DNA of 64,000 nt from Amycolatopsis sp. 195334CR (GTDB lineage: Bacteria; Actinomycetota; Actinomycetes; Mycobacteriales; Pseudonocardiaceae). The stretch spans positions 2,480,001 through 2,544,000 of the forward strand of contig NZ_JAFJMJ010000001.1 in assembly GCF_017309385.1 (NCBI RefSeq), read 5' to 3'. Position numbers and translations under genes: made by a program. This document shows, piece by piece, positions 1 to 64,000 of this stretch (position 1 is its first letter; the number at the start of each line of letters is the position of its first letter). A model generated the notes under the pieces. The model made no database searches. It was not told where the DNA came from and saw nothing but the letters and a program-made list of their open reading frames with translations.

Positions 1-2706
1 GCGAACCCCGATGCCGACGTGCCCTCGGACAAGCTGTTCGTGCAGGACATGTTCCCCTACCCCTCCGGCGCCGGCCTGCACGTCGGGCACCCGCTGGGCT
101 TCATCGCCACCGACGTGTTCGCCCGGTACCACCGGATGATCGGCCGGAACGTCCTGCACACGATGGGCTTCGACGCCTTCGGCCTGCCCGCCGAGCAGTA
201 CGCCGTGCAGACCGGCGCGCACCCCCGCAAGACCACCGAGGAGAACATCGAGACCTACCTGCGCCAGATCCGCAGGCTGGGGCTGGGTCACGACGAGCGC
301 CGCCGGGTCTCCACCATCGACCCCGAGTACTACCGCTGGACCCAGTGGATCTTCCTGCAGATCTTCAACTCCTTCTACGACGAGAAGCAGGGCAAGGCGC
401 GCCCGATCGTCGACCTGGAGACCGAGTACGCGCAGGACAAGCGCCGCACGCCCGATGGCCGCAACTGGTGCGAGCTGACCCGCGCCGAGCAGCGCGACAT
501 CATCGACTCGCACCGGCTGGCCTACATCTCCGAGGCGCCGGTGAACTGGTGCCCCGGCCTGGGCACGGTGCTGTCCAACGAGGAGGTCACCCCGGACGGC
601 CGCAGCGAACGCGGCAACTTCCCGGTGTTCCGCCGCAACCTGCGCCAGTGGATGATGCGCATCACCGCCTACGCCGACCGCCTGGTCGACGACCTGGACC
701 GGCTGGACTGGCCGGACAAGGTCAAGGCGATGCAGCGCAACTGGATCGGCCGGTCGAACGGCGCCAGGGTGTCCTTCGCCGCCGGTGACGCGAAGATCGA
801 GGTGTTCACCACCCGCCCGGACACCCTGTTCGGCGCGACCTACCTGGTGCTGGCGCCCGAGCACCCGCTGGTCGACCAGCTGACCACCGAGGCGTGGCCC
901 GATGGCGTCGCCCCGGCGTGGACCGGCGACGCCGCCACCCCGGCCGAAGCGGTGGCCGCGTACCGGCTGGCCGCCTCCCGCAAGTCCGAACTGGACCGGC
1001 AGGAGAACAAGGACAAAACCGGCGTGTTCACCGGTACCCACGCGGTGAACCCGGCCAACGGCGAGCGGATCCCGGTTTTTGTCGCCGACTACGTGCTGAT
1101 GGGGTACGGCACCGGCGCGATCATGGCGGTGCCCGGCCAGGACCAGCGCGACTGGGACTTCGCGGAGAAGTTCGGGCTGAACATCATCCGGACCGTGCAG
1201 CCGTCCGAAGGCTTCGATGGCAAGGCGTTCACCGGCGAGGGCGCGGCGATCAATTCCGGGTTCCTGGACGGCCTGGGCGTCGACGAGGCGAAGAAGATGA
1301 TCATCTCGTGGCTGGAGGAGCACGGCCACGGCCACGGCACCGTGCAGTACAAGCTGCGCGACTGGCTGTTCTCCCGCCAGCGCTACTGGGGCGAGCCGTT
1401 CCCGGTGGTCTACGACGAGGACGGCCGCGTGCACGCGCTGCCGGACAGCCACCTGCCGGTGGAACTGCCCGAGGTCGACGACTACTCCCCGAAGACCTTC
1501 GAGCCGGACGACCCGAACACCGAGCCGTCGCCGCCGCTGTCGCGCGCCGACGACTGGGTCACCGTCGAGCTGGACCTGGGCGACGGCGTGAAGACCTACC
1601 GCCGCGACACCAACACCATGCCCAACTGGGCGGGTTCGTGCTGGTACCAGCTGCGCTACATCGACCCGGAGAACGCCGACCGGTTCGTCGACCCGGAGAA
1701 CGAGAAGTACTGGACCGGGCCGCGCCCGGCCGAGCACGGTGCCGAGGACCCCGGCGGCGTCGACCTGTACATCGGCGGCGTCGAGCACGCCGTGCTGCAC
1801 CTGCTGTACTCGCGGTTCTGGCAGAAGGTGCTGTTCGACCTGGGCCACGTGAGCTCGGACGAGCCGTACCGGAAGCTGTTCAACCAGGGCTACATCCAGG
1901 CCTTCGCCTACACCGACTCGCGCGGCTTCTACGTGCCCGCCGAGGAGGTCGAGGAGCGCGACGGCAAGTACTTCCACTTCGACCAAGAGGTCAAGCAGGA
2001 GTACGGGAAGATGGGCAAGAGCCTGAAGAACGTGGTCACGCCCGACCAGATGTCGGCGGACTACGGGGCCGACACCTTCCGGTTCTACGAGATGTCGATG
2101 GGCCCGCTGGAGCTGTCGCGGCCGTGGGCGACCAAGGACGTGGTCGGCTCGCAGCGCTTCCTGCAGCGGCTGTGGCGGCTGGTGGTGGACGAGACCACCG
2201 GCGAGCCGCGGGTGTCCGAAGTGGACCCCACCGAGGACGACCGGCGGCAGCTGCACAAGACCATCGCCGGGGTCCGCGAGGACTACGCGCAGATGCGGTT
2301 CAACACCGCGGGCGCCAAGCTGATCGAGCTGAACAACCACCTGACCAAGGCGTACGGCGCGGCCGAGACCACGCCGCGCGAGCTGGCCGAGGCGCTGGTG
2401 CTGATGCTGGCGCCGCTGTGCCCGCACGTGGCCGAGGAGCTGTGGCAGCGCCTGGGCCACACGGACTCCCTGGCGCACGGCCCGTTCCCCGGGGTCGACG
2501 AGAAGTACCTGGTCGACGACACGGTGGAGTACCCGGTGCAGGTCAACGGCAAGGTGCGCACCCGGGTCACGGTGGCCGCCGACGCGGACAAGGACGCCGT
2601 GCAGAAGGCCGCGCTGGCCGACGAGAAGGTCGTCGCGCTGCTGGCCGGTGGCGAGCCGCGCAAGGTGATCGTGGTGCCCGGCCGCCTGGTCAACGTGGTG
2701 GTCTAG
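1..2706 (+). CDS. leuS: Leucyl-tRNA synthetase (5' end outside the window)
   Basis: Class I aminoacyl-tRNA synthetase that charges tRNA-Leu in the cytoplasm. The frame is open from base 1, so the first tens of codons lie before the window. Numbering from the first codon here, the HIGH-type motif HVGH is at about residues 27-30 and the KMSKS-type motif KMGKS at about 670-674. Between them lies the CP1 editing domain, with the threonine-rich TTRPDTLFG near 270 and the editing aspartate in [10 protein letters not shown] near 381. The anticodon-binding and C-terminal domains follow and the gene ends at TAG 2704-2706. About 901 residues are present, close to full length for actinobacterial LeuS. 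I am very sure of the family. Confidence 0.98.
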
Positions 2707-2746
2707 CGCCAGGACGGAAAGCCGCCAGCTTCACCGGGCCGCTGAC

Positions 2747-2784
2747 GATTCGATGGGTGTCGAACGAAGAACACCCATCGAATC
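2747..2784. promoter_or_regulatory. Perfect 14-bp inverted repeat in the SDR leader
   Basis: Arms GATTCGATGGGTGT (2747-2760) and its exact reverse complement (2771-2784) enclose a 10-nt loop. The right arm abuts the SDR Shine-Dalgarno GGAGGA (2785-2790). There is no T tract, so it is a poor leuS terminator. It could be an operator, for example for the TetR protein encoded just downstream, or an RNA hairpin next to the ribosome site. The symmetry is seen; the role is inferred. Confidence 0.6.
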
Positions 2785-2797
2785 GGAGGAACAAGCA

Positions 2798-3535
2798 ATG
2801 TCGCTCGACGGCAAGGTGGCCCTGGTGACCGGCGGCAGCCGCGGGATCGGCGCGGCGACCGCGCTGCGGCTCGCGGCCGACGGTGCCGACGTGGCGCTGA
2901 CCTATCGCGACAACGCCGACGCGGCGACCGAGGTGGCCGAGAAGATCAAGGCGGCGGGTCGCCGCGCGCTGGTGATCCGCGCGGACGGGGCCGAGGCCGC
3001 CGACTGCGTGCGCGCGGTCGAGGAGACCGTCGCCGAGTTCGGCAGGCTCGACGTGCTGGTCAACAACGCGGGCGTCGGCATGGTCGCGCCCATCACCGAG
3101 ATGGCGCTGGAGGACATCGACCGGGTGCTCGCGGTGAACGTGCGCGCCCCGTTCCTCGCGGCGAAGGCGGCCGCGGCGCACCTCGGCCAGGGCGGGCGCC
3201 TGATCACCATCGGCAGCTGCGTCGCCGAGCGCGTGCCGGGGCCGGGCATGTCGCTGTACGCGCTGACCAAGACCGCGATGGTCGGGCTGACCAAGGCGCT
3301 GGCCCGCGAGCTGGGTGCGAACGGGGTGACGGTCAACCTGGTGCAGCCGGGCCCGACCGACACCGCGATGAACCCGGCGGACGGCCCGTACGCCGCGGAC
3401 CAGGCCGCGATGACCGCGGTCGGGCGCTACGGCACGCCGGACGAGGTGGCCGCCACGGTGTCGTTCCTGGCCGCGGAGAGCAGCCGGTACGTCACCGGCA
3501 CGGCGGTCTCGGTCGACGGCGGCCACGCAGCCTGA
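2798..3535 (+). CDS. SDR-family NAD(P)-dependent oxidoreductase
   Basis: Classical short-chain dehydrogenase/reductase of 245 residues. The nucleotide-binding motif TGGSRGIG is at residues 11-18, the structural NNAG follows in VLVNNAGVG, and the catalytic Ser140, Tyr154 and Lys158 are in place. The C-terminal VTGTAVSVDGGHA is typical of FabG-like members. ATG 2798 is chosen because GGAGGA (2785-2790) lies 7 nt upstream; a longer open frame begins at 2753 but would run through the inverted repeat. The gene converges on a TetR gene that begins its stop codon one base after this stop. The substrate cannot be told from sequence. Confidence 0.93.
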   Translation: MSLDGKVALVTGGSRGIGAATALRLAADGADVALTYRDNADAATEVAEKIKAAGRRALVIRADGAEAADCVRAVEETVAEFGRLDVLVNNAGVGMVAPITEMALEDIDRVLAVNVRAPFLAAKAAAAHLGQGGRLITIGSCVAERVPGPGMSLYALTKTAMVGLTKALARELGANGVTVNLVQPGPTDTAMNPADGPYAADQAAMTAVGRYGTPDEVAATVSFLAAESSRYVTGTAVSVDGGHAA

Positions 3536-4282
3536 TCACCGCGGCAACACCCCGATCTCCCTGGCCAGGTCGGCGAGCATGGCGTCGAACAGCACGTCCG
3601 GCTTGGTCACCGGGATCGGGTAGTTGCCGAACACCTCGAGCGTGACGTGGCCGTAGATCCGCGCCCAGAACTGGATCATCAGGTACGTGGTGCCCAGGTC
3701 CAGCTTCTCGGCCGGGAAGTCGAGGCCCGATTCGCTCAGCACGGAGAGCAGGTCCCCGCGGTAGGCGGCGAGGTCGTCGCGCAGTTCCGCGGGGACCGCT
3801 TCGTCCGAGGGGGTGTCCAGCTCGTGCGTGGCGAGCAGGTGCCCGGCGGTGGTCAGGAAGATCCGGCCGAACGGCTCGTCCGCGCGGCTCAGCGTGGCGG
3901 CGCTGCTCGGCGCCGAACCCACTTCGCCGGTCGGGGACGCGAAAACGAGGGTGAACTCGCGCGTGTGCGTCAACGCCCAGTGGCGGAACCCGCGGCACAG
4001 CGCGAAGAGCTGCACGGCACCGTCGTCCTCGGCGAGTTCGGCCACCTCACCGGCCAGTTCGTCGCCCAGGTCGCCGACGATGTCCAACCGCAGGTGCGCG
4101 AGCAGGTCGTCACGTGAACCGTAGTAGCGGTACAGCGCGGGCGCGGTGATGCCCAGCTCCCTGGCGATGGCCCGGAGCGTGACCGCTTCGGGTCCGTCGG
4201 CCACCAGCAGGGCCCGCGCGGTCTGCCGGATCTCGTGATCCGTCGCGGAGCGTGCGCGCCCCCGCCGGGTTGGCCTGCCCAT
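3536..4282 (-). CDS. TetR/AcrR-family transcriptional regulator
   Basis: A 248-residue regulator. An N-terminal helix-turn-helix (about residues 25-65: AIARELGITAPALYRYYGSRDDLL) is followed by an all-helical ligand-binding region containing RHWALTHTREFTLVF, which resembles the WHG-type C-terminal domain of many actinobacterial TetR proteins. The N-terminus is arginine-rich (MGRPTRRGRARS). It abuts the SDR gene tail to tail, so regulation of the SDR through the 2747-2784 palindrome is possible but unproven. The start is ATG at 4280-4282. Confidence 0.92.
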   Translation of the reverse strand: MGRPTRRGRARSATDHEIRQTARALLVADGPEAVTLRAIARELGITAPALYRYYGSRDDLLAHLRLDIVGDLGDELAGEVAELAEDDGAVQLFALCRGFRHWALTHTREFTLVFASPTGEVGSAPSSAATLSRADEPFGRIFLTTAGHLLATHELDTPSDEAVPAELRDDLAAYRGDLLSVLSESGLDFPAEKLDLGTTYLMIQFWARIYGHVTLEVFGNYPIPVTKPDVLFDAMLADLAREIGVLPR

Positions 4283-4351
4283 TCCTCACCCCGCTGGAGT
4301 TCGGTTCACTCGGTCGCGGGCAGTCTAGGTGGGCAGGGCGCTACCGCTCAC

Positions 4352-4636
4352 TCACGCGCGGCGAAGGTGTCCGGCCACGCGGTGGCACCGGCTGGCCAGC
4401 CAGGCCGACCCCGCGGCGCCGGGCAGGCCGATCAGCGCGTGCACCACCCAGGCGCCGAGCAGCGACGGCCCGCCCCAGGTCCCGCTCTGGTCGGCGTCGG
4501 GATCCCAGAACACGCCGTAGGTCACCACCCGCACGATGAGGAAGGCGGCCAGGCCGAGCAGCAGCACCTGCAACCCGGTGAGCAGCGCGGCGAGCAGGAG
4601 CTTGAACGGGTGGCGGGACTTGGTCGCGGCGGTCAT
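4352..4636 (-). CDS. Small membrane protein of unknown function
   Basis: A 94-residue protein with two predicted membrane segments: KLLLAALLTGLQVLLLGLAAF and a later one within LLGAWVVHALIGLPGAAGSAWL. Between them is an extracytoplasmic stretch with VFWDPDADQSGTWGG. The frame is open further upstream, but ATG 4636 puts a short charged N-terminus before the first helix. No Shine-Dalgarno is visible before it. I recognise no family. The hydrophobic pattern supports coding; the exact start is a choice. Confidence 0.6.
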   Translation of the reverse strand: MTAATKSRHPFKLLLAALLTGLQVLLLGLAAFLIVRVVTYGVFWDPDADQSGTWGGPSLLGAWVVHALIGLPGAAGSAWLASRCHRVAGHLRRA

Positions 4637-4946
4637 GGGGAAAACGCTAGGCACGCGGCTGACCTGCGGGTACCTGGTGAACCCCCGAACCGGGGTGGGG
4701 AAAACCCGGGGCGCCGCCGGCACCGATCACTCGGGGGGCTACGTGATCGGTGCCGGCGACCCGATGCCGTTCCGCCGGCCGAGGCCGCTGGTCGGGCAAC
4801 GCCCCCGCGCGAACGCGGTGGCGTGTCTGGAGAGCTGAACCCCACCGGGAAGTGACGTCCGGGTGGGGAAATCACTCCGAACGGGTGACGCTCGGCTAGC
4901 ACTCGCCTGATTGTCGCATTCGGGAGCGGATAAGTTACAAAGTCCT
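4637..4946. other. Intergenic region of about 310 bp without a recognised gene
   Basis: The spacer lies between two minus-strand membrane-protein genes. The only strong structure I see is the hairpin at 4715-4758. The stretch near 4895-4946 is less GC-rich than its surroundings. Frames open here lack gene-like composition. Confidence 0.6.
4715..4758 (-). terminator. 16-bp perfect hairpin, possible terminator of the DUF2339 gene
   Basis: Arms 4715-4730 and 4743-4758 are exact reverse complements with a 12-nt loop. On the minus strand, after the hairpin, the sequence reads GCGCCCCGGGTTTTCCCC, so a short T run occurs about 11 nt later. It lies roughly 190 bp beyond the stop at 4947. A terminator role is likely but not certain; an element acting on the small downstream gene is the alternative. 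Confidence 0.4.
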
Positions 4947-6860
4947 TCACATTCGCATAGATCCAGTGGGGTCGTCTTGGGCTGAACGGGTCGCGCTGAC
5001 CAGCCTGGCGTACCGCGTACCTGCGGCGAGCAGCACCAATCCGGCCCCGAGGAAGGCGCCGACGCGGGCCATGCCGTCGAGCGAGGAGAGGTCGAACAGC
5101 ACCAGCTTCGCCAGCGCGGCGGCGACGAGCACCAGCCCGGTGATCCGGAGCGCCTTCCGGCGGAGGCCGCGCAGCAGCAGGACCAGCGCGGCGACCGTCC
5201 ACGAGACGGTGATCAGCGCGTGGCCGATCAGGAAGCCGAGTTCGCCGTCGACCAGCAGGCGCACCGGGTAGAGCACGGTGCCCGCGGCGCCGTAGAGCAC
5301 CGCCATCCCGGCGACGACCGCGACCAGCGGGGTCACCGACTTGGCCGCCTCGGTGCGGAACGCCGCCACGGCCAGCAGCACCGCGGCGAGCGCGATGAGC
5401 GGCGAGACCGCGGCCGCGGTGATCAGCACGTCGGTGGCGGGACCGGTGCGCGGCACGCGCAGCAGCAGAATCGGCGAGGCGGCACCGGCCATCGCGGTGA
5501 GCAGCCCGGCCACCCCGAAGGCGGCACCGGCCGCCACCATGCCCTTGCTCTTCAGCCGGATCGCGACGGCGGCCAGTGCGATCGCTTCGGCCAGCACCAC
5601 GATCACCTGCGACTCACCGGAGAGCGCGACCGCCGTGGTCTCGAAGGCGAGCACCGACGCGAGCACGCCCGCGGTCATCGCGACCCCGGAAGGCAAACGC
5701 TTGCGCCCGCCGATCCAGAGGCCGGTGAGCACGACGGTGAGGCCACCGGTGAACGCGGCGGCGAGCGGGCGGTCGAGCAGGAACGGCAGCAGCATCGTCG
5801 GCAGCGGTGCCACCGCGAGCAACGCGATCGGCGTGACGTCGGCGCGGTGGAGCGCGGTCGTCGCGGTGGCCGTGGCGAGCACGAGCAGCGAGGTGAGCAG
5901 CGCGAGCACGGCCACACCGAGGCTCGGGCCGGTTTCGAACCAGGCACCGGCGGCGAACGAGACGGTGAGGGCGCTGCCCGCGATCGGCGGCAGTCCGGCG
6001 GCCAGCACCACGCCGGGCCACTCGCGGCTCAGCTGGATCGGGGCCGCGGCGACCGCCAGGATCAGCAGGAAGGTCATCAGCGAGACGGTGAAACCCGAGG
6101 TGAGGACCGGCGCGCAGACCGCGCAGCCGAGCAGCACGAAGACCGCGAGGCCCTGCGCCTTCCAGTACCCGGCGAGCGCCAGCCCGCCGACGGCGACGAC
6201 CAGCCCGAGCAGCAGGCCCGCCCAGGACGGCAGCAGTTCGAGGAAGGTCGTGGCCGCGACGATGTCCGCGTAGAGCACGGCGACGCCGGTCGCGGCGAGC
6301 GCGAAGGCACCGGTGCGGGCGGCGGGGTTGCGGTGCAGCCAGACGCCGAGGCCGGCCAGCGTCCCGCCGAGCGCGGCGCCGAGCACCACGCGCGGCACCG
6401 GGCCGACCCAGCCACGCTGGATGGCGAGCACCAGCAGCAGCACGACGCCGAGCAGGGTGACCGCGCCGCCGATCCAGGCGAGCACCTTGCTGCCGGCGCC
6501 GTCCTTGGCGAGCTTGTCGGCCAGCGACGGCTTCGGCGGGCGGGGCTGGTAGGGGTGCTGCTGCTGGTAGTGGGGCTGCCAGCGCGGCATCGGAAACGGC
6601 GGCACCAGCCCCGGCGGCGGCGTGCCCGGGGGCGGCGGCATCGGCGGCTCCTGGGCCGCGGTGGGCGGCGTGACCGGCGTCGGCTCGGGTGCGGGCGGTG
6701 GTTCCGGCGCTTGCTCCGGGGACGCCTCTGGGGATACCTCCGGCGGCTGTGCCGGGGGCAGGGCGCGTAGTTCGGCGCCCAGGGTGCTCAGGCGGTCGGC
6801 GATCTCACCGAGTGCGTCGGCGATTCGCGGCAGGGGGTCGGTCGCGCTGGGAGTGCCCAT
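4947..6860 (-). CDS. DUF2339-family polytopic membrane protein
   Basis: About 637 residues. The cytoplasmic N-terminus has a short heptad-like helix (IADALGEIADRLSTLGAELRAL) and a Pro/Glu-rich linker leading to a PPKPSLADKLAKDGAGSKVLAWIGG motif. Many closely packed membrane helices follow to the C-terminus, which is the DUF2339 layout. Function is unknown in the family; envelope roles are guessed. ATG 6860 is preferred because it opens onto the amphipathic helix; a TTG at 6911 would add 17 arginine-rich residues. The gene is divergent from the kinase gene at 6959 with about 98 bp between. Confidence 0.8.
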   Translation of the reverse strand: MGTPSATDPLPRIADALGEIADRLSTLGAELRALPPAQPPEVSPEASPEQAPEPPPAPEPTPVTPPTAAQEPPMPPPPGTPPPGLVPPFPMPRWQPHYQQQHPYQPRPPKPSLADKLAKDGAGSKVLAWIGGAVTLLGVVLLLVLAIQRGWVGPVPRVVLGAALGGTLAGLGVWLHRNPAARTGAFALAATGVAVLYADIVAATTFLELLPSWAGLLLGLVVAVGGLALAGYWKAQGLAVFVLLGCAVCAPVLTSGFTVSLMTFLLILAVAAAPIQLSREWPGVVLAAGLPPIAGSALTVSFAAGAWFETGPSLGVAVLALLTSLLVLATATATTALHRADVTPIALLAVAPLPTMLLPFLLDRPLAAAFTGGLTVVLTGLWIGGRKRLPSGVAMTAGVLASVLAFETTAVALSGESQVIVVLAEAIALAAVAIRLKSKGMVAAGAAFGVAGLLTAMAGAASPILLLRVPRTGPATDVLITAAAVSPLIALAAVLLAVAAFRTEAAKSVTPLVAVVAGMAVLYGAAGTVLYPVRLLVDGELGFLIGHALITVSWTVAALVLLLRGLRRKALRITGLVLVAAALAKLVLFDLSSLDGMARVGAFLGAGLVLLAAGTRYARLVSATRSAQDDPTGSMRM

Positions 6861-6958
6861 GCGTCCAGGGTCGGCCGCGCGGCCCCGGCGCGGATCCGTA
6901 GCTCTACTCAAACCACCATGACGATTGGGTGACGGGCCACCCTGGCAGGCTGGGTGCC

Positions 6959-7828
6959 ATGACCGCTGAAGTCCTCGTCGCCGGGTCGATCAACGCCGAC
7001 CTGGTGGTCACCGCCGATCGACGGCCCGGCGCGGGTGAGACCGTGCTCGGCGGCGACACCGTCCTCCTCCCCGGCGGCAAGGGCGCCAACACCGCCGTGG
7101 CCGCGTCGCTCATCGGGGCCCAGGTGGCCATGGTCGGCGCGGTCGGCGACGACGCCAACGGCCGCCTCCTGCTCGGGTCGCTGCGCGAAGCCGGGGTCCG
7201 GGTCGACCTCGTCCGCACGGTGGACCGGCCGACCGGCGCCGCCTACATCGTCGTCACGCCGGACGGGGAGAACTCGATCCTCGTCTCGCCCGGCGCGAAC
7301 GGCGCGCTGGAACCGTCCTCGGTGGACGGCGCGTTCGACGGCGCCCGGGTGCTCGCCGTCTCGATGGAGATCCCGCTGCCGACGGTGGAGCACGCGGTGG
7401 TCGCCGCCGCCGAGGCCGGGGTGCGGGTGCTGCTGAACCTGTCGCCGGTGGCGAAGGTCAGCCCGCGCACCCTCAACGCGGTCGACGTCCTGCTGGTCAA
7501 CGAGCACGAAGCCGCCTGGCTGCTGGAATCCGACGACGCCGACCCCCGCGGCCTCCTGGAGCTGGGCCCCTACTCCGCGGTTGTCACCAGGGGCGCGAAG
7601 GGCGCGCTGGTGATCACCGCCGACGAGGTGGTCGAGGTGCCGTCGCCGAAGGTCGAGGCGGTGGACACCACCGGCGCCGGGGACGCCTTCACCGGCGCGC
7701 TCGCCGCGTCGCTGGCCGAAGGCGCCTCCCTCGCCGACGCCGCCCGCCTGGCGGTGAAGGTCGCCGCCATCTCGGTGACCCGCTCCGGCGCACAACCCTC
7801 CTACCCCCGCGCGGGCGAACTCGACTGA
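6959..7828 (+). CDS. rbsK: PfkB-family sugar kinase, ribokinase-like
   Basis: A 289-residue carbohydrate kinase. The N-terminal VAGSINADLVV, the PfkB signature 1 region PGGKGANTAVAA and signature 2 DTTGAGDAFTGAL with its catalytic aspartate are all present, giving the ribokinase subfamily. It would phosphorylate ribose or a similar sugar with ATP in the cytosol. ATG 6959 is chosen over GTG 6929 because homologues start just before the first beta strand. No sugar transporter or ribose operon lies next to it; the genes downstream are a ParB-like ORF and ptsI, so substrate assignment is tentative. Confidence 0.88.
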   Translation: MTAEVLVAGSINADLVVTADRRPGAGETVLGGDTVLLPGGKGANTAVAASLIGAQVAMVGAVGDDANGRLLLGSLREAGVRVDLVRTVDRPTGAAYIVVTPDGENSILVSPGANGALEPSSVDGAFDGARVLAVSMEIPLPTVEHAVVAAAEAGVRVLLNLSPVAKVSPRTLNAVDVLLVNEHEAAWLLESDDADPRGLLELGPYSAVVTRGAKGALVITADEVVEVPSPKVEAVDTTGAGDAFTGALAASLAEGASLADAARLAVKVAAISVTRSGAQPSYPRAGELD

Positions 7829-7864
7829 GGGAATTCGGCCCACCCGCGCGGCGTTCCCCGAAGG

Positions 7865-8668
7865 GTGAGCTTCGACGCGGCGTGGCGCCAGGGGTACGTG
7901 GCCCGGCTCGCGGCGGTGGTCGCGGCCAGACGCCCCGGCGAACTGGAGCTGATGCCGCTCGACGACACCGTCGCCGCGCTCGGCCACCAGGGCGAGGTCG
8001 AGCTCGGGCACCAGGAGGTCCCGGTCGACGACATCGTCGGCACGATCGCGCGCAAGGGTGACTTCGACCGCCGGTTCCGCCCGCGCAACCGCGCCCTCCG
8101 CGACCGCTGGGAGCGGCTCGCCGACGCCACCAGCACCGAACCGGTCCGGCTGGTGCGCCTCGGGCAGATGTACTTCGTCGAGGACGGGCACCACCGCGTC
8201 GCGCTCGCCAGGGCACGCGGCATCGTCAGCCTCGGCGCCCGTGTCCGCAAGATCTGCACCATCTCCTGCGCCACCCGCTGCTTGACCGTGGCGGACCTGC
8301 CGGTCAAGGCCGCCGAGCGGGTGTTCCTCGAACGCGTCCCGCTGCCCGACGACGTGCGCTGGGGCCTCTGGCTCGACCACCCGGCCGACTGGCTCCGGCT
8401 CGCCGACGCCGCCGAGGCCTGGGGCTTCCGCCACCGCCTGCACGACCGGGTGCGCCTCGCCGAGACCTGGTGGGACCAGGAGGTCCGCCCGGTGGTCGCC
8501 GGGCTCGCGTTGCGCGGCGTCGAGCCGTACGACGTCCGCGCCTACCACCGGGCGTTGCGCGAACGCGAAACCCTCGGCGCGACCAGCTTCGACGACACCG
8601 TGGTCGCGCACATCCGGCACCGGCTGATCGGGGACTACACTGGTCCGCCGTGGCACGGTATGGTCTAG
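7865..8668 (+). CDS. ParB/sulfiredoxin-like domain protein of unknown function
   Basis: A 267-residue protein starting at GTG 7865. Around residues 98-120, VRLGQMYFVEDGHHRVALARA resembles the ParB/sulfiredoxin-type GxxRxxA core, here DGHHRVALA. Upstream is VPVDDIVGTIARKGDFDRRFRP, which is like the specificity-strand region of such domains. There is no obvious HTH, so a chromosome-partition role is not supported. The C-terminal half is rich in Trp and Arg. Its stop codon lies inside the dre palindrome that also covers the ptsI start. I know similar proteins only as uncharacterised ParB-like proteins. Confidence 0.6.
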   Translation: MSFDAAWRQGYVARLAAVVAARRPGELELMPLDDTVAALGHQGEVELGHQEVPVDDIVGTIARKGDFDRRFRPRNRALRDRWERLADATSTEPVRLVRLGQMYFVEDGHHRVALARARGIVSLGARVRKICTISCATRCLTVADLPVKAAERVFLERVPLPDDVRWGLWLDHPADWLRLADAAEAWGFRHRLHDRVRLAETWWDQEVRPVVAGLALRGVEPYDVRAYHRALRERETLGATSFDDTVVAHIRHRLIGDYTGPPWHGMV

Positions 8669-8673
8669 ACCAT
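8660..8673. promoter_or_regulatory. dre-type operator (DasR box) at the ptsI start
   Basis: The perfect 14-bp palindrome ATGGTCTAGACCAT contains TGGTCTAGACCA, the core of the DasR-responsive element known from Streptomyces, where PTS genes are DasR targets. It spans the stop of the upstream ORF and the first two bases of the ptsI ATG (8672). The match is seen; binding by a DasR-like GntR protein is inferred. Confidence 0.75.
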
Positions 8674-10309
8674 GTCGTCGACGAAGCTGTCTGGGGTCGC
8701 GGTCAGTCCCGGCCGCGCGAGCGGTCCGGTGGTCCGGGTGGCCGAGCCGCTGGGGGCGCCCCCGAGCACCCCGGCCCCGCCGGATCCCGCCGCCGAGGCC
8801 GCGCGGATCGAGCCCGCCGCCCAGCTGGTCGCCGCCCGCCTGGAGAAGCAGGCCGAGACGGCCACCGGTGAAGCCGCCACGATCCTGCAGACCACCGCCG
8901 CGATGGCCGCCGACCCGACGCTGGTCAGCCAGGCCGAAGGGCTGGTCGAGAACGAGCGCCTGCCCGCCGCCCGCGCGGTGCACCAGGCCGCCGAGGGCTT
9001 CGCCGAGATGCTCGCCGCCGCCGGTGGGTACATGGCCGAGCGCGTGCGCGACATCCACGACATCCGCGACCGCATCGTCGCCGAACTGCTCGGACTCGCC
9101 CCGCCCGGCGTGCCCGAGCTGGCCGGGCCGAGCGTGCTGGTCGCCCGTGACCTCGCCCCCGCCGACACCGCCGGGCTCGACCCGGCGAAGGTGCTCGCGC
9201 TGGTCACCGAAGAGGGCGGCCCCACCAGCCACACCGCGATCCTCGCCCGTGCGCTCGGCATTCCGGCCGTGGTCGCCGTCCGAGGTCTGCTCGCGTTCGA
9301 GGCCGACGCGCTGATCGTCGATGGTGACACCGGCGAGGTCGAACCGGCCGACGCGAACGCGCCGATCCTGGCGGCGACCGCGGGCGGACCGGCCGAGTGG
9401 GACGGCACCGGCGTGACCGCCGACGGCCACCGGGTCAAGGTGCTCGGCAACGTCGGTTCCGCGGCGGACGCGCGGGCCGCGGCGGACGCGGGCGCCGAAG
9501 GGGTCGGCCTGTTCCGCACCGAGTTCTGCTATCTCGACGCCAGCACCGAACCGACGGTCGAGGCGCAGCGTGCCGCGTATGCCGCCGTGCTCGCGCCGTT
9601 CCAGGGCAAGCCGGTCATCGTCCGCACGCTCGACGCCGGTGCCGACAAACCGCTCGCCTTCCTCTCCCCCGACACCGAGCCGAACCCGGCGCTCGGCGTG
9701 CGTGGCCTGCGGATCGCCTTCGACCGGCCGGAAATCCTCGACCGCCAGCTGGAGGCCATCGCGCTGGCCGCACAGGACTCGGGCGCCGAGGTGTCGGTGA
9801 TGGCGCCGATGGTGGCCACCGCCGCCGAAGCCGCCTGGTTCGCCGAGCGCGTGCACGCGGCGGGCATCGCCAGGGCGGGCGTGATGATCGAGATCCCGGC
9901 TGCCGCGCTGGCCGCCCGCGAGATCCTCGACGCCGTCGACTTCGTGTCGATCGGCACGAACGACCTCGCCCAGTACACCTTCGCCGCGGACCGCCAGCTC
10001 GGCGCGGTCGCCGCGCTCAACGACCCGTGGCAGCCCGCGCTGCTGCGGTTGATCGCGCTGATCGGCAAGGCGGCCAGTGAAACCGGCAAACCGGCCGGGG
10101 TCTGCGGGGAGGCGGCGGCCGATCCGCAGCTCGCGCGCGTGCTCACCGGGCTCGGGCTGACCAGCCTGTCGATGAACGCGCCCGCGGTGCGCGCGGTCGG
10201 CGCGAGCCTGGCCGCGGTCACCCGCGAGGAGTGCGAGGCCGCGGCAGCCGCGGCGCTCGCCGCGGCCGATCCGGTGGCCGCCCGTCAGGCGGTCAAGAAC
10301 TCCAGGTGA
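8672..10309 (+). CDS. ptsI: PTS Enzyme I (phosphoenolpyruvate-protein phosphotransferase)
   Basis: First enzyme of the sugar phosphotransferase system: it takes phosphate from PEP onto a histidine and passes it to HPr in the cytosol. The protein has 545 residues. The active-site GGPTSHTAIL places the phosphorylated histidine at residue 187, close to the E. coli position. The PEP-binding domain has GLFRTEFCYLD, DAGADKPLAFL, IGTNDLAQYTFAADR and the catalytic-cysteine region GVCGEAA. HPr and EII genes are not in the window. The ATG lies inside a dre box, which predicts control by an amino-sugar-responsive DasR homologue. The 3' end overlaps the convergent DUF1707 gene by 17 nt. Confidence 0.96.
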   Translation: MSSTKLSGVAVSPGRASGPVVRVAEPLGAPPSTPAPPDPAAEAARIEPAAQLVAARLEKQAETATGEAATILQTTAAMAADPTLVSQAEGLVENERLPAARAVHQAAEGFAEMLAAAGGYMAERVRDIHDIRDRIVAELLGLAPPGVPELAGPSVLVARDLAPADTAGLDPAKVLALVTEEGGPTSHTAILARALGIPAVVAVRGLLAFEADALIVDGDTGEVEPADANAPILAATAGGPAEWDGTGVTADGHRVKVLGNVGSAADARAAADAGAEGVGLFRTEFCYLDASTEPTVEAQRAAYAAVLAPFQGKPVIVRTLDAGADKPLAFLSPDTEPNPALGVRGLRIAFDRPEILDRQLEAIALAAQDSGAEVSVMAPMVATAAEAAWFAERVHAAGIARAGVMIEIPAAALAAREILDAVDFVSIGTNDLAQYTFAADRQLGAVAALNDPWQPALLRLIALIGKAASETGKPAGVCGEAAADPQLARVLTGLGLTSLSMNAPAVRAVGASLAAVTREECEAAAAAALAAADPVAARQAVKNSR

Positions 10310-10907
10310 CGCGCCACGGCAGGCGCACCTGGACCCGCCCGAAGCGGTAGTAGCGCGGGGTCCGGATCTCCACGGACCCCGCGAACAGCGACCCGGACAG
10401 CACGAACTTCGGCCGCCCGGACGCGTGCTCGAACTCGGTCCGGTCGGTCAGCGTGCCCGCCTTCACCTTCAGGTCCGCTGTGGACAGTGAGGCGCCGGTG
10501 GGTAGCAGCAGTTCCACCGAGCCGGCCGCCACGCTCAGCTCGATGCGCACCTCGGCCTGGCTGAACTCGGCCTCGGTGAAGTCCAGTTCGGTCGAGCCCA
10601 TCTGGTTCTGCACCAGGATCTCGTGCGGGACGCGCCAGCGCCCGGTTCGCCGCGAGCTGCCCATCAGCGTCCGGAGCACCAGCCGGTCCCGGCGCGCGGG
10701 CACGGTGCCGTTGACCCCGTGGTGCACCAGCCCGGGCAGATCGGTGAGCACCCGGTTCAGCTCACCGCGGGTGCGGGCGGCCAGCGCCAGGTCGGTGCGC
10801 GCGGTGAACTCCTCCAGGTCGAGCAGCCCCTGCCCGACGGCCTTCTGCAGCAACGCCGCGACGTGGTCCCGTTCGGCGTCGGAGACGCGCAGCTCCCGGT
10901 CACTCAC
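10293..10907 (-). CDS. DUF1707 / LiaF-like protein, copy 2
   Basis: A 204-residue protein. The N-terminal DUF1707 segment (RVSDAERDHVAALLQKAVGQ, with ARTRGELNRVLTDLPGL after it) is followed by a beta-rich C-terminal region with repeated short strands like the LiaF/DUF2154 domain. GTG 10907 overlaps the stop of the upstream copy as GTGA, so translation is probably coupled. A long in-frame extension to 11207 exists but is only the shadow of the upstream gene. The partner copy has the same domain order, so the two look like a tandem duplication that has diverged. The function is not known; LiaF-type proteins act in envelope-stress signalling. Confidence 0.75.
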   Translation of the reverse strand: MSDRELRVSDAERDHVAALLQKAVGQGLLDLEEFTARTDLALAARTRGELNRVLTDLPGLVHHGVNGTVPARRDRLVLRTLMGSSRRTGRWRVPHEILVQNQMGSTELDFTEAEFSQAEVRIELSVAAGSVELLLPTGASLSTADLKVKAGTLTDRTEFEHASGRPKFVLSGSLFAGSVEIRTPRYYRFGRVQVRLPWRVTWSS

Positions 10908-11680
10908 CAGCGGGAACGGCGGCCGTTGCGCACGACCAGCGGGCCGCCGTGCACCCGCCCGGTCACGATGATGGTCGGCGAGCCCGCCGCGGGCTGCCGC
11001 TTGCGCTTGTCCTCCACCGAACCCCACTTGACCTCGGTGATCGAGTTGAGGTCCACGCCGGCCTCCTCCGGGACGACCAGCTCGACGCCGCCCCACTTGG
11101 TGTCCAGCTCGATGTAGACCACCGGCGAGGTGAGCACGGCCTCGGTGAAGTCGAGCTTGGTGCTCGCGTACTTGTTGCGCACCCGCAGGTGCGACGGCAC
11201 CTGCCACTGCCCGCTGCGCTTGAGGTTCGAGCCGTGCGCGCGCAGTTCGAGCGGCTTGCCCGAGGGCGGCGGCGCGTACGGGTGCGGGGGCGGCACCGGC
11301 GCGGGGGCCGCTCCGGCGGCCAAGACCGGAGCGGCGTCTCGATGCACCAGCCCGGGCAGGTCCGCGAGCACGGAGTTCAGCTCGCCGCGGGTGCGGGACG
11401 CCAGTGCCTTGTCGGTGCGTTCGGTGAACTCGTCCAGATCGAGCATGCCCCGGCCGATCGCCTTCTGCAGCACCCCGACCACGTGCTCGCGTTCGGCGTC
11501 GGACACCCGCAGGTCGCGCGGGCTGAACTCCTTCGGCGACGGCGGTGCTTCCGGCGCTTCCGGCGCCGCCGGTGTCTCCACCGCCGTCTTCTGCTCCGCC
11601 TCGGCGACGGTGTCCTTGTCGCCGTCCGACTCGGCCGGTACCGGTAGCTGATCGGTCTGCGGCTCACCCATGCGGTCCAT
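10904..11680 (-). CDS. DUF1707 / LiaF-like protein, copy 1
   Basis: A 258-residue protein. It starts with an acidic Ala/Pro/Glu-rich tail (about 50 residues), then DUF1707 (LRVSDAEREHVVGVLQKAIG with TRGELNSVLADLPGLVH), a Pro-rich linker, and a beta-strand-rich C-terminal domain (STKLDFTEAVLTSPVVYIEL) like that of LiaF. There is no membrane segment. ATG 11680 and ATG 11671 are both possible starts and neither has a clear Shine-Dalgarno. It lies downstream of a response-regulator gene on the same strand (48 nt gap), which would suit an envelope-stress output or modulator, an inference from context. Confidence 0.75.
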   Translation of the reverse strand: MDRMGEPQTDQLPVPAESDGDKDTVAEAEQKTAVETPAAPEAPEAPPSPKEFSPRDLRVSDAEREHVVGVLQKAIGRGMLDLDEFTERTDKALASRTRGELNSVLADLPGLVHRDAAPVLAAGAAPAPVPPPHPYAPPPSGKPLELRAHGSNLKRSGQWQVPSHLRVRNKYASTKLDFTEAVLTSPVVYIELDTKWGGVELVVPEEAGVDLNSITEVKWGSVEDKRKRQPAAGSPTIIVTGRVHGGPLVVRNGRRSRW

Positions 11681-11728
11681 GCTAGATCCGGGGTCCGACC
11701 AGCGGATCGGGGATTTTCCCCGACCTTT

Positions 11729-12379
11729 TCAGTCCGTGTCCAGGCCGTGTTCGATGGCGTAGCGGGCCAGCTCGACCCGGTTGTGCAGCTGGAGCTTCCG
11801 CAGCGTCGACTGCACGTGGTTCTCCACCGTGCGGTGCGAGATCACCAGCTTCTCGGCGATCTGCCGCGCGGTCAGTCCTTTCGCGACCTGCCGCAGTACG
11901 TCGGTTTCGCGCTCGGTCAGCCGCGGGGGTTCGCCGCTGGTGGCCGGCGCGTCCGCCATCCGCCGGTACTCCCCGAGCACCAGGCCCGCGAGCCCGGCGG
12001 TGAACACCGTGTCGCCCGCCGCGGTCCGGCGCACCGCCTCGACCAGCTCCGCGGACGACGCCGACTTCACCAGGTAGCCGGAGGCACCGGCCTTCACCGC
12101 TTCCAGCACGTCCTCGTGCTCACCGCTCGCGGACAGCACCAGCACGCGGGTCTCCGGCAGCGCCGCGGTGATCGCCCTGGTCGCGGCCACGCCGGAGGTC
12201 TCGCCGAGGTTCATGTCCATCAGCACCACGTCCGGGCGCACGGTCTTGGCGATCCGGATCGCCGCGTCGCCGTCGGGCGCGGTGGCCAGCACCTCGAACC
12301 CGTGCTCGCCGAGATCCCTGGCCACCCCGTCCCGCCAGATCGGGTGGTCGTCGACCACCATCACCGAAATCGCGCTCAC
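11729..12379 (-). CDS. NarL/FixJ-type two-component response regulator
   Basis: A 216-residue regulator. The receiver domain has the acidic pair in VVDDHP, the phosphoacceptor Asp55 in VVLMDMNLGE, the conserved Ser/Thr region VLVLSAS and Lys in GYLVKSAS. The C-terminal LuxR-type HTH reads LTERETDVLRQVAKGLTARQ, ending in HRTVENHVQSTLRKL. GTG 12379 overlaps the kinase stop as GTGA, so kinase and regulator are translationally coupled and form a cognate pair. It is the transcriptional output of the AI-2E/kinase operon; target genes are unknown, with the downstream DUF1707 genes as candidates. Confidence 0.94.
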   Translation of the reverse strand: MSAISVMVVDDHPIWRDGVARDLGEHGFEVLATAPDGDAAIRIAKTVRPDVVLMDMNLGETSGVAATRAITAALPETRVLVLSASGEHEDVLEAVKAGASGYLVKSASSAELVEAVRRTAAGDTVFTAGLAGLVLGEYRRMADAPATSGEPPRLTERETDVLRQVAKGLTARQIAEKLVISHRTVENHVQSTLRKLQLHNRVELARYAIEHGLDTD

Positions 12380-13518
12380 CCCGAGGCTCCCTTCGGCACG
12401 CGGATCTCCCACTCCGTGCCCGCTCCGGGCGCGGTGTCCAGGCTGATCGTGCCACCCAATCCGGTGACCCGGTCCTGGATGGACTTGGCCACGCCCAGCC
12501 GGCCTTCGGCGCGGGCCCGGTCCAGCCGTCCGTCGGGAATGCCGGGACCGTCGTCGCGCACCGATACGATCACCTCGTCCCCGAGGTCCTCCAGGAGCAC
12601 CCACGCCTGGGCGCCCTCGGCGTGCTTCGCGACGTTGGCCAGTGCCTCGCGCACGGCGTCGGCCAGTTCGGTGGTGACGTGGGCGGGCAGCGAAACCGGA
12701 CCGGCCGGGCCGGAGATGTGCACGGTCGACGTGCCGAGCAACTGCAACGCCGCGCGCAGGTCGGCCGTCTCGTCCGTGGGCCGCGTCGGCTCGGTGGTGA
12801 CCAGCGCGCGCAGCGCGATCTCCTGCTCACCGGCCAGTTCCGCGAGTTCCGCCGCCTCGCCGCCCAGTTCGGCACCGCGCTTGCGGACGCGCGCGAGCAC
12901 CTGGAGCACGCTGTCGTGGATCGACCGCGCCAGCCGTTCGCGTTCCGCGGTGGCCGCCTCCGTGCGCAACGCCTGGGCCAGCGCCGAACCGGAGCGCCGT
13001 GCGGTGCTCGCGGTCATCCCGATCAGCAGGCCGCTGGCCACCAGCAACACCCCGTCCCGGGCCACGTCGACGGTGAACTCCCCGCGCGCGAGCCCGGTGC
13101 ACAACGCGATCACCAGCCCACCGGCCAGCCCGCCGACCGCGCCGAACCGGGCACCGGCGACCAGCGGGGGCACGGCCGCCCAGACGGTGGTGATCAGCGG
13201 AGCCGCCGCGGCGGCTTGCGCGTCGGACAGGATCCACGGCGAGGTCAGCACCAGGAACGCGGTGAACCCCACGTCGGCGACCACCAGCCAGCGCCACCGC
13301 CACCGCAGCGCCTCACGGGCGTAAACCAGGCTGGTCAGCACGGTCCAGGCGGCCATCACGCCGAGCACCAGCCAGGCGAGCCAGGCGCGGCGGTACTCGT
13401 CCTGGTGCACCACGCCGATCCCGGCGGCGAACAACCAGGTCAGCACCCGCAGCCCGATCGCGCCCCACCACAGCGGTGAGGCGAGGTCACGCGGGGTGGG
13501 GCCGAACCGCGCGGTCAC
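12376..13518 (-). CDS. Two-component sensor histidine kinase (NarL-partner type)
   Basis: A 380-residue membrane kinase. About five or six membrane helices fill residues 15-165 with little extracytoplasmic sequence, then a HisKA_3-type dimerisation domain with the phosphoacceptor His201 in RSIHDSVLQVLARV. The ATPase domain carries an N box (EALANVAKHAE) and G box (VRDDGPGIPDGRL). The layout suits sensing within the membrane or through a partner protein. GTG 13518 overlaps the stop of the AI-2E permease gene as GTGA, so the permease is a likely partner in the same pathway. The signal is unknown. Confidence 0.93.
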   Translation of the reverse strand: MTARFGPTPRDLASPLWWGAIGLRVLTWLFAAGIGVVHQDEYRRAWLAWLVLGVMAAWTVLTSLVYAREALRWRWRWLVVADVGFTAFLVLTSPWILSDAQAAAAAPLITTVWAAVPPLVAGARFGAVGGLAGGLVIALCTGLARGEFTVDVARDGVLLVASGLLIGMTASTARRSGSALAQALRTEAATAERERLARSIHDSVLQVLARVRKRGAELGGEAAELAELAGEQEIALRALVTTEPTRPTDETADLRAALQLLGTSTVHISGPAGPVSLPAHVTTELADAVREALANVAKHAEGAQAWVLLEDLGDEVIVSVRDDGPGIPDGRLDRARAEGRLGVAKSIQDRVTGLGGTISLDTAPGAGTEWEIRVPKGASG

Positions 13519-14714
13519 TGGTCCGGGTCGTCGCTGTCGTCGGTGGCCTTCGTGTTCGGCTCGGCGCTCTGGTCCTGCAGCACGTCCACGTCGGCCGGAT
13601 CGGGATCGCGTTCGTGCAGCAGCGACTTGATGCCGGAGTTGAGCACCGCCAGCAGCGGCACGGCGAGCAGCGCCCCGGCGATCCCGGCGGCGACCAGGCC
13701 CGCGGTGATCGCCAGCACCACGGCCAGCGGGTGCAGCTTCACCGCCCGGCCCAGCAGCAGCGGCTGCAGGATGTGGCTTTCCAGCTGCATCACCAGGATG
13801 ACCACGCCGAGCACAATCAGCGCGGTGACAAAACCGTTGGTGACCAGCGCGACCAGCACCGCCACCGCGCCGGTCAGCACGGCGCCGATGATCGGCACGA
13901 AGGCACCGAGGAAGACCAGCGTGGCCAGCGGGATCACCAGCGGTACCCCGAGGATCCACAGCCCGATGCCGATGCCGACCGCGTCCACCACGGCCACCGC
14001 CGCGGTCGCGCGCACGTAGCTGACCAGCGAGGCGAAGCCGCGGCGACCGGCCACGTCCACCCGGTTGCGCACCTGGCGCGGCACGCCGCGGGTGAGGAAG
14101 GTCCAGATCTGCTCGCCGCCGGCCAGGAAGAAGATCAGGATGAACAGCGTCAGCACGAACCCGGTGAGCACCTCGCCGACGGTGCCCGCGGTGGTCAGCG
14201 CGCTGTCGGTGATGGTGGCCTGGTTCTTCTTGAGGAAGTCGATGGCCTGGTTGATGAAGTCCTGGATCTGCGTCTGCCGCAGGTGCAGCGGACCGTTGAC
14301 CAGCCAGTCCTCGATCTGGTCGAGGCTGTCGGTGAGCTGCTGCTGCAGTGCGGGCAGGCCGCTGGTGAACTGCGCGACGACGAAGGTGAGCAATCCGCCG
14401 AGCAGGCCGAGCCCGCCGATCAGCACGATGCCCGCGGCCAGTCCCCTCGGCAGCCCGGCCTTGACCAGCCAGCCGACGCCCGGCGCCATCAGCGCGGCCA
14501 GCAGCAGCGCGATGGACAGCGGGATGACCACCACCGACAGGTAGCCGACCAGCCAGACGATCACGTACAACGCGGCGATCACCACGAGGAACCGCCAGGC
14601 GAGCGCGGCGCCGATCCGCAGACCGCGGGGAACGACGGTGGTCACGTCGAGCTCGACCGGCAGTCCGGGGTAGTCGGGGGCGGAAACGGCGGGCTTCTTC
14701 TCCTGCTCCGGCAC
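13515..14714 (-). CDS. AI-2E family transporter (PerM/TqsA-like permease)
   Basis: About 399 residues with the AI-2E family layout: membrane helices in the N-terminal third (WRFLVVIAALYVIVWLVGYL onward), a central soluble segment with LPALQQQLTDSLDQIEDWL, then further helices including GAFVPIIGAVLTGAVAVLVA and the family hallmark QLESHILQPLLLGRAVKLHP. The C-terminus is a charged Asp-rich tail. Members export small molecules or work as cation antiporters, so the substrate is open. GTG 14714 is one of several possible starts; TTG 14723 is close by. It heads the coupled operon permease-kinase-regulator. Confidence 0.88.
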   Translation of the reverse strand: MPEQEKKPAVSAPDYPGLPVELDVTTVVPRGLRIGAALAWRFLVVIAALYVIVWLVGYLSVVVIPLSIALLLAALMAPGVGWLVKAGLPRGLAAGIVLIGGLGLLGGLLTFVVAQFTSGLPALQQQLTDSLDQIEDWLVNGPLHLRQTQIQDFINQAIDFLKKNQATITDSALTTAGTVGEVLTGFVLTLFILIFFLAGGEQIWTFLTRGVPRQVRNRVDVAGRRGFASLVSYVRATAAVAVVDAVGIGIGLWILGVPLVIPLATLVFLGAFVPIIGAVLTGAVAVLVALVTNGFVTALIVLGVVILVMQLESHILQPLLLGRAVKLHPLAVVLAITAGLVAAGIAGALLAVPLLAVLNSGIKSLLHERDPDPADVDVLQDQSAEPNTKATDDSDDPDQ

Positions 14715-14973
14715 ATCCGACAACTTAGTCGGCGGGCGGGCAGGCCAGCAGGCAGACGGCCGGAAACGCCGCGCTCGATCACCCTCGGTGAGAGCCGGCG
14801 ACACCGTGTGCTTTTCACACGATCGGGCCATCAAGGCGGTTCGAAGTCGCGTTCGCGGGGTCCCTTGGTCCAGTCTCGGTGTCGCGCCAACGGAACGTGA
14901 TCACCTCACACCCTGAGTATCCGAGTTCGGATGCCTGGCGCCCGGAACACCCCAGACCGAGGAGTGCACGCAG

Positions 14974-15918
14974 GTGGCGGAAGTGGCGGCGAACCAGCGA
15001 GGCGCGAAGCGCGCCGGTCGCTGGACTTCGCGCGCCCTCCTGGTCGCCGGTGGTGTGCTCGCCGGCACCGCGGCCGCCTGGGCCTTCGCCACCGGCGCCT
15101 CCGCCGCCGACGCCCCGGTCGCCCCCGAGACCGACACCGCCGATCTCACCCCGGTCACCGACGCCACCGTCCAGGGCCTGGATGACCTCACCGGCGGTGT
15201 CTCCGAACTGACCGGCGACACGGCCGGTGCCGCCGCCCTCGCCACCGAGGTCCCGTCGACCGGGTCCTCCCGCGCGGTGCGCGAAGACGTCACCACCGCG
15301 GTCGAGGAGTTCACCAGCGAGGCCGTGGTCCGCCCGGTCGAGCGCACCCTCGGCGCCTTCGAGCGCATCGCGCGCCAGCCCGAGGACGCGCCGAAGGTGA
15401 TCGAGCAGACGCTCACCCCGGCCAACCAGGGCGTGCAGGACTTCGGCAAGAAGTTCTGGGACTTCCTCCAGCCGAAGGGCGCGGACGCGCTGGCCGAACT
15501 GCCCCGGCTGCCGCTCGGCGGTGCCGACCCGGTGGTCCCGGAGCAGCCGGTGGCGGTGGTCCCCGACGCGGCCACCGACGTCTACACCGTCGCCGTTCCG
15601 GCCGGACCGCAGCAGGACGGCTCCTGGGTCGCCGGTTTCGACGCTTCGGGCGTCGCCGGTGCCACCGACGAAGGCGGCGCGGAAGACCGCGACCTGCCTT
15701 CCCCCTTCTCCCCGTTGCGCGCGCCGCTGGCGCCGCTCACCGTGCCCACCGTTCCCGGTGGCGGCAACTCCGCCGGCGGGCACTTCGACGGGCTGCTGAT
15801 CGGCGTTCCCGCCGGTTCGGCCGCCGCTTTCGACACCGCTCCGATCGGCTCCGTCCGGTCCGGTGTCCGTCACCTCATGGTGGAACCGGGCGCGCAGCCC
15901 GGCGTCACGCCTGACTGA
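14974..15918 (+). CDS. Secreted protein of unknown function
   Basis: A 314-residue protein with an N-terminal signal peptide (RALLVAGGVLAGTAAAWAF, cleavage likely after ATGASA). The mature part is rich in Ala, Pro and Thr, with helical stretches (TAVEEFTSEAVVRPVERTL) and a Gly/Pro-rich tail. Cysteines are absent. GTG 14974 has GAGGAG (14959-14964) 9 nt upstream. The gene lies just before the large repeat protein on the same strand, with 203 bp between, so the two may be surface partners. I recognise no family. Confidence 0.72.
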   Translation: MAEVAANQRGAKRAGRWTSRALLVAGGVLAGTAAAWAFATGASAADAPVAPETDTADLTPVTDATVQGLDDLTGGVSELTGDTAGAAALATEVPSTGSSRAVREDVTTAVEEFTSEAVVRPVERTLGAFERIARQPEDAPKVIEQTLTPANQGVQDFGKKFWDFLQPKGADALAELPRLPLGGADPVVPEQPVAVVPDAATDVYTVAVPAGPQQDGSWVAGFDASGVAGATDEGGAEDRDLPSPFSPLRAPLAPLTVPTVPGGGNSAGGHFDGLLIGVPAGSAAAFDTAPIGSVRSGVRHLMVEPGAQPGVTPD

Positions 15919-16121
15919 TTCCCGCGCGGGGTGAGGACGGTTCGCGTCCCCCGCCGGTCACCTTTCCCGTGCCGGTAGTGCGCGTTCTCTCCTGAGTTCA
16001 CCCCGCGGTTTCCCGCGGTCGCTTCCGACCGCAGCCCTCCTCCCGCACGCAAGCTGCAGAACGCAGGTTGCCAGGGAGCCACGAACCCGCAAGGGAACCC
16101 AAGGAAAAGGAGAACCCCTCA

Positions 16122-19100
16122 ATGCAGACCTGGGCGAAGCGCGGCATCAAGACCGCGCTGGTCACGGGTGGTTTGCTGATGCTGGGTACCGGCATCGCTT
16201 CTGCCGACGAGAGTGTCAACCCCGACAGCCCCGCCGGCCCGCTCGACGCGAACCTGACCATCCCGGTTCAGATCGAGAAGAACGCGCTCGGCACCCCCGT
16301 CGGGCAGGCCAACCTCCCCGGATACAAGGGTGAGATCAGCACCAAACCGGTCACCAAGCCGCTCAAGGGCGTGACCGACCCGCTGCAGAAGGCCGCCGCT
16401 CCCGCCTCGAAGGCGACCGCCCCGCTCGCGGGCGTGACGGACAAGGCCACCAGCGCGCTTTCCTCGGCCACCAACAAGGCCGGTGCCTCGCGCACCACGC
16501 AGGACGTTTCCGGGCTCGACATCGACCAGACCGATGACGTGCTCAAGGGCAACAAGGTCGACCTCGACGTCACCGCGCCGATCCAGATCTGCGGCAACGC
16601 GATCGGCGTCATCGGGGACGCGGTCATCGAAGACGCGGACTGCGGCACCCAGTCGTACTCCAACGACGAGAACACCACCACCGACGGCAAGTACTCCGGC
16701 CTGGCGGGCAACGTGGTCGCGCTGGACTGGGCGCTGCCCATCCAGATCGCGGGCAACGCCGGCGGTGTCGCGGGCGGGTCCGGCTACACCTCGGGCAGCG
16801 CGGAGCAGGAGGTGACCGAGACCGGCGACATCAGCACGGACGGCACCGGCTCCGGCGCCTCCGGCAACGTGGTGGCCCCGCAGTTCGCCACCCCGGTGCA
16901 GGTCACCGGCAACGCGGCCTCGTGGATCCTCGGCAACGCCTACAGCGAGTTCGACGCCGAGACCGAGGCCGAGTCCGGCGGCTGGATCCAGACCAACGGT
17001 GACGGCGGCGCGGCCACCGGCAACGTGGTCGGTGTGCCGATCGCGCTCCCGGTCAAGGTCAACGGCGTGGCGGCGGGGGCATGGGGCTCCGACGCCGACA
17101 CGGTGTCGCACTCCGAGGCCGACGCCACCGCGGGTGACACCACCCCCGGCCTCAACGACATCCCCGCCTACATCACCACCGAAGGCGACAAGGCGTTCCT
17201 GGCCGGGACCGTGGTCCAGCCGCAGGGCGCGCTCGTCGCCAACGTCGCGGGTGTCGCGGCGTCCTGGATCGGCAACGCCACCACCGGCAACGCCCAGGAC
17301 GACGACTACGCCGGCGCCGGCTCCTCGTCCAGCGAGGTCGAGGCCGGTGGCTTCTCCAGCACCACGGGCCAGGACGGCGCGGGCTCGGGCAACATCGTCG
17401 ACCTGCCGGTCGCGGTCCCGGTCGAGGCCTTCGGCATCGGCGGCACCTACATCGGCAACGCGCACGCCGCGCACGACAACGAGACCGACGCCAAGGCCGG
17501 TGAGGGCACCTACACCACCGGTGACGGCTCCTTCCTCGCCGCCAACACGGTGACCGGGCAGCCCGCGCTGACCGGTGAGGTGTTCGGCATCGGTGGCTCG
17601 CACATCGGGAACGCCTCGGGCACCTCGACCGAGACCAAGACCGTGCAGGCCGGTGGGTACAACGGCAGCACCGGCAACGACAGCTCCGGCTCGGGCAACA
17701 TCGTCCAGGTCCCGCTGGCCGTGCCCGCCGAGATCTTCGGCGTCGGCGGCTCGTACATCGGGCAGGGCGAGGGCACCGCGTCCGAGACCAAGGAGATCAC
17801 CGCCGGTGGCGGTGGCAACACCGACGACGACAACGGGTTCGGCAGCTCGAACCTCGTCGCCACCCCGCTGGCCGTGCCGGCGCAGGTCTTCGGCATCGGC
17901 GGCTCGCACATCGGCCGCGGCACCGGTGAGGCCACCACCGACACCCAGGTGACCGCCGGCGACGACGTCAAGGCGACCGGCAGCGAGGCCGGCGCCGCGG
18001 GCAACATCGGCTTCGTGCCGGTGGCGCTCCCGGTGCAGGTCCACGGCATCGGCGGGTCCTTCATCGGGACCGGCTTCGGCACCAGCGAGAACCTGACCGA
18101 CGCGGTGGCCGGCGGCGACGCCACCACCGACGGCCAGGACGCGGCCGTGGCGGGCAACATCATCCAGGCGCCGTTCGCCGGTGCCGCCAACGTGTTCGGC
18201 TCCTCGGCCGGGCTGGCCGCGCTCGTCGGTGGCGACACCGCCGAGAACGACGTGGTCGCGCAGGCCGGTGGCGACTCCGAGACCAACGGTGACGGCAGCG
18301 GCCTGGGCGGCAACGTGATCAGCGCGCAGGGCCTGCCCATCGCGCAGGTCTTCGGCGACGCGGTGGCCGCGGCCGCCAAGGCCACCGGCTCGGCCTCGAA
18401 CACCACCGACGCCACCTCCGGTGGGGACATCACCACCTCGGGCGTCGACGGTGCCTTCTCGGGCAACATCCTGGACGTGCCGGCCGCCGCGGTCGCGCAG
18501 GTCTTCGGCAACGCGGTCGCCGCCGCCGGGGTGGCCGACGCCACCGCCGACAACGTGACCAGCGGCAAGGCCGGTGGCGACACCACCACCGCGGGCACCA
18601 TGGACAGCGTGTCCGGCTTCGACGGGCAGATCCCCGTCGGCGTCGTGGCGCAGGTCTTCGACGTCCCGCTGGCCCTGCTGGGGGTGGCGAACGCCGAGGC
18701 CACCAACGCCACCGACATCATGGTCGACAACCGCGAGCCGCAGATCGACCTGGGCATCGACGGTTCGGAGCTGCCGCTCGACGCGGTGCCCTCGCTGAAC
18801 TGGCCGTCGCTGCCGGGCGTGCCGGGGGTTCCGACCGGACTGGGCCGCGACGGCGGCATGGGCCTGCCCACCAACGGGCTGCCCACCCCGGGCCTGCCCT
18901 CGGTCCCGTCCCTGCCGGGTCTGCCGTCCCTGCCGGGTGCGGCGGCGCAGCGCAACGACGCCCCGATGCCGTCCGTGCCGGGCGTGCCGGAGCTGGGCAC
19001 CGTGACCGACCTGCCCTCGACCGGCACCCTGCCGATCGAGCTGTCGGGCGTGAGCCTGGACTCGGTCAACGTGTTCGGTGGCGGCCTGCCGACCGACGCG

Positions 19101-19379
19101 CTGCTGGGTGGCGGCCTGCCGACCGACGCGATCCTCGGCGGTGGCCTGCCCACCGACGCGGTCCTGGGTGGCGGCCTGCCCACCGGTGACGTGACCGGCG
19201 GCGTGCTGCCGACCGACGCGCTGCTGAACGGCGGCCTGCCGGTCGACCCGGCCACCGTCATCCCGATGGCCACCGAGCGCCAGGACGTGCCGACCGCCGA
19301 CGTGCCCGCGATGGCGCAGGTCGACGGCCCGCTGAACGTGTTCCAGCGCATCCTGTCGGTGCTGACCGGCGGCAAGTGA
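16122..19379 (+). CDS. Large secreted protein with about 14 chaplin-like repeats
   Basis: A 1085-residue protein with a signal peptide (KTALVTGGLLMLGTGIASA, then DESV). From about residue 143 to 865 it carries about 14 units roughly 50-65 residues apart, with core GNxVxxPxAxPVQVxGNA followed by a Gly/Ser/Thr/Asp-rich linker. Unit 1 keeps two cysteines, Cys157 and Cys174, in PIQICGNAIGVIG, closely matching the Cys-containing Streptomyces chaplin repeat; later units lose the cysteines and drift to FGIGGSHIG. The last 200 residues are Pro/Gly-rich with repeats of GGGLPTDALL. The start ATG 16122 has AAAGGAG 9 nt upstream. No sortase motif is visible. A cell-surface or hyphal-coat role is inferred. 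Confidence 0.85.
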   Translation: MQTWAKRGIKTALVTGGLLMLGTGIASADESVNPDSPAGPLDANLTIPVQIEKNALGTPVGQANLPGYKGEISTKPVTKPLKGVTDPLQKAAAPASKATAPLAGVTDKATSALSSATNKAGASRTTQDVSGLDIDQTDDVLKGNKVDLDVTAPIQICGNAIGVIGDAVIEDADCGTQSYSNDENTTTDGKYSGLAGNVVALDWALPIQIAGNAGGVAGGSGYTSGSAEQEVTETGDISTDGTGSGASGNVVAPQFATPVQVTGNAASWILGNAYSEFDAETEAESGGWIQTNGDGGAATGNVVGVPIALPVKVNGVAAGAWGSDADTVSHSEADATAGDTTPGLNDIPAYITTEGDKAFLAGTVVQPQGALVANVAGVAASWIGNATTGNAQDDDYAGAGSSSSEVEAGGFSSTTGQDGAGSGNIVDLPVAVPVEAFGIGGTYIGNAHAAHDNETDAKAGEGTYTTGDGSFLAANTVTGQPALTGEVFGIGGSHIGNASGTSTETKTVQAGGYNGSTGNDSSGSGNIVQVPLAVPAEIFGVGGSYIGQGEGTASETKEITAGGGGNTDDDNGFGSSNLVATPLAVPAQVFGIGGSHIGRGTGEATTDTQVTAGDDVKATGSEAGAAGNIGFVPVALPVQVHGIGGSFIGTGFGTSENLTDAVAGGDATTDGQDAAVAGNIIQAPFAGAANVFGSSAGLAALVGGDTAENDVVAQAGGDSETNGDGSGLGGNVISAQGLPIAQVFGDAVAAAAKATGSASNTTDATSGGDITTSGVDGAFSGNILDVPAAAVAQVFGNAVAAAGVADATADNVTSGKAGGDTTTAGTMDSVSGFDGQIPVGVVAQVFDVPLALLGVANAEATNATDIMVDNREPQIDLGIDGSELPLDAVPSLNWPSLPGVPGVPTGLGRDGGMGLPTNGLPTPGLPSVPSLPGLPSLPGAAAQRNDAPMPSVPGVPELGTVTDLPSTGTLPIELSGVSLDSVNVFGGGLPTDALLGGGLPTDAILGGGLPTDAVLGGGLPTGDVTGGVLPTDALLNGGLPVDPATVIPMATERQDVPTADVPAMAQVDGPLNVFQRILSVLTGGK

Positions 19380-19398
19380 GCTGACGCGCAACTGAACG

Positions 19399-19440
19399 AA
19401 ACCGGGCCCCGGAGCAGCCAGCTCCGGGGCCCGGTTTTTT
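19399..19440 (+). terminator. Rho-independent terminator of the repeat-protein gene
   Basis: A 17-bp GC-rich stem (19399-19415 with 19421-19437), loop AGCCA and a six-T run 19435-19440 lie 20 nt after the stop. It separates this gene from the convergent dioxygenase gene and may serve both strands, but the T tract favours plus-strand transcripts. Confidence 0.93.
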
Positions 19441-19446
19441 GGTGTG

Positions 19447-20226
19447 TCAGCCCAGTTGCACGGACCGCTTCGCCAGCCCGTACCAGAACCCGTCGATCAC
19501 CGTCTTGGGCGCGCCACCCGCTTCGCCGCCCGCGCCGAGCGAGACGAACAGCGGTGCGAAGTGCTCGATCCGCGGGTGCGCCAGGCCGGGGGCCGGTGCC
19601 TTGTGCGTGAAGTCGAGGATCGCGTCCACGTCGTTCTTCGCCAGCACCTGCGCGCCCCAGTCGTCGAATTCGGCGGACCACGCGGGCGGTTCGTGGTCGG
19701 CGTCGCGGTGCATGTCGATCCCGCTCAGGTTGTGCGTGAAGAAGCCGCTGCCGATGATCAGCACACCCTCGTCCCGAAGCGGCGCCAGCTTGCGGCCCAG
19801 GTCGAACAGCTGCGCCGGGTCGAGCGAGGGCATGGAGATCTGCAGCACCGGCACGTCGGCGTCGGGGAACATCTCCACCAGCGGCACGTACGCGCCGTGG
19901 TCCAGCCCGCGTTCCGGGTCCTCGTGCACCGGGGTTTCCGCCGAGCGCAGCAGCTTCCGCACCTTCTCGGCCAGCGCCGGTGCCCCGGGAGCGCGGTACT
20001 GGACTTGGTAGTAGCGCTCGGGGAAGCCCCAGAAGTCGTAGATCAGCGGCACCGTGGTGGTCGCGCCGATGGTCAGCGGCGCCTCCTCCCAGTGCGCCGA
20101 CACGATCAGGATCGCCGTCGGCCGCGTCAGCCCGGCCGACCAGTCGGCGAGCTGCCGGGTCCACGTCACGTTGTCGGCGAGCGGCGGCGCGCCGTGGCTG
20201 AGGTAGAGCACGGGTGCGGCGGTCAT
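19447..20226 (-). CDS. DODA-type extradiol aromatic ring-opening dioxygenase (YgiD-like)
   Basis: A 259-residue LigB/DODA-family enzyme. Conserved features are LYLSHGAPPL near the N-terminus, IVSAHWEEAPLTIGATTTVP, the LDHGAYVPLVEMFPDADVP block with its catalytic His, and GSGFFTHNL, which together supply the metal-binding histidines. Members use Fe(II) or Zn(II) to cleave catecholic substrates such as DOPA. The start ATG 20226 has GGGAGA upstream. The gene is divergent from a PadR regulator gene, with an AT-rich palindrome between them. The true substrate is unknown. Confidence 0.92.
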   Translation of the reverse strand: MTAAPVLYLSHGAPPLADNVTWTRQLADWSAGLTRPTAILIVSAHWEEAPLTIGATTTVPLIYDFWGFPERYYQVQYRAPGAPALAEKVRKLLRSAETPVHEDPERGLDHGAYVPLVEMFPDADVPVLQISMPSLDPAQLFDLGRKLAPLRDEGVLIIGSGFFTHNLSGIDMHRDADHEPPAWSAEFDDWGAQVLAKNDVDAILDFTHKAPAPGLAHPRIEHFAPLFVSLGAGGEAGGAPKTVIDGFWYGLAKRSVQLG

Positions 20227-20248
20227 GGCGGTCTCCCGGACAGTACTG

Positions 20249-20262
20249 GTTGAAAATTCAAC
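20249..20262. promoter_or_regulatory. Palindrome between dioxygenase and PadR genes
   Basis: GTTGAA and TTCAAC arms with a 2-nt spacer lie 23 bp upstream of the dioxygenase ATG. This is an AT-rich island within GC-rich DNA and is a likely operator or promoter element. The sites of winged-helix repressors often look like this; the regulator is not proven. Confidence 0.4.
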
Positions 20263-20363
20263 TATACGCCTCGTCCGGGGGTGGTGACCATGCGCTGGAG
20301 CACAGTCACCGGCACGGGGTACGGGGCCTCTACGCTGAGGTCGTCCATCAAGCGGGAGGGTGC

Positions 20364-20951
20364 ATGTCGGCGACGCGGCTGCTGGTGCTCGGTGCGGTCC
20401 GCGGGTTCGGCCGGGCCCACGGTTACCTGGTCCGCACCGAACTGCTGACCTGGGGCGCCGACGAGTGGGCCAACGTCAAATGGGGCTCGCTCTACCACGC
20501 GCTGCGCCAGCTGGCGAAGGACGGACTGCTGCGCGCGATCGACGTGCCCGAGTCGGGCGACCGCGTGGACTACGAGATCACCGAAGCCGGTGACGAGGAG
20601 TTCTTCCGCCTGCTCCGCGAAGCCCTGCGCCAGCCCGAACTCCGCCAGGACATGCTGACCGCCGGACTGGCGCTGCTGCCCGCGCTGCCCAGGGACGAGG
20701 CCATCGAGCTGCTGGAAAAACGGCTGCACGCCTTGGAAAGCGGCCGCGCGGACATCATCGAGCAGACCAGTTCGTGGGCCGATCCCGGGCACGTGCAGGA
20801 GCTGTTCGACCTCTGGGTGCACAACACCAGCAGCGGTGCCGACTGGACGCGCGGCCTGATCGATCGGCTGAAGGCGGGCGCGCACACGATGGCCGGGGAG
20901 GACCCCACCGGCTTCGGCATGCCGGGCACCTGGACTCCGACCCAGGTCTGA
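20364..20951 (+). CDS. PadR-family transcriptional regulator
   Basis: A 195-residue regulator. The winged-helix domain reads LVLGAVRGFGRAHGYLVRTE, with a typical WGSLYHALRQLAKDGLL recognition region and a wing at VDYEITEAGDEEF, followed by a helical C-terminal dimerisation domain. ATG 20364 has GGGAGG 4 nt before it, a rather short spacing. It is divergent from the dioxygenase gene and precedes a membrane-protein gene, so either could be its target. The ligand is unknown. Confidence 0.9.
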   Translation: MSATRLLVLGAVRGFGRAHGYLVRTELLTWGADEWANVKWGSLYHALRQLAKDGLLRAIDVPESGDRVDYEITEAGDEEFFRLLREALRQPELRQDMLTAGLALLPALPRDEAIELLEKRLHALESGRADIIEQTSSWADPGHVQELFDLWVHNTSSGADWTRGLIDRLKAGAHTMAGEDPTGFGMPGTWTPTQV

Positions 20952-21002
20952 GCTACCTCCGTCCGATGTGGACGGAAGTGGAATGCCGGAGGGTCGACCG
21001 GC

Positions 21003-21695
21003 ATGAGAACCCTGTTGCCCGGAGCCGTTTCCCTGCTGCTGGCGCCGCCGCTGCTGCTCGCCGGCGTGCTGCTGCGCCTGCCGCACGACCTGTTCTTCCC
21101 CGCCCAGCTCGCCGCCTTCGCGCACGAACCGGACCGGGTGTTCGCCGCGTACAGCTGCTTCCTGCTCGGGATCGTGGTGCTGTGGCCGGGGATCCTGCTG
21201 CTGGCCCGCCGGATCGGGGGTGGTTTCGGACCGTGGGGTTCTTGGGGCGCAGTCCTGGTCCTGTTCGGCCTGTTCGCCCGCGCCTTCCACGCCGGGATCG
21301 ACCACCTCGCCTTCCAGTTGGTGCGCGTGCTCGGCCTGGACACCGCGACCCGGGTGGTCGCCGAGTCCTACGGTGCCTACCACGTGCTGCGGGTGTGCAC
21401 CGTGCCGATGATCTTCGGCTGGGTGGTGCTGGCGATCGGGGCGTGGCGGTCGCGTGCGCTCGGCCGGGTCGGCGCGGTCGCGCTCGGGGCGATGACCGCG
21501 ATGCCGGTCGGCGTGCTGAAGGGCACCGAGTGGCTGTCGGTGGTCGCGGCGGTGGGCTTGTGCGTCGCGCTGGTACCGCTGGGCGTGCGCGTCCTGCGCG
21601 AGTGCACGTGGCCCGCTCCCGCGGTGGTGGCGCGGTGGAGCGCGCTCGGCGTGGGCACCGTGACGGCCCTGTACTTCCTCGGCCAAGTCGGATAA
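21003..21695 (+). CDS. Polytopic membrane protein of unknown function
   Basis: A 230-residue protein with about six membrane helices, the first near residues 3-24 (LLPGAVSLLLAPPLLLAGVL) and the last near 208-228. Conserved-looking polar residues include HAGIDHLAFQLVRVLG in the middle loop. ATG 21003 has GGAGGG 9 nt upstream, giving good support for the start. It follows the PadR gene by 51 bp, with a small 7-bp hairpin (20958-20976) in the gap. I do not recognise the family. Confidence 0.7.
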   Translation: MRTLLPGAVSLLLAPPLLLAGVLLRLPHDLFFPAQLAAFAHEPDRVFAAYSCFLLGIVVLWPGILLLARRIGGGFGPWGSWGAVLVLFGLFARAFHAGIDHLAFQLVRVLGLDTATRVVAESYGAYHVLRVCTVPMIFGWVVLAIGAWRSRALGRVGAVALGAMTAMPVGVLKGTEWLSVVAAVGLCVALVPLGVRVLRECTWPAPAVVARWSALGVGTVTALYFLGQVG

Positions 21696-21754
21696 CCCCT
21701 GGCTATCACACCAGGTCTTGGACACCTTTCCGGCGCCGCCGCAGCATGGGAACC

Positions 21755-22522
21755 ATGGAACTCACGGGAAAGACCGCAGTGGTGACCGGGGCGTCGCGGG
21801 GTATCGGCCGCGCGGTGGCGGAACGGCTCGCGGGAGCGGGCGCGCTCGTCGCGGTGCACTACGGGAGCAACGACGCGGCGGCCGAGGAGGCGGTCGCGAG
21901 CATCGAGCGGGCGGGCGGCCAGGCCTTCGCCGTCCGCGCGGAACTCGGGGTGGACGGTGATGTCGACACGCTGTTCGCCGGTCTCGAACGCGGCCTGGCC
22001 GGGCGGAAGCTCGACATCCTGGTCAACAACGCGGCCATCGTCTCCGGGAAGCTGGACGAGGTGACGCCCGCCGAGTTCGACCGGCTGTTCGCGGTGAACG
22101 TGCGGGCCCCGTACTTCATCGTCCAGCGGGCGGTCCCGCTGCTCGCGGACCACGGCCGGGTGATCAACGTGTCCTCCGGCGTCACCCGGATCGCGTTGCC
22201 GGAAACCGCGTACGCGATGACCAAGGGCGCGCTGGACGTGCTCGGCCGGAACCTGGCCAACCAGCTCGGCGACCGCGGGATCACGGTGAACACCGTCGCG
22301 CCGGGGGTCACCGAGACCGACATGAACAGCTGGCTCGACCACGAACCGGAACGCGGGAACGCGATGGCGGCGATGGCCGCGCTCGGCCGCATCGGCCGGC
22401 CGTCGGACATCGCCGCCGCGGTCGCGTTCCTCGCTTCACCGGACGCCGGGTGGATCACCGGCAACTGGCTCGACGCCAGCGGCGGCCTCTTCCTCGGGCC
22501 GCGTCCTCAGCCCGCGTCGTAG
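21755..22522 (+). CDS. SDR-family NAD(P)-dependent oxidoreductase
   Basis: A 255-residue classical SDR: TGASRGIG at residues 11-18, NNA in ILVNNAAIVSG, a Ser pair at 140-141 and Tyr153-xxx-Lys157 of the catalytic set, and a C-terminal WITGNWLDASGGLFLG. ATG 21755 is used; ATG 21746 is in frame and possible. It differs clearly from the SDR at 2798, so the two are not a recent duplication. The 3' end overlaps the convergent VOC gene by 16 nt. The substrate is unknown. Confidence 0.92.
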   Translation: MELTGKTAVVTGASRGIGRAVAERLAGAGALVAVHYGSNDAAAEEAVASIERAGGQAFAVRAELGVDGDVDTLFAGLERGLAGRKLDILVNNAAIVSGKLDEVTPAEFDRLFAVNVRAPYFIVQRAVPLLADHGRVINVSSGVTRIALPETAYAMTKGALDVLGRNLANQLGDRGITVNTVAPGVTETDMNSWLDHEPERGNAMAAMAALGRIGRPSDIAAAVAFLASPDAGWITGNWLDASGGLFLGPRPQPAS

Positions 22523-22911
22523 GTGCTGAAGGTCCACTCGTAGCCCTCGGGGTCGTGCACGCGGAACCGGTAGGTGCCCCACTCGGTGGCCGCCGGCGGC
22601 CAGATCACCTTCGCCCCGGCGGCGCTCGCCTTGGCGTACAAGGCATCCACCTCCTCCTCGGAACCGAGCCGGATCCACAGGCCGTGCCCGACCGTCTCGC
22701 CCTTCAACGCCGCCCGGTCGTACCCGGCTTCGTCGGTGAACAGGGTGAAGCTGACCCCGGGCCCGTACCGGAGTTCGGCGTGCCCGATGCCGCCGTGGCC
22801 GTCGGAAAAGCACATGGTCTGCTCGAACCCGAAGGCGCGCTGGAACCAGTCCAGCGCGCCCTGGGCGTCGCGGTAGCCGAAGTAACCGTGGAGGGTGGCG
22901 GAAGTCGTCAT
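22507..22911 (-). CDS. VOC-family (glyoxalase/bleomycin-resistance-like) protein
   Basis: A 134-residue single-domain vicinal oxygen chelate protein. The first beta-alpha-beta unit is GYRDAQGALDWFQRAFGFEQ, the second includes VDALYAKASAAGAKVIWPP, and the strand-end WGTYRFRVHDPEGYEWTFST is the typical family end with its metal-ligand Glu position. Such proteins act as dimers with very varied activities; this one resembles the PhnB/YCII-like group often called glyoxalase. The start ATG at 22909-22911 is the only good one. Confidence 0.88.
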   Translation of the reverse strand: MTTSATLHGYFGYRDAQGALDWFQRAFGFEQTMCFSDGHGGIGHAELRYGPGVSFTLFTDEAGYDRAALKGETVGHGLWIRLGSEEEVDALYAKASAAGAKVIWPPAATEWGTYRFRVHDPEGYEWTFSTYDAG

Positions 22912-22953
22912 GACCCCAGTCCACCAACGATCGCGGCCGGTTTCGTTCCGCGT

Positions 22954-24441
22954 TCAGTCGGCTCGGCAGGTGAGGTCCTCGGCGGGCAGCTTGCCGTCGG
23001 CGAAGTAGGTGTTGACCGCGTTCTCCGCGCAGGTGTTCGGGAAGTGGCCGAACACCGCGTGCACCCGGACGTCCTGCAGGGTGACCAGCTTCGAGCCGCT
23101 CATCGCGTGGTGCAGGTCGACGCCGCTGTCGTACGACGTGCGGGTGTCCCCGGTGGCCTGCACGATCAACGCGGACGCCGAATTCCGCACCACGGTCGGC
23201 TTTTCCGCGGGCGGCGCCCAGAACGCGCAGGCGGTGATGCCGTTGGCGAAGGCACCGAAGACCGGCTGCTCGGCCCGCGAGCGCTGGATGTTCCGCCAGT
23301 AGTACTCGGGGTCGCGCTGCTCGACCTTGTCCCCGCACAGCACCGCGGACTGCCCGGACATCTGCGTCTCCGGGGTCGGCCGGTAGATGACCTCCAGCGT
23401 GCTCGTCAGCGCGGGGTTCGGCTCCACCTGCTTGCCGTCGGCGGCGTCGACGAGCTGCCGCACGTCGGCGGCCAGCGCCGGGTTCGCCCGCGGATCGGCC
23501 AGCGAGATGAACACCACGATCGGCAGCGCGTGCTGGTCGAGCTCGTACTGCCCGATCCGGATCGGCCGCTCCGCCGACCGCCGCACCAGGTCCTCCACCA
23601 CCGCCCTGACCTCCTTGCCGGTGGTCCCGAGGTGGTACTCGGCGTCGCGTTCGGCGGTCCACTCCGCCCATTCGTCCAGCGCCGCCTCGTTCGGCTCGCC
23701 CATGTCCTGGAACATCCTGGTGCCGTAGCGCTTCGAGTCGACCGCGCTGTCCAGCACGAAGCGGTCGCTGTGGCGCGGGAACATCTGCGTGTACACCGAA
23801 CCCAGGTAGGTCCCGTACGACCAGCCGAAGTAGTTGATCTTCCGCTCACCCAGCGCACCGCGGATCACGTCCATGTCGCGGGCGGTGTTGCGGGTGGAGA
23901 TGTGGCGCAGCACGTCGCCCTCGGTCTCCGCGCACTGCCGCGCCAGGTCCGCCTGCAACCGCACGGTCCGGTCGAAGCTCGCGCGGTCCGCGCCCGACGA
24001 GCGCAGCATCAGGCCCACCGGCCAGCCGCAGTCGACCGGGTTCGACCGGCCGATCCCCCGCGGGTCCATGCCGATCAGGTCGTACTTCGCGGTCACCGCC
24101 GGCGTCATCGCCTGCTTGACGCCGACCATCATGTCCAGCCCGGGACCACCCGGGCCGCCGGGATTGGACAGCATCACCCCGCGCCGCTGCCCGGGATCGG
24201 TGGCCTTGATCCGCGAGATCGCCACGGAAATGGTGCGGCCACGCGGATCGGCGTAGTTCAGCGGCACCTTGACCTCGGCGCACTGCGCGCCCGCCTCGTC
24301 GAGTGCCTTGTGGTCGCAGGACTTCCAGTCGAGCTTCTGGTGGTGGAACCGGGCCAGGCCGTTGTCCGCCACCGCGGTGCCCGCCAGCAGGGTGGCCCCG
24401 CTGACGGCCACCGCGGCCACCAGTGCGCCGAGCTTCTTCAT
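22954..24441 (-). CDS. Secreted alpha/beta-hydrolase, tripeptidyl aminopeptidase-like
   Basis: A 495-residue secreted hydrolase with a signal peptide (MKKLGALVAAVAVSGATLLA, then GTAVADNG). The oxyanion region NPGGPGGPGLDMM, the GMDPRGIGRSNPVDC block and the nucleophile elbow GWSYGTYLG with Ser208 match the Streptomyces SlpE/tripeptidyl aminopeptidase family (S33-like). Near the C-terminus, ALIVQATGDTRTSY holds the Asp and VFGHFPNTCAENAV includes a His and a Cys. It would trim peptides outside the cell. The gene precedes nothing coupled; the beta-lactamase-like gene is 31 nt upstream on the same strand. Confidence 0.92.
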   Translation of the reverse strand: MKKLGALVAAVAVSGATLLAGTAVADNGLARFHHQKLDWKSCDHKALDEAGAQCAEVKVPLNYADPRGRTISVAISRIKATDPGQRRGVMLSNPGGPGGPGLDMMVGVKQAMTPAVTAKYDLIGMDPRGIGRSNPVDCGWPVGLMLRSSGADRASFDRTVRLQADLARQCAETEGDVLRHISTRNTARDMDVIRGALGERKINYFGWSYGTYLGSVYTQMFPRHSDRFVLDSAVDSKRYGTRMFQDMGEPNEAALDEWAEWTAERDAEYHLGTTGKEVRAVVEDLVRRSAERPIRIGQYELDQHALPIVVFISLADPRANPALAADVRQLVDAADGKQVEPNPALTSTLEVIYRPTPETQMSGQSAVLCGDKVEQRDPEYYWRNIQRSRAEQPVFGAFANGITACAFWAPPAEKPTVVRNSASALIVQATGDTRTSYDSGVDLHHAMSGSKLVTLQDVRVHAVFGHFPNTCAENAVNTYFADGKLPAEDLTCRAD

Positions 24442-24472
24442 GTCGTTTCCTTTGCTGTCCGAAGTGGACTGT

Positions 24473-25558
24473 TCAGGCCGCGCAGACGGCGGCGTCGACG
24501 GCCCGCAGCACGGCGGCGGAGCCGGATTCGGTGTCGGTGACCTGGTTGACCGCGACGTTCACCGCGCGGCCGTCGGTGGTGGCCCCGCCGCGGGTGCGGA
24601 AGCCGGGAATGCTGCCGCCGTGGCCCCAGAACTCCACGCCGCAGGACACCGGGACGCGGATCAGGCCGAGGCCGTACCCGGCGCCGGGGAAGATGTCGGC
24701 GGGCACGGTCCGCTTCATCTCGGCCAGCTGCGCCGGGGGCAGCAGCTCCCCGGACAGCAGCGCGGTGAAGAACCGGTTCAGGTCCTGGCCGGTGGAGACC
24801 ATGGCGCCGGCCGCCCCGCCCCACGACGGGTCCTGCCGCGTGTAGTCGACCCGCTCCCCGCCGACCTCGTGGTAGCCGCGGGGGTGCGGGCCGTGGATCC
24901 CGGTGTCGCCGGGCATCGGGTAGTAGGTCGAGTGCAGGCCGAGCGGGAGGATGACGCGGCGGTTCAGCTCCGTGGCCAGCGGCCGCCCGGTGACCCGTTC
25001 GACGAGCAGCCCGGCCAGGACGTAGTTCGTGTTGGAGTACTCCCACTTCGCGCCGGGGTCGAAGTGGGGCGGCAGGGTCATGGCCAGCCGCGCCAGCTCG
25101 TCCGCGGTGCGGTACCGCCAGCGGGTCTCGACCGGGTCGAGCTTCTCCAGGTAGTCGGCCAGCCCGCTGGTGTGCTGGAGCAGGTGCCGCACGGTGATCC
25201 GCCGGTCGCCGCGGACCGCGCCCGGCAGGTACTGCTCCACCGGGCGGTCGAGCTCGACCCGGCGTTCCGCCACCAGCTGGAGCACGACGGTGGCGACGAA
25301 GGTCTTGGTGTTGCTGCCGATCCTGATCCGGGCCCGGTGCGGGAACGGCTGCCCGGTGCGCAGGTCACCCGCGCCGCTGGTGACCTCCCGGCTGCGGCCG
25401 CGTTCGCTGAGCACGGCCTGCGCCCCCGGTACGCCCTCGACCCGGACCAGCCGGTCCAACTCCTGCTGGAGCGGCGGCGACGGCGCGGCGGCGGCCGGTA
25501 CCGCACCCGCCACCACGGCGGCCAGTCCGAACACCACCGCGAAAGTGCTTGCACGCAA
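24473..25558 (-). CDS. Secreted serine beta-lactamase-like hydrolase / D-Ala-D-Ala carboxypeptidase
   Basis: A 361-residue class C beta-lactamase-family protein with a signal peptide (FAVVFGLAAVVAGAVPAAAA). The catalytic set is complete: SNTK with Ser82 and Lys85, the YSN motif at 174-176 and HGG at 313-315. It may be a D,D-carboxypeptidase or an esterase rather than a true beta-lactamase. TTG 25558 is chosen because GAGGAGGA lies 7 nt before it. It lies upstream of the secreted peptidase gene on the same strand (31-nt gap), so both may be co-expressed exoenzymes. Confidence 0.9.
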   Translation of the reverse strand: MRASTFAVVFGLAAVVAGAVPAAAAPSPPLQQELDRLVRVEGVPGAQAVLSERGRSREVTSGAGDLRTGQPFPHRARIRIGSNTKTFVATVVLQLVAERRVELDRPVEQYLPGAVRGDRRITVRHLLQHTSGLADYLEKLDPVETRWRYRTADELARLAMTLPPHFDPGAKWEYSNTNYVLAGLLVERVTGRPLATELNRRVILPLGLHSTYYPMPGDTGIHGPHPRGYHEVGGERVDYTRQDPSWGGAAGAMVSTGQDLNRFFTALLSGELLPPAQLAEMKRTVPADIFPGAGYGLGLIRVPVSCGVEFWGHGGSIPGFRTRGGATTDGRAVNVAVNQVTDTESGSAAVLRAVDAAVCAA

Positions 25559-25654
25559 GGGAATTCCTCCTCGGAAGCTCGATGCTCACGAGGTTATGGA
25601 TCTTCCGGGGGCGCGCCCAGGACAGCACTACCCCGACTCTTGGTGGGGCTGGCC

Positions 25655-26710
25655 CTACTGCTCGACGCCGCCGAGCCAGCTACGGCGGATGGCCCGGGTG
25701 GCGCGGATGTCGGCCAGCGGGTCGCCGTCCAGCAGCACCAGATCGGCGCGCTTGCCCGGCTCGACCACGCCCCGGTCGGTCAGCCCGAAGTGCTCGGCGG
25801 GCAGGCAGGTGGCCGCGCGCACCGCGTCCACAGTGGTCAGTCCCGCGGCCACGAGCAGTTCGAGTTCCCGGTGCAGGCTCTCGCCGAACGCGGGCTGGAA
25901 CGGGATGCCGGGCTGGTCGTTGGCGTCGCTGCCGGCCAGCACCGGCACGCCGGCGGCGTGCATCGCGCCGACGCTGCTCTCCGCCGCCCGGTACGCGTCG
26001 GGCACCCCCATGGTCTCGGCGACGCCCTCCATCATCACCAGCGTCGGCACCACGACGCGCCCGTCGGCGGCCATGCGCGCGACGTCGGCATCGGTTACCG
26101 GGCGGCCGAGCGGGACGTGGGTCAGCACGTCCGCGCCGATGTCCAGGCCGAGGGTGTAGGCCTCGGGAACAGTCGCGTGGGCGACCACCGACAGCCCGCG
26201 CGCGTGGGCTTCGTCGGTCAGGGCCCGTGCCACGGCCTCGCTGGGCCCGCCCTCGCCGGGGCCTTCGAGCACGAGCTTGAGGTAGTCGGCCCCTTCGGCG
26301 AGGCGATCGGCCACGAACCCCGGTGCCTGCGCGGGATCGCGCACCACCGCCGATTCGGCCATGCCGGGCACCTTCGCGTGCGGTCCGCCCGCACCGATGG
26401 CCGGCGTGCCCGCGCTGCGGATCTCGGTGCCGCCCGCGGCGCGCAGCTCGGCCAGCAGTTCCGCGGGCCAGGTGGCCATCGCCAGCCCGGTGGTCACGCC
26501 GTGGGCGAGCAGCCGGTCGAGCGCGTCGCGGTCGCGGGGGTGCAGGTGCGCGTCGATGAACCCGGGGAGCAGCACACCCCCGGCCCCGTCGACCACCTCG
26601 GCCCCGCTCTCTTCGGAGCCCAGCACCGGGCCGTCGATCACCACCGTGCGCGGTTCGGTCAGCTCCCGGCCGTCGAACACCCGTACGTTCCGCAGCGCCA
26701 CCCTGGACAT
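25655..26710 (-). CDS. Metal-dependent amidohydrolase, imidazolonepropionase-like
   Basis: A 351-residue amidohydrolase-superfamily enzyme. The metal-binding motif DAHLH is intact in LLPGFIDAHLHPRDRDALD, followed by YLKLVLEG with a Lys position, SVVAHATVPEA and LTHVPLG for His ligands, and GSDANDQPG for the catalytic Asp. The C-terminal beta strands (VVEPGKRADLVLLDGDPL) complete the urease-like fold. ATG 26710 is used; ATG 26728 would overlap the divergent TetR region. The substrate cannot be told. Compare with the degenerate paralogue at 44904. Confidence 0.88.
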   Translation of the reverse strand: MSRVALRNVRVFDGRELTEPRTVVIDGPVLGSEESGAEVVDGAGGVLLPGFIDAHLHPRDRDALDRLLAHGVTTGLAMATWPAELLAELRAAGGTEIRSAGTPAIGAGGPHAKVPGMAESAVVRDPAQAPGFVADRLAEGADYLKLVLEGPGEGGPSEAVARALTDEAHARGLSVVAHATVPEAYTLGLDIGADVLTHVPLGRPVTDADVARMAADGRVVVPTLVMMEGVAETMGVPDAYRAAESSVGAMHAAGVPVLAGSDANDQPGIPFQPAFGESLHRELELLVAAGLTTVDAVRAATCLPAEHFGLTDRGVVEPGKRADLVLLDGDPLADIRATRAIRRSWLGGVEQ

Positions 26711-26742
26711 GGAACCGAGCCTAGCCATGGTTGGCTGACCGG

Positions 26743-27339
26743 GTGACCAGGTTGACGCGGGCGCAGCAACAGCAGCGCACCCACGAACGGCTGCTCGAGG
26801 CCGGGGGCGCGGTGTTCGCGCGGCGTGGTTTCCTCGCCGCGACCGTCGAGGAGATCGTGGTCGAAGCCGGTTACACGCGGGGTGCGCTGTACAAGCACTT
26901 CGACGGCAAGGAAGGCCTGTGGCTGGCGATCACCGAGGCCAGGGCCGAGGACCACCTGCTCGACCTCGGCACCCGCCTCGACCTGGTGTCCGATCGCGAC
27001 GAACTGGTGGCGGCGCTGGTGCCGGGCGGTCCCGCGTTCGGTGAGGACGTGCCCCGGTGGAGCGTGGCCACCTACGAGTTCTCGGCCTGGCTGGCCGGGC
27101 AGCCGGACCTCGCCGCGACCGTGGTCGCCACCCAGCGGCAGCGCGAGGCGCGGATCGTCGAGCTGCTCGACCGGACCTGCGCCCGCCTCGGGGTCCGGCC
27201 CAGCATGCCGTTGCCGCGGGTGGTGGTGCTGATCGGTGCCCTCGGCGGCAGCCTCGCCCTGCGCCGCGCGATCGACCCGGCGGCCGACGTGCACGCCGTC
27301 GCGGCCGACACCCTCGCCGCGGTGTTCCCGTCAGCGTGA
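26743..27339 (+). CDS. TetR-family transcriptional regulator
   Basis: A 198-residue regulator. The HTH is at about residues 15-55 (LEAGGAVFARRGFLAATVEE, then AGYTRGALYKHFDGKEGLWL). The rest is the helical ligand domain. GTG 26743 is preferred over TTG 26731. It is divergent from the amidohydrolase gene with only 32 bp between starts, a likely target pair. Its 3' end overlaps the next TetR gene, on the other strand, by 9 nt. Confidence 0.92.
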   Translation: MTRLTRAQQQQRTHERLLEAGGAVFARRGFLAATVEEIVVEAGYTRGALYKHFDGKEGLWLAITEARAEDHLLDLGTRLDLVSDRDELVAALVPGGPAFGEDVPRWSVATYEFSAWLAGQPDLAATVVATQRQREARIVELLDRTCARLGVRPSMPLPRVVVLIGALGGSLALRRAIDPAADVHAVAADTLAAVFPSA

Positions 27340-28011
27340 GATGCGGGCTTCGATCCCGTCGAGCACGAAGTCGAGGCCGGTCCGGAAGGTCTCGTCGGCG
27401 TCCAGGTGCGGACCGTCGCGCACCATCGACTCCAGCGCGGGGAACTCGCCGGTGGCGAAGGTCCGCTCCAGGTAGGGCCCGTAGGTGTGCTGCCACTGCT
27501 CCTTGTCCATGCCGGAGGCCCGCTCGGCACGCCGTTCGGTGATCTCCCGGCGCACCGCGCCGAACACGTACGCGTTGACCGCGGCGACCGCCGGGACGAC
27601 GGTGTCCAGGTCGACGCCCGCCATCGCGGCCAGCACGGCGTTCCCGCTGGCGAGCGTGTTGGGTCCGAGCTGGGGACGGCCGCCGAGCAGGTCGGCAAGC
27701 CATTCGTGCTGGTGGGCGACCCGCCGGGTGCTGGTGGCCAGTGCGCCCAGCACCTCGCGCCAACCGTCGCCGGTGGGCCGGATCTCCGCGTAGACCGCGT
27801 CGACCATCAGGTCGAGCAGCTCCTCCTTGGTGGCGATGTAGCCGTACAACCGCATCGGGCCGACGTCCAGCGCCCCGGCGACCTTGCGCAACGACACCGC
27901 GTCGAGCCCGTCCGCGTCGGCGAGCCGGATCGCCGCGCGCACGATCCGCTCGCGGCTCAGCGGGGCCGGTACCGGCCGGTCCGGCGGCTCCGGCCGCTCC
28001 CACACCAACAT
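27331..28011 (-). CDS. TetR-family regulator of the Tet(X)-like monooxygenase gene
   Basis: A 226-residue regulator. Its HTH region reads LRKVAGALDVGPMRLYGYIA with KEELLDLMVDAVY after it. The C-terminal domain has LDTVVPAVAAVNAYVFGAVR and resembles the TetR_C_1 type found in tetracycline-responsive TetR proteins. It is divergent from the FAD monooxygenase gene at 28080 with 68 bp between. A double ATACAGTGTAT operator lies in that gap, so it most likely represses both genes until a small-molecule inducer binds. Confidence 0.92.
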   Translation of the reverse strand: MLVWERPEPPDRPVPAPLSRERIVRAAIRLADADGLDAVSLRKVAGALDVGPMRLYGYIATKEELLDLMVDAVYAEIRPTGDGWREVLGALATSTRRVAHQHEWLADLLGGRPQLGPNTLASGNAVLAAMAGVDLDTVVPAVAAVNAYVFGAVRREITERRAERASGMDKEQWQHTYGPYLERTFATGEFPALESMVRDGPHLDADETFRTGLDFVLDGIEARISR

Positions 28012-28036
28012 GACCCGGACACTACAACGCCCGGCT

Positions 28037-28067
28037 TGATACAGTGTATTTGCCAATACAGTGTATC
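28037..28067. promoter_or_regulatory. Double TetR-type operator, two ATACAGTGTAT palindromes
   Basis: Two exact copies of the 11-bp palindrome ATACAGTGTAT lie at 28039-28049 and 28056-28066, centres 17 bp apart, in a TA-rich island within the 68-bp divergent gap. The whole block is also almost a dyad, differing only in the central base of each half. This suits two TetR dimers bound side by side over both promoters. Confidence 0.8.
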
Positions 28068-28079
28068 GAAGGGGTGGCC

Positions 28080-29186
28080 ATGACCATCGCGATCGTCGGA
28101 GCCGGCCTGGGCGGCCTGCTCCTGGCCAGGGTGTTGCGGGTGAACGGCATCGAGTCCGTGGTGTACGAACGGGAGTCGGCACGCGGTGCGCGTGGTCAGG
28201 GCGGCATGCTCGACATCCACTCCGGCCAGCGGGCACTGCGCGACGCGGGGCTGCTCGACCAGTTCTTCGCGATCGCCCGCGGGGAAGGCCAGGACATGCG
28301 CCTGCTGGAGCCGGACGGCACGCTGCTGCTCCAGGAGGACACCCCCGAGGGCGCGCCACTGCTGCGACCCGAGGTGGACCGCGCCGACCTGCGCGACCTG
28401 CTGCTCGATTCCCTGCCCGAGGACGTGGTGCGGTGGGGGCACGCGTTCGAATCCGCCGGTGACGGCGTGGTGCACTTCGCCGACGGCCGCAGCGCGGACT
28501 ACGACCTGCTGGTCGGCGCGGACGGCGCGCAGTCGAGGGTCCGCGCGCTGGTCACCGACGCCCGGCCGGTGCATCTCGGCCAGAACGTCGTCGAGATCGG
28601 CATTCCCGACATCGACCACACCCACCCGGACCTCGCGGCGATGGTCGGCCGCGGCAACTACTGGGTGCTCGGCGACGGGCTTTCCCTGGCGGCGCAGCGC
28701 AACGGCGACGGCCGCGTCCGCATCGGCCTCAGCTTCTACCGCACGCCCGAGGACTGGTTCGCCACCAGCGGGATCCCGTTCGACGACCCGGCCGCCGCCC
28801 GGGCGCGGCTGGTCGAACTGCTGCCCGGCTGGGACCCGGGGATCACCGCGCTGATCGAAGCCTGCGACGACACGATCGTGGCGCGGTCGATCACCACGCT
28901 CCCGCCCGGCCTGACCTGGCCGCCGACGCCGGGCGTGACGCTGATCGGCGACGCCGCGCACCTGATGCCACCGGTCGGCGAGGGCGCCAACATGGCCCTG
29001 CTCGACGGTGCCGTGCTCGGTCTCGCCCTGGCCGCCCACGACGACCCCGCCACCGCCGTCGCCGAGTACGAACGCGAGATGTACGCCCGCACCGGCGCGG
29101 CGGCCCGCATGTCCGCCGAGATCCAGGAACTACTGACCGCCCCGGACGCGAGCCGGAAGATGCTCGCCTTCTTCCAGCCGTCCTAG
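28080..29186 (+). CDS. FAD-dependent monooxygenase, Tet(X)-like
   Basis: A 368-residue class A flavin monooxygenase. FAD-binding IVGAGLGGLLLARVL is at residues 4-18, and GDAAHLMPPVGEGANMAL (GD at 290-291) is the second FAD motif. Features shared with Tet(X), which inactivates tetracyclines, are GGMLDIHSGQ early on, DLRDLLLDSLPEDVV, a SFYRTPEDW segment and LIGDAAHLMPP. I see this as family-level likeness, not proof of antibiotic turnover. ATG 28080 has GAAGGGG 5 nt before it. A divergent TetR gene and operator control it. The substrate could be a self-made or foreign polyketide. Confidence 0.88.
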   Translation: MTIAIVGAGLGGLLLARVLRVNGIESVVYERESARGARGQGGMLDIHSGQRALRDAGLLDQFFAIARGEGQDMRLLEPDGTLLLQEDTPEGAPLLRPEVDRADLRDLLLDSLPEDVVRWGHAFESAGDGVVHFADGRSADYDLLVGADGAQSRVRALVTDARPVHLGQNVVEIGIPDIDHTHPDLAAMVGRGNYWVLGDGLSLAAQRNGDGRVRIGLSFYRTPEDWFATSGIPFDDPAAARARLVELLPGWDPGITALIEACDDTIVARSITTLPPGLTWPPTPGVTLIGDAAHLMPPVGEGANMALLDGAVLGLALAAHDDPATAVAEYEREMYARTGAAARMSAEIQELLTAPDASRKMLAFFQPS

Positions 29187-30625
29187 CTCTGGGCGAGGTC
29201 GGCGAACCGGCTGTAGTGCAGCTGGTGGGCGACCACCACGGTGCTGGTCGGGCCGGCGCGGTGCTTGGCCAGGATCAGGTCGGCCTCCCCGGCGCGCGGG
29301 TCGTCGCGTTCCCAGGCGTCCGGGCGGTTGATCAGCAGCACGATGTCCGCGTCCTGCTCCAGTGAGCCCGACTCACGCAGGTCCGAGAGCATCGGGCGCT
29401 TGTCGGTTCGCTGTTCGGGACCACGGTTCAGCTGGCTGATCGCGACCAGCGGTACCTCGATCTCCTTGGCCAGCAGCTTCAACTGCCGCGAGAACTCCGA
29501 GACCTCCTGCTGCCGCGACTCGACGCGCTTGCCCGAACTCATCAGCTGCATGTAGTCCAGCACCACGAGCTTGAGGTCGTTGCGCTGCTTGAGCCGCCGG
29601 GCCTTGGCGCGGATCTCCATCATGGTCATGTTCGGCGAGTCGTCGATGAACAGCGGGGCCTCGCTGATCTCGCTCATCCGCCGCGCCAGGCGGGTCCAGT
29701 CGTCGTCGGACATGCGGCCACCACGCATGTCGGCCAGCCGGATCTTGGCCTCGGCCGAGAGCATGCGCATGACGATCTCGGTCCGGCTCATCTCCAGCGA
29801 GAAGATGACGCTGCTCATGCCGTGCGTGATCGAGCACGACCTGGCGAAGTCCAGCCCCAGCGTCGACTTCCCGACACCGGGACGGGCGGCGACGATGATC
29901 ATCTGACCCGGGTGCAGGCCGTTGGTCACCTCGTCCAGGTCGGCGAAGCCGGTCGGGATGCCCTGCGCCGAACCACCGCGCGAGGCGATCGCGTCGATCT
30001 CGTCCATGGTCGGCTGGAGCAGTTCCTCCAGCGCCACGTAGTCCTCGCTGGTGCGCCGCTCGGTCACCTCGTAGATGGCCGCCTGCGCGCGGTCGACCAC
30101 CTCGTCGATGTTGCCGCCCGCGTTGTCCTGGTTGGCGCCGTAGCCGTACTGCACGATCCGCGTGCCCGCCTCGACCAGCCGCCGCAGCACCGCCTTCTCG
30201 GCGACGATCTCCGCGTAGTACCCGGCGTTCGCCGCGGTGGGCACGGTGGCGATCAGCGTGTGCAGGTACGGCGCACCGCCCACCCGGCCGAGTTCGCCGC
30301 GACGCTCCAGCTCGGCCGAGACGGTGATCGGGTCGGCGGGCTCACCCCGGCCGTAGAGGTCCAGGATGCACTCGTAGACCGCCTGGTGGGCCGGCCGGTA
30401 GAAGTCGTTCGGCCGCAGCTCCTCGACCACGTCGGCGATGGCGTCCTTGGACAGCAGCATGCCGCCGAGCACCGACTGCTCGGCCGCCACGTCCTGCGGG
30501 GGCTGCCGGTCGAACTCGCCGCCGCCACCGCGGCCACCACCGCCGCCACCGGGTCCCGGCCCGGGGTCCGGCGGACCGGGGTCTTCCGGCTCGTAGCCCG
30601 CTCCCCGGTCATCGGTCATGGCCAC
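29183..30625 (-). CDS. dnaB: Replicative DNA helicase DnaB
   Basis: Hexameric helicase that unwinds DNA at the replication fork. The gene encodes about 480 residues. A Gly/Pro-rich N-terminal extension (residues 10-45) precedes the DnaB N-terminal domain (PQDVAAEQSVLGGMLLSKDA). The RecA-like motor has Walker A ARPGVGKST with Lys253, Walker B region LKLVVLDYMQLM and SQLNRGPEQR. There is no intein. GTG 30625 is chosen since GGAGG lies 8 nt upstream; ATG 30619 is an alternative. The leader holds a group of DnaA-box-like 9-mers. Confidence 0.97.
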   Translation of the reverse strand: MAMTDDRGAGYEPEDPGPPDPGPGPGGGGGGRGGGGEFDRQPPQDVAAEQSVLGGMLLSKDAIADVVEELRPNDFYRPAHQAVYECILDLYGRGEPADPITVSAELERRGELGRVGGAPYLHTLIATVPTAANAGYYAEIVAEKAVLRRLVEAGTRIVQYGYGANQDNAGGNIDEVVDRAQAAIYEVTERRTSEDYVALEELLQPTMDEIDAIASRGGSAQGIPTGFADLDEVTNGLHPGQMIIVAARPGVGKSTLGLDFARSCSITHGMSSVIFSLEMSRTEIVMRMLSAEAKIRLADMRGGRMSDDDWTRLARRMSEISEAPLFIDDSPNMTMMEIRAKARRLKQRNDLKLVVLDYMQLMSSGKRVESRQQEVSEFSRQLKLLAKEIEVPLVAISQLNRGPEQRTDKRPMLSDLRESGSLEQDADIVLLINRPDAWERDDPRAGEADLILAKHRAGPTSTVVVAHQLHYSRFADLAQS

Positions 30626-30985
30626 CGCCGAAGCCTCCTTCACACCCACCAGCCAGCTCGAACGTGTGTTCGAGTGTACGTCAAGTTTCCCCGCACGCTA
30701 GATCGCGCGGCGGGCCGTCGCCAAATCCGCCTGTGGACAACCTGTGGATTACTTGGGGATGCTGTCCACCAACCAATCACAGGTGCCCGCCAGGCTGTGG
30801 ACAGCTTGGGGGCAACCGGTGATCACTCAGCGAAAGTCCCAGGTCAGCACCGGTGTGCCCGGTGTGGAAAAACTCGTTCGGCGTGTCGCGGTGAACCGAT
30901 CGTTCGGCGTGTCGTCCCCGGGCCGCGCCTCGGTTGTGGACAGCCCCTGTGGACAACTCGCTCGGCTATGTGAGTGAAGCGCAGG
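30626..30985. promoter_or_regulatory. 360-bp dnaB upstream region with a cluster of DnaA-box-like 9-mers
   Basis: No gene is visible here. Two exact TGTGGACAA boxes (reverse of TTGTCCACA) lie at 30732-30740 and 30948-30956. Near matches are TGTGGATTA 30743-30751, CTGTCCACC 30762-30770, TGTGGACAG 30796-30804 and 30935-30943. A 15-bp direct repeat (30874-30888 and 30900-30914) also occurs. dnaB is transcribed away from this region. DnaA control of dnaB, or a DnaA-titrating site, is inferred. Confidence 0.5.
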
Positions 30986-31789
30986 TCAGCCGCTCAGCCG
31001 GGCCTGCGCGGCCCGCAGCCGGCCCGCGAGTTCCTGCGGCGTGGCCGGGGTGAAGGCGATCGACGGCTCGCCGGCCCCCGGCACCTCCTCGGTCAGCCAG
31101 CGGCCCTCGACGGTGTCGATGTAGTTGACCGGCCGGTCGATCCGCTGCCGCCTGCCGGACCGGTTGCGCACCGCCACGTACAGGCTGCCGCCGCCGAGCC
31201 GTCGCAGGCTGAGCACGCGCCGCAGCTCCTCGGCTTCGACCGCGCCCGCGTTCGGCCGCGAGTCGCGCATCACCGAGAAGTTGTCCTCCGAGGGCGCCGG
31301 GCCGCGGCGGTTGCCGGTGGCCTCGCTCTTCGGCACCACCAGGCGGTTGCCCTTGCCGGGCGCCAGGTTCGGGATCTGCGCGAGGAACTCGGTGAGCACC
31401 TCCTCGGGCCGGACCGAGGCCAGCACCACGCCCTCGGCCTCCGGATTGCGCGCGAGCACGAACGCCTCACCGCCGGCGGACCCGGCGAGCAGGGTGTACT
31501 TCAGCGGCTTGCCCTCGAACCCGCCGTCCACCCAGGCGAAGTACTCCAGCTGCGGCCGGGCGATCGCCTCGACCACCGCGATGAAGCCGGGGTCGATCCC
31601 GCGCCGCCCGGCCAGGCCGTAGCGGGCCAGCTCGGCGTTGGTCCGCTCGTCCTCCGCGCGCTGCGCTTCCTCGCTGAGCCAGACCGGCGTGCTGGAGAGC
31701 ACCGTGTGCGGTTCGCCGTCCCGGCGGCGGATCAGGTTGAGCAGGGTGCCCGTGGTCAGCGTGACCTGCTTCTCCAGCAACTTCGCCAT
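30986..31789 (-). CDS. EspG-family ESX secretion-associated protein
   Basis: A 267-residue protein of the EspG type, a cytosolic chaperone that binds PE/PPE-type substrates of type VII secretion. Recognisable features are a central beta-sheet region (FIAVVEAIARPQLEYFAWVD, GGEAFVLARNPEAEGVVLASVRPE) and a C-terminal block with TVEGRWLTEEVPGAGE. It is the last gene of the operon WXG-like, lipoprotein, PPE-like, EspG. The PPE-like gene ends 69 nt upstream. I judge the family from overall pattern; confidence is fairly good. Confidence 0.78.
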   Translation of the reverse strand: MAKLLEKQVTLTTGTLLNLIRRRDGEPHTVLSSTPVWLSEEAQRAEDERTNAELARYGLAGRRGIDPGFIAVVEAIARPQLEYFAWVDGGFEGKPLKYTLLAGSAGGEAFVLARNPEAEGVVLASVRPEEVLTEFLAQIPNLAPGKGNRLVVPKSEATGNRRGPAPSEDNFSVMRDSRPNAGAVEAEELRRVLSLRRLGGGSLYVAVRNRSGRRQRIDRPVNYIDTVEGRWLTEEVPGAGEPSIAFTPATPQELAGRLRAAQARLSG

Positions 31790-31858
31790 CCCCTAGTAGT
31801 CGACGCAGGTCGCCCGGCCCGCGCGAAGGCGGACCGGGCGAAAAAACCGAATCGGATA

Positions 31859-33241
31859 TTACTCGCCGATCACCGGCGGAGCGGTCAGCTCGTCGGTACC
31901 GAACACCTCGTTCGGGTCGTCGCCGAGCAGGAAGCGCGACTGGCGCTCCTCGTCTTCGGCGCCCTGGCCGCGGCCACCACCGGCACCCATACCGCCCATG
32001 CCCATGCCGCCGCCCATGCCGCGCGCACCGGCGGCACCGGCTGCTGCCGCGCCGCCCATCGCGGCGCCGCCCATGCCCATGCCCTTGCCCGCTCCGGCAC
32101 CGGCGCCCGCACCCGACTGGCCACCGGGCCCGAAGCCCGCGCCCGCACCGGCACCACCGGCGCCGATGTTGCCGCCGCTGCCCGGTCCGAAGCCACCACC
32201 GCCGCCGGGGCCGAAGCCCTCGGCACCGGGGATCTCCCCCGCGCCGCCCGGCCCGAACCCGCCGGAACCACCGGGGCCGAACCCGCCGGCCGACGGGATC
32301 TTGCCCGGCGTGTACCCGGCCGCGCCGGTCCCGCCGTCCCAGGCGGGCGGCTTGTACCCGGGGCTGCCGGGCCCACCGGGCACGTCACCCGGGTTGTAGC
32401 CGGGGATGTTGCCCGGGGTGTACCCACCGCTGCCCGGACCGCCCGCGCCGGGAATGTTCCCGGGGGTGTAGCCGCCGCTGCCGGGGCCACCGCCACCGGG
32501 GATGTTGGCGCTCGGGATGTTGCCCGGGGTGTACCCGCCCTTGCCCGGCCCGCCGCTGTTCTCGCCGCCGCCGGTGTCGTTGCCGTTCTTGTCCTTGCCG
32601 TCGCCGTCGCCGTCGTCCCCGCTGCCGTCCCCGTTCACGTCGACGGCCTGCACCTGGCCGGACATCGCGTTGTAGGTCGGCATGCCCTGGCCGTTGTCCC
32701 CGCTGGACTTGAAGTACGCGTTGAACGCGTCGACGTTGGCCTGGCCCTTGGTGTTGTACTCCTCGATCGCGCGGTCGGTGTCGGTCTCCCACGGCGTGAT
32801 GTCGTTGAGGAACCCGCTGTCCGGCGGCTCCTTCGGCACCTCCTGCACCTTGGAGTGCACCGTGGTGAACGCATTGAACTGCTCGCCGAGGTACTTGTCG
32901 CTGTCATCCAGCTTGTCCTTGGAGTCCTGCATCCACACCTTGAGCGGGTGGCCGCCGGACTTCGCCGCGTCGCCGGAGGTCCCGGTCCACGCCGCGTCCA
33001 TCTCCGCGGTGAGCTGGTCGATGGTGGAGATGCGGGTCTCGTAGTTGCCCTTGAGGCGGCCGGCCGCGCCCTGCCCGTCGGACAGCGACTGCGGGCCCTC
33101 GCCGGTGGTGATCTGCTGCCAGATCTGGTAGCAGTCGATCTTGCGGTCACCCTCGCCCGTGCTGAAGCTGCCGGACTCGTCCTGGGTGGCCGCGCCGTAG
33201 GCGGCCGCCCCGGCGACGATCGGGATCAGGAACAGGACCAT
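31859..33241 (-). CDS. PPE-like type VII secretion substrate with Gly-rich C-terminus
   Basis: A 460-residue protein. An N-terminal hydrophobic stretch (MVLFLIPIVAGAAAYGA) is followed by an all-helical region with WQQITTGEGPQSLSD and TAEMDAAWTGTSGDAA, like the PPE/WXG100 helical hairpin. Residues 215-420 are a low-complexity Gly/Pro region with four GYTPG[NK]IP units and GFGPGG repeats. The end, RFLLGDDPNEVFGTDEL with APPVIGE after it, looks like the conserved acidic tail of many actinomycete T7SS substrates. Its EspG-like gene is next downstream. The Gly-rich region may vary between strains through repeat slippage. Confidence 0.72.
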   Translation of the reverse strand: MVLFLIPIVAGAAAYGAATQDESGSFSTGEGDRKIDCYQIWQQITTGEGPQSLSDGQGAAGRLKGNYETRISTIDQLTAEMDAAWTGTSGDAAKSGGHPLKVWMQDSKDKLDDSDKYLGEQFNAFTTVHSKVQEVPKEPPDSGFLNDITPWETDTDRAIEEYNTKGQANVDAFNAYFKSSGDNGQGMPTYNAMSGQVQAVDVNGDGSGDDGDGDGKDKNGNDTGGGENSGGPGKGGYTPGNIPSANIPGGGGPGSGGYTPGNIPGAGGPGSGGYTPGNIPGYNPGDVPGGPGSPGYKPPAWDGGTGAAGYTPGKIPSAGGFGPGGSGGFGPGGAGEIPGAEGFGPGGGGGFGPGSGGNIGAGGAGAGAGFGPGGQSGAGAGAGAGKGMGMGGAAMGGAAAAGAAGARGMGGGMGMGGMGAGGGRGQGAEDEERQSRFLLGDDPNEVFGTDELTAPPVIGE

Positions 33242-33244
33242 GGC

Positions 33245-33892
33245 TCAACCGCCCTTCACGGTGTCGATCATGGCGCCGGCGGTCTTCTCGACCACCGGGC
33301 ACGGCTGGGACTTGTCCGGACCGGAGCCGATCCGCACCGAGACGAACGCGGCGAACTGGTCGTTCAATCCGACGTACATCCCGCAGGAACCACTGGCGCG
33401 CTGGTCGGTCTGCGAGGCGAAGACGGCCGGGTACCCGCCGATCTCCTGCGGCTCGAAGTAACCGAACTCGTCCTTCTGGTCGTAGATGTCGCTCAGCCCG
33501 TTCGGGTTCTTCTCCTGGGCGGCGATCTCGACCCGGTTGGTGTCCTCCGCGGTGAACTTCCAGCTGCAGCTGGGGCCGGTCGCGGCCTGGCGCGGGGTGC
33601 CGTCGCCGAGGCCGAGTTCGGAGAGCGCGGAGGACGAGAGCGTGGCGCAGACGTCCCCGGTGAACTTCGCGGTGTCGATCGGGGAGGACACCTTCGGGGC
33701 CGATCCGGTGGAGCCGCCGGGGGCGGAGCTCTCCTCACCGGACGGCGAGCTGGAGGCGGGGGGCTTGCCGCCGGGCACGGTGGCGGTCGGGATGTCCCCG
33801 GCGCTGCCCTCGTTGCCCCCGCCGCAGCCCGCGAGCAGGGCACCGGCGGCGAGCGCGGCGGTGGTCAGACCGACAAGACGCTGGCTGTTCAT
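33245..33892 (-). CDS. DUF3558 lipoprotein
   Basis: A 215-residue lipoprotein. The signal peptide ends in the lipobox LLAGC, with the lipid-bound Cys at residue 23, then a Ser/Pro-rich linker. The DUF3558 domain follows, with VCATLSSSALSELGL, PSCSWKF and SCGMYVGLNDQFAAFVSVRI, and cysteines likely in disulfides. DUF3558 lipoproteins are common in T7SS loci of Pseudonocardiaceae. ATG 33892 overlaps the upstream stop as TGATG, so translation is coupled. The PPE-like gene starts 3 nt after its stop. Confidence 0.85.
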   Translation of the reverse strand: MNSQRLVGLTTAALAAGALLAGCGGGNEGSAGDIPTATVPGGKPPASSSPSGEESSAPGGSTGSAPKVSSPIDTAKFTGDVCATLSSSALSELGLGDGTPRQAATGPSCSWKFTAEDTNRVEIAAQEKNPNGLSDIYDQKDEFGYFEPQEIGGYPAVFASQTDQRASGSCGMYVGLNDQFAAFVSVRIGSGPDKSQPCPVVEKTAGAMIDTVKGG

Positions 33893-34245
33893 CAGGCCTG
33901 CTCACCCGTCTTCTTCAGCGCGGCCTCGGTGTCGGCCTCCTTGTTGGTCATGCTGTTCTTCGCCGCTTCCAGCGCGTCGATGTAGTTCGTCACGTAGTCG
34001 CGCATCTTCTGGTTCTGGTCCATGAACGCCTTGACCGAGGGACCGGCGAGCTTGGCGAAGTCGCCGCTGGCGAACTCCTTGCCGGGTGCCTTGACCGCGG
34101 CCATCAGCTCGGCGTCGGTGTAGTCGTTGTCCAGGTCGTCCAGCAGGTCTTTCCACTTCTTGATGACCGCGTCGATCTGGTCACCCTGGAAGGTGAACCC
34201 TCCGCCGTTGCCCCCCGGCGCGGACATGCTGACTGGGCCAGTCAT
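33892..34245 (-). CDS. Small WXG100-like secreted helical protein
   Basis: A 117-residue protein that looks like a helical hairpin: a Gly-rich start (APGGNGGGFTF), first helix QIDAVIKKWKDLLDDLDNDY and later QNQKMRDYVTNYIDALEAAK. The strict WxG turn is missing; this resembles the EspC/DUF2580-like or ESX-substrate-like group. It is the first gene of the 34.2-31.0 kb operon. ATG 34245 is used. A type VII secretion role is inferred from context and shape. Confidence 0.7.
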   Translation of the reverse strand: MTGPVSMSAPGGNGGGFTFQGDQIDAVIKKWKDLLDDLDNDYTDAELMAAVKAPGKEFASGDFAKLAGPSVKAFMDQNQKMRDYVTNYIDALEAAKNSMTNKEADTEAALKKTGEQA

Positions 34246-34350
34246 TCCGGTTCGTCCCCTTTCGACAACCCCGAGTACCCCACAGTTGAGTTCCGGTCGT
34301 CAACCACTCTGACGTGCCGACGGCGCAAGCCGTTCCCCACGTATATACGC

Positions 34351-34388
34351 CAAAAGGGCCGCGCTCCGGGTGGAGGGCGGCCCTTTTG
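34351..34388 (-). terminator. Terminator of the rpsF-ssb-rpsR-rplI operon
   Basis: 12-bp arms 34351-34362 and 34377-34388 form a GC-rich stem flanked by A4 and T4 on either side, 12 nt beyond the rplI stop. The symmetry lets it work in both directions; no plus-strand gene ends nearby. Confidence 0.88.
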
Positions 34389-34399
34389 CGTACCTGGCG

Positions 34400-34855
34400 T
34401 TACTTGGCGACGACCTCGAGGCGGAGGTCGGCCTTCACGTCGGGGTGCAGCCGGGCGGTGACCTGGTGCTTGCCGACGGTCTTGATGTGCTCGCGCAGCT
34501 CGATCACGCGCTTGTCGAGCAGCGGGCCACCGGCGGACTTGATCGCCGCGACGATGTCGTTGGTGGTCACCGAGCCGAACAGCTTCTTCGAGCCCTCGGC
34601 CGCCTTGGCGGACAGCTGGATGTGCCCGAGGTTCTCCAGCGCGGTCCGCACCTCCTTGGCGTGGTCGAGGTCGCGGATCCGGCGGGACTCCTGGGCCCGG
34701 CGGATGGTCCGCACGTTCTTCTCCGCGCCCTTGGTGGCGGGAATGGCGTACCCACGCGGCAGCAGGTAGTTGCGCGCGTAGCCGTCCTTGACCTCGACGA
34801 GGTCGCCGGGACCGCCCAGGTTCGCCACGTCAGTGGTGAGAATGATCTTCGCCAT
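34400..34855 (-). CDS. rplI: 50S ribosomal protein L9
   Basis: L9 links two domains at the base of the L1 stalk of the large subunit. The 151-residue protein has the N-terminal RNA-binding domain with the family signature GDLVEVKDGYARNYLLPRGYA, a long connecting helix (NVRTIRRAQESRRIRDLDHA) and the C-terminal domain (LFGSVTTNDIVAAIKSAGG). It is the last gene of the operon; its Shine-Dalgarno AGGGGGG lies just after the rpsR stop, 14 nt apart. Confidence 0.98.
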   Translation of the reverse strand: MAKIILTTDVANLGGPGDLVEVKDGYARNYLLPRGYAIPATKGAEKNVRTIRRAQESRRIRDLDHAKEVRTALENLGHIQLSAKAAEGSKKLFGSVTTNDIVAAIKSAGGPLLDKRVIELREHIKTVGKHQVTARLHPDVKADLRLEVVAK

Positions 34856-34869
34856 GATGTGACCCCCCC

Positions 34870-35118
34870 TTAGCGTGCGGTCGAGGTGTAGGGCAGCAGC
34901 GCCATCTCGCGGGAGTTCTTGACCGCGATGGCGACGTCACGCTGGTGCTGGCTGCAGTTGCCGGTGACCCGGCGGGCCCGGATCTTGCCGCGGTCGGAGA
35001 TGTACTTCCGCAGCAGGTTGGTGTCCTTGTAGTCGATCGCCTCGGGGCGACCCTTCTTCTCGGCCTTGCAGAAAACGCAGACCTTCTTCTTCGGCTTACG
35101 AATGGGTGGCTTGGCCAC
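34870..35118 (-). CDS. rpsR: 30S ribosomal protein S18 (Cys-containing form)
   Basis: S18 binds S6 and 16S rRNA in the platform of the small subunit. The 82-residue protein has VCVFCKAEK with CxxC, and a later [11 protein letters not shown] that gives a third Cys and a His: the zinc-type (C+) form. Zinc-starved actinobacteria usually express a second, Cys-less S18 from elsewhere. It sits between ssb and rplI in the operon. The S6-S18 pair can feed back on the leader at 36004-36045. Confidence 0.98.
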
Positions 35119-35152
35119 TGTCGACTCCTGGAATAGCTAAGTAATGAATGGA

Positions 35153-35656
35153 TCAGAAGGGGGGCTCGTCGTTGAAGCCGCCACCGCCGCCGCCTCCGGC
35201 GGGCGGGGCCGAGCCCCACGGGTCGTCGGCCGGGGCGCTCCCGCCGCCCTGGCCACCGCCGAAGCCGCCACCACCGCCGCCGCCGCTACCGCGGCTGACC
35301 TTGTTGACCTTGGCGGTGGCGTAGCGCAGCGAGGGGCCGATCTCGTCGACCTCGAGCTCCACGACCGTGCGCTTCTCGCCCTCTTTGGTCTCGAAGGACC
35401 GCTGCTTGAGCCTGCCCTGCACGACCACGCGGGCACCGCGGGTCAGCGACTCGGCGACGTTCTCCGCCGCCTGGCGCCAGATGTTGCAGCGCAGGAACAG
35501 GGCCTCGCCGTCCTTCCACTCGCCGCTCTGGCGGTCGAAGGTGCGCGGGGTCGACGCGACGGTGAAGTTCGCGACGGCCGCACCGGACGGGGTGAACCGC
35601 AGCTCCGGGTCGGAGGTCAGGTTGCCGACCACCGTGATGACGGTGTCTCCAGCCAT
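35153..35656 (-). CDS. ssb: Single-stranded DNA-binding protein
   Basis: SSB coats single-stranded DNA in replication and repair and recruits partners through its tail. The 167-residue protein has the OB fold in residues 1-115 ([20 protein letters not shown], then [18 protein letters not shown]), a Gly-rich linker of about 40 residues and the acidic C-terminal tip DEPPF. ATG 35656 is the usual start in MAGDT. It lies 17 nt after rpsF and 34 nt before rpsR, clearly in one operon. Confidence 0.98.
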
Positions 35657-35673
35657 GGGCTCGTACCCCTCCG

Positions 35674-35994
35674 TCAGGCCTTGACGGCCGGCTTGGCGGC
35701 GCGCTTGACCTCGCGGCGCATGACCTTGGTGCGCAGCACCGACTCCTGCAGCGACAGCTGCCGGTCGAGCTCCTTCACGGCTTCCGGCGTCGAGTTCAGG
35801 TCGAGCACGGCGTAGATGCCTTCGGCGTGCTTCTTGATCTCGAACGAGAGCCGGCGGCGACCCCAGACGTCGACCTTCTCGACGTCCCCGCCCGTGGTGC
35901 GGATCACGTTCAGGAACGTGTCCAGCGTCGGGGCGACGGTCCGCTCGTCGAGGGTGGGATCCAGGATGACCATTACCTCGTAATGGCGTGACAC
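35674..35994 (-). CDS. rpsF: 30S ribosomal protein S6
   Basis: S6 partners S18 in the 30S platform. The 106-residue protein begins [13 protein letters not shown] and has [22 protein letters not shown] with the conserved core. GTG 35994 is chosen because AGGAGG (36004-36009) is 9 nt upstream; the GTG at 36000 would leave only 3 nt. The Lys/Arg-rich C-terminal tail is typical. The leader folds so that this Shine-Dalgarno is paired. Confidence 0.97.
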
Positions 35995-36003
35995 AACCAC
36001 TCA

Positions 36004-36045
36004 CCTCCTGTGGGCTCACGGCCATGGAACTTCCATGGCAGGAGG
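36004..36045 (-). promoter_or_regulatory. S6:S18-type leader hairpin hiding the rpsF Shine-Dalgarno
   Basis: On the minus strand, CCTCCTG (36045-36039) pairs with CAGGAGG (36010-36004), which holds the Shine-Dalgarno. An inner 8-bp stem (36038-36031 with 36029-36022) sits above it. The 3' side has an 11-nt bulge beginning CCG (36021-36011). This matches the known S6:S18 autoregulatory motif with its conserved CCG trinucleotide. Structure is seen; protein binding is inferred. Confidence 0.65.
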
Positions 36046-36074
36046 GTTTGTCAGGAGGAGACTGTACCCGCCGC

Positions 36075-36959
36075 CTACGACGCTTTCCGCAGCACCCAGG
36101 TCCGGACCAGCGCGGCGGTCACCCCGGCGAGCGCGACCACGGCCAGCAGCATCGGCAGCTGGACGCTGTTGCTCTGCTGCCCGGGGGCGGCCAGCGCGTC
36201 GGCGTTGCCCGCGTTCTGCACCTCGGGCGCCTGGGTGGTGTTCGGGTCCGCGCCGAGGATGCCGAACTCGGGCGAGGTCGGACCGGGGGCGGCGGAGCCG
36301 TAGCGCGCGCCGGGCGGCAGGGCGACACCGGGCGTGGCGGCCGGGATGTTGCTGTAGTCCGGCGGCGGCGCCATCGTGCTGCCGGTGCCGAGCGGCAGCG
36401 TGCCGGGCACCGAGCCCTGGTTGCCGCCGGTGCCGGGCTGGCTGCCGGTGGACCCGCCGGGCTGCGTGGTCGGCTGCTCGCTGGTCGGCTCGCGGTAGTC
36501 GCTGGCGTAGGCGGTCAGGCCGCAGTTGCCCGCGACCTTCTTCTCCACGTTGGCGAGCGTCTTCTTGCGGTCGATGCCCAGGCCCCACGAACCGGTGTCC
36601 TCGAGCGCCTTGGCCACCGCGAGGCCGATGGCCGAGCCGGAGACCTGCGTGCTGGACACGCCCGAGCCGACCTGGCCGACCTCGATCGAGGCGACCTTCG
36701 CGATGTCGTTGGCCGCCCAGTCACCGACGGCGAGCGTGCCCGCTTCCTGCGCGCCCGCCTTGACCAGCGCCTTGACCGAGGCACCGGTGATCGCCACGGT
36801 GTCGCCGCTCACGCCGGTGACCCCGGCGGTGCAGCTGCCCGCCTGCAGCGTGGTGGCCGCGGCGGTCCCCGTCGACAGTGCCAGCCCGCCGGTGGTGAGA
36901 GCGGCGATGGCCGAGGCCGTCAGTACCGAGCGGAAGGTCTTGGTCAGTCGGTGCCGCAC
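36075..36959 (-). CDS. Surface protein with C-terminal anchor, copy C
   Basis: A 294-residue secreted protein with a signal peptide ([19 protein letters not shown], end TAAA). The mature region has Cys42 and a second Cys near residue 145 and then a Ser/Thr/Pro/Gly-rich linker. The C-terminus has [20 protein letters not shown], then a membrane helix ([20 protein letters not shown]) and a short basic tail VLRKAS. The same C-terminal block is in the gene at 37078 and, less closely, in 38073. Function unknown; an envelope structural or display role is inferred. The gene lies upstream of rpsF (80 bp gap). Confidence 0.78.
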
Positions 36960-37077
36960 GAGCGCTGTCCTCCGGTTCGGGGATTTCGGGAGATTCGGAA
37001 GGCGTCACACAAGATAACGAGCCGGGTACGCAAAAGATACTCGCTTGTGTGGATCTTGCTTACCGGAAGGGTGGTTT

Positions 37078-37950
37078 TTACGCGGCGACCTTGCGCAATA
37101 CCCAGGTGCGCACCAAGGCCGCGGTAACTCCGGAAAGCGCCAGCACCGCGAGCAGTACCGGGAGTCCGGTGCCTTCGGTGAAGCCGCCGCTGGGCAGCGC
37201 CTCGGCGCCGCCCGCGTTCTGCACCGCGTCGGGCGCGACGGGCTGCCCGTCCGCGCCGAGAATGCCGAACTCCGGGGCGTAACCCGGGATCTGGCCGCCG
37301 TAGCGAACACCCGGCGAAGGGCTGTAGATACCGGCGGTGGCCATCGGGATGGTGCTGTAGTCGCGCATCGGCGCGAAGCCGGTGGAGAAGTTCGTCGGCA
37401 GGTTCGCGAACGCGGGCACGCTGCCGCCGAGCACCTCGCTGTTGGACTGCGGGATCGGCACGACCGCGCCACCCGGCCCGGTCTGGGGCGCGCCACCGGT
37501 GCCGGGGCTGCTGCCCGGCGGGGTCTGCGGGCTGCCCGGCTTGCTCTCCGGTGCCTGCTGCCCGCCGTTCAGCACGCCGACGGTGCCGCTGTGCACCCCG
37601 TCGACCACGCCCTTCGTCGCGTCCGCGATCGGCGCGCCGACGCCGGGCACCGGGGCGACCACGGTGTCGATCACCGTCACGGTGACCTTGCACAGCCCGC
37701 CGAGCAGGCCGTCGACCACACCGGTGAGCACCTTGGTGGCCTCGTTGACGATGCCGAGGTTGAGCGGGATGCCGAGCAGGGGTGTGGTGCCGAGAATGGT
37801 GTCACCGGGTTTGGCGGTCACGGAGCTGCCGCACGGCACCTTCTTCGTGTCGGCCGCCGACGCGGTGGCCGGGGTGGCGATCGCGGCCGAGCCCGCCAGT
37901 AGGAATGTCGCCGCCCCCACGGCGGCCGTTCGCTGGATCTGCCTGCGCAT
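37078..37950 (-). CDS. Surface protein with C-terminal anchor, copy B
   Basis: A 290-residue protein with a signal peptide (TAAVGAATFLLAGSAAIATP). After cleavage comes VPCGSSVTAKPGDTILGTTP and a beta-like hydrophobic region, with two Cys (VPCGS and GGLCKVTV) that could form one disulfide. A Pro/Gly linker and [20 protein letters not shown] follow, then helix [20 protein letters not shown] and tail VLRKVAA, closely matching copy C. ATG 37950 has GAGAGGG upstream. The mature hydrophobic region loosely recalls chaplin-like sequences, but not enough to call. Confidence 0.78.
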   Translation of the reverse strand: MRRQIQRTAAVGAATFLLAGSAAIATPATASAADTKKVPCGSSVTAKPGDTILGTTPLLGIPLNLGIVNEATKVLTGVVDGLLGGLCKVTVTVIDTVVAPVPGVGAPIADATKGVVDGVHSGTVGVLNGGQQAPESKPGSPQTPPGSSPGTGGAPQTGPGGAVVPIPQSNSEVLGGSVPAFANLPTNFSTGFAPMRDYSTIPMATAGIYSPSPGVRYGGQIPGYAPEFGILGADGQPVAPDAVQNAGGAEALPSGGFTEGTGLPVLLAVLALSGVTAALVRTWVLRKVAA

Positions 37951-38072
37951 CGCCAAAGCCCTCTCACCCTGCCCATGCCCTGCTCCCCGGTTCAACGACG
38001 GTAACCGGGTCGGGTGACGGTGCGCGCGCCGAAGAACCCGTGCGAACGGGTGGAATCGGCGGTTACGGAGAG

Positions 38073-38894
38073 TCAGGCGGCGCGGCGGCGGAGCCAGGTC
38101 CTGGCCAGCAGCGCGGCCACCACGACCACGGCGAGCACCGCGATCAGCAGCGGCACCCGCTGGGGCGGGGTGGCACCGGGCAGCGCTTCGGCGGTGCCGG
38201 AGTTCTCCGCGAGGACCTGCGGCGGGAGCTGCTCGCCGAGGTTCGGCGCGGCGGGCGGGGTGACCCCGGGCGGGATGACCGGGCCGATCATCGCGGCCGG
38301 GCCGATCAGCGCCTGGCCGAGCGGCAGGAAGCTGGAGTCGATCCCGCTGCTCGCGTCGCCGCCGGTGCCGTCGCCACCGCCGGGATTGGTCTCGACCGGA
38401 CCCTCGACCGGCGGGTCGTCCTCGGTCGGCGGCTCGGGCTGCGGCTCCGGCTCTGGTTCCGGGGTGTCGTCGCCCGGCGGGAGTTCGGCATTGTCGCCAC
38501 CGAGCAGGCCCTGCGTGGTCGCGCCGACGGCGTTCCCGGCGGTCTGCGTGGTGTCGCAGAGATTGCCCGCGGTGTCCGCCACCAGCCCGGTCTTGCTGAT
38601 GTCCAGCCCGTCGAGCGCTTCCTTCACCGGGAGCGACAGCAGCGGCTTGTCCTTGCCGTTGCCGCCGGGCGACTTCGAGCTGAGGCCGAGGTCGAGCAGG
38701 CCGGGTGCGTTCGCGGCGGCACCGAGGTCGACGGTCAGCGGCTTGCCGTTCGCGCCCTTGAGCGTGGCATCGCATTCGCCGACGATCACCGGATCGACGC
38801 CCTCGGCGGCGTTCGCCGTGCCGGGCAGCGTGAGCGCGGCGGACATCGCCACCATGAAGCCGACCGCACCGATCCGATTCGCGTTCCTGCTCAT
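38073..38894 (-). CDS. Surface protein with C-terminal anchor, copy A (divergent)
   Basis: A 273-residue protein with a signal peptide (VGFMVAMSAALTLPGTANA). Two Cys are near residues 42 and 112. An acidic Pro/Glu-rich stretch (EPEPEPQPEPPTEDDPPVEG) lies in the middle. The end has PLLIAVLAVVVVAALLARTW then LRRRAA, the same type of anchor as copies B and C but with lower identity. It is first in this minus-strand row and is divergent from the nfo gene. Function unknown. Confidence 0.75.
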   Translation of the reverse strand: MSRNANRIGAVGFMVAMSAALTLPGTANAAEGVDPVIVGECDATLKGANGKPLTVDLGAAANAPGLLDLGLSSKSPGGNGKDKPLLSLPVKEALDGLDISKTGLVADTAGNLCDTTQTAGNAVGATTQGLLGGDNAELPPGDDTPEPEPEPQPEPPTEDDPPVEGPVETNPGGGDGTGGDASSGIDSSFLPLGQALIGPAAMIGPVIPPGVTPPAAPNLGEQLPPQVLAENSGTAEALPGATPPQRVPLLIAVLAVVVVAALLARTWLRRRAA

Positions 38895-38992
38895 GCGTCG
38901 CCTCCCTGTTCACGCACCGCGCTCAAAAGGTAGCCCATGAACGTGATCGGCGGTGCTTCGAGTGGGAAGTTTTCCGCCGGTACCGTGCTCCC

Positions 38993-39769
38993 ATGCAGAT
39001 CGGTGCGCATGTTCGTGACGACGACCCGTTGCCAGCGGCCAGGGAACGGGGCGCCCAAGTGGTGCAGTTCTTCCTTTCCGACCCGCAGGGCTGGAAAGCC
39101 CCGAAACGGCATCCGAGCGCGGACGAGATTTCGGCGGACGAGATCGAGGTCTTCATCCATTCGCCGTACCTGATCAACGTGGCCTCGCTGAACAACCGCA
39201 TCCGCATCCCGTCGCGCAAGGGCGTGGCGCAGCACGCGGCCGGTTCCGCCGAGGTCGGCGCGAAGGGCCTGATCGTGCACGGCGGCCACGTGCGCAAGGG
39301 CGAGGACCCGGCCGAGGGACTGGCGAACTGGCGCAAGCTGTTCGAGCGGCAGGCCGAGAGCGGCGGGTTCGCGGTGCCGATCCTGATCGAGAACACCGCG
39401 GGCGGCGACGGCGCGATGACCAAGGACCTGGAGATGATCGCCCGCCTCTGGGACCAGGTCGGCGAGTTCGGCGCGGGGTTCTGCCTGGACACCTGCCACG
39501 CCTACGCGGCGGGCTGGGACCTCGACGGCGTGGTGGACCGGGTCAAGGCCATCACCGGCCGGATCGACCTGGTGCACCTCAACAACTCGCGCGACGAGTT
39601 CGGCTCCACCCGCGACCGCCACGCGAACGTGGTCGGTGGCGACGGCACCATCGATCCCGAGGTGCTGGCCGAGGTGGCGCGCACCGCGGGTGCCCCGGTG
39701 GTGGTGGAGACGCCCGGTGACGGCCAGGCCGCCGACATCGCCTACCTGCGGGAAGCCACAGCCCGGTGA
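38993..39769 (+). CDS. nfo: Deoxyribonuclease IV (AP endonuclease family 2)
   Basis: Cuts DNA at abasic sites in base-excision repair. The 258-residue TIM-barrel protein has MQIGAHVRDDD, FIHSPYLINVAS, GLIVHGGHV, PILIENTAGG, GFCLDTCHAYAAGWD, VHLNNSRDEFGS and RHANVVGGDGTI, which together provide the three-zinc ligands. ATG 38993 has no strong Shine-Dalgarno but fits the family start. The stop overlaps the next GTG as GTGA, so the GT87 gene is coupled to it. Confidence 0.94.
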   Translation: MQIGAHVRDDDPLPAARERGAQVVQFFLSDPQGWKAPKRHPSADEISADEIEVFIHSPYLINVASLNNRIRIPSRKGVAQHAAGSAEVGAKGLIVHGGHVRKGEDPAEGLANWRKLFERQAESGGFAVPILIENTAGGDGAMTKDLEMIARLWDQVGEFGAGFCLDTCHAYAAGWDLDGVVDRVKAITGRIDLVHLNNSRDEFGSTRDRHANVVGGDGTIDPEVLAEVARTAGAPVVVETPGDGQAADIAYLREATAR

Positions 39770-41103
39770 CCACCAAGAAGCTCAGCCGCGCCGCGCTCGC
39801 CGTGCTGGTGGTGCTGTGCGGCGTGACCATGGCGCTGGGCTTCGCGAACAAGGACCGCTGCACCGGCCCCGAGTTCGACGTCTGGGGCCGCAGCGGTCCG
39901 GACTACACCCAGCGCAGCTACGCCGACGTCTGCTACTCCGACATCCAGCACCTGTGGATCGGCCGCGACATCGACCGGCACGTGTTCCCCTACGTCGACG
40001 GCGCGCTGGAGGACGGGCAGCTGACCGGCGGCTCGGTCGAGTACCCGGTGCTCACCGGTGTGCTGATCTGGGCGGGCGCGTTCTTCGTCGACACCGACGC
40101 CGGCTTCCTGCTCGCGTCGGCGCTGCTGCTGGCGCCGTTCGGCCTGCTCACCGCCTGGCTGCTGGGGAGAATGGCGGGCTGGCGCTCGCTGTGGTGGGCG
40201 ATCGGCCCGCCGCTGGTGCTCTACGCCTTCCACAACTGGGACCTGCCGGTGGTCGCCGTCGCGGTGGCCGCCTTCTTCGTCACGCTGTTCGGCAAGCGGC
40301 CGCTGCCGCAGCGCGCCGCGATCGCCGCGGTCCTGCTCGGCCTGGGCTTCGCGCTCAAGCTGTACCCGGCGATCTTCGTGATCCCGCTGGCGCTGTACGT
40401 GCTGACCAACGGCGAACGCGAGGACAGCCGCTACGACGTCCGCGGCGCGTTGCGGGTGGTCGCCATCGCGGCGGGCACCGGGGTCGCCGCGAACCTGCCG
40501 TTCATGCTGGCCGGCTTCGAGGGCTGGTGGGCCTCGTTCGAGTTCCAGGGCGACCGGAAGGTCGACGTGTCGACCAACTCCATCTGGTTCTGGGCGTTCC
40601 GGCCGCTGTCCGATCCGGACAACGAGACCTTCCAGAGCGTGATGAACGTGGTCTCGCCGACGCTGATGCTGGCTTCGTTCGCCGTGGCGTGCGTACTCGG
40701 CTGGCAGCGCTACCAGCGCGACGGCGGGTACCCGCTGCTCCCGGTCTCGGCCGCGATGCTGTGCGGATTCCTGTTGCTGCACAAGGTCCACTCGCCGCAG
40801 TACACGCTGTGGCTGCTGCCGATGTTCGTGCTGCTGCGGATCCCGTGGGGCTGGATCGTCTCCTACCTGATCGCCGACCTGGCCATGGGCATCGGCATCT
40901 TCCGCTGGTTCGCGGTGCTGGGCGAAGGGGCGGGCGTCGGCATCTACGACGGGTTCGCCGCGCAGGCGGTGGCGATCGGCGTCTGGGGCCGGGCCGCGTT
41001 GCTGGTCGCCCTGTTCTTCGTGTTCCTGCGGGCCGAACCGGTGGTCCGTGAGCGGCCCGGGGTCACCGACTTCGCCCGGTCAAGGCTGGTGACCTGCGGG
41101 TGA
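39766..41103 (+). CDS. GT87-family membrane mannosyltransferase-like protein
   Basis: A 445-residue polytopic protein of the DUF2029/GT87 type, which uses polyprenyl-phosphate-mannose for cell-wall glycolipids or glycans. The first loop has [20 protein letters not shown] and the [15 protein letters not shown] motif typical of the family; later [19 protein letters not shown] and [14 protein letters not shown] are hallmarks. GTG 39766 overlaps the nfo stop (GTGA). Its 3' end overlaps the convergent paralogue by 41 nt. Confidence 0.87.
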
Positions 41104-42646
41104 ACACCCCGCCCTGGTAGACGACCACGTCCCTGGCGCGGTCGAGCACACCGCCGGTCGGGTCGTCGTCCCCGGCGGTGCGCACCGGGTCCTTGTCCGG
41201 GCGCCGGATGTCGCGGATGACCAGCACGCACAACGCCAGCACGGCCAGGTCGCGCACCACCACTGTGCCGAGGAACCAGCCCTCGGGCAGGCCGCGGTTG
41301 TCCTCGCCGAGGTAGAAGAACATGCGGGGGGCCCACACCAGCGCGTCGAGCACCATCCAGCCGAGCAGCAGCCGCCACCGCGGGAGCGCCAGCACCGCCA
41401 GCGGCACCAGCCACAGCGAGTACTGCGGGCTCCACACCTTGTTCGTCAGCAGGAACGCGGCCACCACCAGGAACCCGAGCTGGGCGAACCGCGGCCGGAT
41501 CCGCGCGTTGAGGCCGAGGAAGGCGATGCCGGCGCAGCAGGCGAGGAACAGCACGGCGGTCACCGTGTTCAGCCAGACCGGGCTCTCCCCGGACCGGAGC
41601 ACACCGTCGAAACCCGACCAGCCGGTGAAGTGGGAAATGACGTTGTACAGCGAGTCCGGGTCCATCCCGCGTTCGCCGTTGAGCCGGAAGAACTCGCGCC
41701 AGCCGACCGGGTAGGCCAGCGCGATCGGCAGGTTCACCGCCAGCCACGCACCGGCCGCGGTCAGCGCGGCGGTGGTCCACGCGCGGACCTTCCCCGCTCT
41801 GATGCAGAGGATGAGCAACGGCCCGAGCAGGAACAACGGGTACAGCTTCACCGCCGCGCCCAGGCCGATCAGCAGTCCGGCGAGCATCGGCCGCCGCCGC
41901 GACCAGGCGAGCACCCCGCCCGCGGCGAACGCGGTGGCGAGCGTGTCGAAGTTGGTGAACGCGTGCACCAGCACCAACGGGGACACCGCGACCAGCGCGG
42001 CGTCCCACGGTCGCCGGCGGTTGGTTCTCGCCACCGCCCACACCGTGGCCAGCCAGGCGATGGCCAGCCACAACGCGGAGATGTTGAAGTAGATGGCCAC
42101 CGGGATGGCCCCGGGCAGGAAGCCCGCGTCGGCGCCGGAGAGCCAGGCGTCGGTCAGCTTCGCGTTGACCCACTGGAACAACCCGGACAGCACCGGGTAC
42201 TCCATGTACCGGATCTGCGCCTCGGAGGTGCCCTCGTTGTCCACCCAGCTGGTCTTGTACGGGAAGGCGCCGGGTTCGTTGAGCCGTTCCGCGCTGTAGA
42301 GCGGGACCACGTCCGAGTAGCACATCGCCACGTACGGGCGACCCGAGCGCCAGTCGAGCTCCTGGCTGCCGTCCTCGCCGGGGTACTGCTGGATGCACGC
42401 GGCCTTGCCGAACCAGCTCAGTGTGAGACCCACCACCGCGAGCAGCAGCGCCACGCGCAGCGGGGACCAGAACCAGTGCCTGCCCAGCGCCGCGTGCTCC
42501 CCCACCGGACCGCCGAACGGGCGGGTCGCCCCGGCCGCGAGCGCGCTGGTGTGGCTGGGCAGCACTCTGTGCGCCGCGTCCAAGGAGACCGGGTCGGTCA
42601 CGGTGGTCTGCTCGGGCTCGGTGGGCACGGGCCGGATGGTATCCAC
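41063..42646 (-). CDS. GT87-family membrane glycosyltransferase
   Basis: A 527-residue paralogue of the GT87 protein next to it. The soluble N-terminus is about 70 residues, then helix [20 protein letters not shown]. The first extracytoplasmic loop has [20 protein letters not shown] and [15 protein letters not shown]; later [20 protein letters not shown] and [15 protein letters not shown]. From memory it is like Rv0051, which follows ponA1 in mycobacteria; here it follows ponA at a distance with four inserted genes. GTG 42646 is the chosen start. It is 28 nt downstream of the ROK gene on the same strand. Confidence 0.88.
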
Positions 42647-42674
42647 GCCGACGGTGACGCGCCGGTGAACCTCG

Positions 42675-43745
42675 CTAGACGCCCGGCTCGGCGTAGAACC
42701 GGGCCAGCACCTCGGCGGCGGCACCAGCCGCGACCAGGCGATCGTCGTGTTCGGCGAGCACCAGGTCGATCTTCTGCCACCCGGGCAGCGGCAGCGAGGC
42801 CCGCAGCTGGGCGTCGATCCGATCCCGGTACAGCTCCGGCCGGTCACGCACAGCGAGCACGATCTGCTCCAGGTCGAGCAGCTGCACCAGGTCGACCAGC
42901 CCCACCCCGAGCAGCCGCGCGGCCTCGCCGGGATCACCGCGCCGGACGGCGGCGTTGTGCAGCACCTCGATGCAGCCACGGCGGCCGCACGGACAGCGCG
43001 GGCCGTCGTGCGCGATGGTGGTGTGCCCGAACTCCCCCGCGTTGGTGCGCGGCCCGCGGTAGACCCGGCCGTCGATCAGCAGCCCGGCGCCGATCCCGGT
43101 GCCGACCAGCACCACGGCCACCGCGCGCGCCGGGGTCTCCGCCCGCCAGGCGTACCCGGCGGCGGCCGCGTTCGTGTCCTTGTCCAGCAGCACCGGCAGC
43201 CCGGTGGCCTCGGTGAGCAGGTCCCGCAGCGGCACCTCGTGCCAGCCGGGCAGGTTGGTCGCCTCGCGCAGCACGCCGGTGGTGTGGTCCAGCGGCCCGA
43301 GCGCGCCGACGCCGAGGCCGAGCAGGGTGTCCACCCGCAGACCGTCCACACAGGACTTGATCGCGGCGATGGCGTCGGCCGGGGTGAACGCGTCGGGCAG
43401 GTCACGGGTCTCTTCCGCGACCACCGCGCCGAGCAGGTCGGTGCGCACCACGCGCAGTTCGTCCCGGTCGAGCTGGGCGCCGAGCGCGTGCCGCGCGCCG
43501 GGCCGGATGCGCAGCCGCGTGCGGGGTTTGCCGACCCCGCGCGACGGTTCGCGCTCCTCGTCGAGAATGCCCGCTTCGAGCAGGGCGGGCACGATCTTGG
43601 AGACGCCCTGCTGGGTCAGCCCGCTGCGCTCGGCCAGTTCGATCCGGCTGAGCCCGCCGGCGCGGCGGATCTCGCCGAGCAGCAGCGCCTGGTTGTGCTC
43701 GCGCAGGCCGCGCAGGTTCACCCCGGCCCTGATCTCGGTCTCCAC
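42675..43745 (-). CDS. ROK-family transcriptional regulator
   Basis: A 356-residue ROK protein. The N-terminal winged HTH ([20 protein letters not shown], then [19 protein letters not shown]) is followed by a sugar-kinase-like domain: [38 protein letters not shown], the NAGEFGH motif and the zinc motif [15 protein letters not shown] 43745 has GAGGA 8 nt upstream. It is divergent from a Gfo/Idh/MocA gene, and an AT-rich palindrome lies between. It probably represses its neighbour in the absence of a sugar. Confidence 0.93.
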
Positions 43746-43770
43746 CGGCTGATCCTCGCACGTCTTGCCA

Positions 43771-43791
43771 TTAATCAACAGTGTTGTTTTA
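43771..43791. promoter_or_regulatory. AT-rich palindrome, likely ROK operator
   Basis: TTAATCAACA and TGTTGTTTTA flank a central G with 8 of 10 positions symmetric. It is the only AT-rich stretch in the 55-bp divergent gap and covers both promoters. ROK repressors bind such TTaa/AACA-type sites; identity is inferred. Confidence 0.55.
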
Positions 43792-43800
43792 ATGAGGACC

Positions 43801-44859
43801 ATGGCTGACTTGCGAGCGGGAATCATCGGCTACGGCACCGGCGGACGGGTGTTCCACGCCCCGCTGGTGGCCGCGACCCCCGGCCTGAGCGTCGCGGCGA
43901 TCGTCACCGGCAACGCCGCGCGCGCGGAGCAAGCCGCTGCCGACCACCCCCGCGCGGAGGTCCTCGGCGACGCCGACGAGCTGTACTCGCGCGACCTCGA
44001 CCTGATCGTGGTCAGCACGCCGAACCGGACGCACGTGCCGCTCGCGCTGCAGGCCATCGAGCACGGCGTGCCGGTGGTGGTGGACAAGCCGTTCGCGCCG
44101 ACCGCCGCCGAGGGGCAGCGGGTGATCGACGCGGCCGCCGCGGCCGGCGTCGGGCTCACCGTGTTCCAGAACCGCCGCTGGGACTCCGACTTCCGGACCG
44201 TGCGCAAGGTGCTCGAATCCGGTGAACTCGGTGACGTCTTCCGCTTCGAATCGCGGTACGACCGCTGGGTGCCGAAGCTGCGCGACAGCTGGCGCGAGTT
44301 CGCCGACCCCGCCGAGGCGGGCGGGCTGCTCTACGACCTCGGCGCGCACATCGTGGACCAGGCGCTCCAGCTGTTCGGCCCGGTCACCGAGGTCTACGCC
44401 GAACTCGACAAGCGGCGTGAGGGCAGCGCCGTGCACGACGACGTCTTCGTCGCGCTGACGCACGAGAACGGCGTCCGCTCGCACCTGTGGACCTCGGCGC
44501 TCGCAGCCACGCTGAACCCGCGGTTCCGGGTGCTCGGCAACCGCGCCACCTTCACCAAGTACGGCCTGGACGTGCAGGAACCGCAGATCAAGGCGGGCAT
44601 GAAGCCGGGACAGGCGGGCTGGGGCGTCGAGCCGGAAAGTGATTACGGCGTAATCGGCACCGGAGACGACACCCACCGCGTACTGACCGAAACCGGGCAG
44701 TACGAGCAGTTCTACGCCGAGGTCGCGGCCGCGCTGCGCGGCGAGGGCGCCTTCCCGGTCGACCCGGCATCCGCGGTGGAGGCGCTCGCGGTGATCGAAG
44801 CGGCCGGGGTGTCCGGAGTGGAACGACGCGTGGTGCGGACCCCACCGCGGAAGGGGTAG
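43801..44859 (+). CDS. Gfo/Idh/MocA-family oxidoreductase
   Basis: A 352-residue NAD(P)-dependent oxidoreductase. The Rossmann fold starts at RAGIIGYGTGGRVFHAPLV, and VVVDKPFAPTAAEG carries the family EKP-like Lys motif. The C-terminal domain has GGLLYDLGAHIVDQALQLFG with the catalytic-type His, as in YvaA/scyllo-inositol dehydrogenase-like members. ATG 43801 is used; GAGG lies just 3 nt before it, a short spacing. The ROK gene next to it suggests sugar or inositol metabolism. Confidence 0.92.
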   Translation: MADLRAGIIGYGTGGRVFHAPLVAATPGLSVAAIVTGNAARAEQAAADHPRAEVLGDADELYSRDLDLIVVSTPNRTHVPLALQAIEHGVPVVVDKPFAPTAAEGQRVIDAAAAAGVGLTVFQNRRWDSDFRTVRKVLESGELGDVFRFESRYDRWVPKLRDSWREFADPAEAGGLLYDLGAHIVDQALQLFGPVTEVYAELDKRREGSAVHDDVFVALTHENGVRSHLWTSALAATLNPRFRVLGNRATFTKYGLDVQEPQIKAGMKPGQAGWGVEPESDYGVIGTGDDTHRVLTETGQYEQFYAEVAAALRGEGAFPVDPASAVEALAVIEAAGVSGVERRVVRTPPRKG

Positions 44860-44903
44860 CACGCAGTAGGGATTCGAGCGCCGGGATCACGGACAGTCAA
44901 GGG

Positions 44904-45776
44904 ATGACCCCCGTGGACCTGGCGTTCCTGCACGCCACCGTCATCGACGCCACCGGCGGCCGCCCGCGGCCGGACGCGACGCTCGTGGTGCGGGACGGCC
45001 GGATCACCGCGCTCGGGCGGTTCGGCGACACGCACGTGCCGCGCGGGGTGCGGAAGGTGGAGCTGCCAGGGAAGTTCGTCGTGCCGGGGTTGTGCGATGT
45101 GCGGGTGCACGGCGGTGACCCGGCCCTGTTCCTGGCGAACGGCGTCACCACGGTCCGGCCGCCGCTGCCGCCGCGCCGGGTTCCGCTGGACCCGGCGGAG
45201 TTCGTGCGCCCGCCCTCGCCCCACATCCCCACGCTCTCGCGCTACTCCGTGCTCGACCGGCCGTCGCTGCTCTCGGCGGACGACTACCGGCTGAAGTACC
45301 TGTCACCCACCGAGCGGGACGGCTGGCGGTGGGCACTGGAGAAGCTGCGGCGGAAACCGGACCGGGCCGCGTTGTTCGCGCACCGGCTGCGGTTCACCGG
45401 CGCACTGCACCGGGCGGGCGTGCCGCTGCTGGCCGGCACGGACACCGGGATGCCGTGGGTCTTCCCGGGTTTCGCCCTGCACGAGGAACTCGCGTTCCTG
45501 GTCGAGGCGGGGTGCACGCCGATGCAGGCGCTGCAGGCGGCGACCAGGGAACCGGCGCGGTACCTTGGCCGCTCGGCCACCCACGGCACCATCGCCGTCG
45601 GCAAGGTGGCGGACCTGCTCGTCCTGGACGCCGACCCGTTGCTGGACATCCGGAACACCCGCAAGGTCCACTCGGTGCTTTCCGGCGGCACGCACCTCAC
45701 CCCGACCGCCAGGGCCCAGCTGCTGGTGACCGAAAAATGGGGCGCTGCCCGGCAGGCAGCGCCCCATTCGCGGTGA
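44904..45776 (+). pseudogene. Amidohydrolase-like ORF lacking the catalytic core
   Basis: An open frame of 290 residues. The N-terminal part (DATLVVRDGRITALGRFGDT, FVVPGLCDVRVHGGD) and C-terminal part (GTDTGMPWVFPGF, GKVADLLVLDADPL) are clearly amidohydrolase. The metal motif HxH reads RVH, and the middle 140-170 residues with the Lys/His ligands are absent: after ANGVTTVR the frame jumps to PHIPTLSRYSVLDRP. Active paralogues are 400-450 residues. So it probably has no hydrolase activity. It is intact as a frame, so it could be an expressed remnant. The last codons coincide with the terminator of the convergent ponA gene. Confidence 0.65.
45736..45768 (-). terminator. ponA terminator inside the 3' end of the convergent ORF
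   Basis: 14-bp arms 45736-45749 and 45755-45768 with a 5-nt loop. On the minus strand the stem is followed by T5 (45735-45731 region reads TTTTTCG). It lies 9 nt after the ponA stop and within the last 14 codons of the amidohydrolase-like ORF. Confidence 0.88.
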
Positions 45777-45777
45777 T

Positions 45778-48429
45778 TCAGTTGTCGTCGGGATCTCGGC
45801 CGTTGGCCGGGTCACCGTTCCCGTGGCCGGGCAGCCCCGGAATGGACGGCTTGCCCGAACTGCTCGGCTTGCCCGACGGCTCCTCCTCCGGCGTCGACGG
45901 CTCCGTCGACCCGCTCGGCGGGGCCGACGACGGCGGCGCGCTCGGCTGCTGCGACTTCGACGGGTTCGACGGCGGGGCCGTCGGCACCGTGCGCCCGATC
46001 AGCTTCACGTCGGAGAACTTCTCCTTCGGCTTCCCCTTCAGGTAGCCGTCCATGAACTTCTTCCAGATCTCGCCGGGCAGGTCCTTGCCGTAGATCTTCT
46101 TCTTGTTCGCCATCCGGATGACCTTGTCGGCCTCCGTGCCCACCCAGGCGCTCGCCGAGACGAGCGGTGAGTAGCCCACCATCCACGCCTGCGAGTTCTC
46201 GTTGCCCAGGCTGTCCGGCTCGCCCTGCTTCGGCGTGTACTGGTGCGTCCCGGTCTTGCCGGCGCAGTCGTACCCGCCGGCGCAGGCCAGCTTCGAGTAC
46301 GGCAGCACCGGAACCAGCGACTTCGTCACGTTCCCGGCGATCTGCTTGCTCTTCTCCGGGTCGTTCTCGGCGAACGCGGGCTTGTCGTTGACCTCGGCCT
46401 CGTAGACCACCTCGTCGCGCGAGTTCAGCACCTTCGAGACGAAGTGGTAGTCCCGCTGCATGCCGTCCGCGGCGAAGGTCGCGTAGGCCGCCGCCATCTC
46501 GGCGGGCGTCACCTCCGCGCCCCGGCCACCACCGATGGAGAGGTTGTTGTCGGCGTCGGTCAGCGGGGCCTTGACCCCGGCCTGGTGCGCCGCGTCGACG
46601 ACCTCCTCGACCCCGGTCTGGCGGGCCACGAAGTCGTAGAACACGGTGTTGACCGACTTCTCCATCGCCTCCGCGACCGAGCACTGCGCACTGCAGTCCA
46701 CGCCCTCGGAGTTGCGCACGGTGGCGTTCTGGATCTTCCGCGGCGACGAGCCGTCGTAGGTCTCACCGAGGCCCTTGCCCGTCTTCAGCAGCGCGACCAG
46801 GTCGAACGGCTTGAACGAGGAGCCCGGTGGTCTCGCGGTGTTGGCCCAGTCGCGCTGGTCCTCCTTGGTGTTCGGCCCGCCGTAGTAGGCGAGCACGCCA
46901 CCGGTCTTCGGATCGATTGCGACCAGTGCTTCCCGCAGGTCCTGCGGCTGGTCCTTCATCACCTCGTCGACCGTCTTGATGGCCAGGTCCTGCGCCTTGG
47001 GGTCGACCGTGGTGTAGATCTTGTAGCCACCGGACTGGATCTTGTCCTCGGTGATGCCCTTGGACTCCAGCTCGTCCACGATCCGGTTCTTCACCAGCAG
47101 GTTCGGCCCGGTGATGGTCTGCTTGCGCACGTCGTCCAGCGGCCGCGGCTCGGGGAAGGTGGCCTGCGCGCGCTCGGCGGGCGTCATCCACTGGTTCTCC
47201 ACGATGCGGTCCATCGCCACGCGCCAGCGCTCCTCGGCCACCGCGCGGTTCTCCGACCGGCCCGGCTGCTGGATCAGCCCGGCCAGCAGCGCGGCTTCGG
47301 AGGTGGTCATGTCCTTGGCGTCCTTGCCGAAGAACGACTGCGCCGCGGTCTGGATGCCGTACGCCCCACGACCGAAGTAGATCGTGTTCAGGTACGCGGT
47401 GATGATCTCGTCCTTGTCGTACTGCTTGTTCATCTTGAAGGACTTGACCAGCTCGGTGGCTTTACGGGTGAGGGTGCCCTCGTCGTTCTCGGTGGCCTTC
47501 TTCACGTACTGCTGGCTGATCGTCGAACCACCACCGACACCGCCGGTGACCTGGTTGTAGACCGCCCGCAGGATGCCGGTGATGTCGAACCCGGAGTTCG
47601 TCTCGAAGGTGGCGTCCTCGGTGGCGTAGATCGCCCGGCGCACGTTCTGCGGGATCTGCTCGGGTTCGAGCATCACCCGGTTCCCGCCCTGCGGGATGTC
47701 CTTGCCCAGCTCCGACTCGTCGGCGAAGTAGTAGGTGACCACCTTGTCCTGCTTGGCGGCGACCTCCTGCGGCGTGGGCACGTCGACGGTGAAGTAGAGC
47801 ACGGTGAACGCCGCGGCGGGCGCCACCACGAACAGGCCGACGAGCACGTAGAGCACCCGCCGCACCCGCTTCCAGCGGCGGCGCTTGCGCATCGCCGGGC
47901 TCAGCTGCTTCTTGTCACCGCTGTCACTGCCGTCACCGTCGGCGCCGAACTCGTTGAACGCGGCCTGGTTGTCGTCGGCGGGCCAGCTGTCGCGGCGGTC
48001 GTAGTCGTCGTAACCGTCGTCGGGGAAGCCGGTGCCGTTGTGCTCGTGGTGCGTGATCAGCTCGGGCTCGCGCTCCGGCGTCGGCGGCACGAAGCTCGTC
48101 GGCTCCTCCTGGCGCGGGGGCTGCTGCTGGCGTCGCGGGGGCAGCGGGGGCTGTCCCGGCGGCGGCGGCCGGTACCCGCCACCGTGCTGCTGGCGCGGGG
48201 GCGGCGGCTGCCGGTCCTCCTGCGGCCAGCCGGGCTGACCGCCACCGGCGGGCGGGCCGTTGCGCGGGCGGCCGCGGCCGCCCTGCTCACCCGGCCACTG
48301 CGGTTCGTCACCGGCCGGCCACTCGGGGTTGCCGCGCCGGGGGGCGCGGTTCTCGCCACCGGGCCACTGTGGGTTGTCCCACTGCCCCGGTTCCTCTTCC
48401 GGCCACCCTCGGCCGTACTGATCATTCAC
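45778..48429 (-). CDS. ponA: Bifunctional class A penicillin-binding protein
   Basis: Makes and cross-links peptidoglycan at the membrane. The 883-residue protein has a long Pro/Gln/Gly-rich cytoplasmic tail (about 190 residues), one membrane helix (VLYVLVGLFVVAPAAAFTVL, near 194-217), the GT51 glycosyltransferase with catalytic Glu271 in ATEDATFE and GGSTISQQYVKKA, and the transpeptidase with Ser537 in SSFK (537-540), KSVN and KTGT (725-728). A C-terminal Ser/Pro/Glu-rich tail ends it. GTG 48429 has GGGAGG 7 nt before it. The DUF5318 gene lies 79 nt upstream, as in related genera. Confidence 0.97.
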   Translation of the reverse strand: MNDQYGRGWPEEEPGQWDNPQWPGGENRAPRRGNPEWPAGDEPQWPGEQGGRGRPRNGPPAGGGQPGWPQEDRQPPPPRQQHGGGYRPPPPGQPPLPPRRQQQPPRQEEPTSFVPPTPEREPELITHHEHNGTGFPDDGYDDYDRRDSWPADDNQAAFNEFGADGDGSDSGDKKQLSPAMRKRRRWKRVRRVLYVLVGLFVVAPAAAFTVLYFTVDVPTPQEVAAKQDKVVTYYFADESELGKDIPQGGNRVMLEPEQIPQNVRRAIYATEDATFETNSGFDITGILRAVYNQVTGGVGGGSTISQQYVKKATENDEGTLTRKATELVKSFKMNKQYDKDEIITAYLNTIYFGRGAYGIQTAAQSFFGKDAKDMTTSEAALLAGLIQQPGRSENRAVAEERWRVAMDRIVENQWMTPAERAQATFPEPRPLDDVRKQTITGPNLLVKNRIVDELESKGITEDKIQSGGYKIYTTVDPKAQDLAIKTVDEVMKDQPQDLREALVAIDPKTGGVLAYYGGPNTKEDQRDWANTARPPGSSFKPFDLVALLKTGKGLGETYDGSSPRKIQNATVRNSEGVDCSAQCSVAEAMEKSVNTVFYDFVARQTGVEEVVDAAHQAGVKAPLTDADNNLSIGGGRGAEVTPAEMAAAYATFAADGMQRDYHFVSKVLNSRDEVVYEAEVNDKPAFAENDPEKSKQIAGNVTKSLVPVLPYSKLACAGGYDCAGKTGTHQYTPKQGEPDSLGNENSQAWMVGYSPLVSASAWVGTEADKVIRMANKKKIYGKDLPGEIWKKFMDGYLKGKPKEKFSDVKLIGRTVPTAPPSNPSKSQQPSAPPSSAPPSGSTEPSTPEEEPSGKPSSSGKPSIPGLPGHGNGDPANGRDPDDN

Positions 48430-48508
48430 GGAAAGGCCTCCCAGATCGGCGTTTCGGGGGACGCCGTTCTGTGGTCATCGGTTCTCGCTTGCCCCTGTGA
48501 CGCTGGGA

Positions 48509-48913
48509 TCACTGCCCGGCCGACCTCCGCGGCCGGGTGCGTGGTTGTGGTTGTCCGGTCCCAAGGACGTATGACTGCACCAGGTGGTTCCAGCCGCACG
48601 TCCGGCAGACCTCAACCACGTACACGGTGAACTCGGCGAAATGGTTGGCCATTCTCGCCAGTTCTTCCGGAGCCCGCGCCGAACCCGAGGCGTGCTTCAG
48701 CTCGTCGCCGTACACCCAGGAGACCTCGGTGAGCAGCTCCCTGCGGCACACGGGGCAGTCCGCCTGGCCGGGGCTGCCGTGGAACTTGGCCGCCCTGAGC
48801 AGGTACGGAGTCGCGTCGCACACCTCCGCGGTGCCGACGCGCCCCGAGTAGACCTCGGCGAGCAGCGCGCGGCGCTGCAACGCGTAGTCCACGATCTGCC
48901 GGTGGGTTCGCAC
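48509..48913 (-). CDS. DUF5318 family protein
   Basis: A 134-residue conserved actinobacterial protein, from memory like Rv0049. It has DYALQRRALLAEVYSGRVG, then CDATPYLLRAAKFHG, CPVC and later CRTCGWNH, giving four cysteines likely to bind zinc. GTG 48913 is chosen; no Shine-Dalgarno is visible, so a leaderless message is possible. The conserved neighbour is ponA. Function is unknown. Confidence 0.88.
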   Translation of the reverse strand: MRTHRQIVDYALQRRALLAEVYSGRVGTAEVCDATPYLLRAAKFHGSPGQADCPVCRRELLTEVSWVYGDELKHASGSARAPEELARMANHFAEFTVYVVEVCRTCGWNHLVQSYVLGTGQPQPRTRPRRSAGQ

Positions 48914-49076
48914 GCTGACAGAGTACGTGTCCCGGCCACCGCGACGATGAGCCGTTCTGCCTAGCGCTCCGCGGCCCGGCAGCGACACGCCGACGGGCTG
49001 ATAACGCTCTGATGAATTCCACTGGTGTGATTCGGCGCCCAACGGGTGATCGGCAGGGTTAGCTACGCCACTCCGA

Positions 49077-49095
49077 TGTATCGGCGCGATATAGT
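49077..49095 (+). promoter_or_regulatory. Candidate -10 and operator for the padR-ino1 genes
   Basis: TATAGT (49090-49095) is a good -10 hexamer in the 265-bp gap before the PadR gene. It overlaps a near-palindrome TGTATCG-GCG-CGATATA (49077-49093, 6 of 7 positions). This suits PadR autoregulation of padR-ino1. No clear -35 is seen. Confidence 0.4.
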
Positions 49096-49178
49096 GGACC
49101 GGTAGGTTCGGCGCGCGGATGGAGTAATACGGAGCAACGCCGTGGCGCGTCGTTTGTTCCCGGAAGGGGGTGACCGGC

Positions 49179-49754
49179 GTGCTGGAGTTCGCGGTGCTGG
49201 GACTGCTGCACGAGGCACCCATGCACGGTTACGTGCTGCGCAAGCGGCTGCACGAAACCCTCGGCATGTTCCGCACCTTCTCCTACGGCTCGCTGTACCC
49301 GACCTTGCGGCGGTTGCAGCGGGCGGGCTTCATCGTCGAGGAGGCCGGCGAAGCCCCGGCGCCCGATCCCGCCGCTCGAGCACAGAGCCGTGCGTGGGCG
49401 GCCCGCCGCGGGAAGCGGGTGTACAAGCTGACCGCCGAGGGCAAGGAGCGGTTCGCCGAGCTGCTCGGTGACGCCGGTCCGCAGACCTGGGACGACGAGG
49501 GTTTCGGCGTCCACCTCGCGTTCTTCTCCCGGACACCGGCCGACGTCAGGATGCGCATCCTGGAAGGTCGCCGCCGCCGGGTCGAGGAGCGGCGCGAGGG
49601 ACTGCGGGCGGCCATGGCCAGGGCCGAGGAGAGGATCGACCGCTACACCCGCGAGCTGCACCGGCTTGGCCTGGAAAGCAGCGAACGAGAAGTGCGCTGG
49701 CTCAACGAGCTGATCGCGCACGAGCAGGCCGAGCAGCGGGCGCAGGAGCCCTGA
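49179..49754 (+). CDS. PadR-family transcriptional regulator upstream of ino1
   Basis: A 191-residue regulator, from memory the counterpart of Rv0047c. [20 protein letters not shown] starts the winged helix, followed by [20 protein letters not shown] and a wing with [14 protein letters not shown]. The C-terminal half is helical and Arg-rich. GTG 49179 fits the family start and has AAGGGGG 8 nt upstream; GTG 49170 would add three residues. ino1 begins 52 nt downstream on the same strand, so the two are probably co-transcribed. Confidence 0.93.
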
Positions 49755-49806
49755 GCGGCGCTCGGTCACTACCTACGTGAAGAACGAAACCAAAGGAGAA
49801 TCCGGC

Positions 49807-50892
49807 ATGGGCGAGAACCGCCGCAGCGTTCGGGTGGCCATCGTTGGCGTCGGCAACTGTGCCGCATCGCTGGTGCAGGGTGTGCAGTACTACCGCGACG
49901 CCGATCCCGCCTCGCGCGTGCCCGGTCTGATGCACGTCCAGTTCGGCGAGTACCACGTGCGCGACATCGAGTTCGCCGCCGCCTTCGACGTGGACGCCAA
50001 GAAGGTCGGGCGCGACCTGAGCGAAGCCATCGTCGCCAGCGAGAACAACACCATCAAGATCGCCGACGTCCCGCCGCTCGGGGTCACCGTGCAGCGCGGG
50101 CACACCCTCGACGGGCTCGGCCGGTTCTACCGGGAGACCGTGGAGGAGTCCGACGAGCAGCCTGCCGACGTGGTCGCCGTCCTGCGCGAGGCCGAGGTCG
50201 ACGTGCTGGTCTCCTACCTGCCGGTGGGCTCGGAGGAAGCCGACAAGTTCTACGCGCAGGCCGCCATCGACGCGGGCGTCGCCTTCGTCAACGCGCTGCC
50301 GGTGTTCATCGCCTCCGACCCCGAATGGGCGAAGAAGTTCACCGACGCGGGGGTCCCGATCGTCGGCGACGACATCAAGTCCCAGGTCGGCGCCACCATC
50401 ACGCACCGCGTGCTGGCGAAGCTGTTCGAGGACCGCGGGGTGCAGCTCGACCGCACCATGCAGCTCAACGTGGGCGGGAACATGGACTTCCTGAACATGA
50501 AGGAGCTGGAGCGGCTCGAGTCCAAGAAGATCTCCAAGACCCAGTCGGTCACCTCGCAGGTCGATCGGGACCTCGGCAAGGGCAACGTGCACATCGGCCC
50601 GTCCGACTACGTGCAGTGGCTCGACGACCGCAAGTGGGCCTACGTCCGCCTCGAGGGCCGCGCCTTCGGTGACGTGCCGCTGAACATGGAGTACAAGCTC
50701 GAGGTCTGGGACTCGCCGAACTCGGCGGGCATCATCATCGACGCGGTGCGGGCCGCGAAGATCGCCAAGGACCGCGGCATCGGCGGGCCGATCCTGTCGG
50801 CCTCCTCCTACTTCATGAAGTCGCCGCCGGAGCAGTACGACGACGCCACCGCGCGCGACGCCGTCGAGAAGTTCATCGCCGGCGAGAACTGA
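49807..50892 (+). CDS. ino1: myo-Inositol-1-phosphate synthase
   Basis: Converts glucose-6-phosphate to myo-inositol-1-phosphate with NAD, supplying mycothiol and phosphatidylinositol. The 361-residue prokaryotic-type protein has [21 protein letters not shown] (NAD motif), [51 protein letters not shown] and the ESKKISKT catalytic lysines. ATG 49807 has AAAGGAGA 7-8 nt upstream; the frame is open to GTG 49777. A 16-bp hairpin follows the stop. Confidence 0.97.
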
Positions 50893-50899
50893 CCGTGAC

Positions 50900-50935
50900 G
50901 ACGGTGGCTTCCGGGACGCCCCGGAAGCCACCGTC
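50900..50935 (+). terminator. ino1 terminator hairpin without T tract
   Basis: Perfect 16-bp arms 50900-50915 and 50920-50935 with a 4-nt loop, 7 nt after the ino1 stop. An outer CGTGAC/GTCACG pair can extend it. It reaches to just before the end of the convergent secreted-protein gene and can serve both. Confidence 0.75.
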
Positions 50936-50938
50936 GCG

Positions 50939-51583
50939 TCACGCGAACGGCGAGCAGGACACCCGGCCGATCGCGGCGTGCCCGCGCGGGCTGTCGTCGG
51001 CGCCGTAGAGGTAGACGTGCATGGCGGTCAGGTCGAGGCCGCCGTGGCCGTCCTTGAGCGTCTCGCGGAAGACCACCTTCGCCTTGGCCGCGGCGCCGTG
51101 CAGGGTGCCGTTGATCCAGACGGTCGAGTTCTCCTCGATCGGCTTCGGCGGGGTCACCCCTCTGATGTTGCGGATGGTGAACTGCGCGTACGTGGTGCCG
51201 GTGGCGGTGCCCTCGCAGGTCACCGCGTACTCGCCGGTGCGGATGCGCTGCCGGTTCGCGGTGACGAAGGCGTCCAGCTGGAAGCTGTCGCCCTCGACCT
51301 TGACCAGGTTCTTCTCCACGTCCTCGTCGTGCACGCAGGACGCGGTCGCCTCGCCGTAGCGGACGACGCCGGTCTGGCGCACCTCGGCGGAGGTGACCAG
51401 GTTCTCGCCGTAGACGTCGCAGTCGGCGAGCGGGCCGACCGGGGTGACCTGCCCGTTGCTCGCGGGCACCTGGGCCACCCCGGCGTTCCCCACCCCGTCC
51501 TCACCGACCGCGTGGGCGGGTGCCGCGAAGCCCAACGCCGCGACGACCACCGCGCCCGTGACCCCGATTCGCCGAATGAACAT
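50939..51583 (-). CDS. Secreted protein of unknown function
   Basis: A 214-residue protein with a signal peptide (FIRRIGVTGAVVVAALGFAA, cleavage after AHA). Four cysteines (ADCDVY, SCVHDE, VTCEGT, VSCSPF) probably form two disulfides. The rest looks beta-rich. ATG 51583 has AAAGGGG 5-6 nt upstream; a GTG just before it is also possible. I do not recognise the family. It shares only the terminator with ino1. Confidence 0.72.
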   Translation of the reverse strand: MFIRRIGVTGAVVVAALGFAAPAHAVGEDGVGNAGVAQVPASNGQVTPVGPLADCDVYGENLVTSAEVRQTGVVRYGEATASCVHDEDVEKNLVKVEGDSFQLDAFVTANRQRIRTGEYAVTCEGTATGTTYAQFTIRNIRGVTPPKPIEENSTVWINGTLHGAAAKAKVVFRETLKDGHGGLDLTAMHVYLYGADDSPRGHAAIGRVSCSPFA

Positions 51584-51738
51584 CACAGCCCCTTTCCCTT
51601 GCTGAAAGCCGGTGCCGGCACCAGGTAGTCGCGAGCGGGCGGACCCCGTTATCGATCTCCAGCGGTGATCACCCGTCAGAGGCGGCGGGTTCGCTCGTTC
51701 GTGCCCGCGGAACCGGGTCAGGTCAGTAGGTTGGCCCG

Positions 51739-52167
51739 ATGAGCGAGACCCACGAGGAGCTGATCCAGCAGCTCGGCGGCGCGTTGCTGGACCTGGTGCC
51801 CGAATCGGGCTGGCGGCGGATCGACCTGGTCAGCTCGATGACCGCGGCGGCGCGGCACCTCGTCCTGACGGTGATCAACGCCGACGGCTCGCGGCCGTCG
51901 ATCGCCCCGCCGGAGGAGCTGAACACGATCCTGGCGAAGCTGCGCACCCTGCTCTACCAGCCCGGTCGTGGCACCTGGTTCTCCGCGCGGATCTCGATGA
52001 ACCCGCCGGGGCAGATCTTCTTCAACTACAACAACGACCACGAGCCGGTGCGCACGCCGCCGATGGAGCCGGCCCACTACGCCGAGGACCTGCGGGTGTT
52101 CCCCAGGGATCCCGAGCACATCCCCGCCTGGCTTCGCGCGAAGCTGGCGACCGAAGGGGCGAACTGA
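51739..52167 (+). CDS. YezG/DUF600-like immunity-type protein, copy 1
   Basis: A 142-residue cytosolic protein. QQLGGALLDLVPESGWRRID resembles the N-terminal helix and strand of the YezG antitoxin/immunity family, and WFSARISMNPPGQIFFNYNN resembles its WTSLxFxL..G.F..DFxYD hallmark. Such proteins neutralise polymorphic nuclease toxins. No toxin gene is visible here. ATG 51739 is used. The stop overlaps the start of the next gene by 1 nt (TGATG). Confidence 0.6.
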   Translation: MSETHEELIQQLGGALLDLVPESGWRRIDLVSSMTAAARHLVLTVINADGSRPSIAPPEELNTILAKLRTLLYQPGRGTWFSARISMNPPGQIFFNYNNDHEPVRTPPMEPAHYAEDLRVFPRDPEHIPAWLRAKLATEGAN

Positions 52168-52595
52168 TGCCGATGCCCGTGGTGCCGCTGAACGCGGCGC
52201 AGGCCAACCAGCTGCTCAAGGAGTTCACCACCTGGATGGTGCACTCGGCCCCGGCGGACTGGGAGCAGCTCTTCCTCACCTACCGCTCGGTGGGCGACTA
52301 CGTGGAACTGACCGGCCAGGTGATCACCGTGGTGGGTTCGGCGAGGTCGTGGACCCCGCCCGACGGGGCCGTTGGCTTCTTCGCGGACCTGCGGGACGGC
52401 ATGGCCAAACCGGGCGAGGGCGCCTGGACCACCCTCCGCTACCACCTCGCGCACCCCGGCGGGTACTCCGCCGAATACGACTGGGACGGCGAACCCGACT
52501 GGGACCACGTGCCGCCGGCGGAGTTCTTCCGGCAGGAGAGGGAGCGCTACCCGCGCACGGGCGAGCACGCGGGCTGGCTGCTCGCGCGCGGGTAG
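52167..52595 (+). CDS. YezG/DUF600-like immunity-type protein, copy 2
   Basis: Also 142 residues and of the same fold: VHSAPADWEQLFLTYRSVGD early on, GEGAWTTLRYHLAHPGGYSA in the middle and PPAEFFRQERERYPRTGEHA near the end, with DWDGEPDW in place of the YDD turn. Sequence identity with copy 1 is low, so they may neutralise different toxins. Translation is coupled to copy 1. The end is 8 bp from the convergent carotenoid oxygenase gene. Family by pattern only. Confidence 0.58.
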   Translation: MPMPVVPLNAAQANQLLKEFTTWMVHSAPADWEQLFLTYRSVGDYVELTGQVITVVGSARSWTPPDGAVGFFADLRDGMAKPGEGAWTTLRYHLAHPGGYSAEYDWDGEPDWDHVPPAEFFRQERERYPRTGEHAGWLLARG

Positions 52596-52602
52596 CCCAC
52601 CG

Positions 52603-53988
52603 CTAAGCCGGGTCCCAGTTGCCGTGGAAGCCGTTGGGGACGCGGTCCGGCAGGTGCACGGCGCCGACCGTCTCCAGCGTTCCGGCGTCCAGGATGGTCA
52701 GATCGCTCTTCTGCGTCGCGGCGTCGTAGACGAAACCGAGCAGCACGCCGTCGTCCTCACCGGCGTCCACAGTGGACGGCACGAAGACGAACTCGCCGAC
52801 CTGGCTGCCTTCGCCGAATTCCCGACGCTGCACCGAGCGCTGCCACAGATCGTGCTTGAGCAGCGCGCCCGACGACTTCGATCCGTCCCTTGTGGACACC
52901 GAGTAGCCGAAGCGGTGCTGCCGCCCGACCAGTCGCTCGTCCACCCGCGGGAACTCCTGCCCCTGGTCGTCGAGCCGCTCCTCGAGCACCTTGCCCGCGG
53001 TCAGGTCCACCGTCCACCGGTCCAGTGAAGGCGGTCCCTCGGCCGGGCCCTGCAGTTCGGTGTCGAACATCTTCGGGTGCCGGACGACGTCGAGCACGAT
53101 GCTGTCGCCGTCGTCGTAGGCGTTCATCGGGTGGAACACGTAGCACGGCTCGACCTCGAACCACCGCACGTCGCCGTTGCCGCCTTCCCGTGGCATCACG
53201 CCGATCCGCGCCGGGTAGTCCGGGTTCCAGCGGTACGGGAGGCCGGCGTTGCCGGTGATCCGCTCGCGCAGCACCGCGCTGACCGGGTCGGGCACCTTCA
53301 CCTTGCCCACGAACGCCGACACCACCAGCCGCGCCGGCGTGCGCAGGATGGCGGGCACCGACGCGGCGACCGCCTGCTCGGTGTGGAAGGTGACCGGGAG
53401 GTCGTAGAAGACCACGTACTTCTCGGTCAGCGAGAAGTCGTGCATCATCGGCGATCCGGTGACCTCGATGTCGACCGTGCGCCGCGCCCGCCCGGCCGCG
53501 TCGATCACCGAGTACTGCACCTTGTTGCCCCAGCCGAAGAAGTACGACACGGCGTGCAGCTCACCGGTCGCCGGATCGCGTTTGGGGTGGGCGGTGTAAC
53601 CGCCGGGCAGGGTGCCGTCGAAGTCGCAGGCACCCACCGTGTCGAGCTCGTCGGTCAGTTCGAAGTTGGGCACGCCGCCCTCGATCAGCGCGAGGGTCTT
53701 GCCCGCGTGGCCGATGACGTTCGTGTTGGCGCCCATGGACGAACCCCCGCGCACCCAGCGGTTGCGGTACCACTCGGCGCGGCCGTCGCGCAGCCGCACG
53801 CCGTGGACCATGCCGTCACCCATGAACCAGTGGTAGGTCGCGGGATCCACCTCGGACAGCGGGTTCGGCCCGTTGCGCAGGTAGCGCCCGTCGAGCCAGT
53901 CCGGCACGTGCCCGGTGACGCGCAGTTCGGTGATCGTGTGCTCGCGGCTGACCGGAGCGAAGTTTCCGTCGAGGAACCTGTTGCCCAT
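52603..53988 (-). CDS. Carotenoid oxygenase (RPE65/CCD family)
   Basis: Cleaves carotenoids or stilbenes at a double bond with non-haem iron. The 461-residue beta-propeller protein has GRYLRNGPNPLSEVDPATYHWF with MGDGMVHG, TAHPKRDPATGE, MMHDFSLTEKYVVFYDLP, CYVFHPMNAYDDGD and near the end VPNGFHGNW, supplying the four iron-binding histidines. ATG 53988 is typical. It is divergent from a TetR gene over a double operator. No carotenoid synthesis genes are nearby. Substrate unknown. Confidence 0.93.
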   Translation of the reverse strand: MGNRFLDGNFAPVSREHTITELRVTGHVPDWLDGRYLRNGPNPLSEVDPATYHWFMGDGMVHGVRLRDGRAEWYRNRWVRGGSSMGANTNVIGHAGKTLALIEGGVPNFELTDELDTVGACDFDGTLPGGYTAHPKRDPATGELHAVSYFFGWGNKVQYSVIDAAGRARRTVDIEVTGSPMMHDFSLTEKYVVFYDLPVTFHTEQAVAASVPAILRTPARLVVSAFVGKVKVPDPVSAVLRERITGNAGLPYRWNPDYPARIGVMPREGGNGDVRWFEVEPCYVFHPMNAYDDGDSIVLDVVRHPKMFDTELQGPAEGPPSLDRWTVDLTAGKVLEERLDDQGQEFPRVDERLVGRQHRFGYSVSTRDGSKSSGALLKHDLWQRSVQRREFGEGSQVGEFVFVPSTVDAGEDDGVLLGFVYDAATQKSDLTILDAGTLETVGAVHLPDRVPNGFHGNWDPA

Positions 53989-54005
53989 CGTTGGCCCCCT
54001 AGTGG

Positions 54006-54047
54006 CTCATAACGAGGTTATGTCCTCTTGTATAACAAGGTTATGAG
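54006..54047. promoter_or_regulatory. Double TetR-type operator with nested symmetry
   Basis: CATAACGAGGTTATG (54008-54022) and TATAACAAGGTTATG (54031-54045) are two palindromic half-operators 23 bp apart. The outermost CTCATAAC and GTTATGAG are exact complements, so the whole 42-bp block is also a dyad. It fills most of the 71-bp divergent gap. Confidence 0.78.
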
Positions 54048-54059
54048 ATACTGGCAAGC

Positions 54060-54734
54060 ATGTCGCCCAAACCCGCCGCCGAGGTCAAGGCCGCGCTGCT
54101 CGACGCCGCGATCCGGCTGCTCGCGCACGGCGGCCCGGAAGCGCTGCAGGCGCGCAAGCTCGCGGCCGAGATCGGGGCGTCGACCATGGCCGTGTACACC
54201 CACTTCGGCGGGATGGGCGCGCTGGTGGACGAGGTCGCGCGCGAGGGCTTCCGCCGGCTTTCGGCGAACCTCGGCGAGGTCCGCGACACCGACGACCCGG
54301 TGGCCGACGTCCTCACCCTGGCGCTGGCGTACCGGCGGACCGTGGTGGAGAACCCGCAGCTCTACGCGGTGACCTTCGGCCAGAGCCAGCCGAACGGGCA
54401 GAAGGTCGCGCCGGGCGACATGACCAGCGAAGAGAGCAGGCGGCACCTCAGCGAAGAGGGCATGGAGGCGTTCGGTTACCTGGTGCGCGGCGCGGACCGG
54501 GTGATCAAGGCGGGCCGGTTCCGCCCCGCCTCGGAGTTCGCCGTCGCCGCGCAGCTGTGGAGCGCGGTGCACGGCTACGTCACCCTGGAGGTCGCGGGCC
54601 ACTTCGGCGACGGCGACAACGGGGTCGACCAGGTCCTGATCCCGCTGGCCCTCGCGCTGGGCGTCGGCCTCGGTGACGACCTCGAAGCCGCGACGCGGTC
54701 CGCGGAAGTCGCGATCGAGGCGTGGCGCGGTTAG
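54060..54734 (+). CDS. TetR-family regulator of the carotenoid oxygenase gene
   Basis: A 224-residue regulator. The HTH is at about residues 10-55 (AIRLLAHGGPEALQARKLAA, with ASTMAVYTHFGGMGALVDEV). The C-terminal domain has WSAVHGYVTLEVAGHFGDGD, a WHG-type TetR_C_13 feature. ATG 54060 is used. A double palindrome upstream makes it the likely repressor of itself and of the oxygenase. Its stop overlaps the convergent HAD gene by 4 nt. Confidence 0.92.
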   Translation: MSPKPAAEVKAALLDAAIRLLAHGGPEALQARKLAAEIGASTMAVYTHFGGMGALVDEVAREGFRRLSANLGEVRDTDDPVADVLTLALAYRRTVVENPQLYAVTFGQSQPNGQKVAPGDMTSEESRRHLSEEGMEAFGYLVRGADRVIKAGRFRPASEFAVAAQLWSAVHGYVTLEVAGHFGDGDNGVDQVLIPLALALGVGLGDDLEAATRSAEVAIEAWRG

Positions 54735-55369
54735 GCGTCCAGTGCCGCCGGGAGCTCGGTGATGTCCGCCAGCACCTGGGTCCGCTCGAGCACTTCGGGG
54801 TCGGGCGGGAAGTGCGGGTTCGGCACGGCGTAGACCGTCATGCCCGCGGCCAGCGCGGACTTCAGGCCGTTCGTGGTGTCCTCGACGGCCGCGCAGTTCG
54901 CCGCGTCGACGCCGAGTTGCCTGGCTGCTTCGAGGTACACGTCAGGCGCGGGTTTGCCGGCGTCGACCTGCTGGCTCGACAACGCGACGCGCACCAGCCC
55001 AGTCAGCGAGGTGGCTTCGAGGAATGCCTGGATCAGCACCGGCGGCGAGGAACTGGCGATGGCCACGGGATACCGCTCGCCCACCGCGCGGACCGCCTCC
55101 GGCCCGCCCGCGATGATCGGCGGCCCCTCGGCGTAGCGCTGCCGCATGCCGTCGATCACCACCTCGGCGACCTCGTCCGCGGTGAGCTCGACGCCCAGTT
55201 CGTCGACCAGGTGGCGTGCCCATTCCGGGGTGCTCATGCCCTGCAACGCCCTGGTCGTCCCGTCGGCCCACACGCCCCCGTGCGCGGCGACCACCGAGCG
55301 CCGCACCTCGTCCCAGGTGCGCTCGGAGTCGACCAGTACCCCGTCGAGATCAAAAACCACCGCGTCCAC
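54731..55369 (-). CDS. HAD-superfamily phosphatase (beta-phosphoglucomutase-like)
   Basis: A 212-residue HAD hydrolase. Motif I DLDGVLVDSE has the nucleophile and general acid Asp pair; SSSP is motif II; DAGKPAPDVY has the motif III Lys; AVEDTTNGL is motif IV. The cap has TTRALQGMSTPEWARHLVDE. It removes phosphate from small sugars or metabolites. GTG 55369 is chosen so that MDAVVFDLDG begins the protein. A broken reading-frame remnant lies just upstream. Confidence 0.92.
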   Translation of the reverse strand: MDAVVFDLDGVLVDSERTWDEVRRSVVAAHGGVWADGTTRALQGMSTPEWARHLVDELGVELTADEVAEVVIDGMRQRYAEGPPIIAGGPEAVRAVGERYPVAIASSSPPVLIQAFLEATSLTGLVRVALSSQQVDAGKPAPDVYLEAARQLGVDAANCAAVEDTTNGLKSALAAGMTVYAVPNPHFPPDPEVLERTQVLADITELPAALDA

Positions 55370-55379
55370 GGGAGCGACG

Positions 55380-55600
55380 CTACCGGTTGGGCGGGACCAC
55401 CGACGCGAGCTCGCGCCACGACACGACACCGGGACGGCCGTTGACGAGCACCGCTGGCGAGCATCTTCGTGGCCCCGGCGGACTTGCCCAGGATCCGGCC
55501 GGTCTCGTCGAACGCCTCCATGCCCAGTCCGCCCGTGTAGAACGCCAGCGCGCGCTGGGTCAGCTCGGGTCGCCGATATGACGAGCGCGGGCCAGGAGAG
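55380..55600 (-). pseudogene. Probable frameshifted gene remnant
   Basis: On the minus strand one frame reads LTQRALAFYTGGLGMEAFDE, then ETGRILGKSAGATKMLAS. A second frame, shifted by one base, continues VLVNGRPGVVSWRELASVVP and ends at TAG 55380-55382. Both parts look protein-like, and VLVNGRPGVVSWR recalls the C-terminal SnoaL-like domain of SigJ/ECF41 sigma factors. I cannot name the gene with confidence. It lies 11 bp upstream of the HAD gene start. Confidence 0.35.
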
Positions 55601-55625
55601 GTAGCAGCGCTCCCTGTGCGCGGGG

Positions 55626-55669
55626 TTACTTGGACATGCTCAGCATATTTAGTTAGCATGGCTAAGTAA
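55626..55669. promoter_or_regulatory. AT-rich inverted repeat upstream of the MFS gene
   Basis: TTACTTGGACATGCT (55626-55640) and AGCATGGCTAAGTAA (55655-55669) match at 13 of 15 positions across a 14-nt spacer. The block is an AT island 30 bp before the MFS start. It looks like the operator of a TetR- or MarR-type repressor, but no regulator gene is next to it. Confidence 0.5.
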
Positions 55670-55698
55670 TACCGTCGTGAGGAGGAGGCAACGCGCGG

Positions 55699-56916
55699 AT
55701 GAGCGCCGGAAACCACGGGAGTCTGCTGGCCGCGATCAAGGGACAGCCCAAGCAGGTCTGGATCACCGCGTTCGCCGCGGTCATCGCCTTCATGGGGATC
55801 GGGCTGGTCGACCCGATCCTGCTCTCCATCGCCGAGGGCCTGCGCGCTTCCCCGTCCGAGGTGACCCTGCTGTTCTCCTCCTACCTGGGCGTGCAGGTGG
55901 TGGCGATGCTGTTCACCGGCGCGATGAGCGCGCGGTTCGGGGCCAAGCGGACCGTGCTCACCGGGCTCACGCTGATCGTGGTGGCCACCGCCCTGTGCGC
56001 GGCCGCCGGGTCGATCGAGCAGCTGGTCGGGCTGCGCGCGGTCTGGGGCCTCGGCAACGCCTTCTTCATCGCCACCGCGCTCTCGGTGATCGTCGGCGCG
56101 GCCACCGGCGGGCAGGCGGGCGCGATCCTGCTCTACGAGGCCGCGCTGGGCGTGGGCCTGTCGGTCGGGCCGCTGCTGGGCGCGCTGCTCGGCAACATCT
56201 CGTGGCGCGGCCCGTTCCTCGGCACCGCGGTGCTGATGGCCGGTGCGCTGGTGCTGTGCTCGCTGTTCCTCAAGAGCGACAAGGACGAACAGCGTCCGCG
56301 CGTCCGCCTGCTCGACCCGATCCGCGCGCTCGGGCACGGCGGTCTCCTGCGGACCTCGATCGGTTCGGCGCTCTACACCGCCGCGTTCTTCGCCGTGCTC
56401 GCGTGGTCCCCGTTCGTGCTGGAGTGGAGCGCGATCGCGGTCGGGCTGGTGTTCTGCGGCTGGGGCCTGTGCGTGGCGGTGGCCGGGGTGGTCTTCGCCC
56501 CGAAGCTGGCGGCCAAGCTCGGTGAACGGCACGCGACCGTGGTGGCCGTGCTGGCCTACGCGGTGCTGCTGGCGGTGATGATGGTGCCGAGCAAGCCGGT
56601 GCTGGTGGTCGCGATCATCGCCTCCGGCCTGGTGTCCGGCCTGCTGAACACGCTGTTCACCGGGACCGCGATGTCGGTCAGCGACGCGCCGCGGCCGGTG
56701 GCCAGCGCGGGGTACAATTTCCTCCGCTGGATGGGTGGCGCGGTCGCGGCCACCGTGGTCGGGCACGTGGCCGAGTGGTTCGGTTCGCCGCAGGCGCCGT
56801 TCCTGGCCGCCGCCGTCCTCTGTGTACTGGCGGGCGGGCTGCTGGCGATCAAGCAGCGCACCCCGGACTCGCACCGGGTCCCGGCCACCGCGGCACTGGT
56901 CGGGGAAGAATTCTGA
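55699..56916 (+). CDS. MFS transporter (DHA-type drug/metabolite exporter)
   Basis: A 405-residue exporter with 12 predicted membrane helices. Helix 1 is ITAFAAVIAFMGIGLVDPIL. The loop 2-3 motif reads GAMSARFGAKRT (family GxxxDRxGRR-like). Helix 5 has LGVGLSVGPLLGALLGNISW, which matches the motif C of antiporters. ATG 55699 has GGAGGAGG 10 nt upstream. A 17-bp hairpin follows the stop. The substrate is unknown; an inducible operator is likely (55626-55669). Confidence 0.9.
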   Translation: MSAGNHGSLLAAIKGQPKQVWITAFAAVIAFMGIGLVDPILLSIAEGLRASPSEVTLLFSSYLGVQVVAMLFTGAMSARFGAKRTVLTGLTLIVVATALCAAAGSIEQLVGLRAVWGLGNAFFIATALSVIVGAATGGQAGAILLYEAALGVGLSVGPLLGALLGNISWRGPFLGTAVLMAGALVLCSLFLKSDKDEQRPRVRLLDPIRALGHGGLLRTSIGSALYTAAFFAVLAWSPFVLEWSAIAVGLVFCGWGLCVAVAGVVFAPKLAAKLGERHATVVAVLAYAVLLAVMMVPSKPVLVVAIIASGLVSGLLNTLFTGTAMSVSDAPRPVASAGYNFLRWMGGAVAATVVGHVAEWFGSPQAPFLAAAVLCVLAGGLLAIKQRTPDSHRVPATAALVGEEF

Positions 56917-56931
56917 TGAACGACAGGTGAA

Positions 56932-56970
56932 CAACCGACCAACGGAGGGATGGCCTCCGTTGGCCGGTTG
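56932..56970 (+). terminator. Hairpin after the MFS gene
   Basis: 17-bp arms 56932-56948 and 56954-56970 have one mismatch and a 5-nt loop. It lies 15 nt after the stop and 35 nt before the PhoX gene. There is no T tract. It is likely an actinobacterial terminator. Confidence 0.65.
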
Positions 56971-57005
56971 GCCTAGCGTCGGACCCCCGAACCTGGAGGT
57001 CCGCG

Positions 57006-59057
57006 TTGAAGTTCCTGCCGTTGCTCACCGGCCACTCACCCAGCCGCGCGGCCGTCACCTGCACCTACCGCTGCGGGGACGCCTGCTTCCACGAAGTGCC
57101 CAACACCTCGGCGAACCCCACCTTCGCCGACGTGCTGGCCGAGGTCAGCCGCCGAGGCGCGCTGAAGGCGGGCGCGGTGGTCGCGCTGGCCACCGGCGGG
57201 CTGGCGGCCACGGCCGCCCCCGCGCTCGCCGCTCCCGATCAGGAGCAGGGCCGCCCCAAGCCGCCCCCCGGCCTGGACTTCCAGCGGGTCGAACCGAACA
57301 CTTTGGACGCCGTGGTGGTGCCGGAGGGCTACGAACAGGGCATCGTGATCCGCTGGGGCGACCCGGTGCTGCCGGGCGCGCCCGCCTGGGACATCACGAA
57401 GCAGACCGGCGACGCGCAGGCCAAGCAGTTCGGTTACAACTGCGACTTCGCCGCGCTCCTGCCGTTCGACCACGCCGGCCTCGCGTCGCTGCTGGTGACG
57501 AACCACGAGTACACCACCGAGACGCACATGTTCCCCGGCTACGACGAGGACAACCCGACCGAGGAACAGGTCAAGGTGGCCTGGGCGGCACACGGGCTGA
57601 CCGTGGTCCTGGTGACCCGGACGCCGTGGAGCGGGCAGTTCAAGCCCCAGCTGTCGCGGTTCAACCGGCGCATCACGCTGCACACGCCGTTCAAGGTGAC
57701 CGGCCCGGCCGCGGGCAGCGACCTGCTCAAGACCTCCGCCGACCCGACCGGCACGGTGGTGTTCGGCACGATGAACAACTGCGCCGGCGGGGTCACGCCG
57801 TGGGGCACCATCCTGTCCGGCGAGGAGAACGTCAACCAGTACTTCGCCAACGCCGACCTGGTGGCCGACGAGCAGACCAGGAAGCGGCTCGCGCGCTACG
57901 GCATCAAGGGCACCGAGACCGTGCGGAAGTGGGAGCGCTTCGACTCCCGGTTCGACCTGACCCAGCAGGTCAACGAGGCGAACCGGTTCGGCTGGGTGAT
58001 CGAGCTGGACCCGCACGACCCGGGGAGCACGCCGGTCAAGCACACCCACCTCGGCCGGTTCAAGCACGAGACGGCGAACATCCGGATCGCCGATGACGGC
58101 CGCGTGGTCGCCTACTCCGGTGACGACGAGCGCTTCGAGTACATCTACAAGTTCATCTCGAACGGCAAGGTCAAGAAGGGCGACAGCACGCACGCCCGCC
58201 GCCACAACATGACCCTGCTCGACGACGGCACGCTGTACGTCGGCCGGTTCACCGGTGACTCCCCGGCCGCCGAGATCGACGGCACCGGGAAGCTGCCCAG
58301 CGACGGCGAGTTCGACGGCAGCGGCGAGTGGATCCCGCTGGCCGCGGGCAACAGGTCCTTTGTGGACGGCATGACCGCCGAAGAGGTGTACGTGTTCACC
58401 CGGGAGGCGGCGGACAAGGTCGGCGCCACCAAGATGGACCGGCCCGAGGACATCCAGGCGCACCCGAAGACCGGCCGGATCTACTGCGCGCTGAGCAACA
58501 ACGTCGAGCGCGGGAACCCCGGCAAGGAGGGCGCCACCGAGCCGAACCCGCGGCTGAACAACAAGCACGGCCAGGTGCTGGAGTTCGAGGAGGCGGGCGG
58601 CGACGCGCTGGCGCTCAAGTTCAGCTGGCGGCTGTTCCTGGTCTGCGGGGACCCGTCGGCGCCGGACACCTACTTCGCCGGGTTCCCGAAGGACCAGGTC
58701 TCGCCGATCTCCAGCCCGGACAACGTGGCCTTCGACCGGCACGGCAACCTGTGGATCTCCACCGACTCCGCCGGAGCGCTCGGCATCAACGACGGGCTCT
58801 ACGGCGTTCCGCTGGACGGCAAGCAGCGCGGCAACCTCAAGCTGTTCCTGACCGTGCCGAAGGGTGCCGAGACCTGCGGCCCGATCGTCGGCGACAAGGT
58901 AGTCACTGTCTGTGTTCAGCACCCCGGTGAAGTGGACGGCGCGAGTGCCGACAACCCCGCCTCGCACTGGCCCGACGGCGGTTCCAGCGTGCCGAGGCCC
59001 TCGGTGGTGGCGGTCTGGAAGCCCGGGCGGCACGGTCTGTCCGATATCGGCGGTTGA
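57006..59057 (+). CDS. PhoX-family secreted alkaline phosphatase, copy 1
   Basis: A 683-residue DUF839/PhoX enzyme, a calcium/iron-dependent phosphatase exported by the Tat pathway. The N-region has TCTYRCGDACFHEVPNTS, then the twin-arginine signal SRRGALKAGAVVALATGG near residue 48. The catalytic body has EGYEQGIVIRWGDPVLPG, NHEYTTETHMFPG, GTILSGEENVNQYF, GRVVAYSGDDERFEYIYKF and SPDNVAFDRHGNLWISTD. TTG 57006 has GGAGG 6 nt before it. The second copy follows after 163 bp; the two share most blocks. Confidence 0.93.
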   Translation: MKFLPLLTGHSPSRAAVTCTYRCGDACFHEVPNTSANPTFADVLAEVSRRGALKAGAVVALATGGLAATAAPALAAPDQEQGRPKPPPGLDFQRVEPNTLDAVVVPEGYEQGIVIRWGDPVLPGAPAWDITKQTGDAQAKQFGYNCDFAALLPFDHAGLASLLVTNHEYTTETHMFPGYDEDNPTEEQVKVAWAAHGLTVVLVTRTPWSGQFKPQLSRFNRRITLHTPFKVTGPAAGSDLLKTSADPTGTVVFGTMNNCAGGVTPWGTILSGEENVNQYFANADLVADEQTRKRLARYGIKGTETVRKWERFDSRFDLTQQVNEANRFGWVIELDPHDPGSTPVKHTHLGRFKHETANIRIADDGRVVAYSGDDERFEYIYKFISNGKVKKGDSTHARRHNMTLLDDGTLYVGRFTGDSPAAEIDGTGKLPSDGEFDGSGEWIPLAAGNRSFVDGMTAEEVYVFTREAADKVGATKMDRPEDIQAHPKTGRIYCALSNNVERGNPGKEGATEPNPRLNNKHGQVLEFEEAGGDALALKFSWRLFLVCGDPSAPDTYFAGFPKDQVSPISSPDNVAFDRHGNLWISTDSAGALGINDGLYGVPLDGKQRGNLKLFLTVPKGAETCGPIVGDKVVTVCVQHPGEVDGASADNPASHWPDGGSSVPRPSVVAVWKPGRHGLSDIGG

Positions 59058-59084
59058 CCTCGGTTCACGGTGAATGACCTGGTC

Positions 59085-59131
59085 AACGTGGGGTGGCGCA
59101 CGTTCTTGCGGGCGGTGCGCCACCCCGTGTT
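59085..59131 (+). terminator. Hairpin after PhoX copy 1
   Basis: 17-bp arms 59085-59101 and 59115-59131 with two mismatches near the base; the inner 12 bp are perfect. The loop has 13 nt. It lies 27 nt after the stop, has no T tract and separates the two PhoX genes. Confidence 0.6.
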
Positions 59132-59220
59132 CGGGCGCTGTTCACCTTGAAGTCGGAGCGGGCTCTCCTTGGTCGCTTAACGTCACGGCGTTCCCCTGAC
59201 TGGACCACCATGGAGGCACC

Positions 59221-61302
59221 GTGTCCGTCGAGCCCCAGCGGCTCCTGCCGTTGCTCACCTCGCACCCCGGCGGCCGCTCGTCGGTCACCTGTGAGTACCG
59301 CTGCGGCAACGCCTGCGCGCACCCCGAACCGAACACCTCCGACAACGAGTACTTCGGCGACGTCGCGAAGAACGTGCTTTCGCGCCGTGGCGCGCTGAAG
59401 GCCAGCGCGGTGATGGCCGCGGCCGCCGGCGGGTTCGCCGCGCTGTCCGGCACCGCCGCCGCTGCCCCGGTCGAAGCGCAGGGGCGCGGCAAGCCGTCGA
59501 AGAAGGTACCCGGCACCGACTTCGACCCGGTCCCGCCGAACACCAACGACGCGGTCACCATCCCGCCCGGTTACGACCAGAACGTGGTCATCCGCTGGGG
59601 CGACGCGGTGGTGCCCGGCGCGCCGAAGTTCGACTTCAACAAGCAGACCGCGGCCGCGCAGGAGAAGCAGTTCGGCTACAACAACGACTTCGTCGGGCTG
59701 ATCCCGCAGGACCCGCTGGGCATCGCGAACCTGCTCGTGGCCAACCACGAGTACACCACCGAGGTGCACATGTTCCCGGTGGACCAGTACGACCCGAACA
59801 ACCCGACCGAGGAGCAGGTCAAGATCGCCTGGGCGGCGCACGGCCTGTCCGTGGTGCAGGCGCTGCGCGACCCGGTCCGCGGTGGCCTGCGCGTGGTGCC
59901 CAGCTCGTTCAACCGGCGCATCACGCTGAACACCGAGTTCGAGGTGCGCGGCCCGGCCGCCGGTTCGCAGTTCCTGAAGACCTCCGCCGACCCGTCGGGC
60001 AAGGTGGTCCGCGGCACGCAGAACAACTGCGCGGGCAGCGTGACCCCTTGGGGCACCGTGCTTTCCGGTGAGGAGAACGTCAACCAGTACTTCGCCAACG
60101 CCGGTGCGGTGACCGACCCGGTGCAGGCCGCGCGGCTCAAGCGCTACGGCTTCTCCGGCGCCGCGAGCACCCGCAAGTGGGAGCGGTTCGACAAGCGCTG
60201 GGACGTGACCAAGGAGCCGAACGAGCCGAACCGCTTCGGCTGGGTGGTCGAGATCGACCCGCACGACCCGCACTCGACGCCGATCAAGCACACGCACCTC
60301 GGCCGGTTCAAGCACGAGGGCGCCGCGATCAAGATCGCCGAAGACGGCCGCGTGGTCGCCTACTCCGGTGACGACGAGCGCTTCGAGTACATCTACAAGT
60401 ACGTGTCGAACGGCAAGTTCAAGAAGGGCAACAGCGCACACGCCCGCCGCCACAACTCGAGCCTGCTCGACGACGGCACGCTGTACGTCGGCCGGTTCAC
60501 CGGCGACTCCCCGGCCGCCGAGATCGACGGCACCGGCAAGCTCCCGGCCGACGGCGAGTTCGACGGCACCGGCGAGTGGATCCCGCTGGCCGCCGGCAAC
60601 AAGTCCTTTGTGGACGGCTTCACCGCCGAGGAGGTGTACGTCTTCACCCGGCAGGCCGCGGACAAGGTGCTGCCGACGAAGATGGACCGCCCGGAGGACA
60701 TCGAGCCGAACCCGGTCAACGGCCGCGTCTACTGCGCGCTGACCAACAACTCCGACCGCGGTGCCGCGGGCAAGGGCGGCCCGGACGAGGCCAACCCGCG
60801 CAACGGCAACCGCAACGGCCACGTGATCGAGTTCGAGGAGGTCGGCAGCGCCACGGCGACCAAGTTCAACTGGCGCCTGCTGCTGGTCTGCGGTGACCCG
60901 AAGACGGCCGACACCTACTTCGGCGGGTTCGACAAGTCGCAGGTCTCGCCGATCTCGTGCCCGGACAACGTGGCCTTCGACCCGCACGGCAACCTGTGGA
61001 TCTCCACCGACGGCAACGCGCTCGGTTCGCACGACGGGCTGTTCTCGGTGCCGGTGACCGGTCCGGAGCGCGGCAAGGTGCAGCAGTTCCTCTCGGTGCC
61101 GACCGGCGCGGAGACCTGCGGCCCGGTGGTCACCGAGAACCTGGTGCTGGTCGCCGTGCAGCACCCCGGGGAGAACGCGCCCAACTCGGGCAGCCCCACC
61201 TCGCACTGGCCCGACGGCGGCACCACCCAGCCGCGCCCGGCCATCGTGTCGGTGTGGCGCAAGCGGGACCGCCACCTCCCCGGCAAGATCGGCATCCGCT
61301 GA
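59221..61302 (+). CDS. PhoX-family secreted alkaline phosphatase, copy 2
   Basis: A 693-residue paralogue of copy 1. The N-region TCEYRCGNACAHPEPNTS precedes the twin-arginine motif SRRGALKASAVMAAAAGG. NHEYTTEVHMFPVDQ, GTVLSGEENVNQYFA, GDDERFEYIYKYVSNG and SPISCPDNVAFDPHGNLWIS match the other copy. GTG 59221 has GGAGG about 7 nt upstream. The gene has its own leader, so the copies may be controlled separately. No pho-box repeat was recognised in the 163-bp gap by eye. Confidence 0.93.
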   Translation: MSVEPQRLLPLLTSHPGGRSSVTCEYRCGNACAHPEPNTSDNEYFGDVAKNVLSRRGALKASAVMAAAAGGFAALSGTAAAAPVEAQGRGKPSKKVPGTDFDPVPPNTNDAVTIPPGYDQNVVIRWGDAVVPGAPKFDFNKQTAAAQEKQFGYNNDFVGLIPQDPLGIANLLVANHEYTTEVHMFPVDQYDPNNPTEEQVKIAWAAHGLSVVQALRDPVRGGLRVVPSSFNRRITLNTEFEVRGPAAGSQFLKTSADPSGKVVRGTQNNCAGSVTPWGTVLSGEENVNQYFANAGAVTDPVQAARLKRYGFSGAASTRKWERFDKRWDVTKEPNEPNRFGWVVEIDPHDPHSTPIKHTHLGRFKHEGAAIKIAEDGRVVAYSGDDERFEYIYKYVSNGKFKKGNSAHARRHNSSLLDDGTLYVGRFTGDSPAAEIDGTGKLPADGEFDGTGEWIPLAAGNKSFVDGFTAEEVYVFTRQAADKVLPTKMDRPEDIEPNPVNGRVYCALTNNSDRGAAGKGGPDEANPRNGNRNGHVIEFEEVGSATATKFNWRLLLVCGDPKTADTYFGGFDKSQVSPISCPDNVAFDPHGNLWISTDGNALGSHDGLFSVPVTGPERGKVQQFLSVPTGAETCGPVVTENLVLVAVQHPGENAPNSGSPTSHWPDGGTTQPRPAIVSVWRKRDRHLPGKIGIR

Positions 61303-61318
61303 CCCAGCCCAATGCTAT

Positions 61319-61370
61319 GAGTGGGGCATTACTTGCAATGAACGCTAGTAATGCCCCACTCCTAGCGTTC
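61319..61370. terminator. Two overlapping hairpins between PhoX copy 2 and the ABC permease
   Basis: A perfect 15-bp stem (61319-61333 with 61347-61361) overlaps a second 9-bp pair (61340-61348 with 61362-61370). They exclude each other. The sequence is less GC-rich than neighbours and has a central AATGAACGCT. It lies between convergent genes, so a shared terminator is likely; an intergenic repeat family member is possible. Confidence 0.6.
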
Positions 61371-62110
61371 TATTCGGTCGCCTTCCGCATGGTCGTGGTG
61401 CCCAGGTAGAGGCCGAGCGCGGCGATGGCCACCACCGCCACCGTCCCGTGCAGCACCGCGGCACTGGCCAGTTCACCACGGAACAGGGCCCGTTCGGCAT
61501 CGACCACATAGGACAGCGGGTTGATCCTGGCCACCGCGGTCAGCCAGCCCGGTGCGCCCTCGATCGGCAGCAGCACCCCGGAAAGCAGCAGCAGCGGGAA
61601 GACCACCGTCTGGTGGATCGCCCAGAACAGCGACTCCTGCTTGCGCACCGCGATCGCCAGCGCGAACGACAGCGCCCCCATGCCGACGCCGAGCACCGCC
61701 AGCAACGCCAGTCCGGCGAGCACGCCCGCCGGGTGGAGGGTGAACCCCAGCGGTAGCACCACCAGGGTGATCAGCACCGCCTGCACCAGCAGCAGCACCA
61801 CCTCCTTGAGCACCCGGCCGAGCAGCATCGCGGGCCGGCTGACCGGGGTGACCAGCAGCCGCTCCAGCGAGCCGCCGCCGCGTTCCAGCAGCAGCCCGAA
61901 GCCGGACGCCATGGTGCCGAACAACGCGAGCATCACCAGGATGCCCGGCACGAACCACTGCCACGGCGAACCGTCGCCGGGCAGCAGCGGGCCGAACAGC
62001 AGCAGGAACACCAGCGGCTGCACCATGGTGATCACCAGCCCCCACGGGCTGAGCAGGTTCGGTTTGATCTCCCGGCCGAAGACCACGCCGGTGTGGGTGA
62101 GCAGGTTCAT
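61370..62110 (-). CDS. ABC-2 type exporter permease (DrrB-like)
   Basis: A 246-residue integral membrane protein with about six helices. GREIKPNLLSPWGLVITMVQ starts it, with an LLLFGPLLPGDG stretch, and the ABC-2 signature region GGSLERLLVTPVSRPAMLLG follows. The last helices include LLLLSGVLLPIEGAPGWL. It is the membrane partner of the ATPase encoded 12 nt upstream. Together they would export a drug, lipid or metabolite. The stop overlaps the hairpin at 61362-61370. Confidence 0.92.
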   Translation of the reverse strand: MNLLTHTGVVFGREIKPNLLSPWGLVITMVQPLVFLLLFGPLLPGDGSPWQWFVPGILVMLALFGTMASGFGLLLERGGGSLERLLVTPVSRPAMLLGRVLKEVVLLLVQAVLITLVVLPLGFTLHPAGVLAGLALLAVLGVGMGALSFALAIAVRKQESLFWAIHQTVVFPLLLLSGVLLPIEGAPGWLTAVARINPLSYVVDAERALFRGELASAAVLHGTVAVVAIAALGLYLGTTTMRKATE

Positions 62111-62122
62111 CGGCAGAACTCC

Positions 62123-63067
62123 TTACGCGGCGTCGGATTCACGGAGGCTGCGGCCGGTCAGGCCGAGGAACACGTCGTCCAGGGTCGGGCGGCGCAGGTC
62201 GGCCGAGCGCACGGTGATCCCGTCCCGGTACAGCTCCCGCAGGAACCGGGGCAGCGCGGCGGTCGCCTGCCCGGCCAGCCGGACGGTCACCACGTTCCCG
62301 TCGACCAGCACCTCCTTGGCCGGCGGCGCCAGTTCCGCCGCCCGCGCCGGTTCGTCGACCACCACGGTGATCAGGTCACCGGCCAGGTTCGCCTTGAGGT
62401 TCTCCGCGGTGTCGTCGGCGATCACGCGGCCGTGGTCGATCACCAGCACCCGCTCGGCCATCGCGTCGGCCTCGTCGAGGTAGTGCGTGGTGAGGAAGAT
62501 CGTGGTGCCGAACTCCCGGCGCAGCCGCAGGATGTGCTCCCACAGATTGGCCCGGTTCTGCGGGTCGAGCCCGGACGAGGGTTCGTCCATGAACAACAGC
62601 TTCGGCCGGTGGATCAGGCCGAGCGCGATGTCGAGCCGACGCCGCTGGCCGCCGGAAAGCGTGTTGGCGTAACGCTTCCCGAGTGCCTCCAGGTCGAGCA
62701 TGGCGAGCAGTTCCCCGGCTCGCTTCCTGGCTTCCGCCCGGCTCAGGCCGTAGCAGCGGCCCTGGCTGAACAACTCGTCGGCGACCCGGAAGTAGTCACC
62801 GGAGCTCTTGCCCTGGCCGATGTACCCGATCCGTTCGCGCGCGGCGCCCGGATCGGTGCGGATGTCGAACCCCGCCACCTTCGCGGTGCCCGCTGTCGGC
62901 GGCAGCAGGGTGGTGAGCAGGCGCAGGCTGGTGGACTTGCCGGCGCCGTTCGGACCGAGGAAGGCGACCAGCTCGCCATCCTCGACGTCCAGGTCCAGTC
63001 CGTTCACGGCTGCCACGGTCTCCTTCTTGACCCGGAAATGCCTGGTCAGACCGCGGGCATGGATCAT
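62123..63067 (-). CDS. ABC exporter ATPase (DrrA-like)
   Basis: A 314-residue DrrA-type ATPase. Walker A is GPNGAGKST, the Q loop is in YIGQGKSSGDYFR, the signature LSGGQRRRLDIAL, Walker B LLFMDEPSSGLDP and the switch His in LTTHYLDEAD. The C-terminal 80 residues form the DUF4162-type domain of daunorubicin-type exporters. ATG 63067 has GGGAG 5 nt upstream. It is divergent from a MarR gene and preceded by a perfect MarR-like palindrome, so it is probably induced by the substrate. Confidence 0.95.
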   Translation of the reverse strand: MIHARGLTRHFRVKKETVAAVNGLDLDVEDGELVAFLGPNGAGKSTSLRLLTTLLPPTAGTAKVAGFDIRTDPGAARERIGYIGQGKSSGDYFRVADELFSQGRCYGLSRAEARKRAGELLAMLDLEALGKRYANTLSGGQRRRLDIALGLIHRPKLLFMDEPSSGLDPQNRANLWEHILRLRREFGTTIFLTTHYLDEADAMAERVLVIDHGRVIADDTAENLKANLAGDLITVVVDEPARAAELAPPAKEVLVDGNVVTVRLAGQATAALPRFLRELYRDGITVRSADLRRPTLDDVFLGLTGRSLRESDAA

Positions 63068-63079
63068 CGTTACTCCCTT

Positions 63080-63093
63080 GCTCAAATTTGAGC
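63080..63093. promoter_or_regulatory. Perfect palindrome before the ABC exporter, likely MarR operator
   Basis: GCTCAAATTTGAGC is a perfect 14-bp palindrome 12 nt upstream of the exporter ATG, in the leader. A related site lies at 63143-63168. The sequence is of the TTGA/TCAA type bound by MarR proteins. Confidence 0.7.
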
Positions 63094-63142
63094 TGCCCGA
63101 TTCGCGGGCAGCGCGAGACCGATCTCGGTAGGGGATTTGCCG

Positions 63143-63168
63143 GATTTGAAGCTCAAGAAGCTTAAATC
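63143..63168. promoter_or_regulatory. Second MarR-type site in the divergent gap
   Basis: TTGAAGCTCAA (63146-63156) is nested in a larger imperfect dyad, GATTTGAAGCT facing AGCTTAAATC (63143-63168). It shares the TTGA/TCAA halves with 63080-63093. The site sits about 45 nt before the MarR start, suggesting autoregulation. Confidence 0.55.
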
Positions 63169-63213
63169 GAATACGTCGGAAAACGTCAGGAGCCTTGACA
63201 GTCGACGTTTATT

Positions 63214-63657
63214 GTGAGCACCGTGAAGCCACCCATCCCGTACCTGCTCGCCTACGCGCACACGGTCGCGTCGCGGCAGGCGGCCGAGCGCCTGCGCCGG
63301 TTCGGGCTGACCGCGCGGCAGTTCGGCGTGCTCGTCCAGCTGCAGCTGGAACCGGAGCTGACCATGGCGGAGCTCGCGCGGCAGTTCGGCGTCAGCCGCC
63401 AGTCACTGCACGAGATGGTCGGTGAACTGGAGGACGCCGGGCACCTCTACCGGGTGCCCGGCGCCACCGGGCGGACCGTGCGGCTGGTGCTGACCGAGGG
63501 CACCGAGCGGCTGCTCGCCGCCGCCGAAGGACCGATGATGCTGGCCGAACGCGATCTCGTCGCCGGGTTGTCCGCCCGTGAAACCGAGGCGCTGCGCGGG
63601 CTGCTGCAGAAACTGATGGCCCGCGCCACCGACGACGAAAGCTGGCTCAGCTACTGA
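63214..63657 (+). CDS. MarR-family transcriptional regulator
   Basis: A 147-residue winged-helix regulator. Helices KPPIPYLLAYAHTVASRQAA begin the protein, the HTH reads LTMAELARQFGVSRQSLHEM, with VGELEDAGHLYRVPGATGRT as recognition helix end and wing. The C-terminal helix LRGLLQKLMARATDD closes the dimerisation domain. GTG 63214 and GTG 63223 are both possible starts; no Shine-Dalgarno is clear. It is divergent from the ABC exporter operon and has two matching operators between. Confidence 0.92.
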   Translation: MSTVKPPIPYLLAYAHTVASRQAAERLRRFGLTARQFGVLVQLQLEPELTMAELARQFGVSRQSLHEMVGELEDAGHLYRVPGATGRTVRLVLTEGTERLLAAAEGPMMLAERDLVAGLSARETEALRGLLQKLMARATDDESWLSY

Positions 63658-63684
63658 AGCTGTCGAGCTCGATCGCCTGCCCAG

Positions 63685-64000
63685 TCACTGAAGGGTCTCC
63701 CGCTTGATCCGCTTGCCCAGCACGATCGCCACGCCGGCGGCGGCGATCATGCACAACCCGACCGCCCACAGCCCGGTTTTCTGGCTCCCGGTGGCGTCCT
63801 TGAGCCAGCCGGTGATGTAGGGCGCGGCGAACCCGCTGATGTTGCCCAGCGAGTTGATCATCGCGATACCGCCCGCCGCCGCGGCGCCGGAGAGGAAGGT
63901 CGACGGCAGCGCCCAGAAGGTGGGCAGCGCCGAGCAGACCCCGGTGGCGCAGATGGTCACCGCGACCATCGCCAGCACCGGGTTGCCCAGGTACAGCGCC
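63685..64000 (-). CDS. MFS transporter, C-terminal part (runs out of the window)
   Basis: The frame is open to the window edge, so only the last 104 or so residues are seen. They form the last three or four helices: LAMVAVTICATGVCSALPTF, AGGIAMINSLGNISGFAAPY, TGLWAVGLCMIAAAGVAIVL. NSLGNISGFAAPYITGWLKD is the hallmark of the anion-cation symporter (ACS/NNP-like) group that carries organic acids. The stop is TGA at 63685-63687, 27 nt after the MarR gene end. Confidence 0.85.
   Translation of the reverse strand, partial: ALYLGNPVLAMVAVTICATGVCSALPTFWALPSTFLSGAAAAGGIAMINSLGNISGFAAPYITGWLKDATGSQKTGLWAVGLCMIAAAGVAIVLGKRIKRETLQ

Follow-up and report, generated by a model that had tools for sequence, protein, structure and literature searches.

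The locus considered here, from a soil actinobacterium, raises the question of what becomes of a chaplin domain when it is repeated many times within one polypeptide, and whether such a protein is still a chaplin in any functional sense. The chaplins of Streptomyces coat its aerial filaments; the short forms have a single domain and the long forms a pair, the domains proper each have two conserved cysteines, and long chaplins end in a C-terminal sortase signal with a hydrophobic segment. The initial annotation of the window (the whole stretch of 64,000 nucleotides that was analysed) had described an open reading frame of 1085 residues as a giant, mostly cysteine-free relative of these proteins. 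The frame lies exactly where it had been placed (Table 1) and opens at an ATG that is separated by 9 bases from an AAGGAG box, the start being kept among homologs as MQTWAKRG. An open frame of 1090 residues on the opposite strand resembles a high-GC shadow. A simple pattern for the BldN-type promoter motif has no match in the 205 bases taken upstream at each of 80 loci, and there are no predicted sigma-70 promoters or terminators at 14700–19700 and no Rfam match above the gathering score at 14700–19600. Within its own genome the giant is the sole gene recognised either by PF03777 (E ≤ 1) or by unit matches (E ≤ 0.01).

Table 1. Features of the locus in window coordinates; hhalign scores are for each unit family against chaplin domains, with the best control in brackets
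Feature	Positions	Strand	PF03777, unit alone (bits)	hhalign (control)	Other basis
AI-2E family transporter	13515..14834	-			Pfam PF01594; conserved neighbour
Partner gene, 314 aa; start like a signal peptide, end QPGVTPD	14974..15918	+			C-terminus kept upstream of relatives
Ribosome-binding site AAGGAG	16107..16112	+			Sequence; conserved across 80 aligned upstream regions
Giant chaplin-like array protein, 1085 aa	16122..19379	+			Translation; PF03777 E 1.9e-14
Leader, 28 aa, nearly invariant, signal-peptide-like (by eye)	16122..16205	+			Homolog comparison
Small N-terminal beta region, residues 41–73	16242..16340	+			AlphaFold2 pLDDT about 90, residues 41–70
Linker, residues 74–142	16341..16547	+			Variable; 23–119 in homologs, counted from residue 75
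Unit 1, Cys157/Cys174 pair	16548..16706	+	28.8, over cut-off	42.2 (15.4)	
Unit 2	16707..16862	+	no Pfam match	21.2 (14.8)	
Unit 3	16863..17018	+	no Pfam match	26.6 (17.0)	
Unit 4	17019..17204	+	18.7, below cut-off	24.0 (14.4)	
Unit 5	17205..17387	+	no Pfam match	27.2 (11.4)	
Unit 6	17388..17540	+	32.1, over cut-off	35.4 (13.6)	
Unit 7	17541..17693	+	no PF03777 match	29.1 (13.9)	
Unit 8	17694..17846	+	20.3, below cut-off	40.6 (18.4)	
Unit 9	17847..17999	+	15.6, below cut-off	32.6 (19.8)	
Unit 10	18000..18152	+	17.1, below cut-off	41.9 (24.7)	
Unit 11	18153..18308	+	no Pfam match	26.7 (13.0)	
Unit 12	18309..18461	+	no Pfam match	20.3 (11.6)	
Unit 13	18462..18614	+	20.6, below cut-off	24.4 (10.8)	
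Unit 14, short, degenerate	18615..18719	+	no Pfam match	21.3 (15.1)	Unit model i-E 1.2e-8
Pro/Gly/Leu tail, variable, LPTDALL-like units	18720..19376	+			Homolog comparison; anchor test

A unit model finds 14 copies between residues 143 and 866 (i-E 2e-19 to 1e-8), in keeping with the approximately 14 repeats from residue 143 first read in the translation; since the model was built with units of the same protein family, this is a count and not an independent test. The units are spaced by 51–53 residues, with the exception of unit 4 (62) and unit 5 (61). The FGIGGSHIG-type variant that had been noticed in the later repeats is carried by units 6–10, and Cys157 and Cys174, 17 apart as described, are the sole cysteines of the protein, both within unit 1. 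Each unit consists of a chaplin core followed by an acidic half, because hydropathy is split within it: the first 25 residues of units 1–13 have GRAVY values of 0.21 to 1.26 (chaplins 0.88) and the remainder of units 1–12 values of −0.15 to −1.08. The repeat region as a whole has a GRAVY of 0.05 and a net charge of −9.7 per 100 residues, as compared with 0.45 and −2.3 for chaplin domains. The hydrophobic coat that had been suggested is in this regard only partly borne out, in that the first 25 residues of units 1–13 are hydrophobic whereas the entire region is neutral and acidic.

From the Pfam score, a profile comparison with controls and a reciprocal search, homology of the array units to the chaplin domain is close to certain. 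On the whole protein PF03777 reaches 53.7 bits, where 21 would suffice, and no other Pfam family exceeds its cut-off, which is the opposite, by sequence, of the outcome envisaged at the outset in which the repeats would score only with beta-helix families. When the units are searched one by one, as had been proposed, units 1 and 6 pass on their own, 5/14 lie at 15.6–20.6 bits and 7/14 have no match; unit 7 alone gives just DUF5305, at an E of 0.22, which is the level of chance. In the profile–profile comparison (hhalign), each unit family was aligned with 22 chaplin domains, chosen by a cysteine-bearing pattern, alongside reversed versions and 10 column shuffles each. The scores of 20.3 to 42.2 exceed all controls in 14/14 families, the margins being smallest for units 14 and 2 and the highest control being that of unit 10 reversed. 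Conversely, a profile of 50 units from the array protein and 8 relatives, searched against 298 genomes of the phylum, matches five of them at E ≤ 1e-6, namely its own genome, one with another repeat protein (L104/L127) and three in which the hits fall on chaplin genes previously located with PF03777. The claim of a giant chaplin relative is upheld in all three respects.

It might nevertheless be held that these are low-complexity repeats rich in G, A, T and N whose likeness to chaplins is merely compositional, a view that finds some encouragement in the composition of the repeats (G 18%, A 16%, T 10%) and in database names such as ‘PE-PGRS family’ and ‘beta strand repeat’. The match is not, however, one of chance or composition, since the reversed and column-shuffled controls fall short of it in 14/14 units, and the reciprocal search leads to chaplin genes. 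Moreover, the cysteine pairs of relatives fall at chaplin positions in most of the examples viewed, for instance PVNICGN...C in L051, those of L067 and L080 lying off them, and a Pfam search down to E 10 shows no PE domain, the PE-PGRS name deriving from database labels. The compositional explanation is, in other words, scarcely credible. PF03777 is already marked on many homologs in their database records. NCBIfam has no match for the array protein, four homologs or, indeed, a chaplin open frame, and its silence accordingly means little.

The array protein thus shares with Streptomyces chaplins (PF03777, ChpA–C) the unit GN-V--PV--PV-VCGN---V-G--N----C and a signal-peptide-like start, and likewise a cysteine pair, in unit 1 of the array and in other units of its relatives. 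It differs from them in number, with 14 (13–18) units in array proteins against one or two pattern matches per sampled chaplin frame, and in the acidic second half of each unit, which gives the array a rigid period of 51 residues. Chaplins proper have the pair in every domain (it is present in all 22 compared, a set picked by its cysteine-bearing pattern), whereas the array has it only in unit 1 of 14. The sortase-type anchor of long chaplins is also lacking.

The constancy of the array is apparent from its homologs, of which 452 proteins were found in the database at E ≤ 1e-3. Those listed, 120 with the array protein included, were combined with 79 loci into a set of 199, of which 157 were kept after removal of near copies. 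The loci come from the best 80 of 132 confirmed ones, which were found partly through a leader pattern and are thus biased towards conserved leaders; L044 was excluded for its broken frame. Relatives named include Amycolatopsis, Prauserella, Saccharothrix, Lentzea, Kutzneria, Umezawaea and Actinokineospora. Fourteen units are present in 126 of the 157 homologs, 13 in six, 15 in 21 and 18 in four. When units are compared with those of ten other proteins, units of the same rank have mean scores of 54.9–113.8 and units of other ranks 29.3–39.6; the best match is the same-rank unit for 14, 13 and 12 of 14 in three nearer relatives and for just 4–10 of 14 in seven far ones. The spacing is exactly 51 residues at units 9 and 10 in 157/157 homologs, at unit 7 in 155 and at units 8 and 11 in 152 each, with variation by one or two residues at units 1–3 and 6 and more at units 4 and 5. 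As these comparisons indicate, the array is old, near-fixed in number and rigid in period. The cysteines are less settled, with none at all in 23/157 homologs, within-unit pairs only in 104/157, and single or outside cysteines in 30/157 (all but two of which also have a within-unit pair); the pairs are placed in different units in different lineages.

Among 200 genomes of the family, own genome included, for which a completeness of 95% or more had been requested, the whole-protein alignment finds 148 at E ≤ 1e-10, 109 of them strongly (E ≤ 3e-66) and 39 weakly (E 1e-40 to 1e-10), as counted from the table of matches. PF03777 itself is found at E ≤ 1e-3 in 75/200, mostly in frames of about 900–1500 residues. 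A typical short chaplin (87 and 104 residues; E ≤ 1e-10) occurs in just 2/200, G048 and G175, both of which also have the giant, in a scan that scored at most 30 candidates per genome and from which a weak short chaplin may escape. In the positive control of 248 genomes of the phylum, 11 of one genus, called Streptomyces-like solely for this reason, have 6–15 PF03777 matches each at E ≤ 1e-5. Outside the family the whole-protein alignment finds 3/248 genomes at E ≤ 1e-10, and these weakly. In the genomes sampled, therefore, the giant array is a trait of the family, though not a universal one. Two proteins of other actinobacterial families, L104 and L106, resemble it in having cysteine-free GN-V--PV--P-T--GNA--V-G- units and similar leaders, and differ in that they are shorter (open frames of 497 and 681 residues), have serine/glycine or Pro/Gly spacers, and end in a hydrophobic segment accompanied by a sortase-like signal; L105 was excluded for a wrongly assigned frame.

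AlphaFold2 predicts a confident all-beta repeat fold, with a pLDDT of 95 for five units, and the model of the array is most like beta-solenoids. The units quite probably form one continuous, all-beta, solenoid-like rod. Foldseek returned nothing at E ≤ 0.001 from the PDB and viral models, and therefore no fold is claimed by match; a search of the PDB by sequence likewise gave nothing up to E 10. Besides the chaplins, the nearest known systems include the functional amyloids CsgA (curli) and FapC and the beta-helix adhesins considered below.

Outside the array, the linker and the tail vary in length and the leader is nearly invariant. Read by eye, the leader resembles a signal peptide and the protein is probably secreted. 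There are 38 leader variants among the 157 homologs, the most frequent in 39. The idea that the leader is conserved as an RNA element was rejected, since its four-fold sites are no less variable than those in the remainder of the gene (the majority third base has a frequency of 0.69 at 13 leader sites against 0.77 at 94 others); selection on the leader, as far as codons report it, acts on the peptide and not on RNA. Within the N-terminal region, about residues 43–60 look by eye like a degenerate chaplin-like stretch additional to the array, and Pfam has no match to this region. The Pro/Gly tail with GGGLPTDALL-like units, as had been described, is present in the translation, and its length from residue 890 onward ranges over 4–459 residues across homologs. 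No C-terminal sortase-type anchor with a hydrophobic segment is found in the array protein, an LPSTG being in mid-tail, distant from the C-terminus and without such a segment. Only 2/157 homologs pass a crude test of C-terminal hydrophobicity and 5/157 have L(A/P)xTG within 70 residues of the C-terminus; P0070, labelled partial, is in both groups.

The surroundings of the gene are themselves conserved. The gene for the AI-2E family transporter lies within 6 kb upstream in 77/80 array loci, where Amycolatopsis-type loci have it next after the partner gene and Lentzea and Saccharothrix types at a greater distance. The partner gene, recognised by an end like QPGxTPD, is upstream in 77/80 as well (73 by a narrow motif, the wider motif adding L050, L052, L054 and L068); neither motif finds it at L067 or L070, and the sequence of L082 is too short. 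Seven of the 39 weak-match genomes, together with two strong ones, were inspected, with seven loci taken at 15–16 kb. All seven weak-match loci, which belong to related genera, encode a protein with a leader closely similar to that of the array protein, near an AI-2E gene. In six of these proteins, of 418–561 residues, the unit model recognises no units, and in the seventh (L124, 786 residues) it finds seven degenerate ones. The wider motif, within 2500 bases, finds the partner at all seven, at 182–235 bases in five and at 1.6–1.9 kb in L122 and L123. A tie between partner and array was considered and withdrawn, as L121 holds the partner and the wider motif finds it in 7/7 further loci. Earlier motifs had given lower counts, a leader pattern finding the partner at 47/86 loci and the narrow C-terminal motif at 73/80 array and 0/6 array-less loci. 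Because 7/7 array-less or degenerate loci keep all three, leader, partner and place are, on present sampling, the constant elements, and the body varies. The partner may therefore serve the leader-bearing protein and not the array specifically.

Taken together, the balance tips modestly towards a covalently joined, amyloid-like surface rod of 14 multiplied chaplin units, and by a slightly narrower measure towards a surface-structural role for the protein. On this reading, multiplication of the chaplin domain would have given rise to a secreted surface protein with a fixed array of 14 units. The leader would export the protein, after which the units would stack within one chain, where in Streptomyces chaplins they would stack between separate molecules, and the product would work as a covalently pre-joined piece of amyloid-like fibre on the outer surface of the filament. 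Within each unit the hydrophobic half that comes first might serve stacking or wall contact, the acidic second half might form the solvent face, and the cysteine pair, where kept, would close a loop inside a single unit. Since the sortase-type anchor is absent, wall attachment or assembly could fall to the tail, which is variable and rich in proline, and to the small partner protein encoded upstream.

The same observations can be read with the emphasis on other parts of the protein. If the array served as an adhesin or spacer at the surface, its beta-solenoid would be a rigid stalk that presents the variable tail to substrates or other cells, and the chaplin ancestry would be just history; autotransporter passengers and filamentous haemagglutinins offer analogues for such a stalk. 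We regard the stalk as unlikely. Pfam finds no adhesin domain in the protein. The beta-helix adhesins UpaB, Ag43 and EtpA belong to autotransporter or two-partner secretion systems, and neither an outer membrane nor a translocator is expected in the host of the array; the array protein has no sequence match to PDB chains, and the Z-scores of its model are of a size often reached by unrelated models. Less likely than the stalk is a wall or extracellular-matrix scaffold in which what matters is the leader together with the ends and the partner, the array being one of several exchangeable bodies whose hydrophobin-like past is irrelevant. Similar leaders with AI-2E and partner genes do accompany array-less bodies at six loci and a degenerate seven-unit body at one, the partner is equally present at array loci, and the leader is conserved as a peptide. 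A C-terminal motif is, in addition, weakly common to the array and two array-less proteins: among seven proteins tested, the unrelated L100 included, against 140 shuffles, L115 reaches E 1e-4 and L116 passes narrowly (0.021 against 0.053 for the best shuffle), the others not rising above shuffles. The C-terminus of L119 is similar by eye. That the partner is not tied to the array lends weight to the scaffold and takes some from the rod, yet the number and period of the array are under strong constraint, which would be needless for an exchangeable filler.

A bolder form of the pre-joined rod, tentative and on balance doubtful, is that the Pseudonocardiaceae replaced a self-assembling chaplin film with a pre-polymerised giant chain, its 14 units stacked as a beta-solenoid of fixed length. 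Were this true, the predicted fold would be a template for the stacking of ordinary chaplins in amyloid fibrils; the homologs align in sufficient depth to fold linked chaplin units with confidence, which would make chaplin amyloid packing directly testable. A covalent amyloid-like rod of fixed length would also be useful as a material. The evolution of the locus is in any case unusual, in that an exchangeable body goes with a leader, a partner gene and a neighbourhood that hardly change. For the biology of the family, if the reading as a surface rod is right, the giant chain would be a candidate for the filament coat of a large group of antibiotic producers, in which the short chaplin is so seldom found.

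Shortly 5' of the ribosome-binding site of the giant array gene lies the sequence CCCGCAAGGG, which in an alignment of 80 upstream regions is kept in most of them, and from which a stem of three pairs with a GCAA loop can form. On the opposite strand, an open frame of 1090 residues runs antisense to the array gene, and it is probably a GC shadow.

Coordinates of the features discussed here
Feature	Location	Strand
CCCGCAAGGG	window 16086-16095	
Antisense open frame	window 16119-19391	-
L100	C2:811816-811914	

Among the homologs, the Kutzneria-type genes (L067, L070, L080 and L087) have 18 units, their 204 additional residues amounting to exactly four periods and lying inside the unit-12 stretch, with cysteine positions that are shifted in L067 and L080. 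The homolog of Saccharomonospora sp. CUA-673 (L044) has a broken reading frame, with a stop at residue 788, and its protein ends differently from those of its relatives; the alignment and the unit counts exclude it.

Shorter, cysteine-free chaplin-like arrays occur in other families, in small-genome actinobacteria (L104 and L106), where a leader similar to that of the giant array protein is joined to a protein with a hydrophobic, sortase-like C-terminal end. The window's own genome holds another gene, L100, whose leader (MHRYVRRGLMAATITGGF...) weakly resembles that of the array protein (E 0.002) and is followed by G/S/N/D-rich repeats with recurring CVLAECHTTV stretches. Leaders closely resembling that of the array protein, of the MQTWAKRG or MHPWAKRG types, are found in L118-L124, whose proteins occupy the same locus as the array, close to the AI-2E transporter gene and the partner gene, with bodies that are array-less in six cases and degenerate in one.
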